Position numbers and translations under genes: made by a program. Of a stretch of 64,000 nt of DNA, positions 1 to 64,000 are shown in pieces; the stretch's first letter is position 1, and every line of letters starts with the position of its first letter. The stretch spans positions 310,001 to 374,000 of the forward strand of contig CANFHU010000001.1 of NCBI GenBank assembly GCA_947446925.1, given 5' to 3'. Below the pieces are notes generated by a model. The model made no database searches and was not told where the DNA came from. It saw nothing but the letters and a program-made list of their open reading frames with translations. This stretch comes from Flavobacteriia bacterium. GTDB taxonomy: Bacteria; Bacteroidota; Bacteroidia; Flavobacteriales_D; Crocinitomicaceae.

Positions 1-1189
1 TTAAGATGTCATCCGGGAATGTAGCACGTTCTTTCATTAAACCACAAATCGATGTTAATGTGTTTAAATCGTATTTTTCAGTTGAATTTTGCGAAATTAT
101 ATCTGCTAAACGTTCATTCGAAGTGTTTTTCAAATGTTGTTGTTGGAACCATTTTGTCTTCTCAGCGTCGAATTTTGCACCCGCTTTTCCTACTCTTTCT
201 AGGCTAAAAGCTTCCTCTAATTCTGCTAATGAAAACAACTCTTGGTGGGTTCCTGGGTTCCATCCAAGGAAGGCTAACATGTTAATAAATGCTTCTGGTA
301 AATATCCTTTTTCACGGTATCCAGAATACAATTCTCCTTCGGACGTTGTCCAGTTTGTAGGGAATACTGGAAAGCCTAAACGGTCACCATCACGCTTCGA
401 TAATTTACCATTTCCATCCGGACGAAGTAATAAAGGTAGGTGTGCAAATTTTGGACAATCCCATCCAAATGCTTCGTATAATAATACGTGTAAAGGAGCA
501 GATGGTAACCACTCTTCTCCACGAATCACATGACTAATTTCCATCAAATGATCGTCCACAATATTTGCTAAATGGTAGGTTGGCATACCATCACTTTTGA
601 ACAAAACTTTATCGTCCAAATTGTTTGTATTTACCAATACCCATCCACGGATAATATCCTCAAAACGCACGTCATGATTACGTGGCATTTTCATACGAAT
701 CACATATGCGTCACCTGCTTCTAATCTTCGTTGAACTTCATCTGCAGGAAGTGTCAAAGAGTTTTTTAAGGATGCTCTTGTTACACTATTATATTGCCAG
801 TTCGGCATACCCATTTCTTTCGCTTGCTCACGCACTTTGTCTAACTCTTCAGGAGTATCAAATGCATAATATGCTTTGTCATTTGCAACCAACTCTTCTG
901 CATAAGGACGATACATTGCTTTACGTTCGGATTGAACATATGGTCCGAATTCACCTCCAATTCCTGGTCCTTCAGTAGGATTTATTCCACACCAGTTTAA
1001 GGCATCCATTATATACTCTTGTGCACCTTCAACGAAACGTGTTTGATCGGTATCCTCTACCCGAAGTATAAAAGTTCCATTGTTCTTTTTAGCAAACAAA
1101 TAATTATATAAAGCAGTACGAACTCCTCCCATGTGTAATGGTCCTGTTGGAGACGGTGCAAATCTTACGCGAACTGGTTTTTCTGACAT
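1..1189 (-). CDS. gltX: Glutamyl-tRNA synthetase, C-terminal part outside the window
   Basis: This enzyme charges tRNA-Glu with glutamate in the cytoplasm. The minus-strand reading frame starts MSEKPVRVRFAPSPTGPLHM at 1189 and stays open to the left edge, giving about 396 residues. The class I signature appears as PSPTGPLHMGG, with HM in the HIGH motif, and the KLSKR loop lies near residue 263 (around 395-410). The anticodon-binding domain starts but is cut off by the window edge. A TAnnTTTG box (CAAAGATA on the plus strand at 1205-1212) lies just upstream and fits a Bacteroidetes promoter. The family assignment is secure. Confidence 0.96.
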   Translation of the reverse strand, partial: MSEKPVRVRFAPSPTGPLHMGGVRTALYNYLFAKKNNGTFILRVEDTDQTRFVEGAQEYIMDALNWCGINPTEGPGIGGEFGPYVQSERKAMYRPYAEELVANDKAYYAFDTPEELDKVREQAKEMGMPNWQYNSVTRASLKNSLTLPADEVQRRLEAGDAYVIRMKMPRNHDVRFEDIIRGWVLVNTNNLDDKVLFKSDGMPTYHLANIVDDHLMEISHVIRGEEWLPSAPLHVLLYEAFGWDCPKFAHLPLLLRPDGNGKLSKRDGDRLGFPVFPTNWTTSEGELYSGYREKGYLPEAFINMLAFLGWNPGTHQELFSLAELEEAFSLERVGKAGAKFDAEKTKWFQQQHLKNTSNERLADIISQNSTEKYDLNTLTSICGLMKERATFPDDIL

Positions 1190-1204
1190 TTTTTTAATTT
1201 TTGA

Positions 1205-1212
1205 CAAAGATA
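1205..1212 (-). promoter_or_regulatory. Putative -7 promoter box of gltX
   Basis: On the minus strand the sequence reads TATCTTTG, matching the Bacteroidetes -7 consensus TAnnTTTG, 15 bases before the gltX start codon. No clear -33 element was identified. The call rests on motif and position only. Confidence 0.5.
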
Positions 1213-1221
1213 ATTTTTTTT

Positions 1222-1561
1222 AACCATTAAGAAATTTAGGTCTTATATATGTGTGTAACGTTTATAGAAAATTAAAGTTTCTTTTCTATAGATAACAATG
1301 TTTAATTAATTTTTACCCCTTTTTTACCCCCTTCGTATCTTAATTTCTCCATATTCTTAATGGTAACATCCACTCAACCGTCACTTTTTTAACCATTAAG
1401 GAATTTAGGACGTATTCATATGTAAGGTACATAGAACATTAGGTTTTCTTATCCATCGCAAAGCGATTCTTAGTGAATCTTTTATCCCTTTTCTACGCCC
1501 TCTTCGTATCTTAATTTCTCCATATTCTTAATGGTAACCTCCACTCAACCGTCACTTTTTT
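1222..1561. repeat. Two tandem copies of a ~170-bp intergenic repeat
   Basis: Two head-to-tail copies, 1222-1390 and 1391-1561, fill most of the 402-bp gap between the divergent gltX and DUF4175 genes. Each begins AACCATTAAG and ends in a block containing TTCTTAATGGTAAC and CACTCAACCGTCACTTTTTT. The start and the TTCTTAATGGT block are inverted complements, so each unit can fold on itself. The 60-70 bases at the right end are nearly identical between copies, while the middle has diverged. No ORF of note lies here. A looser relative is seen at 44058-44155. Confidence 0.85.
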
Positions 1562-1591
1562 ATATCTTAGTACATTGTTCACATTTTTATT

Positions 1592-4500
1592 ATGAATTCA
1601 TACGAATTACTATTAAATCAAATAGACGCTTTTATTCGTAAATATTATAAAAATCAACTTTTAAAAGGGTTGTTTTTAACGTTTTTAGTGCTATTGATTT
1701 CATTTTTGTTGGTAACTCTTCTTGAGTATTTCGGAAGGTTTAATTCATTCATTCGTGCAATTCTATTTTTTTCTTTTATTGCCGTAAATTCTTTTATTTC
1801 ATATACATATTTAGTAATCCCAATATTTAAGTTATTTTCCTTTGGTCAACGAATTTCTCACAAACAAGCAGCTATCATTATTGGTGATTTTTTCCCACAA
1901 ATTTCAGATCGTTTATTAAATACGATTCAATTACATGATACTTTAGCTTTAGAAGGTGCTAATTATGAATTGATTAAAGCCAGTATAAATCAACGTTCGC
2001 AAACAATTTCTGCAATTCCTTTTCTGAATGGGATAAATCTCAAAAAGAATTTGGTCTATTTCAGGTATCTAGGTCCTGTTTTTCTAGTTTTTCTATTAAT
2101 TGCTGTTTTTTCTCCAAGTATTATTACACAAGGAAGTAAACGGGTTGTGAATTATTCGAAAGAATTCAAAATGGAGGCACCATTTGATTTTATCCCTATT
2201 AATTTACAAAATACAGTTGCTGAAGGAGAAGATGTTCGCATAGAAGTAAAAACCATAGGGGATATTTTACCGGAGAAAGTATATTTAGTTAGTTCTACTG
2301 GTAAATACTTGATGCATAAGACTTCTCGAATTTTAAATGTATATAGTATTCCCAGTGTTTCTACAGATTTAGACTTTCATTTCGAAGCAAATGGTTTTAC
2401 GAGTAATACATATCACATGCAAATGCTTCCAAAGTCTGCTATTGGTACATTTGATGCTTTTTTGCACTACCCTACATATATCGGAAAAAAAGATGTTTTG
2501 GTTCAAAATGCGGGTGATTTAGAAGTGCCTGAGGGAACAGTAATTACGTGGAAAGTTAAGTCAAAAAACACGGAATTAATTACGATGGATTGGAAGGACG
2601 ATCGTGATTATTTTAAGGAGATGGATTTTCAGTTATCTAAACGTTTTACACAGTCTAAAAATCTTACTGTTTTACTTAAAAACCCTCGTTTACGTAAAAT
2701 TGACTCACTTAATTATGCAATTCGTGTACTAAAAGATAGACATCCGGCAATTCAAGTTCGAGAACAAAAAGATACGATATCAGATGCTATTCGCTATTTT
2801 GATGGTTTAATTTCCGATGATTATGGTTTGCGCAAGTTACAATTTGTCTATACTATCTTTTCAACGGAAGAAAAACCTATTACCAAAAAAGTAGATGTGT
2901 TTTATCCAGGTGGAACCGAGATGCAATTTTCACACGCTATTGACTTTAGACGCGAAAAATTGAATCTTAATGACCGAATTGAATACTATTTTGAAGTGTC
3001 TGATAATGATGGTGTAAATGGTTCTAAAACCACAAAATCAGAAGTTTTTAGTTATAAATTGCCTTCCCTTTCAGCATTGAATGAAATACGCGATCAAAAG
3101 CAAGAAAATGTACGTGAAAATCTATCCAAATTATTTGATAAAGCCAAAAAGTTTGAAAAGGATGTAGATCGTTTGAAAAAAGATGTATTGAATGAGAAAA
3201 CATCGGAATGGAATAAGATAAATCAAGTGCAACAGTTAAAAACACAGCAAAAAGCGATTGAGAATGAACTACAATCTACCCAACAACAATTACAAGAAAG
3301 TTTAGAGGAGAAAAACCAACTTTCCGAATTAGATAAAGAATTGCTTGAAAAACAAGAACTTATACAAGATTTGTTGGATAAAGTTATGGACGATGAATTA
3401 AAGGATTTACTTAATAAGTTAGAAGAACTTTTAAAGTCGGAGGATAAAGAACAGTTGGATAAGAAAATGGACAAATTAGAGTCCAAATCAGAGGACATGC
3501 AGAAACAATTGGATCGAAGTATAGAAATGCTTAAAAAGATGCAATTAAATGAAAAAATTGATGGTATAGAGAAAGAATTAAAATCTTTAGCGGAGGAGCA
3601 AGAAAAATTGAAAAAACAAATTCAAGATCAAAAGATTTCGGAAAAAAAAGGTTCTGAAAAACAAGAAGAAATAAATAAGAAATTTGACCAGTTGAAGGAG
3701 GACATGAAAGAGATGGATAAATTGAACGAATCCCTTTCGGATCCAATGAAATTGGGCGATAACGAAGATGAGAAAAAATCCATTTCGGAAGAATTAAAAG
3801 ATGCAAAAGAGAATCTCGATAAAGGAAGTGAAAAGAAAGCCGCAGCAAATCAACAAAAAGCAGCAAATCAAATGCAAAAGCTTGCTAAAGAGTTAGACAA
3901 AAAGCAAGAAACTTCGAATAAAGAGGATGAAGGGGAAGACATGAATAAAACACGCGCCTTACTAGAGAATTTGATGTCTATTTCATTTCGTCAAGAGGAT
4001 ATCTTACTTCAATTTGATAAGGTATCGCTTACAGATCCCTATTATCGGAAACTGGGAAGGCTCCAACGTTCCTTGATGGATGAAATGAACATGGTAGAAG
4101 ACAGTTTATCCTTTTTAGCGAAACGTCAGCCTAAAATAGCCTCTTTTGTAGATAAGGAGTTACGGGATATTAATAACAGTTTCGAACAAGCTATTGAAGC
4201 AGTAGATGAACATCAAAAGAGAGATATTGCAACGAATTTACAGTTTGCAATGACTGGTGTTAATAACCTAGCTTTGATGTTGAATGAATCTTTACAACAA
4301 ATGCAACAAGACATGAAGGGTTCAGGAGAAGGTAACGGGTCCTGCCCTAACCCTAAACCAGGTTCTAAAGGTGCTTCAGGCATGGATGCTAAGTCTATGA
4401 AAGAGATGCTTAAAAAACAATTAGAAAAACTTGAAAAAGGAGAAAAAGAAGGTGGTAAAAAACCTGGAGATAAATCTGGTAATGGATTGGATGGATTAGG

Positions 4501-4921
4501 CGGTAAAGAATTAGCACGTATGGCTGCTCAGCAATCCCAATTACGCCAAAAATTAGAGCAGTTACGAAAGGAAATGAATAAGGATGGTAAAGGTTCTGGT
4601 AATCAGTTAAATCCTTTGATTAAATCTTTGGAGCAACAAGAAAAAGATTTAGTAAATCGAAATAAAAATGCTGATTTTGTTAAACGTCAAAAAGATATTT
4701 TAACACGTTTATTAGAAAGTGAAGATGCCCTTCGTGAAAGAGGTTTTGATGAAAAACGGGAATCTAAATCAGGAAAAAATTATAATTCTAGTAACCTTAA
4801 ATCGATTAATCAGTATAACCAAGAAAAAGTAAAACAAGTTGAATTACTTCGATCCTTGGAACCTGAATATCGAAAGTATTATAAGGACAAAGCAAGTAGT
4901 TATTTCAACGAGGTTTTATAG
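1592..4921 (+). CDS. DUF4175 family large membrane-anchored coiled-coil protein
   Basis: This 1109-residue protein has two or three transmembrane segments near the N terminus (about 25-47, 53-78 and 155-175), an extracytoplasmic middle of Ig-like character (about 190-490), and a very long Lys/Glu/Gln-rich coiled coil from about 500 to 800 with a Gly/Lys-rich stretch near 910-990. The architecture matches the Bacteroidetes DUF4175 family, whose function is unknown to me. It is followed at 54 bases by an RsbW-like ATPase and ybeY, so it may open a transcription unit running to mnmG. It is probably a structural or scaffold protein of the envelope, but that is inference. Confidence 0.85.
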   Translation: MNSYELLLNQIDAFIRKYYKNQLLKGLFLTFLVLLISFLLVTLLEYFGRFNSFIRAILFFSFIAVNSFISYTYLVIPIFKLFSFGQRISHKQAAIIIGDFFPQISDRLLNTIQLHDTLALEGANYELIKASINQRSQTISAIPFLNGINLKKNLVYFRYLGPVFLVFLLIAVFSPSIITQGSKRVVNYSKEFKMEAPFDFIPINLQNTVAEGEDVRIEVKTIGDILPEKVYLVSSTGKYLMHKTSRILNVYSIPSVSTDLDFHFEANGFTSNTYHMQMLPKSAIGTFDAFLHYPTYIGKKDVLVQNAGDLEVPEGTVITWKVKSKNTELITMDWKDDRDYFKEMDFQLSKRFTQSKNLTVLLKNPRLRKIDSLNYAIRVLKDRHPAIQVREQKDTISDAIRYFDGLISDDYGLRKLQFVYTIFSTEEKPITKKVDVFYPGGTEMQFSHAIDFRREKLNLNDRIEYYFEVSDNDGVNGSKTTKSEVFSYKLPSLSALNEIRDQKQENVRENLSKLFDKAKKFEKDVDRLKKDVLNEKTSEWNKINQVQQLKTQQKAIENELQSTQQQLQESLEEKNQLSELDKELLEKQELIQDLLDKVMDDELKDLLNKLEELLKSEDKEQLDKKMDKLESKSEDMQKQLDRSIEMLKKMQLNEKIDGIEKELKSLAEEQEKLKKQIQDQKISEKKGSEKQEEINKKFDQLKEDMKEMDKLNESLSDPMKLGDNEDEKKSISEELKDAKENLDKGSEKKAAANQQKAANQMQKLAKELDKKQETSNKEDEGEDMNKTRALLENLMSISFRQEDILLQFDKVSLTDPYYRKLGRLQRSLMDEMNMVEDSLSFLAKRQPKIASFVDKELRDINNSFEQAIEAVDEHQKRDIATNLQFAMTGVNNLALMLNESLQQMQQDMKGSGEGNGSCPNPKPGSKGASGMDAKSMKEMLKKQLEKLEKGEKEGGKKPGDKSGNGLDGLGGKELARMAAQQSQLRQKLEQLRKEMNKDGKGSGNQLNPLIKSLEQQEKDLVNRNKNADFVKRQKDILTRLLESEDALRERGFDEKRESKSGKNYNSSNLKSINQYNQEKVKQVELLRSLEPEYRKYYKDKASSYFNEVL

Positions 4922-4975
4922 CAATTTTATAATTATTGGTTTACGCTTTGTGTCAACCAAGCAATAAAAAATAAA

Positions 4976-5395
4976 ATGAGTAATACAACTGTAATTGAAA
5001 GACTAGTCATACCTTCTGATTTATCCAATGTTTCTTTGGTTGAATCACTAATTGATAAGGTGTGTGCTAATTTAAGTATCCATGAAGATTTATATGGTAA
5101 CGTGTTGATAGCGGTTACAGAAGCAGTAAATAACGCTATTATTCATGGAAATACTTTTAATATACATAAGTCTGTTACCGTTGAGGTTATTCAGGATGAT
5201 CAATCTTTTACTTTTCGTATCATTGATGAAGGTAATGGTTTTGATTATATGCACCTACCAGATCCAACTGCACCTGAAAATATTGAGAAAGAAAATGGGA
5301 GAGGAATTTTCTTAATACAAAATTTATCAGATTGTCTCGATTTTGAAGATAATGGTAAAGTTGCTGTAATCTCTTTTGATAAACAGAATGCTTGA
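4976..5395 (+). CDS. RsbW-like ATP-binding protein (anti-sigma factor / serine kinase fold)
   Basis: This 139-residue protein is a stand-alone GHKL ATPase domain of the HATPase_c_2 type. The N box is visible as EAVNNAIIHGN (about residues 46-57), the G1 box as DEGNGFD and the G2 box as GRGIFLI. Such proteins act as anti-sigma factors or phosphorylate STAS-domain antagonists. No STAS protein, PP2C phosphatase or sigma factor gene lies nearby, so the partner is not visible here. It overlaps the next gene, ybeY, by 8 bases, which suggests coupled translation. Confidence 0.85.
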   Translation: MSNTTVIERLVIPSDLSNVSLVESLIDKVCANLSIHEDLYGNVLIAVTEAVNNAIIHGNTFNIHKSVTVEVIQDDQSFTFRIIDEGNGFDYMHLPDPTAPENIEKENGRGIFLIQNLSDCLDFEDNGKVAVISFDKQNA

Positions 5396-5807
5396 TTTAG
5401 TTTTTGAGGATGTTGCAATTCTCCAGTTGGATGCTTCTGCAATTTCAGAATGGTATGTCAAAGTTTCTTTACAGGAAAATAAAGAGTTTGGTGATGTCAC
5501 GATTATTTTTTGTTCCGATGAATATTTATTGGAAGTTAATCGTCAGCATCTGGATCATGATTATTATACAGATATAATAACTTTTGATTATTCTGAATTT
5601 CCTATAGTCTCTGGTGACTTATTTATCAGTGTTGATCGAGTTAGAGAAAACGCGAGTGATTTTAAGGTTTCTTTTGAACATGAATTACACAGAGTAATCA
5701 TTCATGGTTTCTTACATTTGTGTGGTTATTTCGATAAATCTGAAGAAGACGAATTATTAATGCGTTCTAAGGAGAATCAAGCTTTAAGTTTGATAGGTTT
5801 CAAATAA
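5388..5807 (+). CDS. ybeY: Endoribonuclease YbeY, rRNA maturation
   Basis: YbeY is a metal-dependent single-strand RNase used in 16S rRNA 3' end maturation and ribosome quality control. The ATG at 5388 gives 139 residues and sits inside the end of the upstream gene (ATGCTTGA overlap). The signature is HGFLHLCGYFDKSEEDE. The first two metal-binding histidines are present, but the position of the third histidine (the H of GYDH in E. coli) is Asp. I recall this substitution in other Bacteroidetes members, so it is probably not a defect. The ORF can be extended to a TTG at 5376, which I consider less likely. Confidence 0.92.
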   Translation: MLDLVFEDVAILQLDASAISEWYVKVSLQENKEFGDVTIIFCSDEYLLEVNRQHLDHDYYTDIITFDYSEFPIVSGDLFISVDRVRENASDFKVSFEHELHRVIIHGFLHLCGYFDKSEEDELLMRSKENQALSLIGFK

Positions 5808-5815
5808 CTCGTTTT

Positions 5816-5831
5816 TGTTCCACGTGAAACA
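5816..5831. promoter_or_regulatory. parS: parS-like ParB binding site, perfect match
   Basis: The 16-mer TGTTCCACGTGAAACA matches the widely conserved ParB site TGTTnCACGTGAAACA at every specified position. It lies in the 32-base gap between ybeY and mnmG. parS sites usually cluster near the chromosome origin. A second site lies just past the far end of mnmG, which makes chance less likely. No parA or parB gene is in the window. Confidence 0.8.
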
Positions 5832-5839
5832 TTTTCATA

Positions 5840-7714
5840 ATGCTAAAAAAATATGATGTCATTGTTGTAGGTGGTGGTCATGCTGGTTGTGAAGCGGCTA
5901 ATGCTGCTGCAAAACTTGGCTCTTCTGTCTTGTTGATAACGATGAATATGAATACCATTGCTCAAATGAGTTGTAATCCTGCTATGGGTGGTGTTGCAAA
6001 AGGTCAAATTGTTCGCGAGATTGATGCCCTTGGTGGTGGAAGCGGAATAGTGAGTGATTTAAGTGCTATTCAATTTCGTATGTTGAATATGTCCAAAGGT
6101 CCTGCTATGTGGTCTCCTCGTACACAAAACGATCGTATGCGTTTTGCAGAAGAATGGCGTTTATTGTTAGAACGGAACCCCTATGTTGATTTTTGGCAGG
6201 ATATGACCACTGGTTTACTTGTTGAGAATGGAAAGGTTTTAGGTGTTCGTACTAGTCTCGGAATTTCTATTTATGCTGAGTCTGTTGTTTTAACAAATGG
6301 TACTTTTTTAAATGGCTTAATTCATCTTGGTGAGAAACAATTTGGTGGTGGACGTGCCGCGGAAAGTGCTTCTACCGGAATTACTGAAGATTTAATTAAG
6401 TTGGGTTTTGAGTCTGGTAGAATGAAAACTGGCACCCCTCCCCGATTAGATGGTCGTTCTTTAGATTACTCTAAATTTGATTTGCAAGATGGTGATTCTA
6501 TTCCTTCAAAGTTTAGTTATTCTCTACTTACAAAACCTTTGGCTAAACAACATGCTTGTCATGTTGCTTATACAAATTTAGATACCCATGATATGTTGCG
6601 TACAGGCTTTGATCGTTCACCTATGTTTAATGGTGCGATAAAAAGTTCTGGTCCTCGTTATTGTCCTAGCATTGAAGATAAGATTAATCGTTTTGCTGAT
6701 AGAGATCGTCATCAGTTATTTATTGAACCGGAAGGTTGGAGTACGGTCGAAATTTATCTTAATGGGTTTAGTACTTCCCTACCTGAGGAAGTTCAATTGT
6801 CAGCTTTAAAAACAATTCCTGGTTTTGAAAATGTAAAAATGTTTAGACCTGGTTATGCTATTGAGTATGATTATTTCCCACCTACTCAACTTAAACATAC
6901 TTTAGAAACTAAGTTGGTTGATGGTTTATATTTTGCTGGACAAATTAATGGTACAACAGGTTACGAAGAAGCTGCTTGTCAAGGTTTGATGGCTGGTATT
7001 AATGCTTCTCGTAAAGTTCAGAATAAGGAACCGTTTATTTTATCTCGTTCAGAAGCGTATATTGGTGTTTTAATTGATGATTTAATTACGAAAGGTACTA
7101 AAGAACCTTATCGTATGTTTACTAGTCGAGCTGAATATCGAATTTTATTACGACAAGATAATGCCGATATTCGTTTAACTCCGCTTGGACACGCTATTGG
7201 TTTAGCGGATGATGAGGCTTTAAGACGTGTTGAATTAAAGAATGAAGGTGTTTTAAAATTGAAAAATGTATTGAAGTCAACAGGTGTTAAACCCGAACTT
7301 GCAAATCCTATTTTGAATTCAGTAGATAGTACTTCTTTATCTCAACAGGTTAAGGCTAATACTTTATTAATTCGACCTAATATTACCCTTGATTTAGTTT
7401 CTCAAATGAGTTCTGAGGTTAAAAGCACTTTAAATGAATTGTCTTTAATTCATGATGAAATTGCTGTTCAAACAGAAGTTCAGATGAAATATGAGGGTTA
7501 TATCCAACGCGAACAAGATATGGCTTTAAAGATGAACAAACTGGATGAATTAATCATTCCTGACGATATTGATTATAGTCAATTATCAAGTATATCTTTA
7601 GAAGCAAGAGAGAAGTTTAATGCAATTAGACCAGTCACAATTGGTCATGCTTCTCGAATTAGTGGAGTATCACCGAGTGATATTTCTGTTTTATTAATTT
7701 ATTTAGGGAGATAG
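5840..7714 (+). CDS. mnmG: tRNA uridine-5-carboxymethylaminomethyl modification enzyme MnmG
   Basis: With MnmE, MnmG installs the carboxymethylaminomethyl group on the wobble uridine of several tRNAs, using FAD, NADH and a folate one-carbon donor. The 624-residue length is normal. The N-terminal FAD-binding motif [17 protein letters not shown] begins near residue 11, and family blocks [20 protein letters not shown] and [13 protein letters not shown] are clear. The gene is flanked by parS-like 16-mers on both sides. mnmG (gidA) lies near the origin in many bacteria, which agrees with those sites. Confidence 0.97.
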
Positions 7715-7728
7715 TTTCACGTGGAACA
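7713..7728. promoter_or_regulatory. parS: parS-like site overlapping mnmG stop and next start codon
   Basis: The sequence AGTTTCACGTGGAACA is, on the minus strand, TGTTCCACGTGAAACT, which is one mismatch in the last base from the parS consensus and identical over 15 bases to the site at 5816. It covers the end of the mnmG stop codon (7712-7714) and contains the GTG start codon (7721) of the following methyltransferase. Confidence 0.7.
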
Positions 7729-8602
7729 ATTAAAAAAATACGATGCTTGTCCTGTGTGCGAAGCAACTCAATTTGAAACGCATTTAGAAGTAAAAGATTG
7801 GATGATTACCAAAGAGGTTTTTACTATTCAAAAATGTACTTCATGTGGTTTTCATTTTACTAATCCTGTCCCAAGTGAAGATACTATAGGTACTTATTAT
7901 AAAAGTGAAGAGTACGTTTCGCATAGTTCTACGAATAAAGGGTTGGTCAATAAATTATATAATATTGTACGAAATGTAACTTTGGCTAAGAAAGTTTCAT
8001 TAATCCAATCTTACGCAAAAGGAAACTCTATATTAGATATTGGTTCTGGAACTGGTCATTTTTTGAACGCTTGTAAACAGAATGATTTAAAAGTTCAAGG
8101 ATTAGAACCAGACATAGATGCACGAACTTTCGCTAAAGATAATTTTGGTTTAGATCTAGAACCTTTAGATACATTACAATCAATAGCATCTAATTCTAAA
8201 GACGTAATAACTATGTGGCATGTGTTAGAACATGTTTATCATTTAAAAAGAGATATCATTCAAATTACGCGTGTATTAAAGGAGGATGGTACTTTATTTA
8301 TTGCTGTGCCAAATATGAATTCATACGATGCTACATTATATAAGGAGTATTGGGCAGCCTATGATGTTCCTAGACATTTGTATCATTTTCAAGAAAACAC
8401 AATTAAAGAATTGTTTTCTCAGTTTGATATGGTTTGTGTAGATGTACTCCCAATGAAATTTGATTCGTATTATGTAAGTATGTTATCTGAAAAATATAAA
8501 GGCGGAAATATTGTAAAAGCTTTTATGAATGGTTTTCTTTCAAATATGAAATCTGCCACAAATGGATATAGTTCTCAGATATACGTTTTCAAGAAAAAGT
8601 AA
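7721..8602 (+). CDS. Class I SAM-dependent methyltransferase with N-terminal zinc ribbon
   Basis: This 293-residue protein has a zinc-ribbon-like N terminus (CPVC near residue 10 and CTSCG near 40) followed by a Methyltransf_23-type domain. The SAM-binding motif is ILDIGSGTGHFL near residue 105, with MWHVLEHV as the later acidic/His block. The arrangement resembles family members that act on sugars, lipids or quinones, so the substrate is not predictable. GTG at 7721 is the only start that keeps the first CxxC pair. That GTG lies inside the parS-like 16-mer at 7713-7728. Confidence 0.85.
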   Translation: MEQLKKYDACPVCEATQFETHLEVKDWMITKEVFTIQKCTSCGFHFTNPVPSEDTIGTYYKSEEYVSHSSTNKGLVNKLYNIVRNVTLAKKVSLIQSYAKGNSILDIGSGTGHFLNACKQNDLKVQGLEPDIDARTFAKDNFGLDLEPLDTLQSIASNSKDVITMWHVLEHVYHLKRDIIQITRVLKEDGTLFIAVPNMNSYDATLYKEYWAAYDVPRHLYHFQENTIKELFSQFDMVCVDVLPMKFDSYYVSMLSEKYKGGNIVKAFMNGFLSNMKSATNGYSSQIYVFKKK

Positions 8603-8621
8603 TTTATAAATTCTATTTTTT

Positions 8622-8653
8622 AAAGGTGACTAATCATTTTAGTCACCTTTTTC
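8622..8653 (+). terminator. Rho-independent terminator after the methyltransferase
   Basis: An 11-bp stem, AAAGGTGACTA (8622-8632) paired with TAGTCACCTTT (8640-8650), has a 7-base loop and ends in a T run. It lies about 20 bases after the stop codon and probably ends the 1592-8602 unit. Confidence 0.8.
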
Positions 8654-8738
8654 TGTTCTATTTAACAATAATCTATTTGATTAGAACTCGCTAAAAAAAT
8701 TCATCTTGATTTTGGTTTGGAATAGAATGGATGAATAT

Positions 8739-8841
8739 CACCTACCTTAATCCCTCCTCAAGGAGGGAAACTTAAGGTTTCGTTCTTTTTAATTTTTTGA
8801 ATAATTTTCTTCCCTCCTTGAGGAGGAGCCAAGGGAGGTGA
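8739..8841. repeat. Dispersed palindromic repeat, CCCTCCTCAAGGAGGG family, copy 1
   Basis: The left arm has CACCTACCTTAATCCCTCC around a CCTCAAGG core. The right arm is its inverted complement ending GGGAGGTGA, separated by about 40 bases of AT-rich spacer. Each arm itself contains a CCCTCCTnnAGGAGGG palindrome. Related copies lie at 27249-27365 and 48283-48357, and a decayed one near 13152-13203. No coding sequence is inside. Confidence 0.8.
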
Positions 8842-8857
8842 CTTGTTTTTCCAAAAT

Positions 8858-10780
8858 TTATAATACAGGTTCTACCCAATCTCCATGTTCTTTAATAAGT
8901 TCTATAAGCGCATCTACTGCTTCTGCTTCTGAAACATTCTTGCGAACTACTTCTTTCTCTTTGTATAGATGTATTTTACCTGGTCCAGTACCAACGTATC
9001 CGTAATCAGCATCTGCCATTTCCCCTGGGCCATTTACAATACAACCCATAATTCCAATCTTAATTCCTTTTAAATGTGCTGTTTTGCTTCGAATTTTAGC
9101 AGTAGTTTCCTGTAAATCAAACAAGGTTCTTCCACACGAAGGACAAGAGATGTATTCAGTTTTGGATATACGTGTTCTAGTTGCTTGTAAGATGCCGAAA
9201 GACAAGGAATTGATAATTTGTAAGGGTTGAGGTCCAGTAATCCATATACCGTCACCAAAACCGTCTATCAATTGATTTCCTGCATCGCTTGCAGTATATA
9301 GTTGAAATTGTTCTAGGTCTGTGTGTGAATGTGTATATTTTAATATTACAGGATTTTCAATGTTGTTTTCGTCTAGCAATGTTCGTATGTATCGGTAAAT
9401 TTGGGTTTTATTATCGTATTTTGTAGTTATAACTAAAATTGCTTGCGAATTTACTTTCAAGAAATCAATCGGAAGATCGATATTTTCTATTTCTAAAAAG
9501 AAAGGATTATTAAAACTATAATTGTTTGTATCCCTTAGTTTTACGTATGGATAATAATTGTTTTTGGCAGTATTATTTTCTTTCCAAGTTCTGAAATTTT
9601 GTACAATACTAAGAGTTCCTGGTATTTCAAAATCAATTTCGTTATCACCAATAAATACATAATCTGCTGCTAAATCTTGTAAATTCCATTTGTCTAAGCT
9701 TACCGAATAATTATAGCCAAATCCAAAGAAGTTACTGGTGCTAATTTTTTCTTTTTCACTTAAATCAGCAAATACAATTGGAACATTTTTACTGCCAATA
9801 TTTTTTATCTGTATTGTTTTTCTTTTGTTGTATTGGTAAGGATTATACGTAATATTTTTATTAGTTGTAACTACTAAGTTGTTTTTAGTTTGTATTCCTT
9901 TTTCTATTAGTTTTTTAGCGACTGGAATTTCAAATTCTGGATCTTCTGTTAATGAAACACGTATCGTATCTCCTAAGCCATCCTCTAACAATGCGCCTAT
10001 TCCAACAGCAGATTTTATTCTTCCGTCTTCACCATCACCTGCTTCAGTTACGCCTAGGTGCAATGGATAATGCATCCCTTCTTCTAACATAGTTTTTACC
10101 AGTAAACGGTAAGCTTGAACCATTACTAATGTATTACTTGCCTTCATGGATATTACCAATTGATGGTAATCGTTTTTACGACAAATACGTAAGAATTCCA
10201 TGGCCGATTCGACCATTCCTTCTGGAGTATCTCCAAAGCGACTTAGAATTCGATCCGATAAGGAACCATGGTTTGTGCCAATTCGCATGGCTGTACCATG
10301 AGTTTTACAAATTTGAACAAGCGGTGTAAATTTTTCTTCAATACGTTCTAATTCTTCTTGGTAACTTTCTTCCGTAAATTCAATTTCTTCAAATTTCTTT
10401 TTGTCTGCGTAGTTACCTGGATTCACACGCACCTTTTCAATCAATTTGGCAGCAATTTCTGCTGCGTTTGGTGTAAAATGAATGTCTGCTACCAAAGGTT
10501 TAAAGTAACCATCCTTATTTAGTATGGTTTTAATTTCTCCTAATTTTTCCGCTTCTTTTTTAGAAGGCGCCGTTAGACGTACTAGTTCGCAACCAGCATC
10601 GATCATGCGTTTACTTTGTGCAACCGAAGCAGCAACATCTAATGTATCAGTTGTCGTCATGGATTGTGGCTGAATTGGATTATCACCACCAATTTTTACC
10701 GTTCCAATTATCACTTCTTTTGTTAAAGTCCTTTTTTTATTGAAATAGTCTATGCAATAAGTTTTACGTTGATTTTCCAT
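8858..10780 (-). CDS. ispG: 4-hydroxy-3-methylbut-2-enyl diphosphate synthase, long form
   Basis: IspG (GcpE) is the [4Fe-4S] enzyme that converts MEcPP to HMBPP in the non-mevalonate isoprenoid pathway. At 640 residues it is the long type, with a large insert between the N-terminal TIM barrel (to about residue 290) and the C-terminal iron-sulfur domain. The cluster ligands are visible as C546 and C549 (CPSCGRTLF), C580 (IMGCIVNGPGE) and E587. The insert region, about 300-540, is poorly conserved. The long form is normal for Bacteroidetes. The gene stands alone between a repeat and a divergent desaturase. Confidence 0.96.
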   Translation of the reverse strand: MENQRKTYCIDYFNKKRTLTKEVIIGTVKIGGDNPIQPQSMTTTDTLDVAASVAQSKRMIDAGCELVRLTAPSKKEAEKLGEIKTILNKDGYFKPLVADIHFTPNAAEIAAKLIEKVRVNPGNYADKKKFEEIEFTEESYQEELERIEEKFTPLVQICKTHGTAMRIGTNHGSLSDRILSRFGDTPEGMVESAMEFLRICRKNDYHQLVISMKASNTLVMVQAYRLLVKTMLEEGMHYPLHLGVTEAGDGEDGRIKSAVGIGALLEDGLGDTIRVSLTEDPEFEIPVAKKLIEKGIQTKNNLVVTTNKNITYNPYQYNKRKTIQIKNIGSKNVPIVFADLSEKEKISTSNFFGFGYNYSVSLDKWNLQDLAADYVFIGDNEIDFEIPGTLSIVQNFRTWKENNTAKNNYYPYVKLRDTNNYSFNNPFFLEIENIDLPIDFLKVNSQAILVITTKYDNKTQIYRYIRTLLDENNIENPVILKYTHSHTDLEQFQLYTASDAGNQLIDGFGDGIWITGPQPLQIINSLSFGILQATRTRISKTEYISCPSCGRTLFDLQETTAKIRSKTAHLKGIKIGIMGCIVNGPGEMADADYGYVGTGPGKIHLYKEKEVVRKNVSEAEAVDALIELIKEHGDWVEPVL

Positions 10781-10801
10781 GAAGATTTACCTTTAGTATA
10801 A

Positions 10802-10809
10802 CAAAAATA
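10802..10809 (-). promoter_or_regulatory. Putative -7 promoter box of ispG
   Basis: The minus strand reads TATTTTTG, matching TAnnTTTG, 21 bases before the ispG start codon. The call is from motif and position. Confidence 0.45.
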
Positions 10810-10937
10810 GGTCTTTATTAAACCATGTATATTCTCTTATTTAAAAATTTGTACACACTCAGTACCTTAAAAGTGGTATTTATAGAAAGGTTATATAACG
10901 TTTATGCTATTTTAATTGTATGCCACAAAAAATGCCG

Positions 10938-10945
10938 TATCTTTG
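10938..10945 (+). promoter_or_regulatory. Putative -7 promoter box of the desaturase gene
   Basis: TATCTTTG fits TAnnTTTG and lies 23 bases before the ATG at 10969. The ispG and desaturase genes are divergent and share this 188-base gap. Confidence 0.5.
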
Positions 10946-10968
10946 TTATTTAATTTTAATATTTTTTT

Positions 10969-12078
10969 ATGGAACGCCCAACAATTACTTTTGAATCTAA
11001 TACAAATGCTGAGTTTTATAAGACTCTTCAACAAAGGGTTAGGGAGTACTTCAAACAAAATAACATATCCCGTTTTGGAAATTCTGGTATGGTTGTGAAA
11101 ACAGTTTTTATGATCTCATTATATGTGGTTCCATTTATTTTATTAAATACGGTTTTTGCGGATAGCATGTTATTATCTATCTTGATGTGGGTAATTATGG
11201 GCTTTGGTATGGCGGGTGTAGGTTTGTCGATTATGCACGATGCTAATCATGGCGCTTATTCTAAAAATGACCGTGTTAATAAATTACTTGGTCTTGTAAT
11301 AAATGGTGTAGGAGGTTCAGATGTAAACTGGAGAATACAACATAATGTGCTTCACCACACATATACGAATGTTTCTGGTTACGATGAAGATATCGATCCA
11401 GGAAAAGTAATGCGTTTTTCACCTAGAGCTGAACGTTTAAAAATTCACCGTTTTCAACATATCTATGCTTGGTTTTTCTATGGTTTAATGACATTAATGT
11501 GGTGTACTGCGAAAGATTTTATTCAAGCAGCACGTTTTAATCGTCAAAACTTGTTAAAGACACAAAACATAACGTATAGTCGTTTGGTTAGAGCTATCAT
11601 CGTAACAAAAGTGATTTATTTCGCAATTATATTTGGTCTTCCTTTTGCTTTTTCTATTTTACCTTGGTATGGTACAGTTTTATGTTTTTTAGCAATGCAT
11701 TTCATTGCTGGTGTAACTTTGGCTGCTATTTTTCAACCAGCACACGTAGTTCCAACTTCTACCTACCCTATGCCTAATGAATCTGGAGTTGTTGAAGCAG
11801 ATTGGGCAGTTAATCAGTTATATAACACCGCTAATTTTGCCCCTAAATCTACTTGGTTTTCTTGGTATGTTGGAGGTTTAAATTATCAAGTAGAGCACCA
11901 TTTGTTTCCAAACATTAGTCATGTGCATTATAAAAAATTATCTGAAATCGTTAAGAAAACTGCTTCGGAATATAATTTACCATATTACTCCTACAAGACT
12001 TTCTTCGGTGCTATCAAAGAGCATACGAAAATGTTGCATGATTTGGGTACCAAAGATTACGCTCCAGCAATTCATTAA
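10969..12078 (+). CDS. Fatty acid desaturase, acyl-lipid/acyl-CoA front-end type
   Basis: This 369-residue membrane di-iron desaturase has all three histidine clusters: HDANHG (H90-H94), HNVLHH (125-130) and QVEHH (307-311). Four membrane segments lie around 45-90 and 205-255. The QVEHH form of the third box, with Gln for the first His, is typical of delta-5/6-type desaturases. There is no cytochrome b5 domain, as expected in bacteria. The likely role is membrane lipid unsaturation and fluidity; the double-bond position cannot be told from sequence. It ends at a clear terminator. Confidence 0.9.
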   Translation: MERPTITFESNTNAEFYKTLQQRVREYFKQNNISRFGNSGMVVKTVFMISLYVVPFILLNTVFADSMLLSILMWVIMGFGMAGVGLSIMHDANHGAYSKNDRVNKLLGLVINGVGGSDVNWRIQHNVLHHTYTNVSGYDEDIDPGKVMRFSPRAERLKIHRFQHIYAWFFYGLMTLMWCTAKDFIQAARFNRQNLLKTQNITYSRLVRAIIVTKVIYFAIIFGLPFAFSILPWYGTVLCFLAMHFIAGVTLAAIFQPAHVVPTSTYPMPNESGVVEADWAVNQLYNTANFAPKSTWFSWYVGGLNYQVEHHLFPNISHVHYKKLSEIVKKTASEYNLPYYSYKTFFGAIKEHTKMLHDLGTKDYAPAIH

Positions 12079-12104
12079 TAGTTTAATATCATTTATTAAA
12101 TTTA

Positions 12105-12132
12105 CCTCAATCAATTTTGATTGAGGTTTTTT
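12105..12132 (+). terminator. Rho-independent terminator after the desaturase
   Basis: CCTCAATCAA (12105-12114) pairs with TTGATTGAGG (12117-12126), followed by six T. It stands directly before the next gene, so the S4 protein gene needs readthrough or its own promoter. Confidence 0.8.
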
Positions 12133-12140
12133 GTTTTTAT

Positions 12141-12512
12141 ATGGCACATAGAGTTGATAAATATGCATGGGCAGTGCGTCTCACGAAAACACGGTCGATC
12201 GCAACAGAGTTAGTTTCTAAAAGTAAGATTCGTATCAATGAAGTGGAAGTGAAGCCTTCTAAAGAAGTTAAAGTAGGCGATATATTGAACTTCCATAAAA
12301 ATAGCGCTATCTTTTCTTACCGTATATTGGAATTATTGGATAAACGGGTAGGACCTAAATTGGTTGCAACCTACATTGAAGATATCACACCTATCGAAGA
12401 AGTCGAAAAATACCGTATATATCAAGAGTCCCAAAAAGTATATCGCGATATGGGTACAGGTCGACCATCCAAAAAAGATCGAAGGTCTATTGGTGATTTT
12501 TTAGATTTTTAA
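12141..12512 (+). CDS. S4-domain RNA-binding protein, Hsp15/HslR-like
   Basis: This 123-residue protein starts MAHRVDKYAWAVRLTKTRS and carries an S4 RNA-binding fold in its first 60 residues (KSKIRINEVEVKPSKEVKVG). The C-terminal tail is basic (GRPSKKDRRS). Hsp15 relatives bind stalled 50S subunits that still carry nascent chains. I chose the ATG at 12141 because the S4 domain begins there; a TTG at 12117 lies inside the terminator hairpin. The function beyond RNA binding is inference. Confidence 0.88.
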   Translation: MAHRVDKYAWAVRLTKTRSIATELVSKSKIRINEVEVKPSKEVKVGDILNFHKNSAIFSYRILELLDKRVGPKLVATYIEDITPIEEVEKYRIYQESQKVYRDMGTGRPSKKDRRSIGDFLDF

Positions 12513-12513
12513 C

Positions 12514-13068
12514 ATGAATATTTTATTTAGAATAATAGCATTTTTTGCTATGCTCTTAAATTGGATTCGTATTATGTTAAGCCCAACCATTGTAGGAGGT
12601 TTTATAGGATTCATGGTTTATGTTTCTTTTCCAAATAGTATAGGCTTAATTCTAGGTATACTTTTTCTGTCTGCTGGTTTAATATTAGGTGTTATTTGGG
12701 CAACTAAAGTTTGGAAATCAAAAGGTGGAACTACAAGTTTTATGTCTCAGTTATATCGTAATTCTGAATCAGATCTTGAAATTATTGGAGTTGAAATTAA
12801 CAACCGTGTCCATGTTTTAAAATATATGAAAGAACAAATTTTAGAATGTAGAAATGATGATTCAAATTTTAAAATCAATAACTCTTCGTTTAAAAAATCT
12901 GAATGTGCGATTTGTTGTAAAATTATTTTACCTGAAGGAAACACATTTGTTACTTATTCCAGTGATAAGCATATTATTTGTTCAGATTGCTATACCAAAT
13001 ATATAATATCCAACGATTTTATGATTGAGTTAAACAAGTTAGAATCACTATTGTTAGATATGAAATAA
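12514..13068 (+). CDS. Uncharacterised small membrane protein with C-terminal four-Cys motif
   Basis: I do not recognise a family for this 184-residue protein. The first 70 residues form two hydrophobic segments (about 5-20 and 25-65). The cytoplasmic tail contains CAICC near residue 130 and CSDCY near 154, spaced like a small zinc-binding domain. It begins two bases after the stop of the S4 gene, so the two are probably cotranscribed. Confidence 0.65.
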   Translation: MNILFRIIAFFAMLLNWIRIMLSPTIVGGFIGFMVYVSFPNSIGLILGILFLSAGLILGVIWATKVWKSKGGTTSFMSQLYRNSESDLEIIGVEINNRVHVLKYMKEQILECRNDDSNFKINNSSFKKSECAICCKIILPEGNTFVTYSSDKHIICSDCYTKYIISNDFMIELNKLESLLLDMK

Positions 13069-13248
13069 ATTCCCAAACTTAATAGTCAATAGTAGAGATC
13101 TCAGTATTTTAAATAATAGAAAATTTTCAATTATCGAAATTTATATCTTTCCTCCAAGTTTACACATCGCTAGTCGAAGGGTGTAGGGACCGAGGGAAGT
13201 GATTGTTATTCTATTTATCACTAATTTTGTTTCAGTAAAAAACTTACT

Positions 13249-13392
13249 ATGAAATATTTCTGGTCAATTATCGGTTTAATTGTTTGTGTTATTTTGGCTT
13301 TTAATGTGGATAATAAATTGTTCGCTTGGATTGGTACTCCCTTTTTTTTAGTGATGACTATCATTCAATATTTTAGATATACTAAAAAATAA
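13249..13392 (+). CDS. Small two-helix membrane protein, 47 residues
   Basis: The ORF starts MKYFWSIIGLIVCVILAF at 13249 and ends TAA at 13390-13392. Two hydrophobic segments (about 4-19 and 27-41) flank a short polar NVDNK turn, and the tail is basic (RYTKK). The shape is typical of small membrane proteins of unknown function. No family is recognised. It converges with the histidine kinase gene, whose end is 14 bases away. Confidence 0.45.
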   Translation: MKYFWSIIGLIVCVILAFNVDNKLFAWIGTPFFLVMTIIQYFRYTKK

Positions 13393-13405
13393 AATTAGAA
13401 TATTT

Positions 13406-16400
13406 CTATTCTCCCAACTCCACATAAAATGTGGTGCCTTCCGCTTCAATTGTTTCAAACCATATCTTACCACGATGTTGTTCGATGATTTGTTTGGTCA
13501 TTGCTAAACCTAAACCGGTGCCCGTTGTTTTAGTTGTAAAATAGGGTACAAAAATGGCATCTTGTGCTTCTTTACTTATTCCAGAACCGTTATCTTGAAT
13601 AGCAATTATAAATCGTTGATCATTCGCAGTTAAAAACAAGCAAATTTCTCCGTTACGATCAGAAGGTATCGCTTGAATCGCATTAGTTATCAAATTATTG
13701 AAAACACGCAACAATAAATCTTTGTCACCATGAATGATTGCTTCTTTTAAAGCACTTTCAAAATGAATGATTACTTTTTCTTCTTGACGAAATACAATAA
13801 TTACGCTTTCTAAAAAAGCCACTAGGTCTAATTCTTGTTCATTTGCTTTTGGTAGTTTAGCAAAGTTGGAAAACTCATTCGCTATTTTTGCTAAAGCATC
13901 TATTTGTTCAATGAGTGAAGCAGAAATTTTATTTAGTTGTTCTTTTGAAATTGGATTAGTTGGATCGTACACACGCTGCAATTGTTGTAAGCTCAATTTC
14001 ATAGGCGTCAATGGGTTTTTAATCTCATGCGCCACTTGTTTTGCCATTTCTCGCCAAGCACTTTCTCGTTCGCTCTGAGCGAGCTTTTGTGTTGTGTGAG
14101 CAAGTTCTTCCAGTTTGTTGTTATAATCGTCTACAAGGGCTCCTATTTCATCTTTAGCGCTGTAGGAAATTGGCTTGTTATACTTTCCTAATTGAATGTT
14201 GGATAAACTCTCTTGCAAGGAACGTAGCGGAGCGGTTACCCAGGTAGAAACGAATAAGGCAAATATGACAGATAATGCCAATAACAAGATCGAAACATTC
14301 ATAATGGCTTCCAAAAATTGTTTGATTTGGAATTCCACCCCTTGCTGTTGACCAAAATGCTGTAAATTGATAAATGCTAATAAATTTCCTTCATTATTGT
14401 AAAGAGGGAGGTAAGCCGATTGAAACTGTAAATTTCCAATTGTTTCTTCGTGGATGTATTCGGATTTTCGGAATTGGTTTAATTCAAACAGTGCTTTCGG
14501 ATTGATTTGTTCTGAAAGTAATCCTATGTTGAATAATTTGGGTCTAGAAGAAGCGACTAAAAATCCCGATTGGTCATAGATGTTTATGTCGGTTACAAAT
14601 ACAGTTGCTAGTTTTTGTAAGACGTATTCTAATGCATCGCCATTTTGTTCAATACTTAAGTTCGTTACTCCGCCAAATTTTTGTTTTAAGTCGCGTTCCA
14701 ACGATCGGATTTTTTCTTTGATCATTTCGTTGGTATATTCTTTGTATTGATTGGTTACGAATGACCCACTTCCTAAACCAAAAACGAGTAAGGCAATAAA
14801 TACAATTCCTATTAGGATAATTTGAATTCGAAGTGCAAGCGAAAATTGTTTGAAATAAAAAATTTCGTTTCTACGACGAATGAATAAAGGAATAATTAAA
14901 AAGACCCCGAAAAAACTAAATAAATACGAACAGGAAGTAAACCAATGTAACGTGCTATGATTTTCGATAGAGAGCACAATTAGGTCTAAATAGTTTTTGC
15001 GCAATAAATAATGATTATATCCTCCAGTGTTATAATAACCATCTTTGATAGGAGTATTATTCGTCAATCCAAAATCTTCGGAAGGGTAGGAGAATTTTCC
15101 GTTATGACTTACTAACTTACCTTCATAGTATTTTGCGATAGAATATTTTTCGAGTGGTTCAATGACATTTGCTTCTCCGGAAATTAACAAACGTGGGAAT
15201 CCAATTTTCTCCGGAATTTTTTTTGATTTTAAAGCGCAATAAAGTGTACCAATAATTTTCTCAGTTGCATTTTTTATTTCTTGTCGGATGATATAACTAT
15301 ATTGACTTGTGTAATCTTTAATGTAAAACATGCGACCATCCAACTTAGAAGGAAGACTATGTCGATTAATAATTACTTCCAAATTTTCTAAGTTGGTAGT
15401 TTGAAAATTCGCATAATTGATGCGTGAATTTTTAGCGTTATCATAGAGATAAAATTCGGTATCATAGCGTTCCCAAAATCCGTTAAAAAAACGTCGTTCC
15501 ATGTTCTCTTTAAATTCGGAAATTCCCATCGATTTTTCTTCTGCTAAAATGCGTCGAATAAAATCGTCTTCGGCAATTTTTTTGTTCAAGGTGAGGTACT
15601 CATTTTCGGTGGAGATGTCTTGGTCGGACGCTAACCTTTTTGCCAACAATTCTCGTTCGGCATTTTCTTTTTTCACGTGAAACACTTCCAAGTTGAGCGC
15701 GACAAAAAATGAAAATAAAAAGAGCAACAACATGCCGTACCCAAAATGAATTTTTCCATTCCAATAAAACGTAAAATGAAAAATTAATAAGGAGATGAAG
15801 GACAACAAAAGCAATAATAATATTTGTTGATTTCCGAAAGTCATGTCGAGTAAAACACATCCGATACTAATCCCTAACCAAGCAAAAAACACAACGTTCT
15901 TTTTTTGTTTCTGCTCTTTCAGAAGAAGCAAAATTTGTCTAAAAAAACGGACGTAAGAAAAGAATAAAATTCCCATGGAAATGAAGGTCAAAAAGGAGTA
16001 GAAATTCAATTCAAAAAGATTCTCAATTTTTAGGGGAATGGAAGAATTTTCTATCAATCCGCGATACGCTTCTCCCAAGAAAAAGGAGAAAATAACGGCT
16101 AAAAATAGCAAGGTATAAGAAGTCCACAAAGGGATTTTTTCTTCTGTATTTCGCTTAATATAATTGATTATTGCGAAAATAGACCATATTGCGGTGATGC
16201 AAGAGATTATATATTCCCCAAAATTAGGTGACCAATAATTGCTTGAGTAAAGGAAAGGATCGAATGCGGTGATGCCATGCACGAATACAAACCAATGCCA
16301 TTTTACACTCGCAATTCGCGCTAAAATCACGGTCGATAATAAGATTAAAAACCAAGTTTTGTTGAGTCGTTTTTGGAATTTATATAGGGCAAAAAACGCA

Positions 16401-17047
16401 CAGGAAAGGAAGAGTAAAAAGGAACAAAAAAGCAGATCGCTATCAAAAGAGGAGATTACCTGATTTGGAAAAATGTACCATGCAAAAAGGAATTTTTTAT
16501 CGGAAGAATAGATTGGGTAGGCGTTGTCTTTTTCTAAAATTATACCTGCACGGAAAGGTAAATTTAGTTCCGGATTGTAGGTGTTTTTAATGTTTAAATT
16601 TTCGTAAGGGTAGTCTTTTTTGATTAAAAAACTTGCCACCAATTGACAGTTTTTAACCCTTAAAATTTTAGAAAAATACCAGCCGTTTTGTAAATGAACA
16701 ATCCCCTCACTCGGAAAATGGATGTCAGAAAAACGCGAAATTGGAAGTTGATTTGTGTTCCAAAATAACAACGAATCGTTGCGATAAATGTGTAGAAAAA
16801 AACTATTTTCTTCTAAATCTTTTCGATTCAAAATGGAGATTTTTTCCTCCGAAAAATGCTTCTTTTTATAGGCTAAAAACGTATCTAATTTGTCTATTTT
16901 TTTCCGAAATTTTTCCTGATAATTTTCAATATCGGAGGAGAAATCGGAACGAAAAACAAACTGATTATGGGTCAAAAAAAGGATGAAAGAAAATGCGGTT
17001 GCAAGCAACAAACCATTTTTTTTAAGCACCTCTTTTAATCGAATCAT
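13406..17047 (-). CDS. Very large NtrY-like membrane sensor histidine kinase
   Basis: This 1213-residue kinase has an N-terminal membrane anchor (about 12-28), a first extracytoplasmic domain, a cluster of about eight membrane helices (200-455), a second large extracytoplasmic part (to about 720), two more helices (about 725-790), a further extracytoplasmic domain, a last helix near 905-925, a HAMP region and the kinase core. The H box is AHEIKNPLTPMKLS with H1007 as phospho-acceptor. ATP-binding boxes are NLITNAIQAI, DNGSGI and GTGLGLAM. The NPLTPMKLS sequence is of the NtrY kind. No response regulator is adjacent. A parS-like 16-mer lies within the gene at 15669-15684. Confidence 0.88.
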   Translation of the reverse strand: MIRLKEVLKKNGLLLATAFSFILFLTHNQFVFRSDFSSDIENYQEKFRKKIDKLDTFLAYKKKHFSEEKISILNRKDLEENSFFLHIYRNDSLLFWNTNQLPISRFSDIHFPSEGIVHLQNGWYFSKILRVKNCQLVASFLIKKDYPYENLNIKNTYNPELNLPFRAGIILEKDNAYPIYSSDKKFLFAWYIFPNQVISSFDSDLLFCSFLLFLSCAFFALYKFQKRLNKTWFLILLSTVILARIASVKWHWFVFVHGITAFDPFLYSSNYWSPNFGEYIISCITAIWSIFAIINYIKRNTEEKIPLWTSYTLLFLAVIFSFFLGEAYRGLIENSSIPLKIENLFELNFYSFLTFISMGILFFSYVRFFRQILLLLKEQKQKKNVVFFAWLGISIGCVLLDMTFGNQQILLLLLLSFISLLIFHFTFYWNGKIHFGYGMLLLFLFSFFVALNLEVFHVKKENAERELLAKRLASDQDISTENEYLTLNKKIAEDDFIRRILAEEKSMGISEFKENMERRFFNGFWERYDTEFYLYDNAKNSRINYANFQTTNLENLEVIINRHSLPSKLDGRMFYIKDYTSQYSYIIRQEIKNATEKIIGTLYCALKSKKIPEKIGFPRLLISGEANVIEPLEKYSIAKYYEGKLVSHNGKFSYPSEDFGLTNNTPIKDGYYNTGGYNHYLLRKNYLDLIVLSIENHSTLHWFTSCSYLFSFFGVFLIIPLFIRRRNEIFYFKQFSLALRIQIILIGIVFIALLVFGLGSGSFVTNQYKEYTNEMIKEKIRSLERDLKQKFGGVTNLSIEQNGDALEYVLQKLATVFVTDINIYDQSGFLVASSRPKLFNIGLLSEQINPKALFELNQFRKSEYIHEETIGNLQFQSAYLPLYNNEGNLLAFINLQHFGQQQGVEFQIKQFLEAIMNVSILLLALSVIFALFVSTWVTAPLRSLQESLSNIQLGKYNKPISYSAKDEIGALVDDYNNKLEELAHTTQKLAQSERESAWREMAKQVAHEIKNPLTPMKLSLQQLQRVYDPTNPISKEQLNKISASLIEQIDALAKIANEFSNFAKLPKANEQELDLVAFLESVIIVFRQEEKVIIHFESALKEAIIHGDKDLLLRVFNNLITNAIQAIPSDRNGEICLFLTANDQRFIIAIQDNGSGISKEAQDAIFVPYFTTKTTGTGLGLAMTKQIIEQHRGKIWFETIEAEGTTFYVELGE
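15669..15684. promoter_or_regulatory. parS: parS-like site inside the histidine kinase gene
   Basis: TTTTTCACGTGAAACA differs from TGTTnCACGTGAAACA only at the second base. It is 8-10 kb from the two sites flanking mnmG. parS sites often lie within genes. One mismatch is within the range of functional sites, but binding is not shown. Confidence 0.5.
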
Positions 17048-17113
17048 AGTTGCTTAAACGGAAATTTATGGAATTAGTTTCAGAGGAAAAATATTATGTG
17101 GGGTTTATTGTTG

Positions 17114-17166
17114 GGTATATTATGTCGTAGGTATAGGGCATGCCATATACCTACGACATAATATAC
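17114..17166. repeat. Palindrome with a GGGCATGCC core, copy 1
   Basis: A 20-bp perfect inverted repeat, 17114-17133 against 17147-17166, encloses a 13-base centre that contains the palindromic GGCATGCC. It lies between the divergent histidine kinase and lepA genes. A second hairpin with the same core is at 59971-60005. It is not followed by a T run, so terminator function is unlikely. Confidence 0.75.
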
Positions 17167-17202
17167 CACGTAAAAAAGTCATAATATATCCATGAATTGT
17201 TA

Positions 17203-17210
17203 TATTTTTG
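17203..17210 (+). promoter_or_regulatory. Putative -7 promoter box of lepA
   Basis: TATTTTTG matches TAnnTTTG and lies 29 bases before the lepA start codon. Confidence 0.45.
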
Positions 17211-17239
17211 TATAACAAACAAATTTCCAACCTATTTAG

Positions 17240-19036
17240 ATGAAAAACATACGTAATTTCTGCATCATCGCTCATATTGACCACGGTAAAAGTACCTTGG
17301 CGGATAGATTATTACAAACTACAGGAACAATTGCGGATCGCGACATGCAAGCACAAGCATTGGATGACATGGATATAGAACGCGAACGCGGAATCACGAT
17401 CAAGAGTCATGCAATTCAAATGAACTACAAATACGAAGGGGTTGAATACGTCTTAAACTTAATTGACACCCCAGGACACGTGGATTTTTCGTATGAAGTT
17501 TCTCGTTCGATTGCTGCCTGTGAGGGTGCTTTGTTGATCGTAGATGCTTCACAAGGAATCGAAGCTCAAACGATTTCCAACTTATATTTAGCTTTAGAAC
17601 ACGATTTAGAAATCATTCCAATTTTAAATAAAATGGATCTTCCAGGGGCGATGCCAGAGGAAGTGAGTGATCAAATAATTGAATTGATCGGATGTAAAAT
17701 GGAAGATATTATCCCTGCATCTGGTAAAACAGGGTTAGGGGTAGAAGCTATTTTGAAAGCGGTTATTGAGCGTATCCAACCACCACAAGGAGACGAAAAT
17801 GAGCCTTTGCAAGCGATGATTTTTGACTCTGTGTTTAACCCTTTCCGTGGAATTATTGCTTATTACCGTATCAAAAATGGTACGATCAAAAAAGGAGATA
17901 AGGTAAAATTCTTCAATACAGGAAAAACCTATAACGCCGATGAAATTGGAATATTAAAAATGGATTTGGTTCCTAAAAATGAGGTGAAAGCGGGTGACGT
18001 TGGTTATATCATTTCTGGAATTAAACAAGCGAATGAAGTAAAAGTTGGAGATACAATTACGAATGCTGCTAATCCTTGTTTGACTTCGATTAAAGGATTT
18101 GAGGATGTGAAACCGATGGTATTCGCTGGTATTTATCCTGTGGAAACGGATGACTACGAAGAGTTACGTTATTCCATGGAAAAATTACAATTGAATGACT
18201 CTTCCTTGGTATTCGAACCAGAATCTTCTGCAGCACTTGGTTTTGGTTTCCGTTGTGGATTCTTAGGAATGTTACACATGGAAATTATCCAAGAACGTTT
18301 GGAGCGCGAGTTTAATATGACGGTGATTACTACGGTGCCTAACGTTTCGTACTTTACCTATTTGACAAAAGATCCTGAAAAAGCAATCATTGTAAATAAT
18401 CCTTCGGAATTGCCAGATCCATCATACATGGCTAGTATCGAAGAACCATACATCAAGGCACAAGTAATTACAAAATCCGAATATACCGGTCAGGTAATGA
18501 GTTTGTGTATCGAAAAACGTGGTGAATTAAAAAATCAAGTGTATTTAACACAAGATAGGGTAGAGCTATCGTTTGAAATGCCGTTAGCGGAAATCGTATT
18601 TGACTTTTACGACCGTTTGAAATCGGTATCTCGTGGATATGCGTCGTTTGACTACCACCCAATTGGGTATAAAAAATCGGATTTGATTAAGTTAGACATC
18701 ATGTTGAATGCGGAACCAATCGATGCACTTTCAGCTTTGGTTCACCGTTCTAATGCGTACGAATTAGGAAAGAAAATTTGTGTTAAGTTGAAGGAATTAA
18801 TCCCAAGACAACAATTCGAAATTCCAATTCAAGCAGCGATTGGTGCGAAAATTATTGCACGTGAAACAATCAAAGCCTTACGTAAAGACGTTACCGCAAA
18901 ATGTTACGGTGGGGATATCTCGCGTAAACGTAAATTGTTGGAAAAACAAAAAGAAGGTAAGAAACGTATGCGTCAAGTTGGTCGCGTAGAAGTACCTCAA
19001 GAAGCGTTTATGGCGGTATTGAAATTGAATGATTAA
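17240..19036 (+). CDS. lepA: Elongation factor 4 (back-translocating GTPase LepA)
   Basis: This 598-residue translational GTPase shows G1 AHIDHGKST (residues 12-20), G3 DTPGHVDF and G4 NKMDLPGA, followed by domains II, III, V and the LepA-specific C-terminal domain ending in the basic [18 protein letters not shown] block. EF4 acts on stalled or mistranslocated ribosomes. The length is normal and the gene stands alone after a hairpin-bearing gap. Confidence 0.97.
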
Positions 19037-19328
19037 GGTTTTGAAACCATAATCGGCCATGTATGAAGTGGACGTAGAAAATAAGTTTAATGTAACGTAG
19101 TCAAACCCTTGTTTGAACCCAGCCTTCTAATTTTTAGTAGAAAAATTAGCGAAAGGCGTTTGTAAGTTTGGGTGCAGGCAGTGAAATGAAACGTAATTTT
19201 CAAGGAACTTCATAAAGGCCTAGACTTTTTTGGCTCCACCTTTTTTGGGCGATGCAAAAAAGGTGGAATAACAAAAATAGTTAGTCGTTTTTATACTTTA
19301 AAATTATAATCTTGGTATAATAGTTCAT
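19037..19328. repeat. Intergenic stretch with a strong 12-bp hairpin
   Basis: No credible ORF is present. A perfect stem, CCACCTTTTTTG (19236-19247) with CAAAAAAGGTGG (19255-19266), has a 7-base loop. A weaker hairpin around CTAATTTTT/AAAAATTAG lies near 19127-19150. The GGCCTAGACTTTTTTGGCTCC context looks like a dispersed intergenic repeat of this lineage rather than a gene, though only one copy is in this window. Confidence 0.5.
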
Positions 19329-19772
19329 ATGATAACACCATTCGATGATAATTACTTCATGAAACAAGCCTTTCAGGAAGCCCAACAAGCCTTCGACTTG
19401 GGAGAAATCCCTGTAGGAGCTGTTGTTGTTGCAAACAATCAAATCATTGCGCGTGCCCACAATCTTACCGAACAACTCACGGATGTAACCGCCCATGCAG
19501 AAATGCTTGCCATCACTGCAGCTGCAAATTCCTTAGGAGGAAAATACTTACACGGTTGTACTTTATACGTAACGCTTGAACCGTGTTGTATGTGTGCTGG
19601 TGCGCTTTATTGGTCACAAATTGATAAAATTGTCTATGCAGCCCGCGACGAAAAACGTGGAGCTTGTAAGGTACATCCTTCTTTATTTCACCCAAAAACA
19701 TTAGTTACGAATGGCGTGATGGAGGAGGAATGTGGAGAATTAATGAAGTCTTTTTTTGTGGGGAAGAGGTAA
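19329..19772 (+). CDS. tadA: tRNA adenosine(34) deaminase
   Basis: TadA converts wobble adenosine to inosine in tRNA-Arg(ACG). The 147-residue protein has the cytidine-deaminase-fold zinc site: H56-A57-E58 (TAHAEM) and PCCMC with C86 and C89, followed by IVYAARDEKRGACKV. Length and motifs are typical. The accessory block downstream starts 11 bases after its stop codon, so the lipoprotein gene could be read from the tadA promoter. Confidence 0.94.
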   Translation: MITPFDDNYFMKQAFQEAQQAFDLGEIPVGAVVVANNQIIARAHNLTEQLTDVTAHAEMLAITAAANSLGGKYLHGCTLYVTLEPCCMCAGALYWSQIDKIVYAARDEKRGACKVHPSLFHPKTLVTNGVMEEECGELMKSFFVGKR

Positions 19773-19783
19773 AAACCAGTTTT

Positions 19784-20311
19784 ATGAAACACCTATTATT
19801 GTTTTTATTAATACCAATCCTTATTTCTTCATGTTATACAGCAGGTATAACAACATTAAGTACCAAAAAATTTATTCCTTTAAAAAATTGGAATGACACA
19901 GTAGTATTTATCAAAGCATTCGATCAATTTAAACTAGAGAACAAAAATCTTTGTTTAGATTCAATTGTAATAAGAAAAGTTGTTGAAAGCTTTAATAATT
20001 CTAAAATAAAAGATTCAAGCCTATATAATCCAGATAATTGGTATCGAATAATTAATTCTAATTGGGATAAAAAATTGTATTCTTGGTATTTAATCACAGA
20101 AGATAAAAACACCATATTTGAGTTAGGATTATTTTATGGAGGTATCTCTATTTGGCATGTTAGAAAATATGAAAATGGAAAGTATATTGCTTACACTGGT
20201 TTTGATGAATCTAGGCATAAGAGAGAAGTAAAAAAACAGGCTGAACACATATTCGAGACAGAAATATTACCAAAGTTAAAGCCTTATTTTAAGGAATATA
20301 TGAAAAAATAA
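19784..20311 (+). CDS. Uncharacterised lipoprotein, paralogue A
   Basis: The 175-residue product starts MKHLLLFLLIPILISSC, a signal peptide with a lipobox and Cys17 as the expected lipidation site. The mature part has no family I recognise. It shares clear blocks with the next gene: LCLDSIVI, LYSWYLITEDKN, FELGLF, IWH and ETEILPKLKPYF. I chose the ATG at 19784 over an earlier in-frame TTG/ATG run inside tadA because the signal peptide begins there. The codons are AT-rich compared with tadA, which suggests an accessory gene. Confidence 0.75.
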   Translation: MKHLLLFLLIPILISSCYTAGITTLSTKKFIPLKNWNDTVVFIKAFDQFKLENKNLCLDSIVIRKVVESFNNSKIKDSSLYNPDNWYRIINSNWDKKLYSWYLITEDKNTIFELGLFYGGISIWHVRKYENGKYIAYTGFDESRHKREVKKQAEHIFETEILPKLKPYFKEYMKK

Positions 20312-20352
20312 TAATTATAAAAATCTACTTTCGGATACTTAATTAAGTAATT

Positions 20353-20883
20353 ATGAATAATTTAATCCCTATATTTTTATTGTTTGTTTTTAGTTCATGT
20401 ATACAATACAATGGTATTCAAATTGTTAGTAAGCCATATATTTTAAAAAAAGAATGGAAAGATACTGTTGTATTTCGAAAAAATTTTAATCTGTTTAAAT
20501 TTGAAAATAGTAAAATTTGTTTAGATTCAATTGTAATAAAAAAAATAGTTGAAAATTTTAGAGACCCAAAACTTGAAGATTCAAGTATTTATAGTCCTAC
20601 AAGTTGGTATCCAAAAATTACTTGTGATTTTGACAAAAATTTGTATCCATGTTTGTATTCTTGGTATTTAATTACTGAAGATAAAAATCTAATATTTGAG
20701 TTAGGTCTTTTTGAAAGTGGGTTATGTATTTGGCATATTAAGAACTTTGAAAATGATAAATATGTTGTCTATAATCCTTCTGATATAAAAAAGAATAAAA
20801 AGTTTAAAAAAATGGTAATAAAAAGATTCGAAACAGAAATATTACCAAAGTTAAAGCCTTATTTTAACGGTTATATGAAATAA
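20353..20883 (+). CDS. Uncharacterised lipoprotein, paralogue B
   Basis: This 176-residue protein begins MNNLIPIFLLFVFSSC with a lipobox Cys at residue 16. It is a tandem paralogue of the preceding gene, with the same order of shared blocks across the whole length and an almost identical C terminus (ETEILPKLKPYFNGYMK). The gap between the two is 41 bases. Function is unknown; the duplication points to a local expansion. Confidence 0.75.
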   Translation: MNNLIPIFLLFVFSSCIQYNGIQIVSKPYILKKEWKDTVVFRKNFNLFKFENSKICLDSIVIKKIVENFRDPKLEDSSIYSPTSWYPKITCDFDKNLYPCLYSWYLITEDKNLIFELGLFESGLCIWHIKNFENDKYVVYNPSDIKKNKKFKKMVIKRFETEILPKLKPYFNGYMK

Positions 20884-20889
20884 ATATCA

Positions 20890-21483
20890 ATGAAATTACT
20901 GTTAATTCTCCCATTACTAATCTATTCCTCTTTCACTTTTTCTCAAGAGAAAAACAAGGGCTTGGATATTGAATATGCCTTGTCTTTAAATGCTAGTTTT
21001 TCCGAAGTTAAATATCAAAATTTAGGCTCAGTCGCAGGTGTATATGCGGTTACTAAACAGCCAATGTTTTCCTTATTAAAAGTATTTGTAGGTTTCGAAT
21101 ACAATCACCAAAGAATAGAAACTCTTAGTAGAGCAAATAGCTACAAACTAAATGCACTAACTCCATTGTTAGGAGTAAGGTTTGCATTTAATCGTATAAA
21201 TTTAGATGCGGGTGCTTACTTAGATACGTATTTTGCTTCAAGATTTATAGGGATTCATCCTGAAATGACTCATTTTCCAAGCAATCAATTCGTAAGCAAT
21301 GAAGTTTTTAATCCATCAATAAGTAAAGGCATGTTTTTTGGGATAGGTATTAAATTTCCTACGGAACGATATACATTTACAATTAAACCAGAAGTACGCT
21401 TTGGATTTACAAATATTGAACCTAGTGCACCAAATGATGTAACTATAAAAAGTTCCAGATTAAGTTTTCTTGTGCAGTTTTGA
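20890..21483 (+). CDS. Secreted outer-membrane beta-barrel-like protein, uncharacterised
   Basis: The 197-residue product has a signal peptide (MKLLLILPLLIYSSFTFSQ) and alternating hydrophobic/polar strands ending SSRLSFLVQF, as in small outer-membrane barrels. No specific family is recognised. It follows paralogue B by 6 bases and precedes the acyltransferase by 1 base, so the four genes 19784-22579 look like one unit. Confidence 0.65.
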   Translation: MKLLLILPLLIYSSFTFSQEKNKGLDIEYALSLNASFSEVKYQNLGSVAGVYAVTKQPMFSLLKVFVGFEYNHQRIETLSRANSYKLNALTPLLGVRFAFNRINLDAGAYLDTYFASRFIGIHPEMTHFPSNQFVSNEVFNPSISKGMFFGIGIKFPTERYTFTIKPEVRFGFTNIEPSAPNDVTIKSSRLSFLVQF

Positions 21484-21484
21484 T

Positions 21485-22579
21485 ATGAATAAAGAAATTA
21501 CAAATAATCGCGTTTACGGCCTCGATGTTTTTCGAGCAGTTGCCATATTATTCGTTTTATTAGCACATGGCAAGGGTTTAAGCGGAGATGTTTTTTCTTT
21601 TTTCCCTGACTTTCCTTTAATTGATGGAGTAGAATTATTTTTTGTTTTAAGTGGGTTTTTGATAGGCGGTATTTTAATCTCAACAGTAGAACAGCAACAA
21701 AAATTTGACATAAAAAGTTTATTTAATTTTTGGAAAAGACGATGGTTTAGAACGTTACCGACCTATTATTTAGTATTGATTATCAATATTATTCTAACTA
21801 AAACTGGTTTAATATCTGGGGACATAGATCAATTCAATTATCGTTTTTTTATTTTCTTGCAAAATTTTTCAAATGGTTTTTATGATTTTTTTTGGGAAAG
21901 TTGGAGTTTATCTGTGGAAGAATGGTTTTATATTTCTTTGCCGATATTAATCTTAGTTTTATCTCGAATTTTATCCATTAAGAAAACGATTTTCGTTGCG
22001 ATATCCATTTTATTGCTAATTCCACTTTTATATAGAATATCTATTTCGGACCTAAAAGTAGATCAGTTTTGGTGGGGCGTAGAATTTAGAAAAGTGGTTC
22101 TAACGCGTTTGGACGCAATAAATTATGGGGTGTTAGCGGCGTATTGCAAGTTTTATTATCCTACATTTTGGTTTAAATGTAGAAAATGGGCTTTTGGTTT
22201 AGGATTGATATTTTTATATATCGCGATATTGTTACCTAAGGATTATAATGGACTTTTTTTTAAAACCGTTTATTTCAATATTATCGCAATCGGCGCAATG
22301 TTGTTATTACCGTTAGCGGATTCTATAAAGAATTATAAAAACAGATACATAGGTCAATTTTTTACGTTTTTTAGTAAAATTTCCTATTCCTTATATTTGG
22401 TCAATTTGGGAATTGTCATCTCACTAATTGTAGGCAATTTCAAATTACAAACAACTACCCAACACATTGTTGCTTATTTCAGCTATTGGATAATCGTTGT
22501 GATTTTATCATGGATAATTTACACCTACTATGAGAATCCAATAATGAAATTGAGGGATAAATCTTTTAAAAGAAACTAA
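21485..22579 (+). CDS. Acyltransferase family 3 (OafA/YrhL-like) membrane protein
   Basis: A 364-residue multi-spanning membrane acyltransferase. The N-terminal block GLDVFRAVAILFVLLAHG carries the family R and H, and WSLSVEEWFYI is the second conserved block. About ten hydrophobic segments are visible. The family transfers acetyl or other acyl groups to sugars of O-antigen, peptidoglycan or secreted glycans. The acceptor is unknown here, and no polysaccharide genes are nearby. Confidence 0.85.
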   Translation: MNKEITNNRVYGLDVFRAVAILFVLLAHGKGLSGDVFSFFPDFPLIDGVELFFVLSGFLIGGILISTVEQQQKFDIKSLFNFWKRRWFRTLPTYYLVLIINIILTKTGLISGDIDQFNYRFFIFLQNFSNGFYDFFWESWSLSVEEWFYISLPILILVLSRILSIKKTIFVAISILLLIPLLYRISISDLKVDQFWWGVEFRKVVLTRLDAINYGVLAAYCKFYYPTFWFKCRKWAFGLGLIFLYIAILLPKDYNGLFFKTVYFNIIAIGAMLLLPLADSIKNYKNRYIGQFFTFFSKISYSLYLVNLGIVISLIVGNFKLQTTTQHIVAYFSYWIIVVILSWIIYTYYENPIMKLRDKSFKRN

Positions 22580-22612
22580 TTAAAGTTATTATTTGTGAAA
22601 TAATAAACAATC

Positions 22613-22822
22613 ATGAAAGCAACTATTATTTCTATCTTCTTTTATTTTTTAACTTTCAGTTTGTTTTCTCAAACTTTTACAAAATTAAATGAGCCTCAAA
22701 TTGGAGCCTCAGCCATAATGTATTGTATCGAAGACTCTAAATAGTATAGTTATACAAATTATTATCCGATTGAAAAAGATAAAAATTTTGAGGTAAAAAG
22801 ATTTAAATTCGTTAAAGAGTAA
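22613..22822 (+). pseudogene. Small secreted protein interrupted by an in-frame TAG
   Basis: An ORF starts MKATIISIFFYFLTFSLFSQ, a typical signal peptide, and reads for 43 codons to TAG at 22742-22744. The same frame then continues for 25 codons (YSYTNYYPIEKDKNF...) to TAA at 22820-22822. The whole would be a 69-residue secreted protein. TAG ends intact genes in this window, so I read this as a nonsense mutation or a decaying gene. No family is recognised. Confidence 0.45.
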
Positions 22823-22826
22823 ACTT

Positions 22827-25115
22827 TTACTGCTTCACCAACAACTTTAAATTCTTTATTTTAAAAGGTGTCTTTTTAACATTCCAAAATAGAAGTGTTA
22901 ATTTGACCGTTTTTTCCTTTGTGATTTGTTTGGGTAGTTCTATTCGGTATTGAATCGTTTTTTCATCACTTTTAATTCCTATGTTTTTCCAAAACAACAA
23001 TTCATTTTTTTCATTTTGCAGTTGATAAACGATGGTAATTTCAGGGTCAGGATGTTTATCGTAGGTAAATGAAATGTCCACGTATGTTTTTTTATTGCTA
23101 ATTTTTATTCCTTCTACTATGTTCGTATACTCCAATGAACAAGATGTTTCATTTTTCGTTGTTTTGTAATAGATTAGTTTGTTTTTCAGGCTTTTTACAT
23201 AGAGCGGAATAGGTAAAATTTTATCGTTATTGCAGACATATTTGTTCGTTTTTTGAAACGCATTTAATTTGTTTTCGATTTCATGAGTTTTGGTTGAATT
23301 AGTTATCCTACTCAATTTAAAATTGGAATGTACACGATATAATTCTTTATTAGATCGATAATAATTACCAGATAAATAGTCAATTACTTCACGGTTGTCA
23401 TTCATAAAAGCGAAGTTTGGAGTGTTTTTGGTAAGTAAGTTGCTCCCTAAAGCAGTAGATTGTTTTGGCGCTGAAATTCCATAACCTTTCAATAAACCTA
23501 AGATTGTTTCATAAAAATCTAAGTGCGAAACTATATTGTGAAATGTTTTTGCGTGTTTAATTTTTGGAGAATAAAGAATTAATGGAACATGATACCTTTT
23601 CAATGAATTTTCACGAGGTAGTTCAGTCATCGGATGATCTCCTGTAATTACAAATAGTGTGTTTTCGAAATCAGGTCTCTTTTTATACGCATTGATAAAT
23701 TCCTGAATGGCATCATCTACAAATAATTCAGATAGAATAAATTTTTTGTTTACGTTTAAAAATTTCTTGTTATTTAATGAATTACATTTTTGAATCAAAC
23801 CATTTAAGCGTGCTTCATAGTATGCTTGGTTATTTATTTTAAAAGGTGTATGACTTGTACCTGTAAAGTATATATCAAATCGATTTTTTGATTTTATAGT
23901 GTCAATTATTTTGAGTGAATGGGAAAACAAATCTTTATCATTGTAGCCAACAAAGAAATTATTGACCCATATTTTTTGATACTTTGCATTGAATGATGCT
24001 TTATCACAGATGTAATCAATGTTGTTAAATCGTAAATAAGAATCTTTCTGATGAAACCAGGCTCCTTGCCCATAATAAAATGTAGTATAATAATCATTGG
24101 CGTGTAATAGGGAAATCAAAGATTGGTGATATGGATATCTATTTTGTAGGGTAAATCCTGTTTTACCATAAGGAAGACTCCCTGTTAGGGAAGGTAAAGC
24201 AGCAAATGACCGCTCACCAAGTGTGAGGCAATGATTCCAATACAATCCTTCTTGTGCTAATTTTCGCACATTCGGCATTAGATCGATACCTCTGTATTTT
24301 TCTTGAATATAGTCGTTGTTTAATCCCTCCACAATTAAGAGTACGATATTTGGCTTTTTTGCAAACTTATTTATGTAAGGTGCTAATACATTCGGATAAC
24401 TACTTTCATGAAGTAGGGGATAATTCACATTGGTAAACTTTTTAGTTGGATAGATTGCTTGAAATGATTTTCGGTCGTTTAATTGGTAGCCTGTTTCGTC
24501 AGATTTTATAAAATGTTTAAACGATTGAGCAATAAAATAATACCCTTTGTTTTGCGTATATTTTGTCTGAGGATAGAAGATTTGTGTTATAAATCCAACA
24601 CCAATGATACTTCCAACGATTACGATTAATTTTTTGTTTGTAAATTGTTTACGAATAAACCAACGAAATCCTATGGTGTATATTACACAGAATAAAATGA
24701 ACATGAAAATATACATGTTTATATTAATGGACTCTGTTGTATTTATAGTCATCCACATTTCTTGAAATGCATAGTTGTAGATGAATACGTCTAAAGGAGT
24801 ATGTTGATAACTAAAAAAGCAGATGCAAATGAGGTGAATTAAACCTAGGATTAACGTACAAAATAATAATAGTAATTTACTCCCTTTTTCAGCATATTTA
24901 TAAATGAGATAAAAGAATGGAAATGTGGTTAGAAAAATTAAAAATGTATTAAAAACATCTTGTAAAAATCCTATACCTTCATTTTTTAGTAATTCTATTT
25001 TAGTTTCTGTAAAATGATTAATTAGTATTCCAAATTCACAGATACGAAGAATAAATAGTAGTAATAAGAAAAATTCAAACGTATTTAAATAAACTTTTTG
25101 AATGAATATTTTCAT
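22827..25115 (-). CDS. LTA-synthase/sulfatase-fold transferase, membrane-anchored
   Basis: This 762-residue protein has about five membrane helices in its first 190 residues, followed by a sulfatase-fold domain (about 255-590). The metal-binding start is NIVLLIVEGLNND, the nucleophile region is GERSFAALPSLTG, and the later site is ITGDHPMTELP. The C-terminal ~170 residues form a beta-rich domain. The family includes lipoteichoic acid synthases and phosphoethanolamine/phosphoglycerol transferases. In a Gram-negative host an envelope glycan or lipid acceptor is more likely. The nucleophile is probably Ser rather than Thr. Confidence 0.8.
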   Translation of the reverse strand: MKIFIQKVYLNTFEFFLLLLFILRICEFGILINHFTETKIELLKNEGIGFLQDVFNTFLIFLTTFPFFYLIYKYAEKGSKLLLLFCTLILGLIHLICICFFSYQHTPLDVFIYNYAFQEMWMTINTTESININMYIFMFILFCVIYTIGFRWFIRKQFTNKKLIVIVGSIIGVGFITQIFYPQTKYTQNKGYYFIAQSFKHFIKSDETGYQLNDRKSFQAIYPTKKFTNVNYPLLHESSYPNVLAPYINKFAKKPNIVLLIVEGLNNDYIQEKYRGIDLMPNVRKLAQEGLYWNHCLTLGERSFAALPSLTGSLPYGKTGFTLQNRYPYHQSLISLLHANDYYTTFYYGQGAWFHQKDSYLRFNNIDYICDKASFNAKYQKIWVNNFFVGYNDKDLFSHSLKIIDTIKSKNRFDIYFTGTSHTPFKINNQAYYEARLNGLIQKCNSLNNKKFLNVNKKFILSELFVDDAIQEFINAYKKRPDFENTLFVITGDHPMTELPRENSLKRYHVPLILYSPKIKHAKTFHNIVSHLDFYETILGLLKGYGISAPKQSTALGSNLLTKNTPNFAFMNDNREVIDYLSGNYYRSNKELYRVHSNFKLSRITNSTKTHEIENKLNAFQKTNKYVCNNDKILPIPLYVKSLKNKLIYYKTTKNETSCSLEYTNIVEGIKISNKKTYVDISFTYDKHPDPEITIVYQLQNEKNELLFWKNIGIKSDEKTIQYRIELPKQITKEKTVKLTLLFWNVKKTPFKIKNLKLLVKQ

Positions 25116-25194
25116 TTTGTAATTGGATACAATTCATTGCCAAAATCACGTATATGGTAATTTTGAAAAACTTATTAAATTGATTGAGTAGATG

Positions 25195-25623
25195 TTAGCA
25201 AGGAATCTTCTCAATACGATTTTGGTGTCTACCACCTTCAAATGCTGTACTAAAGAATATATCAACGATTTCTAATGCAACTTCTTCTGTTAAGAAACGA
25301 GCAGGTAAAGTCAAAATATTTGCATCGTTGTGTTCACGAGCTAATTTCGCAATTTCAGGTGACCAACACAAAGCACTTCGTACACCTTGGTGCTTATTAG
25401 CTGTCATGTTAATCCCATTTCCACTGCCACATAATAAAATTCCTTTCATGCCTGGCGTAGATTCTACCAAAGCAGCCACAGGATGTGCATAATCTGCATA
25501 ATCAATGCTTTCTTCGGAATAACAACCTTTATCTTCCAAGGTATACCCTTTTGCTTCTAAATGTTGAATAATTTTTGTTTTTAGTTCAAAGCCAGCGTGA
25601 TCGCACCCGATAGGAATTAACAT
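25195..25623 (-). CDS. rpiB: Ribose 5-phosphate isomerase B
   Basis: RpiB interconverts ribose 5-phosphate and ribulose 5-phosphate in the pentose phosphate pathway. The 142-residue protein has IGCDHAGFELK at the start and the active-site Cys in LLCGSGNGINM, then GVRSALCWSPEIAKLAREHNDAN. Length and motifs are typical of the RpiB/LacAB family. Confidence 0.95.
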   Translation of the reverse strand: MLIPIGCDHAGFELKTKIIQHLEAKGYTLEDKGCYSEESIDYADYAHPVAALVESTPGMKGILLCGSGNGINMTANKHQGVRSALCWSPEIAKLAREHNDANILTLPARFLTEEVALEIVDIFFSTAFEGGRHQNRIEKIPC

Positions 25624-25673
25624 AATGATGAGGTTTTAGTTTCTAGAACAAATAAACGAAAAAAGAATGGGAT

Positions 25674-26471
25674 TTAAATCCCATCCCCATCAAATAAATT
25701 TCCTAATCCTCCAAGAATTCCTCCCTCTTCTTTTCGTCCACCTACGCTTCCATAAGCTAACACACGCGAAGCTAAACGCGAAATTGGTAGTGTTTGTAAC
25801 CAAATCTTCCCAGGACCTCTTAAGGTTGCGAAAAATACTCCTTCACCACCAAAGAAGGTGTTTTTAATTCCGCCAACAAATTGGATATCGTAATCAATAG
25901 TTTGTGTGTAAGCAACGATACAACCCGTATCCACTTTAACCACTTCTCCAGGATTCAATGTACGCTCAATAATGTGACCACCAGCATGGCAAAACGCCAT
26001 TCCATCGCCTTCGATTTTTTGCATGATAAATCCTTCACCACCAAATAATCCAGTTCCTAACTTTTTTTGAAATTCGATTCCAACGGAAGCACCTTTTGCA
26101 GCGCATAAGAAAGCATCTTTTTGACAAATAATTTTTCCTCCTAATTGATATAAATCCAATGGAATAATCTTTCCAGGATATGGAGAAGCAAAGGCTACTT
26201 TAGCTTTTCCGTATCCTTGATGCGTATAGGCAGTCATGAATAAGTTTTCTCCTGTGAGCATACGTTTACCAGCACTGAAAAGTTTATTCAAAATACCGCC
26301 ACCACTTTGCGCAGAACCATCTCCAAAAATGGTTTCCATTTGGATTGCTTCATCCATGTACATAAACGCTCCAGGTTCTGCAATGACCGTTTCGTTTGGA
26401 TCCAATTCAATTTCCACACATTGCATTTCTTCACCGCGGATGATATAATCTATTTCGTGATTTGTTTTCAT
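25674..26471 (-). CDS. TIGR00266/AIM24 family protein
   Basis: This 265-residue protein has the AIM24 pattern: [31 protein letters not shown] and a Gly-rich C terminus. The biochemical role of the family is unknown; eukaryotic AIM24 is linked to mitochondrial inner membrane organisation. Its first 17 codons are duplicated as an exact 53-bp repeat 630 bases upstream (27101-27153), with a lipoprotein gene between. The original promoter probably now lies beyond that lipoprotein gene. Confidence 0.88.
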
Positions 26472-26472
26472 A
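26420..26472. repeat. 53-bp direct repeat, copy in the AIM24 gene start
   Basis: This segment covers the first 17 codons of the AIM24 gene plus one base. It is identical over 53 bases to 27101-27153 in the same orientation. The two copies bracket the lipoprotein gene 26482-26985. Confidence 0.95.
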
Positions 26473-26481
26473 TCTTTTTAG

Positions 26482-26985
26482 TTAATTTGGAAAATAAAAC
26501 AATTCATTTTCAAGTATTTGGATTTGATCATCGTTTAATTTGAATTTTACAACAGGACTATAACAATCTGGACAATCTAATGATAATATACCACCACATT
26601 TTTTAGTTTTTTTAGAGATTTCTAATTCTGTAAATTGATACGAATGATTTTTCGTTTGAATTATGTAATCGAAATTGGCATTTAAAAATCCTGAATTATT
26701 TTTATCGGAACCGGAGAGTGAACTAAAAAAGCCGTTTTTTCCTATAAGAATTAAGGAATCTCCATGAATATTATTTAATGAATCTTTATCATTTTCAAAA
26801 ACTAATTTAGTAGAATCGATTAATTTATTGAAGTTGGAGTTTTTAGTAAATTTTAACACTAATATACTGTCATCTAACGATGTATTTAAATTAGTAATTC
26901 CAATATTAAGACCGCCAATTGAACAGTCAGATTTTCTTCCACAGGAAATTAGAATCACTATGAATAGTAAAAACGCATATTTCAT
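26482..26985 (-). CDS. Uncharacterised lipoprotein between 53-bp direct repeats
   Basis: The 167-residue product has a lipobox signal peptide (MKYAFLLFIVILISC, Cys15). The mature part holds CGG and CPDC, so it may form disulfides. No family is recognised. It is bracketed by direct 53-bp repeats of the AIM24 gene start, which suggests it arrived by an event that duplicated that start. A TATATTTG box on the minus strand (27009-27016) lies 23 bases before its ATG. Confidence 0.7.
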   Translation of the reverse strand: MKYAFLLFIVILISCGRKSDCSIGGLNIGITNLNTSLDDSILVLKFTKNSNFNKLIDSTKLVFENDKDSLNNIHGDSLILIGKNGFFSSLSGSDKNNSGFLNANFDYIIQTKNHSYQFTELEISKKTKKCGGILSLDCPDCYSPVVKFKLNDDQIQILENELFYFPN

Positions 26986-27008
26986 ACCTTAATTTTTAGC
27001 TTGTTACA

Positions 27009-27016
27009 CAAATATA
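27009..27016 (-). promoter_or_regulatory. Putative -7 promoter box of the lipoprotein gene
   Basis: The minus strand reads TATATTTG, matching TAnnTTTG, 23 bases before the start codon at 26985. It is the only match close to that start. Confidence 0.45.
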
Positions 27017-27100
27017 TTATTTTTTCAAACTCCAAAAAACAAAGTAGCGTTTGAATTTATACTGATTTTTGGTATATATGAAATGTACAACAACAGACAT

Positions 27101-27153
27101 ATTGCATTTCTTCACCGCGGATGATATAATCTATTTCGTGATTTGTTTTCATA
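27101..27153 (-). pseudogene. Orphan 5' fragment of the AIM24 gene
   Basis: An exact 53-bp copy of the AIM24 gene start. It encodes [17 protein letters not shown] and then runs into unrelated sequence, ending at a stop after 31 codons. The rest of the 413-bp gap 26986-27399 holds only the palindromic repeat at 27249-27365 and promoter-like boxes. Confidence 0.85.
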
Positions 27154-27248
27154 GTTAACGTGATTTTTTACCATCTAAATTTAGAGAATAAATTTATTGA
27201 AGATATTTCGTTATCAATTTTTAACAAAAAGATTTGTACAAATTTTTG

Positions 27249-27365
27249 TCACCTCCCTTTATCCCTCCTCAAGGAGGGAAACCTATGGTATCCATAAATT
27301 AGTATGGTTTCAAAATGATTTAAAGTTTAAATCTTCCCTCCTTGAGGAGGGACTGAGGGAGGTGA
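27249..27365. repeat. Dispersed palindromic repeat, CCCTCCTCAAGGAGGG family, copy 2
   Basis: The left arm is TCACCTCCCTTTATCCCTCC with a CCTCAAGG core. The right arm is its inverted complement ending GGGAGGTGA. The two arms are about 45 bases apart. It has the same organisation as 8739-8841. Confidence 0.85.
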
Positions 27366-27385
27366 ATTTTTAACAAAAAATACCT

Positions 27386-27393
27386 TACTTTTG
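27386..27393 (+). promoter_or_regulatory. Putative -7 promoter box of the sulfatase-fold gene
   Basis: TACTTTTG fits TAnnTTTG and ends only 6 bases before the ATG at 27400, implying a leaderless or nearly leaderless mRNA. Confidence 0.45.
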
Positions 27394-27399
27394 TTAAGC

Positions 27400-29304
27400 A
27401 TGATTAATCTATTCCCATCTAGTTTATCTGTTCTACTCAAACGTTTAGGGTGGGTATTTCTATGTATGCAACTGTGTCGTTTGGTTTTTTATTTTTCGAA
27501 TCAAGCCGATTTTTCATTAATATCTAGCAAAGATTGGTTCGTTGGTGCTGGATTTGATATACTTACTATTTGTTTGTTTTTCTTACCCTTTGTTACTTTA
27601 TCCCTTTTACCAGGGAGATATACCATGCGTACTTGGTATCAAGGTATTTTAAGAGGTTTATTTTTGGTATTAAATAGTACCTTGGTTTTTTTCAATTTAA
27701 TCGATGTAGAATATTTTCGATTCACTAAAAAACGATCGACGTTCGATGTTTTTGAAATGGTACAAGGAGGGAATGATTTGAGTCAACAACTAGCCTCTTA
27801 TTTTCGTGATTTTTGGTTGGTGATGATATTGTTTATTGGCTTTTTAATCTTTACGAACTTTATTTTTTCTAAGACCGTAAACAAATCCGAACATCCATCT
27901 GCAAAACTGTATAAACAATTAATAACCTTAGTACTAACAATTGGATTTACGATTTTTATTGGTCGCGGTGGATTTGTATTGAAACCATTAAGTCCCATTG
28001 ATGCCTCCCAATTTACGCGTATAGAAAATACTGCTTTCGTGTTGAACACTCCTTTTACGATGGCGAAGTCTTGGTCGAAGGAAGGATTACAGGAGAAACA
28101 TTTTTTTTCGTTAAAAGAAGAAAAATTCATTTTTAATCCAATTCATACCAGTGTTCCGCAACATATCTTCCCCAATAAAACGAATGTTGTGGTATTGATT
28201 GTTGAGAGTTTTGGGAATGAATGGGTAGGTGCTGCTGGTGCTAAAAAGTCTTTTACGCCATTTTTAGACTCTTTAACTACCGAAAGTCTATACTTTAAAA
28301 ATGGCATTGCCAATGGGAAGAAATCCATTGAAGCGGTTCCATCTATTTTTGCTTCCCTTCCCTCCTTATTGGAAATCCCTTATATTTCTTCTCAATATGG
28401 GAATAACCGCATCGAAGGGTTGCCCCGTATTTTGAAAAAGGAAGGGTATACTTCCGCATTTTTTCACGGTGCAACCAATGGTTCCATGAAGTTTGATGGT
28501 TTTGCAGCACAAGCGGGTTTCGACCACTATTACGGAAGAACAGAGTATAACAATGAAAAACATTACGATGGAAGTTGGGGGATCCTAGATGAATATTTTA
28601 ATCCTTGGACCGCACGTAAATTAAGTACATTAAAACAACCTTTTTTAGCAAGTCTTTTTACACTTTCTACCCATCATCCTTTTTACATTCCACCTCACAT
28701 GCGTGGCAAATTACGCAAAGGTCCACAACCTATTTGCGAAGCAACACATTATGGTGATTATAGTTTACGGAAGTTTTTTGAAACCGCTAAAAAGCAACCT
28801 TGGTATAAAAACACGGTGTTTGTGTTGTGTGCAGATCATACGGCTGCTACTAAAAATCCAAAGTATAACCAACGTACTGAGATGTATAAAATTCCTATCC
28901 TGTTCTTTGATCCTAGTGGACGCTTAAAAAAAGAAAAAAACGAAGAACTCTTTCAACAAATTGATATATTACCCACCTTACTAGATGTGTTGAATATAAA
29001 AACAAACTATTATTCTTTTGGTAATTCATACTTTCAAAAACATAATAAAGAAGCAGTTACGTATTTAGACGGGTCTTATTATTACTTTCAGAACAATTTT
29101 TTATTATCTTTTTCACAAGAAAAGGCACGGTATTTGTATAGTTTAGATTCGAGAACAAACAAGGTTGTCGATTCGATGAAAAAACATCCCAAAGAGTCGA
29201 AAAAAATGGAGCGCAGATTGAAAGCAATGGTGCAACGTTACAACCGAGATTTGATCCACAATCAAACTACGGCATATGAAAAAGAGAATATATTTCATCA
29301 TTAA
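27400..29304 (+). CDS. LTA-synthase-like sulfatase-fold transferase
   Basis: The 634-residue protein has about five N-terminal membrane helices (to about residue 190) and a sulfatase-fold domain. The start of that domain is NVVVLIVESFGNEW, the nucleophile region is NGKKSIEAVPSIFASLPSL, and the later metal site is CADHTAATKN. In Gram-positives such enzymes move phosphoglycerol from phosphatidylglycerol and release diacylglycerol. Here the acceptor is unknown. The gene overlaps the next one, a diacylglycerol-kinase-like gene, by 29 bases, a hint that the pair makes and recycles diacylglycerol. I start at ATG 27400, not the TTG at 27391. Confidence 0.85.
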   Translation: MINLFPSSLSVLLKRLGWVFLCMQLCRLVFYFSNQADFSLISSKDWFVGAGFDILTICLFFLPFVTLSLLPGRYTMRTWYQGILRGLFLVLNSTLVFFNLIDVEYFRFTKKRSTFDVFEMVQGGNDLSQQLASYFRDFWLVMILFIGFLIFTNFIFSKTVNKSEHPSAKLYKQLITLVLTIGFTIFIGRGGFVLKPLSPIDASQFTRIENTAFVLNTPFTMAKSWSKEGLQEKHFFSLKEEKFIFNPIHTSVPQHIFPNKTNVVVLIVESFGNEWVGAAGAKKSFTPFLDSLTTESLYFKNGIANGKKSIEAVPSIFASLPSLLEIPYISSQYGNNRIEGLPRILKKEGYTSAFFHGATNGSMKFDGFAAQAGFDHYYGRTEYNNEKHYDGSWGILDEYFNPWTARKLSTLKQPFLASLFTLSTHHPFYIPPHMRGKLRKGPQPICEATHYGDYSLRKFFETAKKQPWYKNTVFVLCADHTAATKNPKYNQRTEMYKIPILFFDPSGRLKKEKNEELFQQIDILPTLLDVLNIKTNYYSFGNSYFQKHNKEAVTYLDGSYYYFQNNFLLSFSQEKARYLYSLDSRTNKVVDSMKKHPKESKKMERRLKAMVQRYNRDLIHNQTTAYEKENIFHH

Positions 29305-30160
29305 TCCAATTTCTGGAACAGGTAAAAAGAAGGACTTACCTAAATTGATTCATGAAAATTTAGATCATTCAATTTTTGATTACGAAATTAAATATTCCGA
29401 ATACTGTAAACATGCCAAAGAAATTGCTGCGCAGGCTGCACAAGATGGGGTAGATGTTGTATGTGCTGTTGGTGGAGATGGCTCGGTGCACGAAGTAGGT
29501 ACAGCATTGATTGGTACTAAAACCGCTTTAGCAATCTTACCAGTTGGTTCTGGCAATGGCTTAGCCCGACATATGCAAATTCCTTTAAATATTAAAAAAG
29601 CGATTCAGTGTATCAATGAACAAAATCATTTGTTAATGGATACAGGTTTAGTAAATGATAAACCATTTTTGGGAGTTGGCGGTTATGGTTTTGACGCTCT
29701 AATTGCGGATAAATTCAATAAATCTAAAAAACGTGGTATGTGGAATTATGTGAAATTAATTACGCGAGAAATTTATTCATTTAAACCGATTACTATCACG
29801 ATTGAATTACCACATTTTAAACGTGAATTGCCGGTTGTGTTATGTACCTTGGCTAATGCTTCGGAATTTGGAAATGGTTTTTGTATTTCACCTACTTCGA
29901 GTGTGAGTGATGGTAAGTTAGAACTATGTTTATTAAAGCCATTTTCTTTTTGGAAAGCGCCTTCCATTGCTTATCATTTCTTCAAAAAAACGAGTTATAA
30001 GTCTAAGTTTACCGAAACAATTTCTTTGGAAAAAGCACGTATTACTCTAAATCAAAAAATGGCCCATTACGATGGTGAACCTTTTGAAGTAAGAAAAGAA
30101 TTAAATATTCAAGTTATCCCAAAAAGTCTTAATATCTTAGCAGGAAAAAGTCTTGCGTAA
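29276..30160 (+). CDS. Diacylglycerol kinase family lipid kinase (YegS/DgkB-like)
   Basis: This 294-residue lipid kinase has the DAGK catalytic motifs GGDGSVHEVGTAL (near residue 65) and LPVGSGNGLARHM (near 91). The family phosphorylates diacylglycerol or related lipids to feed phosphatidate synthesis. It overlaps the end of the LTA-synthase-like gene by 29 bases and its stop overlaps the next start by one base, so the three are translationally coupled. A sphingosine-type lipid substrate cannot be excluded. Confidence 0.87.
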   Translation: MKKRIYFIINPISGTGKKKDLPKLIHENLDHSIFDYEIKYSEYCKHAKEIAAQAAQDGVDVVCAVGGDGSVHEVGTALIGTKTALAILPVGSGNGLARHMQIPLNIKKAIQCINEQNHLLMDTGLVNDKPFLGVGGYGFDALIADKFNKSKKRGMWNYVKLITREIYSFKPITITIELPHFKRELPVVLCTLANASEFGNGFCISPTSSVSDGKLELCLLKPFSFWKAPSIAYHFFKKTSYKSKFTETISLEKARITLNQKMAHYDGEPFEVRKELNIQVIPKSLNILAGKSLA

Positions 30161-30609
30161 TGTTTGTAGATACGGAATTAGAGGTAGTTTTACCCATCTT
30201 TGATAAATTAACAGCAACAACACCAGCACTTTGGGGATCTATGTCTTCCCAACGTATGGTGGAGCATTTGGTAGATGTTATTCGAATAGCGATAGGCGAA
30301 AACCCACAAGCAGTATTAATTGATGAAGAAAAATTGCCTTCCATGTTGCGTTTTTTAGAATCAGACAAACCAATGGCAAAAGAGATACAAGTTCCTTTTG
30401 CAACAGCGGATATGCCTTTACGCCACGAAGAAATTGAGTTGGCAATTGACGAGTACATCGATGTTTTCTTAACATTCGAAGAATTATATGAAAACAATCC
30501 TGATTTGACGCATATTCACCCATACTATGGTCCTTTGAATTATGCGCAATGGAAACGTTTACATGCAAAGCATCTTACCCATCATTTTCAACAATTTGGA
30601 TTGATTTAA
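30160..30609 (+). CDS. DUF1569 (DinB-like fold) protein
   Basis: The 149-residue protein matches the DUF1569 pattern: MSSQRMVEHL near the N terminus and the ending HPYYGPLNYAQWKRLHAKHLTHHFQQFGLI-like block with the conserved HH. These proteins belong to the DinB/YfiT four-helix superfamily and may bind a metal through the histidines. Function is unknown. It begins in the stop codon of the lipid kinase gene. Confidence 0.82.
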   Translation: MFVDTELEVVLPIFDKLTATTPALWGSMSSQRMVEHLVDVIRIAIGENPQAVLIDEEKLPSMLRFLESDKPMAKEIQVPFATADMPLRHEEIELAIDEYIDVFLTFEELYENNPDLTHIHPYYGPLNYAQWKRLHAKHLTHHFQQFGLI

Positions 30610-30619
30610 TTTCTCGCCT

Positions 30620-30865
30620 ATGAAGAAATTGATTTTTTTATGTTTGTTGGTTTTACTATTTGTAAACCAAGAAGTGTTTGCACAAGGATGTGCTCAGTGT
30701 AAAGTAGTAGCTGAACAAGCTTCTTCAGAAGCAGATGAATCTTCTTTTGGTTCAAACATCAACACAGGAATTTTGTATTTAATGCTTATTCCTTATGCTT
30801 TGCTAATCTTCCTTTTCCGTAAAAAGATAGTCGGAATTTTACGTATGGTTTTCTTAAAGAAATAA
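30620..30865 (+). CDS. Small secreted/membrane protein with CAQCK motif
   Basis: An 81-residue protein with a signal peptide (MKKLIFLCLLVLLFVNQEVFA), a GCAQCK motif right after it, one membrane helix (about 50-66) and a basic C terminus. I recall short Bacteroidetes proteins of this build. Function is unknown. The Cys pair could bind metal or form a disulfide. Confidence 0.7.
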   Translation: MKKLIFLCLLVLLFVNQEVFAQGCAQCKVVAEQASSEADESSFGSNINTGILYLMLIPYALLIFLFRKKIVGILRMVFLKK

Positions 30866-30873
30866 GTCTCTTT

Positions 30874-31734
30874 ATGATTGAAAATTTAAAGAAACTCTAT
30901 AAATTCCTTTCTCCGAAGTGGCAAAAATTGTACATTTAGTATCCTGTTGATTTTGCTCCTCGACATGGTCATGGAAAACCACCACACGGTCAATTATACA
31001 ACATTATCAATGAAAACAGAAGTGTGTATCATGAGCTCTTAAACGACGCACTTAAGTATACCTCCGTTTTTCAAGGAATCAATAAACAAATTGACGAAAA
31101 AAACCCAATTCAACCAGCGTATAATAACCAGTTTTTACCTGGATTAGATATTATAGGAATTTATACCTTACTAGCAAAGTACAATCCGGAACGATACGTA
31201 GAAGTGGGTTCTGGTAATTCGACGAAAGTTGCGCGAAAAGCTATCAACGAACAAGGATTACAAACAAAAATTATATCCATCGATCCACATCCACGTGCTG
31301 AAATTGACGCGATTTCGGATGAGGTGATTCGTAAACCTTTTGAAAATATCGATATTGACTTTTTACTTTCCTTGAAAGAAAATGATATATTGTTTATTGA
31401 TAATTCACACCGCGTACTTCCCAATTCCGACGCAACGGTTTTCTTTTTGGAAATATTACCGCGTTTGCATCCAGGAGTAATTGTGCACATTCACGATATC
31501 TATTTGCCGTACGATTACCCTCAGTTTATGTGCGATCGTTTTTATTCGGAACAATATACCCTAGCTGCTTTTGTATTGGCAAATCCAACGCGATACTCTA
31601 CCTTATTACCGAATTATTTTATCAGTGAGGATAAGGAATTGAGTGAGATTTTACTGCCAATTTGGAATCATCCTAATCTCAAAGATGTGGAACGACATGG
31701 AGGGTCGTATTGGCTTCAAATAAAAAACGGATAA
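30874..31734 (+). pseudogene. SAM methyltransferase-like gene broken by in-frame TAG at codon 22
   Basis: The frame starts MIENLKKLYKFLSPKWQ at 30874 and meets TAG at 30937-30939, then continues in the same frame for 264 codons to TAA at 31732-31734. The segment after the TAG (YPVDFAPRHGHGKPPHGQLY) looks like family sequence, so the TAG sits inside the protein. Later blocks include VEVGSGNSTKVARKA (SAM-binding) and IVHIHDIYLPYDYPQ. A GTG at 31024 could restart translation but would drop the conserved segment. TAG is used as a normal stop elsewhere, for example by mnmG. Confidence 0.65.
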
Positions 31735-31759
31735 TTAACGAACCAATTACCCGTTTTTA
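31722..31759 (+). terminator. Terminator hairpin at the end of the methyltransferase gene, copy A
   Basis: AAAAACGGATAATT pairs with AATTACCCGTTTTT with one mismatch. The hairpin overlaps the stop codon. A near-identical copy lies at 33013-33052 on the other side of the ATPase gene. Confidence 0.7.
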
Positions 31760-31773
31760 TATCTTTAACAATT

Positions 31774-31824
31774 AAAAACCCATGAAAAAGTAAAAATTAA
31801 CTTTACTTTTTCATGGGTTTTTTT
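31774..31824 (+). terminator. Strong 21-bp stem terminator before the ATPase gene
   Basis: A perfect 21-bp stem, 31774-31794 against 31802-31822, built around AACCCATG/CATGGGTT, has a 7-base loop. The right arm ends in a T run. It insulates the ATPase gene from upstream reading. Confidence 0.75.
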
Positions 31825-31831
31825 ATCTTTG
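31824..31831 (+). promoter_or_regulatory. Putative -7 promoter box of the ATPase gene
   Basis: TATCTTTG matches TAnnTTTG. It overlaps the T run of the preceding terminator and ends 4 bases before the ATG at 31836, so any transcript would be leaderless. Confidence 0.45.
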
Positions 31832-31835
31832 AACA

Positions 31836-32996
31836 ATGGTTGAAAGATATATATTCAAAGACTTACTAGAGATTATAGAAGAATTTCCAGTAGTAGGGAT
31901 TGTTGGTCCAAGACAAGTTGGTAAAACTACGTTGGCAAAATTGTTGTCTAAACAAATCAAAAAGGAAACGATTTTTTTAGACTTAGAGAATCCTAGAGAT
32001 GCCTCAAAATTAACAGATCCTTTATTGTTTTTTGAAAATAATCAAACAAAATGTATCATCATAGATGAGGTACAAATCAACAAAGAATTGTTTCCGATTA
32101 TTCGCACAGTTGTTGATCAACATAGAGAGCCAGGTCGTTTTATTTTGTTGGGTTCTGCATCGCCTGAATTGATTAGAGATAGTTCAGAATCATTAGCAGG
32201 AAGAATTTACTACAAAGAATTAACACCTTTTCATTTTAAAGAGATTAATGAAATTGTTACCTATCAAAAACATTGGTTGTATGGTGGCTATCCTGAAGCA
32301 TTATTAACAGAGTCACCAACGAAAAGTAAACGTTGGAGAAGATCATTTATACAAACCTATATAGAGCGAGATTTACCGATGTTAGGTTTATCAAGTAAAA
32401 CGTCAGACATTCATCGTTTATTTCGAATGATTAGTCATATTCATGGTCAACAATTAAATTATAATACTTTGTCAAAATCGTTAGGATTAAGTAGTCCTAC
32501 GATAAAAAAGCAAGTTGATTTTTTGGAGCATGCGTATATTATTCGTTTACTTGAGCCCTATTATTTTAATACGAGTAAACGTTTAGTTAAGTCACCTAAG
32601 ATTTACATACGTGATACTGGATTGCTACATAGTTTACTTGATATTGACGATAATGAGTATCTATTTGGTCATCCTATTATAGGGAATTCTTGGGAAGGAT
32701 ATGTGATAGAGCAAGTCGCAGCTGTATTGCCAGAAGATTATTCGTTAAATTATTACCGAACACAACAAGGTGCTGAATTAGATTTGGTTGTCTGTAAAAA
32801 TTTACGTCCTATTTTAGGTGTTGAAATTAAATTAAGTTCAAATCCAAAATTTAGTGTCGGAAACGAAATTAGTCTTCAAGATTTAGGTTTAGATAAAGGT
32901 TATATTGTAGTACCAGAAACGGAGGGATATTTTTTAAAAAAGAATGTGGAAGTTGTTTCATTAAATCTTTTAATTAACTTAATTAATAAGTTATAA
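31836..32996 (+). CDS. AAA-type ATPase with DUF4143 C-terminal domain
   Basis: This 386-residue protein has Walker A GPRQVGKTT (residues 24-32), Walker B CIIIDEVQ (about 75-82), the sensor-like LLGSASPEL, and a C-terminal DUF4143 domain (WEGYVIEQV, YYRTQQGAELDLVV) that resembles a PD-(D/E)xK nuclease fold, with E and D visible in AELDLV and later EIK. The family is widespread, often singletons of unknown role. The gene is bracketed by two copies of a terminator-like sequence (31722-31759 and 33013-33052), as if inserted between two convergent genes. Confidence 0.85.
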   Translation: MVERYIFKDLLEIIEEFPVVGIVGPRQVGKTTLAKLLSKQIKKETIFLDLENPRDASKLTDPLLFFENNQTKCIIIDEVQINKELFPIIRTVVDQHREPGRFILLGSASPELIRDSSESLAGRIYYKELTPFHFKEINEIVTYQKHWLYGGYPEALLTESPTKSKRWRRSFIQTYIERDLPMLGLSSKTSDIHRLFRMISHIHGQQLNYNTLSKSLGLSSPTIKKQVDFLEHAYIIRLLEPYYFNTSKRLVKSPKIYIRDTGLLHSLLDIDDNEYLFGHPIIGNSWEGYVIEQVAAVLPEDYSLNYYRTQQGAELDLVVCKNLRPILGVEIKLSSNPKFSVGNEISLQDLGLDKGYIVVPETEGYFLKKNVEVVSLNLLINLINKL

Positions 32997-33012
32997 TATT
33001 TCTTGAATTAAA

Positions 33013-33052
33013 CTAAAAAACGGATAATTAGCAGAACCAATTACCCGTTTTA
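33013..33052 (-). terminator. Terminator hairpin after scoB, copy B
   Basis: This 40-base hairpin is almost the same as 31722-31759, with ATAATTAGCAGAACC in place of ATAATTAACGAACC. It lies about 20 bases past the scoB stop on the minus strand and close after the ATPase gene on the plus strand, so it could end both. Confidence 0.7.
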
Positions 33053-33071
33053 ACATTTATTTTTTCTTTTA

Positions 33072-33728
33072 TTACAATACCATTTCTGGAACATTATCTG
33101 GAACTACTAAATCTCCTTCTGTTTTAGAAATAATTTCTTCCACACTAACTCCTGGTGCACGTTCAATTAAATGGAATTTACCGTCTTTGATCTCCATTAC
33201 TGCTAATTCAGTAACTACTTTTTTAACACAACCAACACCAGTTAAAGGTAATGTACATTCTTTTAGAATTTTAGATTCACCTGCTTTGTTGGAATGCATC
33301 ATTGCCACAATGATATTATCTGCAGAAGCAACTAAATCCATTGCTCCACCCATACCTTTTACCATTTTACCTGGAATTTTCCAATTGGCAATATCTCCGT
33401 TTTGAGACACTTCCATAGCGCCAAGCACTGTAAGTTGTACGTGTTGACCTCTAATCATTGCAAACGACATTGCAGAGTCAAAAAACACTGCTCCTTTTGT
33501 TGCGGTAATTGTTTGTTTCCCAGCATTGATTAAATCAGCATCTTCTTCTCCTTCGAATGGAAATGGACCCATCCCTAAGATTCCATTTTCGGATTGGAAT
33601 TCCACTTCTATTCCTTCAGGAATATAATTTGCTACTAACGTTGGGATTCCGATCCCTAAATTCACGTACCATCCGTCTTTTAATTCCTGTGCGATACGTT
33701 TTGCTATACCTACTTTATCTAAAGCCAT
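33072..33728 (-). CDS. scoB: 3-oxoacid CoA-transferase, subunit B
   Basis: The 218-residue beta subunit of a type I CoA-transferase that moves CoA between succinyl-CoA and acetoacetate or similar acids. The catalytic Glu is in the SENGILG block (about residue 46-52), and GKGMGGAMDLV is the other family block (MVKGMGGAMDLVASA). Subunit A lies upstream on the same strand, but a four-helix-bundle gene stands between the two. Confidence 0.93.
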   Translation of the reverse strand: MALDKVGIAKRIAQELKDGWYVNLGIGIPTLVANYIPEGIEVEFQSENGILGMGPFPFEGEEDADLINAGKQTITATKGAVFFDSAMSFAMIRGQHVQLTVLGAMEVSQNGDIANWKIPGKMVKGMGGAMDLVASADNIIVAMMHSNKAGESKILKECTLPLTGVGCVKKVVTELAVMEIKDGKFHLIERAPGVSVEEIISKTEGDLVVPDNVPEMVL

Positions 33729-33735
33729 TTTTTTC

Positions 33736-33773
33736 TAATTTGAAGATTTGAAAATTAGTTAATTTGAAGATGG
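33736..33773. repeat. AATTTGAAR repeat, left flank of the four-helix gene
   Basis: TAATTTGAAGATTTGAAAAT followed by TAGTTAATTTGAAGATGG. It holds three ATTTGAAR units and overlaps the end of the four-helix-bundle gene. It is closely similar to a gene-less copy at 41874-41910 and to the inverted copy at 34128-34164. Confidence 0.75.
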
Positions 33774-34130
33774 AAGCGTTTTCGAAATTTTGGATGAGGA
33801 AATTATTTTATTGATAATTCGAGAAATACTATCTAATTCGTCAATTAAGGATTGATCAAATGGATATGTTTTAATTTCTTTACAAATTTCTAACCAATAA
33901 TACGTTTCATCGACTTCTTTCGCTGCAATCTTAAATTTGTGAATGAAATCATTCTTTGATTCTGCATTTTGAGCTTCGCGAATATTAGCTCCAATGGATG
34001 TACCTGATTTGATTAATTGACGAGCGATTGTATACTTTTTTTGTTCTTCTAATGTTTCACAAAAAACGACAATATTAAGCGCGAACTTAAAACTTAAATT
34101 AACAATAATATTATCTCGATCGTTCCTCAT
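33759..34130 (-). CDS. Four helix bundle protein (23S rRNA intervening-sequence protein family)
   Basis: The 123-residue protein shows the family core: LIKSGTSIGANIREAQNAESKNDFIHKFKIAAKEVDETYYWLE. Members occur inside 23S rRNA intervening sequences in some bacteria and as scattered single genes in Bacteroidetes; the function is unknown to me. Start at ATG 34130; a TTG two codons upstream is less likely. The gene lies between scoA and scoB, which are normally adjacent, and both of its ends fall in ATTTGAAAATG-type repeats, so it looks inserted. Confidence 0.88.
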   Translation of the reverse strand: MRNDRDNIIVNLSFKFALNIVVFCETLEEQKKYTIARQLIKSGTSIGANIREAQNAESKNDFIHKFKIAAKEVDETYYWLEICKEIKTYPFDQSLIDELDSISRIINKIISSSKISKTLPSSN

Positions 34131-34164
34131 TTTCAAATTTTCAAATCAGTACATTTTCAAATTT
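34128..34164. repeat. AATTTGAAR repeat, right flank, inverted
   Basis: On the minus strand this reads AATTTGAAAATGTACTGATT then TGAAAATTTGAAAATG, i.e. the same units as 33736-33773 in opposite orientation. It contains the four-helix gene start codon and touches the scoA stop codon. Confidence 0.7.
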
Positions 34165-34858
34165 ATTTTGATCTAACCGTTCTCTGTTCAATGCGTTTCT
34201 CAAATTTCTCTCCTTGGAAAATGCGTTGCACAAAAATTCCTGGAGTATGAATTTGATTTGGATCTAGTTCTCCAGCTGGAACTAATTCCTCTACTTCAGC
34301 AATGGTGATTTTACCAGCCATCGCCATCATAGGATTGAAATTTCGTGCAGTTGCTTTGAACACTAAGTTACCTTCTGTATCGCCTTTCCATGCTTTCACA
34401 ATTGCAAAATCAGCAGTTAATGCAGATTCTAAAATGTGTGGTTTTCCATTAAAAACACGTACTTCTTTTCCTTCAGCAACTTCTGTTCCATACCCTGCTG
34501 GTGTGAAGAATGCTGGAATACCTGCACCACCCGCACGACATCTTTCCGCTAAAGAACCTTGAGGAATTAAATCTACTTCTAATTCTCCAGAAAGCATTTG
34601 ACGTTCAAATTCATCGTTTTCACCAACGTAGGAACTGATCATTTTTTTCACTTGTTTTTGTTGTAATAACAATCCAAGACCAAAATTATCTACACCTGCA
34701 TTATTGGAGATACACGTAAGATTTTTAACACCTAATTTTACTAATTCGGCGATTGAATTTTCAGGAATACCACATAAACCGAAACCACCAACCATTAAGG
34801 TCATGTTGTCTTCGATTCCTTTTAGGGCTTCTGAAACGTTACTAACTACTTTATTCAT
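34163..34858 (-). CDS. scoA: 3-oxoacid CoA-transferase, subunit A
   Basis: The 231-residue alpha subunit shows the CoA-binding block [15 protein letters not shown] near residue 21 and [20 protein letters not shown] in the middle. It works with ScoB in ketone-body or branched-chain acid use. Length and motifs are typical. It follows PBP1A on the genome but is 22 bases downstream of that gene's stop on the same strand only in reverse order: PBP1A lies upstream on the minus strand. Confidence 0.93.
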
Positions 34859-34880
34859 ACTATTGATTTATATAAATTTC

Positions 34881-37442
34881 TTATGGTAATGCTAATTCTG
34901 GATCCACTTCTTCAGTAGCTTCTCCATCTGTTGATTCTTCGTCACTTCCATCTCCTTCTTCTTCCCGAGTGACCATGCTGTAATTTTCATTACAATCTAC
35001 TTTAGATTCATCAAAATCATCTGGCTTTTCAAAATCATCTTTAGATACTTTTAGTTTAGGATCTTTGTAGACTTTATTCATGAAATACCCATAAATAGGT
35101 AATGCGGTTCGAGCACCTTGTCCTTGATTGGTGGATCTAAATCGAACGCCACGATCTTCTGCTCCAACCCATACACCTGTTGCCAAATCTGGAGTTAAGC
35201 CAATAAACCAACCATCTGAATTACTTTGTGTTGTCCCCGTTTTTCCAGCTGTTGGATATGAAATGTTAGCCCATGCTTGTCCGCTTCGAATACTAGAAGC
35301 AGTTCCGGATCGACACACTTCTTTCATCATATCGATGATCGAATAGGCGTAAGTTTCATTGAATACTTCACGTGTCACAAATTTGTTGGTGTAAATCTCA
35401 TTTCCATAACGATCTTCAATACGAAGTATCGTGGTAGGTTTGTTGAATAATCCATGGTTAACAAACATTGCTTGTGCAGCAACTAATTGATACAACGACA
35501 TGTCTACAGATCCTAATGCCATGGAAGGAGTTAAGTCTCTTTTAGCCAATTTAATATCCATCAACTCTAGAACATTTCCTAATATTTTAGGTCCATTATT
35601 ACCCATGTGGTTAATTGTCCATGCAGCAATATTGTTTAAAGAGTTAGCCAATCCTTTTTTGATGGAAACAGTTCCGCCTTCGCCACCACTTCCTCCTGGA
35701 CACCAAGTTTTGAAGTAAGTTCCGTCATCATGGTAAAGTTTAATACAATGTCTTACGTTTTCTACTTTTGTACACGGTTTGATTACTCCCATAGACATCG
35801 CAGTGGCATATACAAATGGTTTCATGGTAGAACCAACTTGACGAGTACCTTGTCTAACGTGGTCATATGCAAAGTGGTCAATATCTGTACCTCCCACCCA
35901 TGCTTTCACGAATCCTGTTTCTGGTTCAATGGATAATAAACCAGCTTGCAGCATGCCTTTATAGTATTTTATAGAGTCGATAGGTGACATTAACCGTTCT
36001 TCTTCACCATCCCAAGTAAATACTTTGATTGGAATTTTTTCATTAAATTTTTCTAGGATTTGTTCTTCTGTAAACCCAGCATTTGACATGTTATAGTATC
36101 TATCAGAACGCTTGATAGCCGTATTCATAATGCTTTTATATTCTTCCTCTTTTATATCGTTCGAGAAAGGATAATTTCTTAATCCACGGTTATTTTGATC
36201 AAATTGAGGTTGAAGCGTTTGACTTAAATGTCTTTTTACGGCTTCTTCTGCGTACACTTGCATACGGTAATCCACGGTTGTATAAATTCGTAAACCATCT
36301 TCATAGATATTGTATGGACGACTTTTGTCTTCTGGATCTTCTAGATTACGTTTGTAAATAACGTAATCTCCATTTTCATCTTTTTCTGCTAATAAGTCTA
36401 CGACTTCTTTACGAACAGCTTCGCGGAAATAAGTTGCGCGTCCTTTTTTGAAGTTTAATTGTTGGAAATTAGAGAGAATAGGTTTCGTTTTTAATTGATC
36501 ATATTCTGTTTGTGTTAATTTTACACGTAGTCCATCGTTTCCTTTGTTGCTGTTTTTCAACCATTGAAATAATACTTGATTTCTTCTTTCCCAAGCGCGA
36601 ATACTATCTTTTTCACGTGCTGCTGCTACTTCGCTTGCTAGAACTGCGTTTGGAGCGATACCCTTGTTGTTGGCTATTATTCCACGGTAATTTTTTTGCG
36701 AAAATGTATGCGGATTAAATAGAGTTGGGTTTTTACACATCCCCACTAACATAGCAGCTTCTTGTTTTGTAACTGTCTGTGGAGTTTTGTTGTAATAGAT
36801 TTTACAAGCATTTGCAATACCTACAGCATTGTATAAGAAGTCAAATTGATTCAGATACATGGTGATTATTTCCTCTTTCGTAAAAGTTTCTTCAATACGT
36901 GTTGAAATAATATTTTCCCGTACTTTTTCTACTAAACGGTTAACCTTTCTACCTATACTTCCAAACCAAGGTTTTGATTCTTCCTCGCCATTTGCACGAT
37001 CTTCCCTTTGTTTTAGGGTAAATAGTTGTTTTGCTAATTGTTGTGTAATAGTAGATGCTCCTCCTGCACTTCCTGCGTTTGCAATAGCTCGCGCTAAGGC
37101 TTTAAAATCAATTCCTGAGTGATCGAAAAAACGTTCATCTTCCGTTGAAATTAATGCATCTGTAATAAATGGCGAAATAGAGTCGTAATGTGCTACTACA
37201 CGATTTACTTTCCAATAACGACCAAGTTCTGTTTGTCCATCATTGGAATATACGACAGAAGCGGAAAGTTGAGGGTCTTTTAAATCTTCGATCGAAGGAA
37301 GATCAGTAAATGATTGAAAAATTAATAATGAAATAATAAGAGTGATAGGAAAAGTTCCAAGAATCCAAAATAGGCGTGTGAACTTGCGCGCCTTTTCCGG
37401 AGCAGAAAACTTTGATTGTTGTGTTGGTCCTTTTTTAGCCAT
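34881..37442 (-). CDS. Penicillin-binding protein 1A, bifunctional glycosyltransferase/transpeptidase
   Basis: This 853-residue class A PBP has a short cytoplasmic tail, a membrane anchor (about 22-44), a GT51 domain with the catalytic Glu in EDERFFDHSG (E101), and a transpeptidase domain with S538-T-M-K541, S601-L-N603 and K734-T-G736. It polymerises and cross-links peptidoglycan. The acidic C-terminal tail (EEEGDGSDEESTDGEATEE) is low complexity. The family is certain. Confidence 0.96.
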   Translation of the reverse strand: MAKKGPTQQSKFSAPEKARKFTRLFWILGTFPITLIISLLIFQSFTDLPSIEDLKDPQLSASVVYSNDGQTELGRYWKVNRVVAHYDSISPFITDALISTEDERFFDHSGIDFKALARAIANAGSAGGASTITQQLAKQLFTLKQREDRANGEEESKPWFGSIGRKVNRLVEKVRENIISTRIEETFTKEEIITMYLNQFDFLYNAVGIANACKIYYNKTPQTVTKQEAAMLVGMCKNPTLFNPHTFSQKNYRGIIANNKGIAPNAVLASEVAAAREKDSIRAWERRNQVLFQWLKNSNKGNDGLRVKLTQTEYDQLKTKPILSNFQQLNFKKGRATYFREAVRKEVVDLLAEKDENGDYVIYKRNLEDPEDKSRPYNIYEDGLRIYTTVDYRMQVYAEEAVKRHLSQTLQPQFDQNNRGLRNYPFSNDIKEEEYKSIMNTAIKRSDRYYNMSNAGFTEEQILEKFNEKIPIKVFTWDGEEERLMSPIDSIKYYKGMLQAGLLSIEPETGFVKAWVGGTDIDHFAYDHVRQGTRQVGSTMKPFVYATAMSMGVIKPCTKVENVRHCIKLYHDDGTYFKTWCPGGSGGEGGTVSIKKGLANSLNNIAAWTINHMGNNGPKILGNVLELMDIKLAKRDLTPSMALGSVDMSLYQLVAAQAMFVNHGLFNKPTTILRIEDRYGNEIYTNKFVTREVFNETYAYSIIDMMKEVCRSGTASSIRSGQAWANISYPTAGKTGTTQSNSDGWFIGLTPDLATGVWVGAEDRGVRFRSTNQGQGARTALPIYGYFMNKVYKDPKLKVSKDDFEKPDDFDESKVDCNENYSMVTREEEGDGSDEESTDGEATEEVDPELALP

Positions 37443-37463
37443 ATCGCGTATATTTTATCCAAA

Positions 37464-37489
37464 AAAAAGTGCTTCGAAGAGCACTTTTT
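37464..37489 (-). terminator. Terminator after hemD
   Basis: AAAAAGTGC (37464-37472) pairs with GCACTTTTT (37481-37489) around an 8-base loop with T-rich flanks on both strands. It lies between hemD and the PBP1A gene, so the two are separately transcribed. Confidence 0.7.
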
Positions 37490-37498
37490 ACTAATTAA

Positions 37499-38248
37499 TT
37501 ATTTTTTCTTTAGGGATTCTTTGACAAAATTTTCAATTGCTGCAGTCATGCTTGGAGCGTTGGGCTGCGGGGCATGTACATCTAAGCGAAGGTTATTTTT
37601 AATAACTGCATTTGCGGTTGTAGGACCAAAAGCAGCTATTAACGTATTGTTTTGTTTGAAGTCCGGGAAGTTTTTAAATAACGATTCAATTCCACCTGGA
37701 CTAAAGAAAACCAACATATCATAATATACATCTCCCAAATCACTCAAGTCGGAAGCTACTGTTCTGTAAAGCATCGCTTTCGTGAAATTGATATTATGTG
37801 TTTCTAATGTTTCCGGAATTTTATCACGTAGTATATCTGTACAAGGCAATAAATATTTTTCACCCTTATGTTTTTTCATACTATCCATTAAATCTTCAAT
37901 AGATTGTTTTCCAAAGAAAATTTTACGTTTTCGGTAGGTAACATATTTTTGAAGGTATAACGCAACAGCCTCGGATATACAGAAATATTTTAAAGAATCT
38001 GGAACCGTATATCGTGTTTCCTGGGCAATTCGGAAGAAGTGATCAATGGCATTTTTAGAGGTCATAATAACCGCCGTATATTCATTAAAATCAATTCTTT
38101 GTGAACGAAATTCTTGTGCACTCACCCCTTCCACTTTGATAAATGGACGAAAATCTATCTTTAGCTTGTATTTATCAGCTAAATCAAAATAAGGAGACTT
38201 ATCTCCTTCAGGTTTAGGTTGAGAAACCAAAATTGTTTTGATGCTCAA
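37499..38248 (-). CDS. hemD: Uroporphyrinogen-III synthase
   Basis: HemD closes and inverts ring D of hydroxymethylbilane in haem synthesis. The 249-residue protein has the weakly conserved HemD fold, with MTSKNAIDHFF, LPCTDILRDKIPETLE and FFSPGGIESLF, and GPTTANAV near the C terminus. The sequence is divergent, as usual for HemD. It lies 26 bases after the DUF4271 gene on the same strand, a pairing I recall from other Bacteroidetes. Confidence 0.88.
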   Translation of the reverse strand: MSIKTILVSQPKPEGDKSPYFDLADKYKLKIDFRPFIKVEGVSAQEFRSQRIDFNEYTAVIMTSKNAIDHFFRIAQETRYTVPDSLKYFCISEAVALYLQKYVTYRKRKIFFGKQSIEDLMDSMKKHKGEKYLLPCTDILRDKIPETLETHNINFTKAMLYRTVASDLSDLGDVYYDMLVFFSPGGIESLFKNFPDFKQNNTLIAAFGPTTANAVIKNNLRLDVHAPQPNAPSMTAAIENFVKESLKKK

Positions 38249-38274
38249 AATGCTAATTATTAAGTTAATCTATT

Positions 38275-39009
38275 TTATAATTTACCTTCTACTAGCATCC
38301 AAATAGGATACATAGGTATAATTTCAAACATACAAAAGTACAAAATAATATAATACCACGATATGCCCTTTGAAAAAGCAAAGATAATTCCTCTAATTAT
38401 TCTATAAATGTAGCATATACAGAGTATTATCAATAAAACATAGGTAAATGATCCGGCGTTTTTATCGTTAAAAATCCATAGTAATACCAAGAGAGAGAAT
38501 AGTACTCCTAAAAATTTGCAGATTGCCCAATTAGTTAATTTAATTCCTTTTGTAATGCCTATTTCACCGGTGATGTATTCCACCAAACTTAAAAATATAT
38601 ATGGTCCAAACAAGAATAACATCGGTGTATAAATAATTGCTAATAAAGTGCTTATACTTATTGTTTGATGAAAGAAATCAACAGTAAGGTACAGTAGACA
38701 ACTTGCGCAAATTAAAAAGTTTACAATTAGACAGAAAGAGGAAAGTGCTGTTAATGGCATCTCTTCTTGTGAAATTTTTTCTATAGAGCGATTTTTATAG
38801 ATACTTCTACCGATTGCAACCAAGAAATAACTCGAACTCATTCGTGCAAATGTGATGAGTAAAATCCCAATTGAAAGGAATAGGGTAATGGTACCATACA
38901 TGGAATTCACTTTCGGAGAAAGTAGTTTTGGTACTACTATCTCGTGTGTGTTATTAATAATTCCAACTGCGAGTGTGATCAATTTTATCCAACTTTTATC
39001 CGTTGGCAA
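38275..39009 (-). CDS. DUF4271 family multi-spanning membrane protein, start uncertain
   Basis: The product has seven or so hydrophobic helices and the DUF4271 pattern, with FKFLFP-like ITFARMSSSYFL near the start and IRGIIFAFSKGISWYYIILYFCMFEIIPMYP-type ending. The frame reaches only a TTG at 39009 (244 residues). A better-looking start, ATG at 39057-39059 followed by NKKPFF, is one base out of frame because of a run of eight A at 39038-39045; nine would join them and give about 261 residues. A sequencing slip, a strain frameshift, or TTG/internal ATG initiation are all possible. Confidence 0.75.
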   Translation of the reverse strand: MPTDKSWIKLITLAVGIINNTHEIVVPKLLSPKVNSMYGTITLFLSIGILLITFARMSSSYFLVAIGRSIYKNRSIEKISQEEMPLTALSSFCLIVNFLICASCLLYLTVDFFHQTISISTLLAIIYTPMLFLFGPYIFLSLVEYITGEIGITKGIKLTNWAICKFLGVLFSLLVLLWIFNDKNAGSFTYVLLIILCICYIYRIIRGIIFAFSKGISWYYIILYFCMFEIIPMYPIWMLVEGKL

Positions 39010-39194
39010 AATTAGTGTTTTGTTTTTAGGAGTTTCTAAAAAAAAGGTTTTTTATTCATTTCGTATAACTTAAATCCTACATATTTAGGTGCATATATTA
39101 TTTGCTTTACTGTTTAGCAAGTTTCGCAACTATTTTCTTTTAAAAATCTGTAGAATCGACTCCATCTTTATTAGTTTATATTCTATTATAATAG

Positions 39195-39202
39195 TAATTT
39201 TG
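39195..39202 (+). promoter_or_regulatory. Putative -7 promoter box of the acyl-CoA dehydrogenase gene
   Basis: TAATTTTG matches TAnnTTTG and lies 25 bases before the ATG at 39228. Confidence 0.45.
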
Positions 39203-39227
39203 TTCGTAGAATCATTTTACATAACTT

Positions 39228-40433
39228 ATGAAGACAGATTTATATTCGCACCCAGATTATTTTAATTTGGATGATTTGTACACGGAAGAACAATTGTTAG
39301 TTCGTGACGCTGCGCGTGCTTGGGTGAAAAAAGAAGTTTCTCCAATCATTGATGAGCATTATGAAAATGCTACTTTTCCTATGCATTTATTACGTGGATT
39401 AGGTGAAATTGGTGCTTTTGGTCCATATATTCCAGAAACGTATGGTGGTCCAGGTTTGGATCAGATTTCGTATGGTTTGATTATGCAAGAATTGGAAAGA
39501 TGTGATTCAGGACTTCGTTCGACTGCATCTGTTCAAAGTTCGTTAGTTATGTATCCAATTTGGAAATATGGTAACGAAGAACAACGCATGAAATACCTTC
39601 CAAAATTAGCTACTGGAGAAATGATGGGATGTTTTGGTTTGACTGAACCAGATCACGGATCAAATCCTGGTGGAATGATTACGAACTTCAAAGATGCTGG
39701 TGATCACGTGATTTTGAATGGTGCTAAAATGTGGATTTCAAATGCACCTTTTGCGGATATCGCAGTTGTTTGGGCGAAAGATGAGACTGGAAGAATTCAT
39801 GGTTTGATCGTAGAGCGTGGAATGGAAGGTTTCTCAACTCCTGAAATGCATGGTAAACTTTCTTTACGTGCTTCCGCTACTGGAGAGTTGATTTTCGTTG
39901 ACGTAAAAGTTCCAAAAGCAAATATTTTACCAAACAAAACAGGATTAGGTGCTCCACTTGGATGTTTAGATTCTGCACGTTTTGGGATTGCATGGGGTGC
40001 TTTAGGTGCTGCTATGGATTGTTATGACCAAGCTTTGAGATATTGTAAAGAGAGAACACAATTTGGTGTTCCAATTGGTTCTTTCCAATTACAACAAAAG
40101 AAATTGGCGGAAATGATTACTGAAATCACAAAAGCACAATTATTAACGTTCCGTTTAGGTCAATTGAGAAACGAAGGTAGAGCAACTTCTGCACAAATTT
40201 CCATGGCAAAACGTAACAACTGTGAAATCGCGATCAACATCGCTCGTGAGGCAAGACAAATTCACGGTGGTATGGGTATTACTTCTGAATACTCTATGAT
40301 GCGTCACATGGCGAATTTAGAGTCGGTTGTAACGTATGAAGGTACACATGATATTCACTTGTTAATTACAGGTATGGACGTTACAGGTATACCTGCTTTC
40401 GCACGCGACATGCCAGATTTATCTAAAATGTAA
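39228..40433 (+). CDS. Acyl-CoA dehydrogenase, glutaryl-CoA dehydrogenase type
   Basis: This 401-residue FAD enzyme has the acyl-CoA dehydrogenase blocks CFGLTEPDHGSNPGGM and QIHGGMGITSEY. The catalytic base is E371 in TYEGTHDIH, the position typical of glutaryl-CoA dehydrogenase. It would decarboxylate glutaryl-CoA to crotonyl-CoA in lysine and tryptophan breakdown. The gene is monocistronic, ended by a terminator. The substrate is inferred from overall similarity, not from a decisive residue set. Confidence 0.9.
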   Translation: MKTDLYSHPDYFNLDDLYTEEQLLVRDAARAWVKKEVSPIIDEHYENATFPMHLLRGLGEIGAFGPYIPETYGGPGLDQISYGLIMQELERCDSGLRSTASVQSSLVMYPIWKYGNEEQRMKYLPKLATGEMMGCFGLTEPDHGSNPGGMITNFKDAGDHVILNGAKMWISNAPFADIAVVWAKDETGRIHGLIVERGMEGFSTPEMHGKLSLRASATGELIFVDVKVPKANILPNKTGLGAPLGCLDSARFGIAWGALGAAMDCYDQALRYCKERTQFGVPIGSFQLQQKKLAEMITEITKAQLLTFRLGQLRNEGRATSAQISMAKRNNCEIAINIAREARQIHGGMGITSEYSMMRHMANLESVVTYEGTHDIHLLITGMDVTGIPAFARDMPDLSKM

Positions 40434-40458
40434 TCGAAAGAAATTTCTAGCATATAGG

Positions 40459-40486
40459 AGGCCGCTCGAAAGAGTGGCCTTTTTTT
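40459..40486. terminator. Terminator between convergent genes
   Basis: AGGCCGCTC (40459-40467) pairs with GAGTGGCCT (40472-40480) around GAAA, followed by six T. It serves the acyl-CoA dehydrogenase gene, and the response regulator gene from the other strand ends inside its T run. Confidence 0.85.
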
Positions 40487-41174
40487 ATTCCTTTACAAAT
40501 TTGTAACCAACCCCTCTTATACTGTGAAAGTATTTTGGTGTTTTAGGATCTGTTTCAAAGATTTTACGAAAGTTAAGGATATAGTTATCAATTGTTCTAG
40601 ATGTTGGAAACTGATCATTTCCCCAAAGGGTGTCGAGAATTTCATCTCTGGAAATGACTAGTCCTTGTTTGGAATTAAATAGTTTCAATAGATCGATTTC
40701 TCGTTTGCTTAAATCGTGTTTTTCACTAGTATGTATATTGCTAACTAAATAACTGGTAAAATCCACGGAAAAGTCTCCAATACTGATTTTATCGATAACA
40801 GAGGTTACCTCTTCGATTCCTTCTACCAATATTTGAATACGAAGCAATAATTCTTCTAAATCAAAAGGTTTAGGGAGGTAATCATTTGCCCCTAATTTTA
40901 ATCCTGCAATGCGGTCTTGCGTGGTACCTTTGGCAGATAAAAATAGAATAGGTACACGGCTATATTTACGAATTTCTTTGCAGATGGTGAGTCCACTAAC
41001 TTCAGGAAGCATGACATCTAAAATCACTAAATCAAAACTATCCATTTCAAAAGCACGTAAGAACGCTTCTGTACCGTGCACAATCGTATCGACGGAATAG
41101 CCTTCTAATTCCAGATTCATTTTGATTAAATCCGATAGGCTTTCTTCATCTTCTATTAAACAAATCTTTTTCAA
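40485..41174 (-). CDS. OmpR-family response regulator
   Basis: The 229-residue protein has a receiver domain with phospho-acceptor D53 (VILDVMLPE) and K102 (LPKPFD), and a winged-helix DNA-binding domain ending IRGVGYKFVKE. Its cognate kinase is not next to it. It lies 9 bases after truB on the same strand, so it may be read from the ftsX-truB unit. Pairing with the kinase at 13406-17047 is possible but that kinase is NtrY-like, which normally pairs with an NtrC-type regulator. Confidence 0.92.
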   Translation of the reverse strand: MKKICLIEDEESLSDLIKMNLELEGYSVDTIVHGTEAFLRAFEMDSFDLVILDVMLPEVSGLTICKEIRKYSRVPILFLSAKGTTQDRIAGLKLGANDYLPKPFDLEELLLRIQILVEGIEEVTSVIDKISIGDFSVDFTSYLVSNIHTSEKHDLSKREIDLLKLFNSKQGLVISRDEILDTLWGNDQFPTSRTIDNYILNFRKIFETDPKTPKYFHSIRGVGYKFVKE

Positions 41175-41183
41175 AAGTATGGA

Positions 41184-41873
41184 TTATGTGTTATGAATGG
41201 TGGTGATCCAGTCGTCTACGGATTTGGAATTTTCGATTAAAAAACTTCCGGAGGCAGTTCTTCGCAAAGCGATTAATGCTGCTCCTGATTTCAGTTTTTC
41301 TCCAAAGTCATTCGCAATGGAACGAATATAGGTTCCCTTACTACACGTGATTTTGAAGTCTATTTCCGGAAAACGAGTGGCATCGATGTCGAAGGAAGAA
41401 ATGGAAATCTTATTGGCTTTAAGTATTACTTCTTTACCAGCTCTTGCTAGGTCGTAAGCACGTTTTCCATCTATTTGTTTAGCAGAAAATATGGGAGGTA
41501 CTTGGTCTTGTTCGCCTAAAAAAGAAAGACGTACTTCTTCGATTAATTCTGGCGTAATATGATTGATTGGAAATTCTTGGTTAAATTCCGTTTCTAAATC
41601 GTATGATGGAGTTGTTTTACCAACCAAAATAGTACCCGTATAGGTTTTATCCTCCATCACAAATTGATCAATCTTCTTGGTGTTTTTTCCGGTGCAAATA
41701 ATTAAAAGTCCGGTTGCTAACGGATCTAAAGTTCCAGCATGCCCCACTTTAAATTTTTTGATTCCAAGTTTTTGTTTAAGGTTCCAACGTAATTTGTTGA
41801 CAACATCAAAAGAGGTCCAGTTAATTGGTTTATCTACCAATAAAGTTTCTCCAGCTTGGAAATCGTATTGCAT
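41184..41873 (-). CDS. truB: tRNA pseudouridine(55) synthase
   Basis: TruB makes the near-universal pseudouridine 55 in the T loop of tRNAs. Starting at the ATG at 41873 the protein has 229 residues and begins MQYDFQAGETLLVDKPINWT. The catalytic Asp is D50 in GHAGTLDPLATGLL. An upstream in-frame start at 41996 would add 41 residues translated from a repeat and part of uppP, so I reject it. It belongs to the ftsX-DUF3098-uppP-truB run. Confidence 0.95.
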   Translation of the reverse strand: MQYDFQAGETLLVDKPINWTSFDVVNKLRWNLKQKLGIKKFKVGHAGTLDPLATGLLIICTGKNTKKIDQFVMEDKTYTGTILVGKTTPSYDLETEFNQEFPINHITPELIEEVRLSFLGEQDQVPPIFSAKQIDGKRAYDLARAGKEVILKANKISISSFDIDATRFPEIDFKITCSKGTYIRSIANDFGEKLKSGAALIALRRTASGSFLIENSKSVDDWITTIHNT

Positions 41874-41910
41874 TAATTTGAAAATTTGAAAATGAGTGAA
41901 TTTGAAAATG
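41874..41910. repeat. Solo AATTTGAAR repeat between truB and uppP
   Basis: The sequence TAATTTGAAAATTTGAAAAT then GAGTGAATTTGAAAATG matches the left flank of the four-helix gene (33736-33773) closely, but no gene lies here. It sits directly after the truB start codon on the plus strand. Confidence 0.7.
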
Positions 41911-41916
41911 CAGTTG

Positions 41917-42747
41917 CTATTTATTGAAAAATACTTCAAAAATAATAAATGCGATACCAAGCACGATGCGGTACCATCCCCACATTTTGAATCCATATTT
42001 CTTTAAGATTCCGATGAAGAATTTGATGGCAAGAACCGCAACCGCAAAAGCAACGATATTTCCAATAATGAACAAGATTAAATAATTTTTCTGTAACAAC
42101 ATTTCGTAGCCTTTCATTTCCACGATTTGTCCAACAGCTACTGGGACATCCCAATCTTTCAAGAAAATAGAATAACTAGTTACTGCTAACATGGTAGGGA
42201 CTGCTAAAAAGAAGCTGAATTCAGCAGCCATTCGCATAGTCAAACCTTGTTGCATACCACCAATAATCGAAGCGGCAGAGCGACTTGTACCAGGCATCAT
42301 CGCTAAACATTGCCAAAAACCGATCGTAATAGCACTTTTATTACTTACGTTTTGTTCTTCGTCGATACGTGTATTTTTAAATAAACGATGAATGAACAAC
42401 AAGATGATTCCTCCAACAATTAATGTAATTGCAATAGGAAGCGGTTTTTCTAATACTGCTTCAATTTTATCATCAAATAATTTACCTAATACCAATGCTG
42501 GAATTACAGCTAATCCAATTTTCACGTAGAACTTGAAGTTGGTAAAGTCAAAGAATTTTTTCCAATAAAGAACTACAACTGCAAGTATTGCTCCAAATTG
42601 AATGGAAACTTGGAACATTTTTACAAATACATCTTTTTCAATACCAAAAACGGTACTAGTGAAAATCATGTGTGCTGTAGAAGAAACAGGAAGGAATTCG
42701 GTTAGTCCCTCGATAATTGCAAGGACAATTGCTTGAAGAAAATCCAT
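41917..42747 (-). CDS. uppP: Undecaprenyl-diphosphatase UppP/BacA
   Basis: This 276-residue integral membrane phosphatase recycles undecaprenyl pyrophosphate for cell-wall synthesis and can give bacitracin resistance. The signature EGLTEFLPVSSTAH (E13, E17, H26) and PGTSRSAA are both present, with about eight helices. It is 3 bases from the DUF3098 gene. Confidence 0.95.
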   Translation of the reverse strand: MDFLQAIVLAIIEGLTEFLPVSSTAHMIFTSTVFGIEKDVFVKMFQVSIQFGAILAVVVLYWKKFFDFTNFKFYVKIGLAVIPALVLGKLFDDKIEAVLEKPLPIAITLIVGGIILLFIHRLFKNTRIDEEQNVSNKSAITIGFWQCLAMMPGTSRSAASIIGGMQQGLTMRMAAEFSFFLAVPTMLAVTSYSIFLKDWDVPVAVGQIVEMKGYEMLLQKNYLILFIIGNIVAFAVAVLAIKFFIGILKKYGFKMWGWYRIVLGIAFIIFEVFFNK

Positions 42748-42749
42748 TT

Positions 42750-43013
42750 TTAGTTTGCTGGAGTTTCGTTACTGTCTGTTTTCTTTGGTTTTTTCATGAT
42801 TGCATAAATCATAATGATGTAACCCGCAATAATTAATATTGGAGAAACGGTCAAACGAACCGGTGAAAATAGTGCTTCAGCATCAAATTTTGTTGGATCC
42901 GCAGAACCACCACCAATCATTAAAATAAATCCAATAATGTTGATTACCAATCCAATAATTAGTAATTTATAGTTTAAATCTTGAAATGCGAATCGGTGAT
43001 TTGCTTTGTCCAT
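42750..43013 (-). CDS. DUF3098 family membrane protein
   Basis: An 87-residue protein with two membrane helices (about 17-35 and 55-75) and a basic C-terminal tail. The DUF3098 pattern (GLVINIIGFILMIGGG, RLTVSPILIIAGY) is clear. The function is unknown. The gene lies between ftsX and uppP, its usual place in Bacteroidetes, suggesting a role in division or wall synthesis. Confidence 0.88.
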   Translation of the reverse strand: MDKANHRFAFQDLNYKLLIIGLVINIIGFILMIGGGSADPTKFDAEALFSPVRLTVSPILIIAGYIIMIYAIMKKPKKTDSNETPAN

Positions 43014-43028
43014 GGGTATCTAGTTTAA

Positions 43029-43919
43029 TTAATATAAGTCATCTAATTTCATGCGTAAATACTTGTTTAATGCAAACCAAGTAGAAACGAGTGTAATAAT
43101 AATTCCAATCGATATGATAGAAATGAATAGAACTAAAAGTGTTTGTAGGTTAAATGCGATCTCAACGGAATCTACTAAATTGTTAATAGTGTAAAACAAG
43201 GATACCAACAAAGCCATACCAATTAATGCAGAAACAATACCTTGTAATATCGCTTGAGTTAAAAAAGGTTTACGAATAAATCCAGAAGTTGCACCTACTA
43301 ACTGCATGGTTTTGATTGTAAAACGTTTGGAGTATAATGCTAAACGGATGGTATTATTTATCATTGCTACAGCGACAACAATTAATAAAGCAGCAACAAT
43401 CAAGAATAGGAAAACGAATTGTCTGAAACCAAGGTTTACTTGTTCCACGCTTGCTTCGTCGTAATTCACCTCGTCGATTTGCTTTTTATATGCTCTTAAT
43501 AATTTATGTTTGATGAATAACATGCCTTTTTTATTTGCATATTTCTCTTTAGGTCGGTAACTTATTGTTGGAGGCAGCGGATTTGATTTCTCAAAAATGG
43601 AAAGTATTTCTTTTGTGTTATTGGTAGATCCACTGAATTCGCTCATTGCACGATCTGGCGAAATAAAAGTTACTTCTTTAAATTCCGGCCACGTATTTAT
43701 TTCAAGTTCAATTTGTTTTATATCGGCATTTGTTTGTTCCTGTTTAAAAAACAAATCCCCTTGAAGGTTTTCTTTCGCTTGTGTTTGGATGGATTTTAGT
43801 CCTAACATCCCACCTAACACTAAACCAATCATAAATAGCACCAAGGAAATACCGATAACAGTAGAAACGTAACTGGTACGTAGTCCTTTGCGGCTGTATT
43901 TTTCTGCAGATTCACTCAT
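43029..43919 (-). CDS. ftsX: Cell division ABC-like protein FtsX
   Basis: FtsX forms with FtsE a transmembrane complex that controls wall hydrolases at the septum. The 296-residue protein begins MSESAEKYSRKGLRTSYVST, has an N-terminal helix (about 20-45), an extracytoplasmic domain and three C-terminal helices. An in-frame extension upstream to 43976 looks spurious. No ftsE is in the window, which is common in Bacteroidetes where it lies apart. Confidence 0.92.
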   Translation of the reverse strand: MSESAEKYSRKGLRTSYVSTVIGISLVLFMIGLVLGGMLGLKSIQTQAKENLQGDLFFKQEQTNADIKQIELEINTWPEFKEVTFISPDRAMSEFSGSTNNTKEILSIFEKSNPLPPTISYRPKEKYANKKGMLFIKHKLLRAYKKQIDEVNYDEASVEQVNLGFRQFVFLFLIVAALLIVVAVAMINNTIRLALYSKRFTIKTMQLVGATSGFIRKPFLTQAILQGIVSALIGMALLVSLFYTINNLVDSVEIAFNLQTLLVLFISIISIGIIITLVSTWFALNKYLRMKLDDLY

Positions 43920-44057
43920 TGTCGCGAAGTTAGGAAAATTTAATGTAAGAAAAAACGAAGTTGGAACCTTAAACAAATTTTAACAACAAAAAATGGAGAA
44001 ATTTCGGGAATAGTGTGTGTATTGAGTAGGGGAAGAATGCGTACATTTATTGTTTTT

Positions 44058-44155
44058 AATCATTAAGAACTTGAGAAGTTTAGAACCCTTTTATTGAAGG
44101 AGGAATGGGAGAACATTGCGTTCACGATGTTCATTTTTTGATTCTTAATAGGGTT
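44058..44155. repeat. Inverted-repeat element related to the 1222-1561 repeat
   Basis: TTAATCATTAAGAACTTGAG at the left and GATTCTTAATAGGG at the right form a loose inverted repeat with ATTAAGAA/TTCTTAAT arms about 80 bases apart. It resembles the AACCATTAAG...TTCTTAATGGT ends at 1222-1561. It lies in the 255-bp gap between the divergent ftsX and HAD genes. Confidence 0.5.
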
Positions 44156-44174
44156 TGATAAAAATTAGAATAGA

Positions 44175-44792
44175 ATGAAATTAGCAGATTTTGACACGAT
44201 TATTTTTGATTTAGGCGGTGTAGTAATCAATTTAGAGTATGAACGAACAACGAAAGCTTTTGAAGCTTTGGGGTTGACCAATTTTAATGATCTTTATTCA
44301 CAAGCAGCACAGAGTGGTTTATTTGATGCATTTGAAAAAGGGGAGTGTTCGGTGCAATATTTTATCAATAAGGTGTTGGATTATTTGCCTACAGGAACCC
44401 AAGCAAATCAGGTGGTGGAGGCTTGGAATGCGATGATTTTAGATTTTCCGGTGGAGAATTTAGAATTATTAAAGCGTTTGCAGACCGAGAAACGTACGTT
44501 TTTGTTGAGTAATACAAATGAAATTCACATTCAAAAAGTGCACCATCATTTGCAACAAGTTTCTAAAGAAAAAACGTTACATCCTTATTTTGAGAAGGTT
44601 TATTTTTCTAGTGATATTGGTATGCGCAAACCAGATGCTGAAATTTTTGAATTTGTCTTGAAGGAACAAGGATTAGATCCGGTAAGAACCTTGTTTATTG
44701 ATGATACAGAACAGCATATTTTGGGAGCACAAAAAGTAGGGATTCAAACGTTTCACTTAGGCAAGGGGGAACGTATTTGTGGTTTGTTTTAA
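44175..44792 (+). CDS. HAD-superfamily hydrolase, subfamily IA
   Basis: The 205-residue protein has all four HAD motifs: DLGGVVINL (motif I; the first Asp is in IIFDLGG), LLSNTNE (motif II), RKPDAEIF (motif III) and FIDDTEQHI (motif IV). It resembles YihX-type sugar phosphatases. The substrate is not predictable. It shares a promoter gap with ftsX on the other strand. Confidence 0.88.
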   Translation: MKLADFDTIIFDLGGVVINLEYERTTKAFEALGLTNFNDLYSQAAQSGLFDAFEKGECSVQYFINKVLDYLPTGTQANQVVEAWNAMILDFPVENLELLKRLQTEKRTFLLSNTNEIHIQKVHHHLQQVSKEKTLHPYFEKVYFSSDIGMRKPDAEIFEFVLKEQGLDPVRTLFIDDTEQHILGAQKVGIQTFHLGKGERICGLF

Positions 44793-44795
44793 TTC

Positions 44796-44803
44796 TATCT
44801 TTG
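44796..44803 (+). promoter_or_regulatory. Putative -7 promoter box of pdxJ
   Basis: TATCTTTG matches TAnnTTTG and lies 15 bases before the pdxJ ATG, just past the HAD stop codon. Confidence 0.45.
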
Positions 44804-44818
44804 TAAAAATTTTTTGAC

Positions 44819-45535
44819 ATGCAAACAAAACTAAGCGTTAACATCAATAAAATCGCTACAATACGTAATGCGCGTGGTGGTAATACTCCTAATGTTGAAT
44901 TATCGGCGATTGACTGTGAACGTTTTGGTGCGCATGGAATCACGATACATCCACGACCAGATGAGCGTCATATTACTACGAAGGATACGTATGATTTAGC
45001 AAAAGTTGTAAAAACAGAACTAAACATTGAAGGATATCCAGATCAGCGTTTTATGGAAATGGTTGCAGAAATCAAACCTGCTCAAGCAACGTTGGTTCCT
45101 GATCCACCGCATGTATTGACTTCTAACGCAGGTTGGGACACCGAAAAACACTTGGAGGAGTTACGCAACATTATTACTGAAATCAAAAGTCATGGTGTTC
45201 GAACTTCAATTTTTGTGGATACAGAATTGAAAAACATAGAATACGCTGCAAAAACGGGGGTTGATCGCATCGAATTGTATACAGGTCCTTACGCAGAACA
45301 TTTTCCAATTAATAAAGAAGAAGCAATCGCTCCTTATGTTAAAGCTGCTGAATTGGCTAGGGATTTAGGCATGGAAGTGAATGCAGGTCATGATTTGAGC
45401 CTAGAAAACTTGGCATATTTCAAAAAACACATTCCCTTTTTAGCGGAGGTGTCTATTGGACATGCCTTGATCTCGGATGCCTTGTATTTCGGATTGGAGA
45501 ATACGATTCAGTTGTATTTGAAGGAATTGGTGTGA
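44819..45535 (+). CDS. pdxJ: Pyridoxine 5'-phosphate synthase
   Basis: PdxJ condenses 1-deoxyxylulose 5-phosphate with 3-amino-2-oxopropyl phosphate to pyridoxine 5'-phosphate, the last ring-forming step of DXP-dependent vitamin B6 synthesis. The 238-residue TIM barrel has [28 protein letters not shown], and the C-terminal [14 protein letters not shown] block. Family and length are typical. Confidence 0.95.
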
Positions 45536-45601
45536 TTTTTCTGTTGGGGTTACTCGCGAGTAACCCCAACAGAAAAATCACGGGTTAATCGCGATTAACC
45601 C
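45532..45601. repeat. Perfect 50-bp palindrome followed by a 20-bp palindrome
   Basis: 45532-45581 is a perfect 50-bp inverted repeat with no unpaired centre (core ACTCGCGAGT). 45582-45601 is a perfect 20-bp one (core AATCGCGATT). Both arms of the long palindrome contain AAAAA/TTTTT tracts. It spans the pdxJ stop codon and the convergent ABC gene's last codons, so it probably acts as a bidirectional terminator. Confidence 0.85.
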
Positions 45602-46289
45602 TAACGGTGAAATAGGTTTCTAGTTCTGAAAGGGTTTCCTCTGTTTTTGGTTTGTCTTCAATCACCTTTCCTTTTTCTAATAAAATCATGCGGTCACTTA
45701 TTTCCGTGATGTGTGCTAAATCGTGACTGGAAATCAGCATAGTCATACCTTTTTGGTGTCGTTTTTTGAGTGTGTTTTTCAACCATGATTGAGAAGTTGG
45801 ATCTAAAAATGAAAATGGTTCATCTAGGATGAGAAGTTCAGGGTTAGGCAATAACGCACCTAAAATTCCAATTTTGTTTCTATTTCCTGCGGACAATTCA
45901 CGGATCAAGGTTTTTGCTTTTGCTTCAATCGAAAAAAATGCAGTATGCTCAGCAAAAAATGCATCGCGTTGTTCGTTTGAAATTTTGTGCAGTGATGCTA
46001 CAAACGACAGGTATTCATAGGGAGTCAAGTAGGGAATTAAAAAACTTTCATTTAGAAACGAGCCGGTATAAAACTTCCATGCTTCCGTTTCATTGACAGG
46101 TACATTTTTGGAATATACCGTTCCAGCATTTGCTTGAATGATGTCTAAAATTAAACTTAGCAAGGTCGATTTTCCTGCGCCATTATTTCCAACTAAACCG
46201 ATACTTTCTCCTTGATTTATGGTCAATGAAGGTACATCTAGCACGGTAATTTTATTGTATTGTTTTTGGATGTCTTGAATGTTGATCAT
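45585..46289 (-). CDS. ABC transporter ATP-binding protein
   Basis: The 234-residue ATPase has Walker A GNNGAGKST (about 34-42), signature LSAGNRNKIG, Walker B LLILDEPFSFLDP and the H-loop SSHDLAH. It pairs with the DUF5687 membrane protein at 46802-48271, from which it is now separated by a two-gene insert. Substrate unknown. Its last codons lie within the palindrome at 45582-45601. Confidence 0.93.
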   Translation of the reverse strand: MINIQDIQKQYNKITVLDVPSLTINQGESIGLVGNNGAGKSTLLSLILDIIQANAGTVYSKNVPVNETEAWKFYTGSFLNESFLIPYLTPYEYLSFVASLHKISNEQRDAFFAEHTAFFSIEAKAKTLIRELSAGNRNKIGILGALLPNPELLILDEPFSFLDPTSQSWLKNTLKKRHQKGMTMLISSHDLAHITEISDRMILLEKGKVIEDKPKTEETLSELETYFTVRVNRD

Positions 46290-46293
46290 GAAA

Positions 46294-46524
46294 TTATTTT
46301 AAAAGGGCATGTAAAGAAATGTCTTCATCAATTAGTGGCCAATGTATACCATAACCAGAAGGGGATACTTTATACAAAGCACGTTCAATATCTGTGGCAT
46401 TTAATAATTTTTTTGAAACTTGATTCAAGTCAATATTTACAATGTCATTATCCGTTTTAATAACCATAAAATGATTGTTAAAAGTGATGTCTAAGACGAT
46501 ATGCTCTTTTACAGAATTATTCAT
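46294..46524 (-). CDS. DUF2442 family protein
   Basis: This 76-residue protein fits DUF2442 (DITFNNHFMVIKTDN ... YGIHWPLIDEDISLHALL). Such genes are often found next to DUF4160 genes, as here with a 4-base ATGA overlap. The pair has a toxin-antitoxin-like layout, but I know of no firm functional proof. Confidence 0.85.
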   Translation of the reverse strand: MNNSVKEHIVLDITFNNHFMVIKTDNDIVNIDLNQVSKKLLNATDIERALYKVSPSGYGIHWPLIDEDISLHALLK

Positions 46525-46769
46525 TTTTCAAAATATTTATACCAACTATCTACGATTAAATCAAAGTGTTGATAGATTATTTTTTTAATTTCTTTGCGAT
46601 CTTTTTGATTCAAATTATATGCGTACGCTTCCTTCAATTCTACTGATTCTTCAAGAATCCAAAATTTACATTCCATATCTGCTTTTTCAGCGTGAATATG
46701 AATAGGTTCATTTCCTTCATTTGAATAAAAAAACAATCTCCAACCGAAAATATAAACTATTGTGGGCAT
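46521..46769 (-). CDS. DUF4160 family protein
   Basis: This 82-residue protein starts MPTIVYIFGWRLFFYSNEGN and has the DUF4160 HIHAEKADMECKFWI block. An ATG two codons upstream is also possible. It overlaps the DUF2442 gene by 4 bases. The two stand between the ATPase and membrane genes of an ABC transporter on the same strand. Confidence 0.85.
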   Translation of the reverse strand: MPTIVYIFGWRLFFYSNEGNEPIHIHAEKADMECKFWILEESVELKEAYAYNLNQKDRKEIKKIIYQHFDLIVDSWYKYFEK

Positions 46770-46801
46770 AATCAAAAATACAAAATATTTATCATTTATT
46801 C

Positions 46802-48271
46802 TCAGCTTCTAAACCCTTCTGCCAGTTTGTGTTTTTGTTCGTGAAATTTTCGTTCGATAACTCCTAACCAGTATGAATTAGTTGCAATACCAAGGATTCC
46901 AAGTCCTAGGAGAATGTAGTAGGTCAATAGTACATTCCCAAGTAAATAGCAAATACCGTGTATACAAAAAGGTATTAGCAGTACTGGAATTAACGGGATA
47001 AAATTCCGGAAGTTAAATCCTTGTATATCAAATTTTTTATTTTGGGAGATATCGAAAGGTTGGTACTTAAAATTCGCTACATAAAAATAGAGGTAGGGGA
47101 AAGTTCCTAATCCATAAACAAGCAATGCGAGATTGATTAAAGGAATTCTTGCATCTAGAAAATAGTATGGGATTGTTAATAGATAGGATAATATCATTGC
47201 AAATGCATAGATAATGTATTTTACACGAAACAATGTTTTTATTGGTAATGCTAAGGTCATGAGTCCATCAAAATGGGAGCTATATCCAGAAAGCGTGATT
47301 TGTCCTAAATTCATGATAATTCCAGAACACATAAATACCCCTACAAAAATGCTTTTATAGGAGTTGACATTGTAAGAATCGTTCGTGTAAAAAATCATTC
47401 CATAGAACAAGAAAAATATTCCGGAAAAAAGCATGGATTTTGTTTTTTTGTTGCGAATCATAAATTTTAATTCTAGCATAATCAAATGTCCAATGTTTCC
47501 ATATTTTTCAAGGTAATGAAAAGTGATTAATTTGCTCGAAGTTGTTTTCTTAGAACTTATTGCTTCGTCATAACGATTTTTTAGCAGTAATTGGTAGGTA
47601 AATCGGTAAGAAACAAACACAAGCAGGATAGGAAATATAACCATCCACGGATGATGCATGGCAGTATTTATTAGCCAAAAATATCCTTTAGATAATGCTA
47701 TGATGCCACGATTTTCTAGTGTTAGAAGCACAAGAACTGCGGTAAATAGAAGAATCGCTAGAAAAGTTTTTTTGCTAAAAATGAATTTTACACCGAGACT
47801 CAAAAAATTCACCATCATTATTCCACCATAGATGTAGCAAAACCATACGATACTTTCAACTATTGAATATTCCTGTATAACATGAACGAAGAAAAAAGGC
47901 AGTAAAAGTAAAAATGCAAGCACATTGAAAAAACTGAAGATGCTTGAAATCAAAGGAAAGTGGAAAAGTTTTTTTTTCGAAAAAGGGAGGGATAAGTAAT
48001 GTTGAATATCTAGTAACGAGATGGTTTGAAACTTGAATCGCAAAACAAAATCTACCAAATAATAACTAAAAACGAAACGTGTAAACATTTCTAATATAGA
48101 GTTGTTTGGATACAAATCAAAAATCATTTTATCAGCGAGTACGCCAAAAAATCCGAAAATAACCAAAAAATATAACGAAATTAAGGAAAGAAAAATTGAA
48201 GCGACGATGGATTTTTTCCAGAAAAACGATCGTATTCTTTGTAGGTAAAGATGTTTGAGGAGGAGGAGCAT
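46802..48271 (-). CDS. DUF5687 family ABC-type membrane protein
   Basis: The 489-residue protein has about twelve membrane helices and begins MLLLLKHLYLQRIRSFFWKK. It fits the Bacteroidetes DUF5687 family, which occurs next to an ABC ATPase and is thought to be the permease half. The ATPase at 45585-46289 is the likely partner. Exported substrate unknown. Confidence 0.85.
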   Translation of the reverse strand: MLLLLKHLYLQRIRSFFWKKSIVASIFLSLISLYFLVIFGFFGVLADKMIFDLYPNNSILEMFTRFVFSYYLVDFVLRFKFQTISLLDIQHYLSLPFSKKKLFHFPLISSIFSFFNVLAFLLLLPFFFVHVIQEYSIVESIVWFCYIYGGIMMVNFLSLGVKFIFSKKTFLAILLFTAVLVLLTLENRGIIALSKGYFWLINTAMHHPWMVIFPILLVFVSYRFTYQLLLKNRYDEAISSKKTTSSKLITFHYLEKYGNIGHLIMLELKFMIRNKKTKSMLFSGIFFLFYGMIFYTNDSYNVNSYKSIFVGVFMCSGIIMNLGQITLSGYSSHFDGLMTLALPIKTLFRVKYIIYAFAMILSYLLTIPYYFLDARIPLINLALLVYGLGTFPYLYFYVANFKYQPFDISQNKKFDIQGFNFRNFIPLIPVLLIPFCIHGICYLLGNVLLTYYILLGLGILGIATNSYWLGVIERKFHEQKHKLAEGFRS

Positions 48272-48282
48272 GAGACTTAAAT

Positions 48283-48357
48283 TTCCCTCCTTGAGGAGGG
48301 ATTAAGGGAGGTGATTAAGTTGTCACCCACCTAAATCCTCTCTCAAAGGAGGAAGAA
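48283..48357. repeat. Dispersed palindromic repeat, CCCTCC family, copy 3, arms reversed
   Basis: TTCCCTCCTTGAGGAGGG to GGGAGGTGA (48283-48314) is followed by a degraded CACCCACCTAAATCCTC...GGAGG arm (48324-48352). The order of the two arms is the reverse of the copies at 8739 and 27249. It fills the gap between the permease and M16 genes. Confidence 0.75.
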
Positions 48358-48363
48358 CAATAA

Positions 48364-51243
48364 TTAATCGATTCTAATTTGATTTGGTTTTACAACTTCA
48401 ATTTCACCGAATTTTGCTAATTTCTTTTTGTCTACTAGTTTAAGGTTTCCATAAACGGTAATTAAACGAGGACGATTTACTAGATTCGTGTTGTAGAAAT
48501 CAACGATATTATCGAATGTAAGAGATTTGTAAAGTGGGTAAAGTTCGTAATTTCTAGAATTTGTTAATCCTAATTCTCTATAATATTCAATGTTAGTTGA
48601 AATATACCTGAAATTTGGATATTCAGATGATATGGAATTTATTAGACCAGATTTTACCATTTCAATTCTTTCTGGTTTTTTTGGCATGAATTGGATTATG
48701 CTATCCATAACTTCTATTGCTTCATTGGATTTATCCATTTGACAAGCTAAATAACTTGAAAAGTTTCCTGGATCATTCTTTTTATAAGGACTTTCAAAAG
48801 CGCCACTTGTAGTATAAACTAACGAACGATATTCTCTTATTTCTTGCATTAATATCCCGGAGAACCCATCTGCAAAATAAGAGTTAAATGCATATGCATA
48901 CGCTAAATCTTTATTAGTAATGGAAAAATTTGGAGTATTCATATAAAAATAAATTTGACCTTGTACTGCCTTTTTATCGTTTACTAAGTACACTTTGTTT
49001 TTTATAATCGGCAAAGTTGATTTATCACTATATGAAATTGATTTAACACCTTTATCTCCTGGAAAAATACTTTCAATATTTTTTTGGATAATTGCTTCAG
49101 GAGTATTTCCCACAAAATGCCAATTGGTTTTGTAATTCTCCGTTTTATGGTAGATTTCTAATATATCTTTTGCGGTTATTTTATTTAATTCTTTTAAAGG
49201 AATACGAGAAATGTATTTGGATTCTTTTCCATAACGTGCATAGTCTAATAAAATTTTACCCATTAAATCTGGACTTTTCACTTCCGCTTCACGATTTGCT
49301 TTTTCACCATCCAACATTGTTTTTACAGCTTGATCATCTAATATTGGTTCATAAACGAGCGTTTTTATCAATGGTAAAGCTTTAGTTAAATTTCCTTCTA
49401 AACCAGAAAACTCGATAGTAAAACGATTTTCAGAAGTGAATGCTCTATAGGAAATTCCATACATTGCGAAAGCTTGTTTTAATTTATCTCTTGATAATTC
49501 TTTCGTATAAAAATTATTAAATAAATACGCGGCAGCATCTAAGTTGGCAATTGAATCACTACCAATTGAACGAACCAATTTTAAGGTAAAAATGTCGTTG
49601 TAAGGATTTGGTGTCAAGTAAAAGTTACTTGTTCCAAATAATTGCGTCAATTTTGCGTCTTTTTCGAAATCCAATATTTTTGGTGCACCGGATTCTTTCA
49701 TGTTTGCTAAGAAATTTTTACAAAAAGCGGATTCAATTTTTTGGTCAGCAACTACCGGTTCAAATCCAGGTTTTTCTAAAGTAGTTTTATCTGGGAATCC
49801 CATGGATGAACGCAATGTAAAATGATTATCAATTAAATATGTATTCGCAACGCGTATAATATCTGTTTTCGAAATTTGGTTGATTTGATTAATTTGAGCG
49901 ATGTATTCTTCCCAAGATGAACCTTCGCTAAATAAGGTAACCAATGTCATACATTTACTGTGTTCATCTTCTAATTGTTCTTTGCGTTCCCGTTCAATTT
50001 CTTGTTGAATGATGCGAATGTTCGTATCTGAAAATTCTCCTTTTTTCAATTTTTCAATTTCAGCATAAATCAATTTTTCTGCCTCCTCAAAACTTTGTCC
50101 GATAATTTTCGGTCCGAATACTATAGCCGCAGCACCATCGTCGTTATAGGTTAAGTTACTAACTGCAGAAAATAGCAGATTACCATTGAGTTGCAATTTA
50201 TTTAAACTTCCTGTTTCGGAGGCATTGTTTAACAAACGTAAACAAATTTCCATTGGAATTTGGTCTTTATGACGTGAGCCAAAGGTTTTATATGCTAATA
50301 CACCAAATTTGATAGGTGTACGTTTCACCTCCATAATCTCTGGTTTCTCAAATTTACTTTGTGGGTAATTTGGAAATGTAGGTACAACTCCAGAACGCAG
50401 TTTGGAGAATTTTTCTTTGATGCTTGCGGTAGTAATAGCGACATCAAAATTTCCAGAAATCACTAAGGCCATGTTATTTGCAACGTAGTAATCGTTGAAA
50501 TATTTATACATTTTAGTAAGAGACGGGTTTTTTAAATGTTCAACAGTTCCAATGGTAGACTGAGTTCCATATGGATGAGATGCAAATACTTTGGTATGTA
50601 AATCTTCAATTAGACTTCTGAATGGATTATCCATTCCTCTATTTTTTTCTTCATAAACTACTTCTAATTCAGATTGAAATGAACGGAAAACAGGATTTTG
50701 AAAACGATGTGCGTATAAATCTAACCATTTGTCTATTTGCGTTGCTGGAAATGCATTGTGGTAAACGGTCATATCATTTGCTGTAAATGCATTTAATTCA
50801 GTACCTCCAATACTTTTAATTAATTTATCAAATTCGGTTGGATTTGCGTATTTAGCAGCTTGAACACTCTGACGATTGATTAATTTTTGGATGTTTTTAC
50901 GTTGTGCTTCGTCTTTCGTATGCCCCAATAAATCGTAATAGTAAACGATTGAGTCTAAGAAAGGTTTTTCTTTTGCATAATCCGTTGTACCTAATTCTGT
51001 AGTACCTTTAAATAATAAATGTTCTAAATAGTGTGCCATCCCAGTAGCATCTGCAGGATCATTTTTACTCCCTGCTTTTATCGCTACCGCACCATATACT
51101 CCAACTGCATGTGGATCAGGATTTAGAATAACGGTTAAGCCATTATCTAGCACAAACTTTTGAATATTAAATGCATTTTGTTGTCCAAAAACATTTGTTA
51201 CTAGGAGTAATAGAAAGGCTATGGATAGCGTAATTTTTTTCAT
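48364..51243 (-). CDS. M16 family zinc metallopeptidase, secreted, two-domain
   Basis: This 959-residue protein has a signal peptide (MKKITLSIAFLLLLVTNVFG) and two M16 repeats. The N-terminal half carries the zinc motif H71-Y-L-E74-H75, with the distal Glu in VVYEEKNRG near residue 211. The C-terminal half (about 530-959) lacks the HxxEH, as usual for pitrilysin-type enzymes. It probably degrades peptides in the periplasm. Confidence 0.93.
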   Translation of the reverse strand: MKKITLSIAFLLLLVTNVFGQQNAFNIQKFVLDNGLTVILNPDPHAVGVYGAVAIKAGSKNDPADATGMAHYLEHLLFKGTTELGTTDYAKEKPFLDSIVYYYDLLGHTKDEAQRKNIQKLINRQSVQAAKYANPTEFDKLIKSIGGTELNAFTANDMTVYHNAFPATQIDKWLDLYAHRFQNPVFRSFQSELEVVYEEKNRGMDNPFRSLIEDLHTKVFASHPYGTQSTIGTVEHLKNPSLTKMYKYFNDYYVANNMALVISGNFDVAITTASIKEKFSKLRSGVVPTFPNYPQSKFEKPEIMEVKRTPIKFGVLAYKTFGSRHKDQIPMEICLRLLNNASETGSLNKLQLNGNLLFSAVSNLTYNDDGAAAIVFGPKIIGQSFEEAEKLIYAEIEKLKKGEFSDTNIRIIQQEIERERKEQLEDEHSKCMTLVTLFSEGSSWEEYIAQINQINQISKTDIIRVANTYLIDNHFTLRSSMGFPDKTTLEKPGFEPVVADQKIESAFCKNFLANMKESGAPKILDFEKDAKLTQLFGTSNFYLTPNPYNDIFTLKLVRSIGSDSIANLDAAAYLFNNFYTKELSRDKLKQAFAMYGISYRAFTSENRFTIEFSGLEGNLTKALPLIKTLVYEPILDDQAVKTMLDGEKANREAEVKSPDLMGKILLDYARYGKESKYISRIPLKELNKITAKDILEIYHKTENYKTNWHFVGNTPEAIIQKNIESIFPGDKGVKSISYSDKSTLPIIKNKVYLVNDKKAVQGQIYFYMNTPNFSITNKDLAYAYAFNSYFADGFSGILMQEIREYRSLVYTTSGAFESPYKKNDPGNFSSYLACQMDKSNEAIEVMDSIIQFMPKKPERIEMVKSGLINSISSEYPNFRYISTNIEYYRELGLTNSRNYELYPLYKSLTFDNIVDFYNTNLVNRPRLITVYGNLKLVDKKKLAKFGEIEVVKPNQIRID

Positions 51244-51382
51244 TTTGTAAAATTTAGAATCGCAATATTACGAATATTAATGGAATCTATTCTAGGTATA
51301 AATACTTGTATATTAATTTATCTGCTATTAAACACAACATTTTTTCAATTACTACGTATAGAAGCATAACTAACGATTTGGT

Positions 51383-52672
51383 ATGCGTAATTGGACCATA
51401 GTGCTTATACTTTTTTATTGGATGTCTTCGTTTGCATTTTCGCAAGAGACCTATGATAATTGTGCATCAGCATTAAATATATGTCCCAATGATACGCTTC
51501 TAGTTACAAATTATGCTGCCACGAGTACTAAATGCATTAATTGCGAAGATGATTTTACGAAAGTGGTCTGCTTTCCTGCTAAAAATACAATTTGGCTGAC
51601 ATTTACGACAAATGATTCAGGAGGTGATGTACAATTAATGTTAGATAATATCGTTTATAAAACCAATCCAAATCAAGCAAACGTTTTGAACGTGGCAATG
51701 GTAAAAGCAGTGTTGCCTTGTGATCCAACTACCTATACCTTGGTTGGTAATTGTGTTTCTAATGGAACAACGAGTTTGAGCATTTCAGCAGTAAATTTAC
51801 CGGCAAATACAACTTATTATGTGTTAATTTCTGGAGGAGTAACTGCAGGTGCTTCCATTCCTGCAGAGGCGCAAATACGATTACATATGTTAGGTACAGG
51901 TGTATCTAGACCAATCCCTACCATTTCTGTTTTTTCTTCAAAGCAAAAATTATGTAAAAATGAAACGATACGAATCGGTAGTCAATTATTTAATTGTAAA
52001 GATTCTTCAACGTACCACTGGTATATTAATGATACATTGGTTGCAAAAACAGATTCTTCCTTTTTTGAAACAAATCGTTTGAAAGAAGGGGATGTGGTAA
52101 CTGTTTCAAATACCTGTTTTACAAAATGTAACGTTGAAGTTTTTGCGAAAACGAAGGTTTTTTCAGTGATTGATTTTGTGGTAGATGCCGGAAAAGATAC
52201 AACGATTCATGAAGGAGAAACCATTCAATTACAAGGGCTTACTAATGGAGATAATTATGTTTGGAATCCAACGATAGCGAATAGTACCTCTCTACAACCA
52301 TTTGTTCATCCAATAATTACTACTACTTATTCTTTGATTGCCAATTATCAAGGATGTACTTTAATGGATGCAGTTCGCGTAAAAGTGCTACAGCGTGCTT
52401 TGGATGCTGTTACCAGTTTTAGTCCGAATGGGGATGGCATAAACGATACTTGGTTGGTTCCATATTTAGAAGATTATCCAAATTGTGAAGTTAAAATTTA
52501 TACACGATGGGGTCAACCTGTATTTGAAACTACGGGATATTCCTACAAAAAATCATGGGATGGCACCTACAATGGAAGTGTGGTGGATGAAGGCGTTTAT
52601 TTTTACATTATTCATTTAAGAGATACAATTAATAACGCTCCAATGCAGGGCACAGTAACGGTTATTCGATGA
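51383..52672 (+). CDS. T9SS type B sorting domain protein (gliding-motility C-terminal domain)
   Basis: The 429-residue protein has a signal peptide (MRNWTIVLILFYWMSSFAFS), a Cys-rich N-terminal region, an Ig-like middle, and the CHU_C domain at the end, with SFSPNGDGINDTW, VKIYTRWGQPVFE and GTYNGSVVDEGVYFY. The last domain is the type B export signal for the type IX secretion system. It overlaps the PorP/SprF gene by 4 bases, the usual pairing in which the second protein anchors the first. Confidence 0.9.
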   Translation: MRNWTIVLILFYWMSSFAFSQETYDNCASALNICPNDTLLVTNYAATSTKCINCEDDFTKVVCFPAKNTIWLTFTTNDSGGDVQLMLDNIVYKTNPNQANVLNVAMVKAVLPCDPTTYTLVGNCVSNGTTSLSISAVNLPANTTYYVLISGGVTAGASIPAEAQIRLHMLGTGVSRPIPTISVFSSKQKLCKNETIRIGSQLFNCKDSSTYHWYINDTLVAKTDSSFFETNRLKEGDVVTVSNTCFTKCNVEVFAKTKVFSVIDFVVDAGKDTTIHEGETIQLQGLTNGDNYVWNPTIANSTSLQPFVHPIITTTYSLIANYQGCTLMDAVRVKVLQRALDAVTSFSPNGDGINDTWLVPYLEDYPNCEVKIYTRWGQPVFETTGYSYKKSWDGTYNGSVVDEGVYFYIIHLRDTINNAPMQGTVTVIR

Positions 52673-53595
52673 AAAGATTCTGGACGAATATTGTTTTTAT
52701 GGTTTCTGTGTTGTTAGTCCAAGCGCAGCAAGAAACGCAATATTCCCAATGGATGTGGAATCATGTTGCGTATAATCCTGCTATTGCTGGCATACAGAAT
52801 TGTTCTAAGGTAAAGACCATGAGTCGTTTGCAATGGGTCGGTTTTGACGGCGCGCCAATTAGTAACCTAATTACGTTTACTACACCAATAAAGACAAAAC
52901 GTACCCAAATGTTTAGTCCTCGTCAAGGTTTTGGGGTTAAATTTGAGCGCGATGATATTGGTCCGTTTACAAGTAATGGTTTGTCATTTACCTACGCGGT
53001 GCATTTTAATTTTACACAAACTACACGCATTTCCTTTGGTGTAAATCTTGGCGTAAAGCAGATGACCTTTTCCAATCGAACTATTACGACCTACCAAGCG
53101 GATCCAGCGACACAAAAGAGTAGTACTTTTTATTCTCCGATTGCTAGTTTTGGTACCTGGTGGGATGGGAAAAATTATTTTGTAGGATTAAGTTTAGATC
53201 AACTAACCGCTTCTAAATGGACTGGTATGGGAGTACAATCCTATTATCGTTTGCATTATAATTTATCGAGTGGATTTCGATATTTGGTGAATGATTCTTA
53301 TACCATTGTTCCTAATTTATTAGTTAAAAAAACAATAAATTCCCCCGTATCTATTGATTTAAATACCTTTTTAGATTTTAAAGATGCATTCAAAATTGGA
53401 CTAGGTATTCGAAATAATGAGTCTTTTATTGGAATGCTGCAAGTACGATTTAAAGATCAATTTGCTTTTGGGTATTCGGTTGACTTCATAAGTTCCAAAA
53501 TAAATACGGTAGCATTGATGACCCATGAATTGTCTTTCCATTACTCTTCGTGTGAAACGAGACCAACCGATAAATTATCTTGTCCTTTGTTTTAG
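52669..53595 (+). CDS. PorP/SprF family type IX secretion membrane protein
   Basis: The 308-residue protein has a signal peptide and begins its mature part with QQETQYSQWMWNHVAYNPAIAG, the hallmark of PorP/SprF. The rest is a 14-strand-like outer-membrane barrel pattern. PorP/SprF proteins help the secretion or surface attachment of a partner T9SS substrate, here the protein at 51383-52672. Core T9SS genes are not in the window. Confidence 0.93.
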   Translation: MKRFWTNIVFMVSVLLVQAQQETQYSQWMWNHVAYNPAIAGIQNCSKVKTMSRLQWVGFDGAPISNLITFTTPIKTKRTQMFSPRQGFGVKFERDDIGPFTSNGLSFTYAVHFNFTQTTRISFGVNLGVKQMTFSNRTITTYQADPATQKSSTFYSPIASFGTWWDGKNYFVGLSLDQLTASKWTGMGVQSYYRLHYNLSSGFRYLVNDSYTIVPNLLVKKTINSPVSIDLNTFLDFKDAFKIGLGIRNNESFIGMLQVRFKDQFAFGYSVDFISSKINTVALMTHELSFHYSSCETRPTDKLSCPLF

Positions 53596-53709
53596 CGACT
53601 TTACAATCGAGTTTCTAAAAATTTGGTGTTTAAAACTATTAATTTGATCAAGGATAAGCATACTTCTAATTACGATATTTGTTAGTCAAGTAAACCACAA
53701 CTAACTAGT

Positions 53710-54675
53710 ATGAAAAACACCTGTATCGTCTTTTTTACCGCTTGTCTGCTTTTAGTAGGCTGTGTTCCAATGAAAAAATACAATGATGTAAAAGATAAAG
53801 CACGTTTGTGTGAAGAAGAATTGAATGCCTTGAAAGATAAAGCCATCAATTTTGAAACAAAATCGAACGAGTTAGACGCTACTTTATCTGTTTTACAGAA
53901 AGAAGCAACACAATTGAAGTTAGACACTACCAATTTAGGGGATTTATTACGTGATCTTCGAACAAAATACGGAAAACTAGAAGAGCAAAATAATGCGTAC
54001 GAAAAACGTATGGAACAAGATCGTGCTACGATTTCGAAAAGCGCTGGAAGCATGCAAGCCGAAATGGATGCAAAAAGTATCGAATTGCATCGTAAACAAG
54101 ATGTGCTTAAAGAATTAGAAGAGGAATTGAAAGAAAAACAACGTTTATTAGCAGACCGGGAGAAACGCGTGAATGAGTTGGAAGAAATGATGCAACGTAA
54201 AGATGATGCTATTAAAATGCTGCAAAAAAAGGTTGCTGATGCATTATTAGCGTATAAAAATCGCGGGTTAACAGTAGTTAATAAAAATGGTAAAATTTAT
54301 GTGAGTTTAGAGGCTAAATTGTTGTTTAAAACAGGAAGTACAGAGGTGGAGCCAGAAGGTAAAACTGCCTTAATTGATTTAGCGAAAGTTTTAGAAAAAG
54401 AGAAAGAACTAGAGATTATCGTGGAAGGGCATACAGATACGGATAAAATGACACGTGCTGGTCATCCAAAAAACAATTGGGAATTATCTGTTTTACGTGC
54501 GACTTCGGTAGTTGAAATCATGACGGGAAATACTGCTATTAGTCCAACCATTTTAATGGCTGCAGGTCGTGGTGAATTTCATCCAGTAGACGAGTTGGAT
54601 AAAGCAAAAAATCGCCGAATTGATATAATCATTTCGCCGAATTTGAATCCACTTTATGAGTTGATTAGTAAGTAG
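53710..54675 (+). CDS. OmpA family peptidoglycan-binding lipoprotein
   Basis: The 321-residue protein has a lipobox (LLLVGC, Cys18), a long coiled coil (about 25-190) and a C-terminal OmpA domain. The OmpA domain shows LFKTGSTEVEPEGK, VEGHTDTDKM and AKNRRIDIII, with the peptidoglycan-binding D and R. It likely tethers the outer membrane to the wall. The long coiled coil is unlike Pal and resembles Bacteroidetes OmpA-like spacers. Confidence 0.9.
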   Translation: MKNTCIVFFTACLLLVGCVPMKKYNDVKDKARLCEEELNALKDKAINFETKSNELDATLSVLQKEATQLKLDTTNLGDLLRDLRTKYGKLEEQNNAYEKRMEQDRATISKSAGSMQAEMDAKSIELHRKQDVLKELEEELKEKQRLLADREKRVNELEEMMQRKDDAIKMLQKKVADALLAYKNRGLTVVNKNGKIYVSLEAKLLFKTGSTEVEPEGKTALIDLAKVLEKEKELEIIVEGHTDTDKMTRAGHPKNNWELSVLRATSVVEIMTGNTAISPTILMAAGRGEFHPVDELDKAKNRRIDIIISPNLNPLYELISK

Positions 54676-54727
54676 TCTTCGACTTCGCTCAGACTGACTT
54701 CGCACATTCCTATTTAAATATTTTCCA

Positions 54728-55117
54728 ATGAAAGACATATTCGATAAATTTCAGATAACAGAGGTTATTCATTCGTATACCATTCACTTAGATATTGAGC
54801 GCATTGATGTATGTCGTGATTTGTTTATCGAAGATGGAAAGTTAGAATTGCGTATTGGAAAAGCAAAAGGAAAAGAAGAAATTGAGGTGTTATTAGCCAA
54901 AATACTTGAGTTTACTCGCGGAAAACGCCATTTCATAACGAACACTTTAGTTGACTTACACGATGGAGGTGCATATGCGCAAAGTTATTTATTGGTAGTA
55001 GATGCTATTGAATCAACCAAAACAATTATGACAGGTGTTTATCATGATACCTTTGTGAAAGACAATGATGTTTGGAAGATACACACCCGTAAGTTAGTAG
55101 TTGACTTAAGTTTTTAG
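54728..55117 (+). CDS. NTF2-like (SnoaL-fold) protein
   Basis: The 129-residue protein is a typical small NTF2-like domain: helices and a curved sheet, with IERIDVCRDLFIEDGKLEL and GVYHDTFVKDNDVWKIHTRKLVVD. Such proteins are enzymes or binders of small hydrophobic molecules; the role here cannot be told. It follows the OmpA gene by 52 bases and converges with the DUF5686 gene. Confidence 0.82.
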   Translation: MKDIFDKFQITEVIHSYTIHLDIERIDVCRDLFIEDGKLELRIGKAKGKEEIEVLLAKILEFTRGKRHFITNTLVDLHDGGAYAQSYLLVVDAIESTKTIMTGVYHDTFVKDNDVWKIHTRKLVVDLSF

Positions 55118-55136
55118 TTTGTACTAATCTAGAATA

Positions 55137-57425
55137 TCAATACAGCCATTTTGAACGGAAGGTGTCGTATCCATTGATACCTATTTTGAATCGAAACGAA
55201 TGTGGTGCATGGGTGGAAGTAGCACTGATTAGGTAGATTCCAAATTTCATTAAGTCCCTACGTATTCTGAATTTTCGCTCTATACCAACATACATCTCTG
55301 TTTGTAAAAATTGCGTGTTTGGAATTGTCAGTATTCCCCCGCCAACAGATTCTTCTAATTTTAATTTATTAATCCCCCAAATTTTATTTAAAAAGAACCC
55401 ATTGAAATGGTGTATCGCGTTGCATTGCAAGTAACCTGCAGAAGTATTCATATTGGTGTCTAGCGATTGCATGGAGTTGGTAGGATTTGAAAAGAAGAAA
55501 TTATCCGATGTCCTAAAATATTTATGTTCGATTACACGTAAATCGTTTTTATAAAGGAATTGACCAAATGTAAGTTTGAAAAAGAAATCTCCAAAGGTTC
55601 TTAATTTTCGTTCATCCGTTACGCGAAATTCTAAAAATCCAAAATTGGATTGACCTCCAAAAAGGGAAGGTATACCCACATTAAATTTTGCTGCTACGGT
55701 TGGCCATTTGGATCCTAATACCACTTTTCGTTTGTTTTTGATGAGGTATTTTTGGTGGTGGTGGTATTCAAATTCAGTCGTCAGCAAACTGATTTTATAT
55801 CCTTCAAATGTGTTAGGTTTTGCGAATGTTCCAAATCCATCCACCCAAGCAGGATATTTGATACCTTCGATAGAACTTCTATTAGAATATAAAAAGGAAT
55901 TTTCTAGGTACAGTCCATTTAAAATTTCCATTCGATGTGTGAGTTCTAATTTTTGATTGCGTACGCGATTTCCTGGTCCCCAAGTTCCAACAATACTTTG
56001 GTAGCTATTTATGAAATCATACATATCTCCTCCTTTTATTTGCATACGGGATGCTCGATTTGGATTATAGAGATAGGCTAGTGTTAGTTCCCCTTTTACA
56101 TCCTGATTCGAAAAACCATAGTCCATCAGTGGTTCAATGCTTATGCCCTTACCATTTTTGAATTTTTTGTTGTATTTGACATACAAACGATGTCTATATC
56201 CACCAACTCCTAATGGAACTATTTGTGCTGCGAGGGAACTGATCCAAAGACTATTTCCTTTATACGTATTTTTAAATCCTACTCCATACCAAAGGATATC
56301 CATAAAGGATACTGCATTATAAACACTGTCTTTGCGAAGTAAAAACGTATCCGAATGTTGTACTTGAAAAATACTATCTTGTTTAGCAAAAAACACACTA
56401 TCCCTAGTTGTAAGTTGTATTGGACGAATAGAGTCCCAATATGTTTTATTCTGTGTTAAAGCCTTCTCTTCATAGGTTACTGGTTCAACCCAAAATTTAG
56501 TAGGTTTTTCGTCCGTTTGTTTGTTGAAGTTGGAATAATTAACTCGCGAATTACCAAAAACAAGACTTTTCCCTTCATTTGTGACATAATTGAATTCTCG
56601 TTCTATTGGAAATAAAAACGAATCTTTTAGTTCGTATTTTCCTTTGATTTCCATGGATTTGAAGAAAGGTAAAGCACTACTATTAACGATTAAATCATAG
56701 GATTCTAATGTAAATGTGTTGTCGATAATCCATAATCGGCCTTGAAATAATGCTTCGTTATCAAAAATAGGGTCTATGCGAATTTCGTATACCGTCTGAT
56801 TCAACGTATTTACAGTGACATTTTCTAGGTAAAACGCGTAATATAGAAATGCGTTTGCATGTAATGGTGAAATGATTGGACGTTCACAGATACTAGGTGC
56901 ATGAATTAAGTTAGAGTAAAGATTAATATCCGATTCTTTATATCCTTTAATAAATACAAATGGATTAGCACTTATGGAGAAATTTGGCATAATGGATTCA
57001 TCCCCCATCATGTTAGGTCTCGATTTTCCACCATCTGATCCCATGACAAAAAGAATGTCTTCGGCATAATTCAAATAGCCATGGAATACATCTTTATAAT
57101 TACCATTCGTTTTGTAATAACTCGTAGCATTCCATTCTAATTGGTCAATGCGTTTCGTTTCTTTTATATCTTTCTGAATGCTGTCTTCTATTTCTTTATC
57201 CAAGGTAGTAAAACAGTAGGTTTCGACCGAATAATTTTTTAGTTGATCTTCATAAAATTCCCGTTGTGCAATTACCTTTTTCATGACCTCTTTCCCACGT
57301 TGTTTTTTTGTTTTGGGTAGGATGTGTACCTCTTCCATTTCTTTTTCACGCTCGGGCGTAGTTACTTGAGCTTGGGTGAAAGCAGCATGAATGAGCAACA
57401 AAATAAGTAGAGAAAGGAATTTCAA
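55137..57425 (-). CDS. DUF5686 family outer-membrane protein
   Basis: The 762-residue protein has a signal peptide (MKFLSLLILLLIHAAFTQAQ), a middle domain with DUF5686 features (SYYKTNGNYKDVFHGYL, PIEREFNYVTNEGK) and a C-terminal barrel ending RFKIGINGYDTFRSKWLY. The N-terminal CarboxypepD_reg-like domain of many homologues is missing or short. The start is a TTG at 57425; no ATG fits the signal peptide. The start codon abuts the frame of the divergent murF-alr gene. Function unknown. Confidence 0.87.
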   Translation of the reverse strand: MKFLSLLILLLIHAAFTQAQVTTPEREKEMEEVHILPKTKKQRGKEVMKKVIAQREFYEDQLKNYSVETYCFTTLDKEIEDSIQKDIKETKRIDQLEWNATSYYKTNGNYKDVFHGYLNYAEDILFVMGSDGGKSRPNMMGDESIMPNFSISANPFVFIKGYKESDINLYSNLIHAPSICERPIISPLHANAFLYYAFYLENVTVNTLNQTVYEIRIDPIFDNEALFQGRLWIIDNTFTLESYDLIVNSSALPFFKSMEIKGKYELKDSFLFPIEREFNYVTNEGKSLVFGNSRVNYSNFNKQTDEKPTKFWVEPVTYEEKALTQNKTYWDSIRPIQLTTRDSVFFAKQDSIFQVQHSDTFLLRKDSVYNAVSFMDILWYGVGFKNTYKGNSLWISSLAAQIVPLGVGGYRHRLYVKYNKKFKNGKGISIEPLMDYGFSNQDVKGELTLAYLYNPNRASRMQIKGGDMYDFINSYQSIVGTWGPGNRVRNQKLELTHRMEILNGLYLENSFLYSNRSSIEGIKYPAWVDGFGTFAKPNTFEGYKISLLTTEFEYHHHQKYLIKNKRKVVLGSKWPTVAAKFNVGIPSLFGGQSNFGFLEFRVTDERKLRTFGDFFFKLTFGQFLYKNDLRVIEHKYFRTSDNFFFSNPTNSMQSLDTNMNTSAGYLQCNAIHHFNGFFLNKIWGINKLKLEESVGGGILTIPNTQFLQTEMYVGIERKFRIRRDLMKFGIYLISATSTHAPHSFRFKIGINGYDTFRSKWLY

Positions 57426-57547
57426 TGCGTGTATTTTTTAACGAAAATATACTTTTTCATTTAGTTTTTAAGGTGAATAAGAATATTAAACGTATAAATA
57501 GGATATTTTCTTACATTTATGGGGACTTTTATCTTTTCCTTTTATCA

Positions 57548-59857
57548 TTGAAATTAAATTTATCCATAGCGCAATTTTCATCTGCCATTCAGGCTAAAGA
57601 GGTCTTTGGAAATTATGATGGAATCATTCAACGTGTTGGGTATGATACTCGGAAAATATCTGTTATTGATCAGACTGTATTTTTTGCTTTAGTTGGTAAA
57701 TTCCGTGATGGACAAGCATATATTTCAGAAGCATATGCTAAAGGAATTCGTGTATTTGTGGTTTCATCCTTGATGGATGTAGAGAAATATCCAGATGCTT
57801 GTTTTTTGTTAGTTGATTCACCGCTAGAAGCGATTCAAAAGTTAGCAACTTTTCATCGGAATCAATTCTTACTTCCTGTTTTTATTATCACTGGAAGTGT
57901 AGGAAAAACAATGGTTAAGGAGTGGTTGTATCATCTGCTTTCAACTACTAAAAAAATCGTTAGAAGTCCTAAAAGTTATAATTCTCAATTAGGTGTTGCT
58001 TTATCTTTGTTGGAAATTAATGCAACTCATGAATTAGCATTGATTGAAGCTGGTATTTCAGAACCATATGAAATGCAAGTTTTAGTGGAAATGATTAACC
58101 CTACTTATGGTATTTTCACTGCTTTTGGTAGGGCACACGCACAAAATTTTGAATCAAAAGATATACATCTTTCAGAAAAATTAAATGCTTTTACACGTTG
58201 TAAAATAACTTGGATATCTAACGATATTATTTTGAATGCAAGTCAATTGAGTTGTATTCATGGTGAAATTGTTCGTCCTAATTCAACGAAAGAATTAGTA
58301 GGTTTAATTCCATTTTCGGATACTGTAAGTAAACAAAATTTAGAATTGGTTGTTTCAGTTGCAACCTATTTTCAAAAAAATAATGAATTACTGAAGGATC
58401 GTATTAAATCATTACCTCGTTTGGCGTTAAGGATGGAAACATTTGAGGGGATAAATCAGACGACCATAATTAATGATTCTTATAATTTAGATGTAGACGC
58501 ATTGGTTCAGTCCTTGGAATATCAACTAAGTATTTCGTCCGATAAAAAACGCATTGCAATCATCGCTACTACTGGTTTTTCGGAGGAGCAAATTGTAGAA
58601 ATTAAATCTATTATTGCATCATTTAACTTGGATGCTGTTTATTATATTGATGCATTATCCGAAGTTCAAGTAAATGAAATCTCAGATGCAACGGTATTGA
58701 TTAAAGGTACACGTTCTGCGCAACTTCAAAAGTTGGTTCGTTTGTTTCAATTAAAGAAACATAAAACAAGATTGGAAATAGATTTGTCGGCAGTCAAACA
58801 CAATGTGGACGTTTATAGGTCATTAATTCCAGCATCGTGCATGGTTCTAGCGATGGTGAAAGCTTCGTCTTATGGTTCTGGCGCTGTAAAAATAGCCCAA
58901 TATCTTCAAAAAATAGGTATTAATTATTTAGGTGTAGCCTATGCGGATGAAGGTGTAGAGTTACGTAAATATGGTATTACACTACCAATTTTGGTAATGA
59001 ATGCAGAAGAAGATGGTTTTGACGATATTATTTCATATCAATTAGAACCAGCAATCTATTCTTTTAAGATGTTAGATGATTTCATTAAGGTATTAATTCG
59101 AGAAGGTATCGAAAATTATCCGGTGCATTTAAAGTTTGATACAGGTATGCGTCGTTTAGGGTTTGAAGAAAGCGATTTAGATGAATTAACATCCATCTTA
59201 CACACCCAGCCTGAAATTAAGCTTCAAAGTGTTTATAGTCATTTAGCAGATGCTGATAATTCAGATGACGCAACATTTACCTTGTTGCAAATACAAAAGT
59301 TCAACAGTATTATTAGTTACATAGACAACGTGATTTCCTACCCTTATATCAAGCATTTAGCAAATTCTGAAGCCATAGGGACCTATCCTTCTGCCCATTT
59401 TGGTATGGTTCGTTTAGGCATAGGAATGTATGGGTATAGTTCGAATGATAAAACAAAAGCATTATTACAAGAAGCAGTTTCTTGGAAAAGTGTTGTTACA
59501 CAGGTGAAGGCTATTCAAATTGGAGAATCTGTAGGCTATGGATGTACTTTTGTTGCTCAAAAGCCAATGAAAATTGCCGTGATTCCTATCGGGTATGCCG
59601 ATGGTTTTAGAAGAATATTGAGTAATGGAGTAGGGGCTGTGGTAATTCAAGGTGAATTTTGTCCTGTGGTAGGCAATGTTTGTATGGATATGATAATGGT
59701 GGATGTAACTTCAATAGAGGTTAATGAAGGAGATGGGGTTGAAATCATCGGAGAACATCAAACTTTATCCGCTTTTGCTCAAAAAATGAATACGATACCG
59801 TATGAAGTACTAACCTCTGTTTCGTCACGCGTACATCGGGTGTACGTAGAATCTTGA
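57548..59857 (+). CDS. Bifunctional MurF / alanine racemase
   Basis: A fusion of the D-Ala-D-Ala-adding ligase MurF (about 1-410) and a PLP alanine racemase (about 415-769). The MurF part has ITGSVGKTMVKEWLY (Walker A) and INDSYNLDVDAL. The racemase part has LEIDLSAVKHN, the PLP Lys in MVKASSYGSGA, and the C-terminal GCTFVAQKPMKIAVIPIGYADGF block. The fusion is typical of Bacteroidetes. I set the start at TTG 57548, where MKLNLSIAQFSS aligns with the usual MurF N terminus. An ATG at 57425 would add 41 residues of poor quality. Confidence 0.93.
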   Translation: MKLNLSIAQFSSAIQAKEVFGNYDGIIQRVGYDTRKISVIDQTVFFALVGKFRDGQAYISEAYAKGIRVFVVSSLMDVEKYPDACFLLVDSPLEAIQKLATFHRNQFLLPVFIITGSVGKTMVKEWLYHLLSTTKKIVRSPKSYNSQLGVALSLLEINATHELALIEAGISEPYEMQVLVEMINPTYGIFTAFGRAHAQNFESKDIHLSEKLNAFTRCKITWISNDIILNASQLSCIHGEIVRPNSTKELVGLIPFSDTVSKQNLELVVSVATYFQKNNELLKDRIKSLPRLALRMETFEGINQTTIINDSYNLDVDALVQSLEYQLSISSDKKRIAIIATTGFSEEQIVEIKSIIASFNLDAVYYIDALSEVQVNEISDATVLIKGTRSAQLQKLVRLFQLKKHKTRLEIDLSAVKHNVDVYRSLIPASCMVLAMVKASSYGSGAVKIAQYLQKIGINYLGVAYADEGVELRKYGITLPILVMNAEEDGFDDIISYQLEPAIYSFKMLDDFIKVLIREGIENYPVHLKFDTGMRRLGFEESDLDELTSILHTQPEIKLQSVYSHLADADNSDDATFTLLQIQKFNSIISYIDNVISYPYIKHLANSEAIGTYPSAHFGMVRLGIGMYGYSSNDKTKALLQEAVSWKSVVTQVKAIQIGESVGYGCTFVAQKPMKIAVIPIGYADGFRRILSNGVGAVVIQGEFCPVVGNVCMDMIMVDVTSIEVNEGDGVEIIGEHQTLSAFAQKMNTIPYEVLTSVSSRVHRVYVES

Positions 59858-59893
59858 TTTTACGAGGATATTTATATTATACGTCGGGATATT

Positions 59894-60005
59894 TATTGTA
59901 GTTAGGGATATGTTTTTTATTGTAGTTAGGGATATGTTGGTATTATATTGGTATGGATATGTTTATATTATTGGTGGGGATAGGGCATGCCCTATCCCTA
60001 CCAAT
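59894..60005. repeat. Tandem 21-base repeat and GGGCATGCC palindrome, copy 2
   Basis: TATTGTAGTTAGGGATATGTT occurs twice (59894-59914, 59918-59938). It is followed by a near-perfect 15-bp hairpin, 59971-60005, with GGGCATGCCC in the centre. The arms read TTGGTGGGGATAGGG and CCCTATCCCTACCAA (one G-T pair). The wider right arm (ATACCAACATATG) matches the left arm's ATATGTTGGTATT if a short insert in the left arm is allowed. Same core as 17114-17166. Confidence 0.7.
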
Positions 60006-60045
60006 ACCAACATATGCGATGCATAATTAATAAAAAAACAAAAAA

Positions 60046-60540
60046 TTATTTATCCAATAATTCCAATCCTAAATGCGTTCCTTCCGTATGCAGAATATGT
60101 TCTGCTTGTTCGATTTCTTCTAAAGGTCCTTTTACAATTACTAGGAAACGTCCTTCTTTGATATGTTCTTCGTATTTCACAATACTGTCATTTTTAAAAC
60201 CAGCAGCAGTTAAAACACTAAAAATACCTGTTCCAACAACACCGATTTCTAATCCTGCTATTGCACCAACTAAAGCACCAGCTCCAAAAAGGAATCCTAA
60301 TCCTGGAATCGCGAAAACCCCAATACCTGAAAGTAATCCTAAGGTGGACGTAGCAACAACCCCAATTGCAGTTGTTTTGATACGCATATCTGTTACCGAT
60401 TTTACGTGTACATGATCGTCCACTATTTCTGCTTGACCAATTAAGGAAGTATGTTCCATGTTGAATCCCGCTTCTTTTAATTTTCCTAAAGCTTCTACCG
60501 CTTTTTCATGGTTATCGTATATTGCAACTTGAGATCTCAT
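60046..60540 (-). CDS. Stress-protein-like membrane protein with glycine-zipper helices
   Basis: The 164-residue protein begins MRSQVAIYDNHEKAVEALGK, an alpha-beta domain like the general stress protein 17M / DUF1269 N terminus. It then has two Gly-rich membrane segments (about 58-85 and 88-112, with GLLSGIGVF and GAGALVGAIAGL). The C-terminal half repeats the alpha-beta fold (EGRFLVIVKGPLEEIEQAE). Function unknown. It has a TACCTTTG -7 box on the minus strand at 60562-60569. Confidence 0.75.
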   Translation of the reverse strand: MRSQVAIYDNHEKAVEALGKLKEAGFNMEHTSLIGQAEIVDDHVHVKSVTDMRIKTTAIGVVATSTLGLLSGIGVFAIPGLGFLFGAGALVGAIAGLEIGVVGTGIFSVLTAAGFKNDSIVKYEEHIKEGRFLVIVKGPLEEIEQAEHILHTEGTHLGLELLDK

Positions 60541-60881
60541 CGTAGTATAATTTATATACTACAAAGGTAAGAAAGGATGGAAGAATAAAATGTGATGTAG
60601 GTCAGTTAAATTTGATTGTTATAAATAAAAAACCCTGTCCATTGCTGAACAGGGTCTGGTGCCAACTTTGAATTAAAAACACTGATACGTATCTGTACTT
60701 TATTTCAAATAACCTTAGCAGTATTTTTTGAGGGGATTTTAAATTACTTAAATCTAACATTTTCATAAATATAATAAATAAGTTATACCCCTAATAAGTT
60801 AAAATAAATTCAAAGTTTTTAGGGTTATACCCATATAAACTTTAAATAATTTGTATTTTTATATGCTTATAACCTTATAAA
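60541..60881. other. 340-bp gap with a lone minus-strand terminator and paired GTTATACCC boxes
   Basis: No ORF of note. 60562-60569 is the -7 box (minus strand TACCTTTG) for 60046-60540. 60630-60654 is a hairpin (CCCTGTCC...GAACAGGG) followed on the minus strand by a T run, with no minus-strand gene before it. Two GTTATACCC boxes (60782-60790 and 60824-60832), 42 bases apart, precede the ATPase gene and could be an operator. Confidence 0.4.
60628..60655 (-). terminator. Minus-strand terminator without an upstream gene
   Basis: On the minus strand ACCCTGTTCAGC...GACAGGGT forms a stem and is followed by TTTTTTA. The nearest upstream reading on that strand would have to start inside 60660-60881. 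It may end a small RNA, or be a leftover. Confidence 0.5.
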
Positions 60882-62099
60882 ATGCAAAAACGAGACCTCT
60901 ATTTACAGCGAATTATCCCTTTTATAGACAAACCATTTATTAAAGTGATAACTGGCCTTCGTCGTTCAGGTAAGTCAGCACTTTTAGAATTGATTAAAGA
61001 AGAGATACTTACAAAAGGAATAAACGAGAATAACATCATTTATCTCAACTTTGAAAGTTTATCTAACAATGCGTACACAGACGTACTTTCATTGTATAAT
61101 TATGTCAAAACACAGGTCGTAAATAAGGAGAAATATTATTTGTTTTTTGATGAAATTCAAGAAGTTAATGAATGGGAAAAAGCGGTGAATTCATTTCTAG
61201 TTGATTTTAATGTAGATATATACATTACAGGTTCAAATTCACATTTATTATCATCAGAATTAGCTACTTACATTACAGGAAGATATGTTGAATTTCAAAT
61301 TCAGACTTTGAATTTTAATGAGTACCTAGAATTTTCAGAAGTAATTTATAGTGAAAAGCATCCAAATTTAAAAGAGTCTTTTAATAGTTATCTTCGCTTA
61401 GGTGGTTTCCCAGTGATTCATACAGGAATCTACTCTGAGGAAAGTGCTTATAAAATTGTGTATGATATCTACTCTTCTGCTGTATTGAGAGATACTATCC
61501 AGCGCTTTCAAATTAGAAATGTGGAACTTTTGGAACGTGTTATTCTTTTCGTGTTCGATAATATTGGAAATAGTTTTTCTGCTAAAAACATTGCGGATTA
61601 TTTTAAAAGTCAATTACGTAAAGTAGATGTGAACACGGTATATAATTACCTCAATGCCTTAGAAAGTGCTTTTATTATTAATCGAGTTCAGCGTTACGAT
61701 ATCAAAGGAAAAGAAATTTTAAAGACTCAAGAAAAATACTTTTTAGGAGATGTTTCCTTGATGTACGCGATGATGGGATATCGCGATCGATACATAAGTG
61801 GAATTTTAGAAAACATTGTTTTATTAGATCTAAAAAGCAAAGGCTATAAGGTATTTGTGGGGAAATTTGGAACCAAAGAAATTGATTTTATTGCCGAAAA
61901 AGGAAATGCAAAACTTTATATTCAAGTTTGTTATTTATTGGCAGAACAATCAACCGTAGATAGGGAATTTGGTGTATTAAAAGAAATCCGTGATCAATAT
62001 CCAAAATATGTGGTTTCGATGGATCCAATTTGGCAAGACAATATAGATGGTGTCAAACATTATCATATTTCGGATTTTTTAAGGAAGTCTGAGTATTAA
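60882..62099 (+). CDS. AAA-type ATPase with DUF4143 C-terminal domain, second copy
   Basis: The 405-residue protein has Walker A GLRRSGKS (residues 25-32), Walker B YLFFDEIQE (about 87-95), ITGSNSHLL as sensor, an inserted GGFP motif near 175, a winged-helix-like middle, and a C-terminal DUF4143 domain (FVGKFGTKEIDFIAEKG). It is of the same broad type as 31836-32996 but quite different in sequence. Function unknown. It lies between a stress-protein gene and ygiQ. Confidence 0.85.
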   Translation: MQKRDLYLQRIIPFIDKPFIKVITGLRRSGKSALLELIKEEILTKGINENNIIYLNFESLSNNAYTDVLSLYNYVKTQVVNKEKYYLFFDEIQEVNEWEKAVNSFLVDFNVDIYITGSNSHLLSSELATYITGRYVEFQIQTLNFNEYLEFSEVIYSEKHPNLKESFNSYLRLGGFPVIHTGIYSEESAYKIVYDIYSSAVLRDTIQRFQIRNVELLERVILFVFDNIGNSFSAKNIADYFKSQLRKVDVNTVYNYLNALESAFIINRVQRYDIKGKEILKTQEKYFLGDVSLMYAMMGYRDRYISGILENIVLLDLKSKGYKVFVGKFGTKEIDFIAEKGNAKLYIQVCYLLAEQSTVDREFGVLKEIRDQYPKYVVSMDPIWQDNIDGVKHYHISDFLRKSEY

Positions 62100-62139
62100 T
62101 TTAATCGTACGTAAATTTTCCATTTCATTCTTTATCCCT

Positions 62140-62147
62140 TACCTTTG
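62140..62147 (+). promoter_or_regulatory. Putative -7 promoter box of the ygiQ-like gene
   Basis: TACCTTTG matches TAnnTTTG and ends 6 bases before the ATG at 62154, again predicting a leaderless or nearly leaderless transcript. Confidence 0.45.
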
Positions 62148-62153
62148 TAAGGT

Positions 62154-64000
62154 ATGGAACAACAATTAAGACCAATCACCGACTGGTTACCAATCACCAA
62201 GCAAGAAGTTGAAAAACGCGGATGGGACGATGTAGATGTCGTTTTAATTTCTGGGGATGCCTATGTAGATCATCCTGCATTTGGAACGGCTGTCATAGGT
62301 CGTATTATTGAGGACGAAGGTTTTCGTATTGCGATCGTTGCGCAACCAAACTGGAAAGATGATTTGCGCGACTTCAAAAAGTTTGGTAAACCGAAGTATT
62401 TCTTTGGGGTTACCGCTGGTTGCATGGACTCAATGGTCAACCATTACACTGCTAATAAACGTTTACGTTCCACGGATGCTTATACACCTGGAGGAGAAGC
62501 GGGCTATCGACCAGATTATGCTACGATTGTTTATTCCAATATCCTGAAAGAATTATACCCAGATGTTCCAATTTTAATAGGTGGAATCGAGGCTTCCTTG
62601 CGTCGTGTGACTCACTACGATTATTGGAAAGATCAATTGATGCCTTCGGTTTTGGTAGATTCCAAAGCAGATATGTTGGTATATGGGATGGGCGAACAAC
62701 CATTACGCGAAATGTTGCGTTTATTGAAAAAAGGCGTTCCATTTTCTTCCTTAAAGACTTTAAAGCAAATTGCATTTTTACAACCGAAAGAAGAAGAATT
62801 ACCTAAAAATAAACAATGGGAAACCGTTGAATTAGCAAGTCATGAAACCTGTTTAGAAGATAAAATCAAGTATGCGGCAAACTTCAAAATTGTAGAAGTT
62901 GAGTCGAATAAATGGGAAGCGAATCGTATTATTCAACACGTTGGTAATCAAACATTGGTAATCAATCCGCCATATAAGACCATGGAGGAAAAAGAAATTG
63001 ATAAATCGTTTGACTTACCGTATACGCGTTTGCCGCATCCAAAATACAAGAAGCGTGGCGCCATTCCTGCGTATGACATGATCAAATTTTCGATCAATAT
63101 GCATCGCGGATGTTTTGGTGGCTGTAGTTTCTGTACGATTTCTGCGCACCAAGGTAAATTTATTGCGTCGCGTAGCGAGAAATCGATTTTGAAAGAGTTA
63201 GAAGAGGTAACAAAACATCCAGAATTTAGAGGATATATTTCTGATTTAGGTGGACCTTCCGCAAACATGTACAAAATGAAAGGGAAAGATGAAGCGATTT
63301 GTAATCGTTGTTCGAGCCCTAGTTGTATACATCCTGTAATTTGTTCGAATTTAGACACTTCCCATAAACCGATGACGGAACTCTACAAAAAAGTAGACCA
63401 GCATCCAAAAGTGAAAAAAGCATTTATTGGTTCGGGGATACGTTACGATTTATTGGTGGACGACTTCAATAAAAATAATGAGGACGGTAACCACGATGAA
63501 TACATCGAACAAGTTGTAAAACACCATATTTCCGGAAGATTAAAAGTCGCGCCAGAACATACTTCAGATGCAACTTTGCGTGTCATGCGTAAACCTTCGT
63601 TTTCCTATTTCCATAAATTCAAGGAAAAATACGATGCGATTTCTGCGAAGCACAATTTAAATCAACCATTGATTCCGTATTTCATTTCTTCGCATCCAGG
63701 GTGTGAGGAAGAAGATATGGCGAATTTGGCGGCAGAAACAAAAGATATGGGCTTTCAATTGGAGCAGGTACAAGATTTTACTCCTACACCAATGACAGTC
63801 GCAGAGGTAATCTATTATTCAGGGGTACATCCATATACGTTAAAACCGATTAAAACCGTTAAAACTAAGGAGGAAAAATTGAATCAAAATCGTTTCTTTT
63901 TTTGGTATAAACGCGAAAATAGGGATTGGATTAAAAACCGTTTGCAAAAAGCAAATCGTCCAGATCTAGCAGAGAAATTATTGGGTTCCGAAAATCACAA
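62154..64000 (+). CDS. YgiQ family radical SAM protein, C-terminal part outside the window
   Basis: The frame starts MEQQLRPITDWLPITKQEVE and stays open to the right edge (615 codons). The radical SAM cluster is C-x3-C-x2-C in HRGCFGGCSFCTI (near residues 320-327). The N-terminal ~290 residues hold the UPF0313-specific region with GWDDVDVVLISGDAYVDHP and GGIEASLRRVTHYDYW. The substrate of YgiQ enzymes is not known to me. Confidence 0.93.
   Translation, partial: MEQQLRPITDWLPITKQEVEKRGWDDVDVVLISGDAYVDHPAFGTAVIGRIIEDEGFRIAIVAQPNWKDDLRDFKKFGKPKYFFGVTAGCMDSMVNHYTANKRLRSTDAYTPGGEAGYRPDYATIVYSNILKELYPDVPILIGGIEASLRRVTHYDYWKDQLMPSVLVDSKADMLVYGMGEQPLREMLRLLKKGVPFSSLKTLKQIAFLQPKEEELPKNKQWETVELASHETCLEDKIKYAANFKIVEVESNKWEANRIIQHVGNQTLVINPPYKTMEEKEIDKSFDLPYTRLPHPKYKKRGAIPAYDMIKFSINMHRGCFGGCSFCTISAHQGKFIASRSEKSILKELEEVTKHPEFRGYISDLGGPSANMYKMKGKDEAICNRCSSPSCIHPVICSNLDTSHKPMTELYKKVDQHPKVKKAFIGSGIRYDLLVDDFNKNNEDGNHDEYIEQVVKHHISGRLKVAPEHTSDATLRVMRKPSFSYFHKFKEKYDAISAKHNLNQPLIPYFISSHPGCEEEDMANLAAETKDMGFQLEQVQDFTPTPMTVAEVIYYSGVHPYTLKPIKTVKTKEEKLNQNRFFFWYKRENRDWIKNRLQKANRPDLAEKLLGSENH

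Follow-up and report, generated by a model that had tools for sequence, protein, structure and literature searches.

Within the window, the whole 64,000-nt stretch of DNA that was analysed, a gene of the IVP/S23 four-helix-bundle family lies between scoA and scoB, which encode subunits A and B of a CoA-transferase (Table 1). In profile searches, the translated IVP sequence matches PF05635 with 83.2 bits (cut-off 33.8) and TIGR02436 with 95.8 (cut-off 24). This is congruent with the initial annotation, which had read a four-helix-bundle gene between scoA and scoB from the sequence. The sole solved chain recovered at E≤0.01 in a sequence search is 2rld (E=8.4e-23). An alternative TTG start is located at 34136, 6 nt before the ATG. 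IVP is the only gene within the unit, which is without a transposase.

Table 1. Features of the IVP unit between scoA and scoB and of the solo array elsewhere in the window
Feature	Position	Strand	Remarks
scoB, CoA-transferase subunit B	33072-33728	-	PF01144
Sense 3' (downstream) word array TTCAAATTAACTAATTTTCAAATCTTCAAATTAG	33735-33772	+	Inverted relative to the upstream array; includes IVP stop codon
IVP/S23 four-helix-bundle gene, 123 aa	33759-34130	-	ATG start; PF05635 and TIGR02436 profile matches
Sense 5' (upstream) word array ATTTGAAAATGTACTGATTTGAAAATTTGAAAATG	34128-34162	-	Adjoins scoA stop; includes IVP start codon
scoA, CoA-transferase subunit A	34163-34858	-	PF01144
Solo array of the scoAB IVP word, no IVP	41876-41910	+	uppP-truB intercistronic gap, most of the gap occupied

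The upstream array contains exact copies of ATTTGAAAATG at 34152-34162 and 34128-34138 and a copy of ATTTGAAAATT at 34136-34146, all on the minus strand. The downstream array contains ATTTGAAAATT at 33746-33756 and ATTTGAAGATG at 33762-33772 on the plus strand. Because the upstream words are on the minus strand and the downstream words are on the plus strand, the two ends are inverted. The last word of the upstream array provides the IVP ATG, and the IVP stop codon (33759-33761) falls within the downstream array, which ends 6 nt from the scoB start codon. The inverted repeats that had been described at both ends of the gene, overlapping its start and stop codons, are thus present, and the downstream word copies are imperfect. 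A gene-less copy of the repeat, placed by the initial annotation at 41874-41910, is also found, with slightly different limits (Table 1).

Single words with one mismatch or fewer occur 19 times in the window, a mild enrichment over the 10.6 expected (2 of 100 shuffles are as high). In 464 kb of the window's genome (G000), IVP ranks second of 425 genes for inverted flank similarity. A gidA/mnmG-like gene at window positions 5840-7714 has an inverted flank similarity of 39, compared with 37 for IVP.

Junctions and orientation of IVP loci

The set of 155 distinct IVP loci consists of those from 13 genomes of the window's genus and of the best-scoring matches among those listed from 120 genomes of the family. 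Ten listed family matches (three with an inner stop), L028 and the frame-split copy L032 are outside this set. Of 296 genomes in a sample of the window's phylum, 233 have an IVP match, and the best 30 loci by score in this sample contain 33 IVP ORFs. Named genomes and plasmids account for 85 loci; from the genome scan, the best 80 of at least 578 confirmed stretches were kept. After duplicate removal, the combined set contains 270 IVP loci, 260 of which have both neighbours called.

Among the 155 loci, the junctions fadB/fadA (34), sdhA/sdhB (25) and sufB/sufC (16) are common. Rarer junctions include dinB/dnaE-like (6), panB/rlu-like (5), scoA/scoB (5, one with its right neighbour off the contig) and many others. 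Junction genes are named by sequence reading, except for scoA/scoB (PF01144) and the annotated plasmid records. IVP junctions often separate partner genes, such as sdhA and sdhB, fadB and fadA, or sufB and sufC. The IVP gene is co-directional with both neighbours in 235 of the 260 loci and antisense to both in 9.

Word arrays and the matching of the two ends

The spacings of repeated 5-mers in the flanks peak at 7 nt (695 pairs) and 8 nt (461 pairs), compared with 37 and 34 pairs in shuffles. Spacings of 5, 6 and 9-12 nt are represented by 25-55 pairs (31-36 in shuffles). Further peaks are mostly sums of 7 and 8; a smaller excess at 13 nt (166 vs. 31 pairs) is no such sum. Within 130-nt flanks, a 7/8-nt array is found at 111 of 153 genus and family loci and, at control spacings, at 2 of 153. 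Only 35 of 153 loci have, within their arrays, a further copy of the 7-mer that spans the IVP stop codon; the count for a control position is 11. The overlap with the stop codon in the window is therefore not the rule.

Non-coding 7/8-nt arrays number 14 in 464 kb of G000 (one is IVP's own and several are weak), 5 in 400 kb of G241 (13 IVP genes) and a single one in 400 kb of G272, a genome without an IVP match; the link to the number of IVP genes is drawn from these three non-coding counts only, coding and non-coding sequence being pooled in the controls. When coding sequence is included, the counts are 32, 12 and 5, compared with 18, 20 and 23 at control spacings. Arrays are therefore rare outside IVP loci. 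With a more stringent search, which requires a 6-mer to occur four times within 75 nt, the 464 kb yield 8 arrays (4.0 on average in shuffles), and arrays are therefore not abundant in G000.

To compare the two arms, each 5' flank was locally aligned to the 3' flank in inverted orientation; 153 of the 155 loci have enough flank for this. A locus's own arm pair scores 41.0, compared with 24.6 (sd 7.2) for arms from different loci (n=153; scoring with a small G.U bonus). In the same 153 loci, arms from loci that share a junction score 32.4, the own 3' flank reversed without complement scores 26.8, and the own flanks in direct orientation are raised too (34.7). With symmetric scoring, own pairs score 35.6 vs. 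20.1 in the phylum sample (n=30) and 37.7 vs. 20.2 in the named genomes and plasmids (n=83). Against arms of other loci in its genome, which score 23.7, a locus's own arm is better in 190 of 208 comparisons.

When partners are shuffled within a junction, the observed sum is reached in none of 5000 permutations for either fadBA (34 loci) or sdhAB (25 loci). The sufBC loci, which mostly retain a CAGATT-like word, have no within-junction excess of own pairing (2052 of 5000 permutations as high). For dinB/dnaE, 361 of 5000 permutations are as high, and for the pair (4,12), with four loci, the own average is 23.8 vs. 25.8 mismatched. Of the 153 loci, 85 have their own arm within the top twentieth and 29 have it beyond the 99th percentile of mismatched pairs. 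The matching of the ends is therefore strong on average and not universal, with many loci that match weakly.

Outside the phylum, a similar anatomy is present in some of the few loci read. These include a Nostoc plasmid (nrdB/IVP/nrdA, antisense), a Picosynechococcus plasmid (cas10/IVP/cmr3) and MAGs of the Gracilibacteria, Peregrinibacteria and Gastranaerophilales. Arm scores are 28 in an alphaproteobacterial MAG (L320) and low in Calothrix (L352, 18) and Pseudanabaena (L353, 13); L353 has long direct arrays on both flanks despite its low score. Two of the cyanobacterial plasmid units, L351 and L352, run antisense to the genes on either side. The cyanobacterial plasmid sites comprise nrdB/nrdA (L351, Nostoc edaphicum), cas6/cas4 (L353) and cas10/cmr3 (L354). 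The Nostoc edaphicum unit has very strong inverted GGGAGTAG arrays.

Word turnover, residence and solo arrays

IVP is present in 11 of the 13 genus genomes, and scoA is found in 12 (none in G010). At scoA/scoB, an intact IVP is present in 5 of these 12 genomes; the word is ATTTGAAAATG in G000 and G009 and is of the CAATGTAAC/TACATTGG type in G011, G012 and G004. G002 contains a broken IVP and G005 a degenerate stretch at this site. In the other five genomes (G003, G008, G006, G001 and G007), a CCTCCTCAAGGAGGG hairpin replaces IVP and is adjoined by a right-hand word remnant that is G000-like (L034, L037-L039 and L042). The CCTCCTCAAGGAGGG hairpin appears to be a palindromic repeat dispersed in these genomes. 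This element is approximately 90 nt long, and similar sequence is found in the window at about 8590-8869. Among seven junctions from other genera, scoA and scoB are directly adjacent in five, G020 has an IVP fragment and G015 has other sequence. The two genes had been described as normally adjacent; this applies to most of the junctions from other genera and not to the genus itself, where IVP (5/12), the hairpin (5/12) or a broken or degenerate stretch (2/12) lies between them.

The pattern at scoA/scoB bears on one alternative, that the unit is a host regulatory module. The words in mRNA would then be binding sites of the IVP protein, which would adjust how much of one flanking gene product is made relative to the other. 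Such a module would be consistent with the many junctions between partner genes, with the lineages that remain at sufBC, sdhAB and fadBA, and with the mildly basic IVP family (median pI 8.1), but the presence of IVP is patchy, copies are broken, an unrelated hairpin acts as its replacement at scoAB and the word changes among relatives. We regard this reading as very unlikely.

The scoAB unit of G011 differs from that of G000. ScoA is 99% identical in the two genomes, IVP is 61% identical and the word is different. The closer matches of the G011 IVP are in G012 and G004 (89-91% identity), genomes whose ScoA is more distant. Because the G011 IVP and ScoA disagree on kinship, the unit has probably been exchanged at this site.

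In the IVP protein tree (FastTree, 155 sequences; 124 columns, with few forks resolved and long branches that meet, among them L031 and L026), the junction label changes 26 times, compared with a least possible number of 12 and a shuffled mean of 98.9. The sufBC loci form one side of a branch with a support of 99, and the scoAB loci likewise with 91. The sdhAB loci require two label changes and the fadBA loci require nine. IVP identity follows that of the downstream neighbour (Mantel r of 0.59, 0.51 and 0.75; none of 2000 permutations is as high in each). The grouping of IVP trees by junction indicates that moves are rare.

Words differ among loci and lineages, and both ends change together at fadBA and sdhAB. 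The similarity of arrays is at background level once IVP identity is below about 0.7. A turnover of words "faster than neutral" was dropped as a conclusion because unconstrained sequence might lose similarity likewise. The units thus mostly remain at their junction and are inherited with it, and the words turn over, with both ends following at fadBA and sdhAB. The initial annotation had considered that other copies of the gene might lack the repeats; they share the anatomy and lack the literal word.

The genome of the window (3.15 Mb, 50 contigs) contains three IVP genes, each with a word of its own. In addition to the scoA/scoB gene, one is located between sufB and sufC, with the word CAGATT... 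chiefly on one side, and one between a fadB-like gene and a thiolase gene, with the word AGACAAAAG.... The solo word families are based on exact whole-genome patterns. The doubled word TTTGAAAAT-N0..8-TTTGAAAAT occurs five times in the 3.15 Mb and its backward control does not occur. A search for solo repeats, as the initial annotation had suggested, recovers solo arrays for all three words, with TTTGAAAAT doublets at 4 places, AGACAAAAG doublets at 5 and CAGATT triplets at 5; the backward control patterns of the three words have 0 matches each. Since the search patterns fix the word, the variable spacers between copies carry no evidential weight. As a foreign-word control, GGCAATAG, the sdhAB word of relatives, is found at 0 places in G000. 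In L406, a AGACAAAAG solo, the two inverted ends are both present with no gene in between.

Two other counts of solo words were rejected. Sharing of 13-mers gives 3, 5 and 4 places for the genome's own loci; as 128 loci from other genera average 4.8, the background is too high. The count of 8-mer doublets is noisy, with 0, 2 and 8 places for the own loci and at least one place for 46 of 120 other-genus loci.

In the uppP-truB gap, a ATTTGAAAATG-type solo array is present in G000, G003, G008, G009 and G011 (5 of 11 genus genomes). A different word is present in G006 and G001, and no array is present in G007, G005, G002 and G004. The neighbours of five solo sites have no match among the neighbours of the 155 IVP loci, except for hits of 24-25% at one site. 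The solo ATTTGAAAATG array L399 (G000:C17:35515) starts exactly at the stop codon of a gene that was read from its sequence as a XerC/XerD-like recombinase. A second solo array family, CGTCACTTCGTCACTCGTC, is found on contig 1 of G000 at approximately 79403-79483, between der-like and era-like genes, with further places in L221, L237 and L238. The sampled part of G000 contains no IVP with this word, and the G011 IVP locus L026 has a similar one.

These results are relevant to the proposal in the initial annotation that the unit is small and mobile, with the repeats as its ends. In its most explicit form, this alternative describes a small transposable element: the IVP protein or a trans-acting enzyme would recognise the arrays as terminal repeats and move the unit, and the solo arrays would be MITE-like. 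Several observations agree with mobility: the repeats accompany the gene (111/153 loci), each of the three IVP words also has solo arrays, L406 is a two-ended array without a gene, an array is present at uppP-truB in 7 of 11 genus genomes (five with one word and two with another) and absent in 4, and the unit has probably been exchanged at scoAB of G011. Frequent transposition with fixed ends is not congruent with the words, which differ among loci of one genome, with the IVP trees, which cluster by junction, or with a window unit that is without a transposase. With a threshold of 1e-5, the fadBA-type IVP has matches in 26 of 72,556 plasmid records and in none of 50,697 phage records. The empty scoAB and uppP-truB sites are too diverged for a target-site duplication to be defined. 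The simple mobile-element reading fails because, among the IVP genes of one genome, each word is confined to a single locus and because words change with time. We consider a transposable element unlikely. Insertion sequences and MITEs have terminal inverted repeats, and solo, gene-less copies of them occur. The window unit resembles them in its inverted ends and in the gene-less solo copies of its word, and differs from them in its lack of a transposase and in ends that are not common to IVP copies.

Predicted RNA pairing and related systems

For RNA folding, the upstream gap, the ORF and the downstream gap were joined in 103 units that are within limits of gap length and strand. The predicted pairs between the two flanks have a median of 23 bp, compared with 4 when the 3' gap is swapped for that of another junction (Wilcoxon p=3e-16). 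At least 12 bp are predicted between the flanks in 82 of 103 own and 67 of 309 swapped combinations. In the window unit, the arms give a predicted duplex of -17.7 kcal/mol and 10 flank-flank pairs in the MFE structure. The near-identical G009 unit has 0 flank-flank pairs in the MFE structure, so the predicted pairing at the scoAB locus is weak.

An excess of wobble pairs in the arms is not clear, either among 262 loci (G.U 234 vs. A.C 223, p=0.64) or among the 138 best-matched loci (163 vs. 131, p=0.07); the mismatched control has 1708 G.U and 1906 A.C. Complementarity is thus shown, and its upkeep by selection for RNA pairing is not established. The lack of a clear G.U excess would also be expected if the arrays were a DNA-level by-product, with polymerase slippage making the arrays, template switching homogenising the inverted arms and the IVP genes incidental. 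Word turnover at the solo site uppP-truB is consistent with such a by-product, as are reports that heptanucleotide repeats are common in bacteria, with slippage proposed (PMC4679880, in excerpt). The arrays cluster at IVP genes, however: 111 of 153 loci have one, compared with the 14, 5 and 1 non-coding arrays in the sampled sequence of G000, G241 and G272. The IVP genes also have a strong sense bias (235/260). We consider a by-product improbable.

The closest known thing to the window unit is the S23p-bearing intervening sequence (IVS) of 23S rRNA. As described in excerpts of PMC4990558, the IVS of Coxiella burnetii contains an S23p ORF, has complementary ends that form a 28-bp terminal stem, is cleaved by RNase III and carries tandem heptamers ahead of the S23p start codon; S23 proteins have no known function according to the same source. 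The S23/IVP ORF, complementary ends able to loop this ORF out and tandem heptamers before the start codon are common to both. Unlike the IVS, the window unit lies between the cistrons scoA and scoB and not inside a 23S rRNA gene, so its host RNA would be an operon mRNA, and the word of operon-borne IVP units is locus-specific. Excision by RNase III is a property of the Coxiella IVS and a prediction for the operon-borne units.

On balance, we favour, as somewhat more likely than not, the reading that the window feature corresponds in mRNA to the IVS of rRNA, with an IVP gene bracketed by self-matched, inverted, locus-specific 7/8-nt arrays. It would be one of a widespread class of intercistronic intervening elements. 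The arrays in the scoA-IVP-scoB transcript would pair as a stem and loop out the IVP message. A double-strand RNase, by analogy with 23S rRNA IVSs RNase III, would cut at the stem and separate the scoA RNA from the scoB RNA, and the insert would thereby be tolerable. The arrays may lengthen and shorten through 7/8-nt slippage. The ends would be kept matched either because one arm is rewritten from the other, probably by hairpin template switching, or because both are replaced with the unit. Units would spread chiefly by vertical descent at a few junctions, would occasionally be replaced locally and would rarely move, and solo arrays may be derivatives or remnants.

A broader reading is that S23/IVP genes are coding members of bacteria-wide "word elements", each of which writes its own ends. 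In these elements, IVP-assisted hairpin copying or RNA-templated copying would carry the 7/8-nt word from end to end and to solo sites, and the ends would stay complementary while the word drifts. The 23S rRNA IVSs would then be a branch lodged in rRNA, and Avd a recruited relative. We consider this reading doubtful. If active copying does maintain the matching, the units would be a new kind of sequence-writing element.

Direct heptamer repeats such as TAACTGA have been described in the Beggiatoaceae, Cyanobacteria and Bacteroidetes (PMC4679880, in excerpt). Like the IVP arrays, they are intergenic, have a 7-nt period and are often near start codons. They differ in that they consist of one word in direct repeats, and the arrays of IVP units are inverted pairs that bracket a gene. 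The terms "S23" and "four helix" have 0 occurrences in the main text of that paper. PF05635 also resembles Avd of diversity-generating retroelements (DGRs; PMC10053308, in excerpt). Unlike in a DGR, the genes that adjoin the window unit are scoA and scoB only, with no reverse transcriptase.

Among the full-text literature matches listed, a set that leaves most subscription papers outside its scope, there is no description of inverted word arrays around operon-borne IVP genes. The S23 family gains a recurrent genetic context, which is sense, intercistronic and bracketed by locus-specific inverted 7/8-nt arrays. The pattern joins three topics that are usually kept apart, namely rRNA IVSs, heptamer repeats and the Avd proteins of DGRs, and it gives testable predictions, which are the cleavage of operon mRNA and the joint evolution of distant repeat arms. 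In a table of putative phage genes of Flavobacterium columnare, a four helix bundle gene is placed between those for guanylate kinase and nicotinate-nucleotide adenylyltransferase (PMC5524665, in excerpt).
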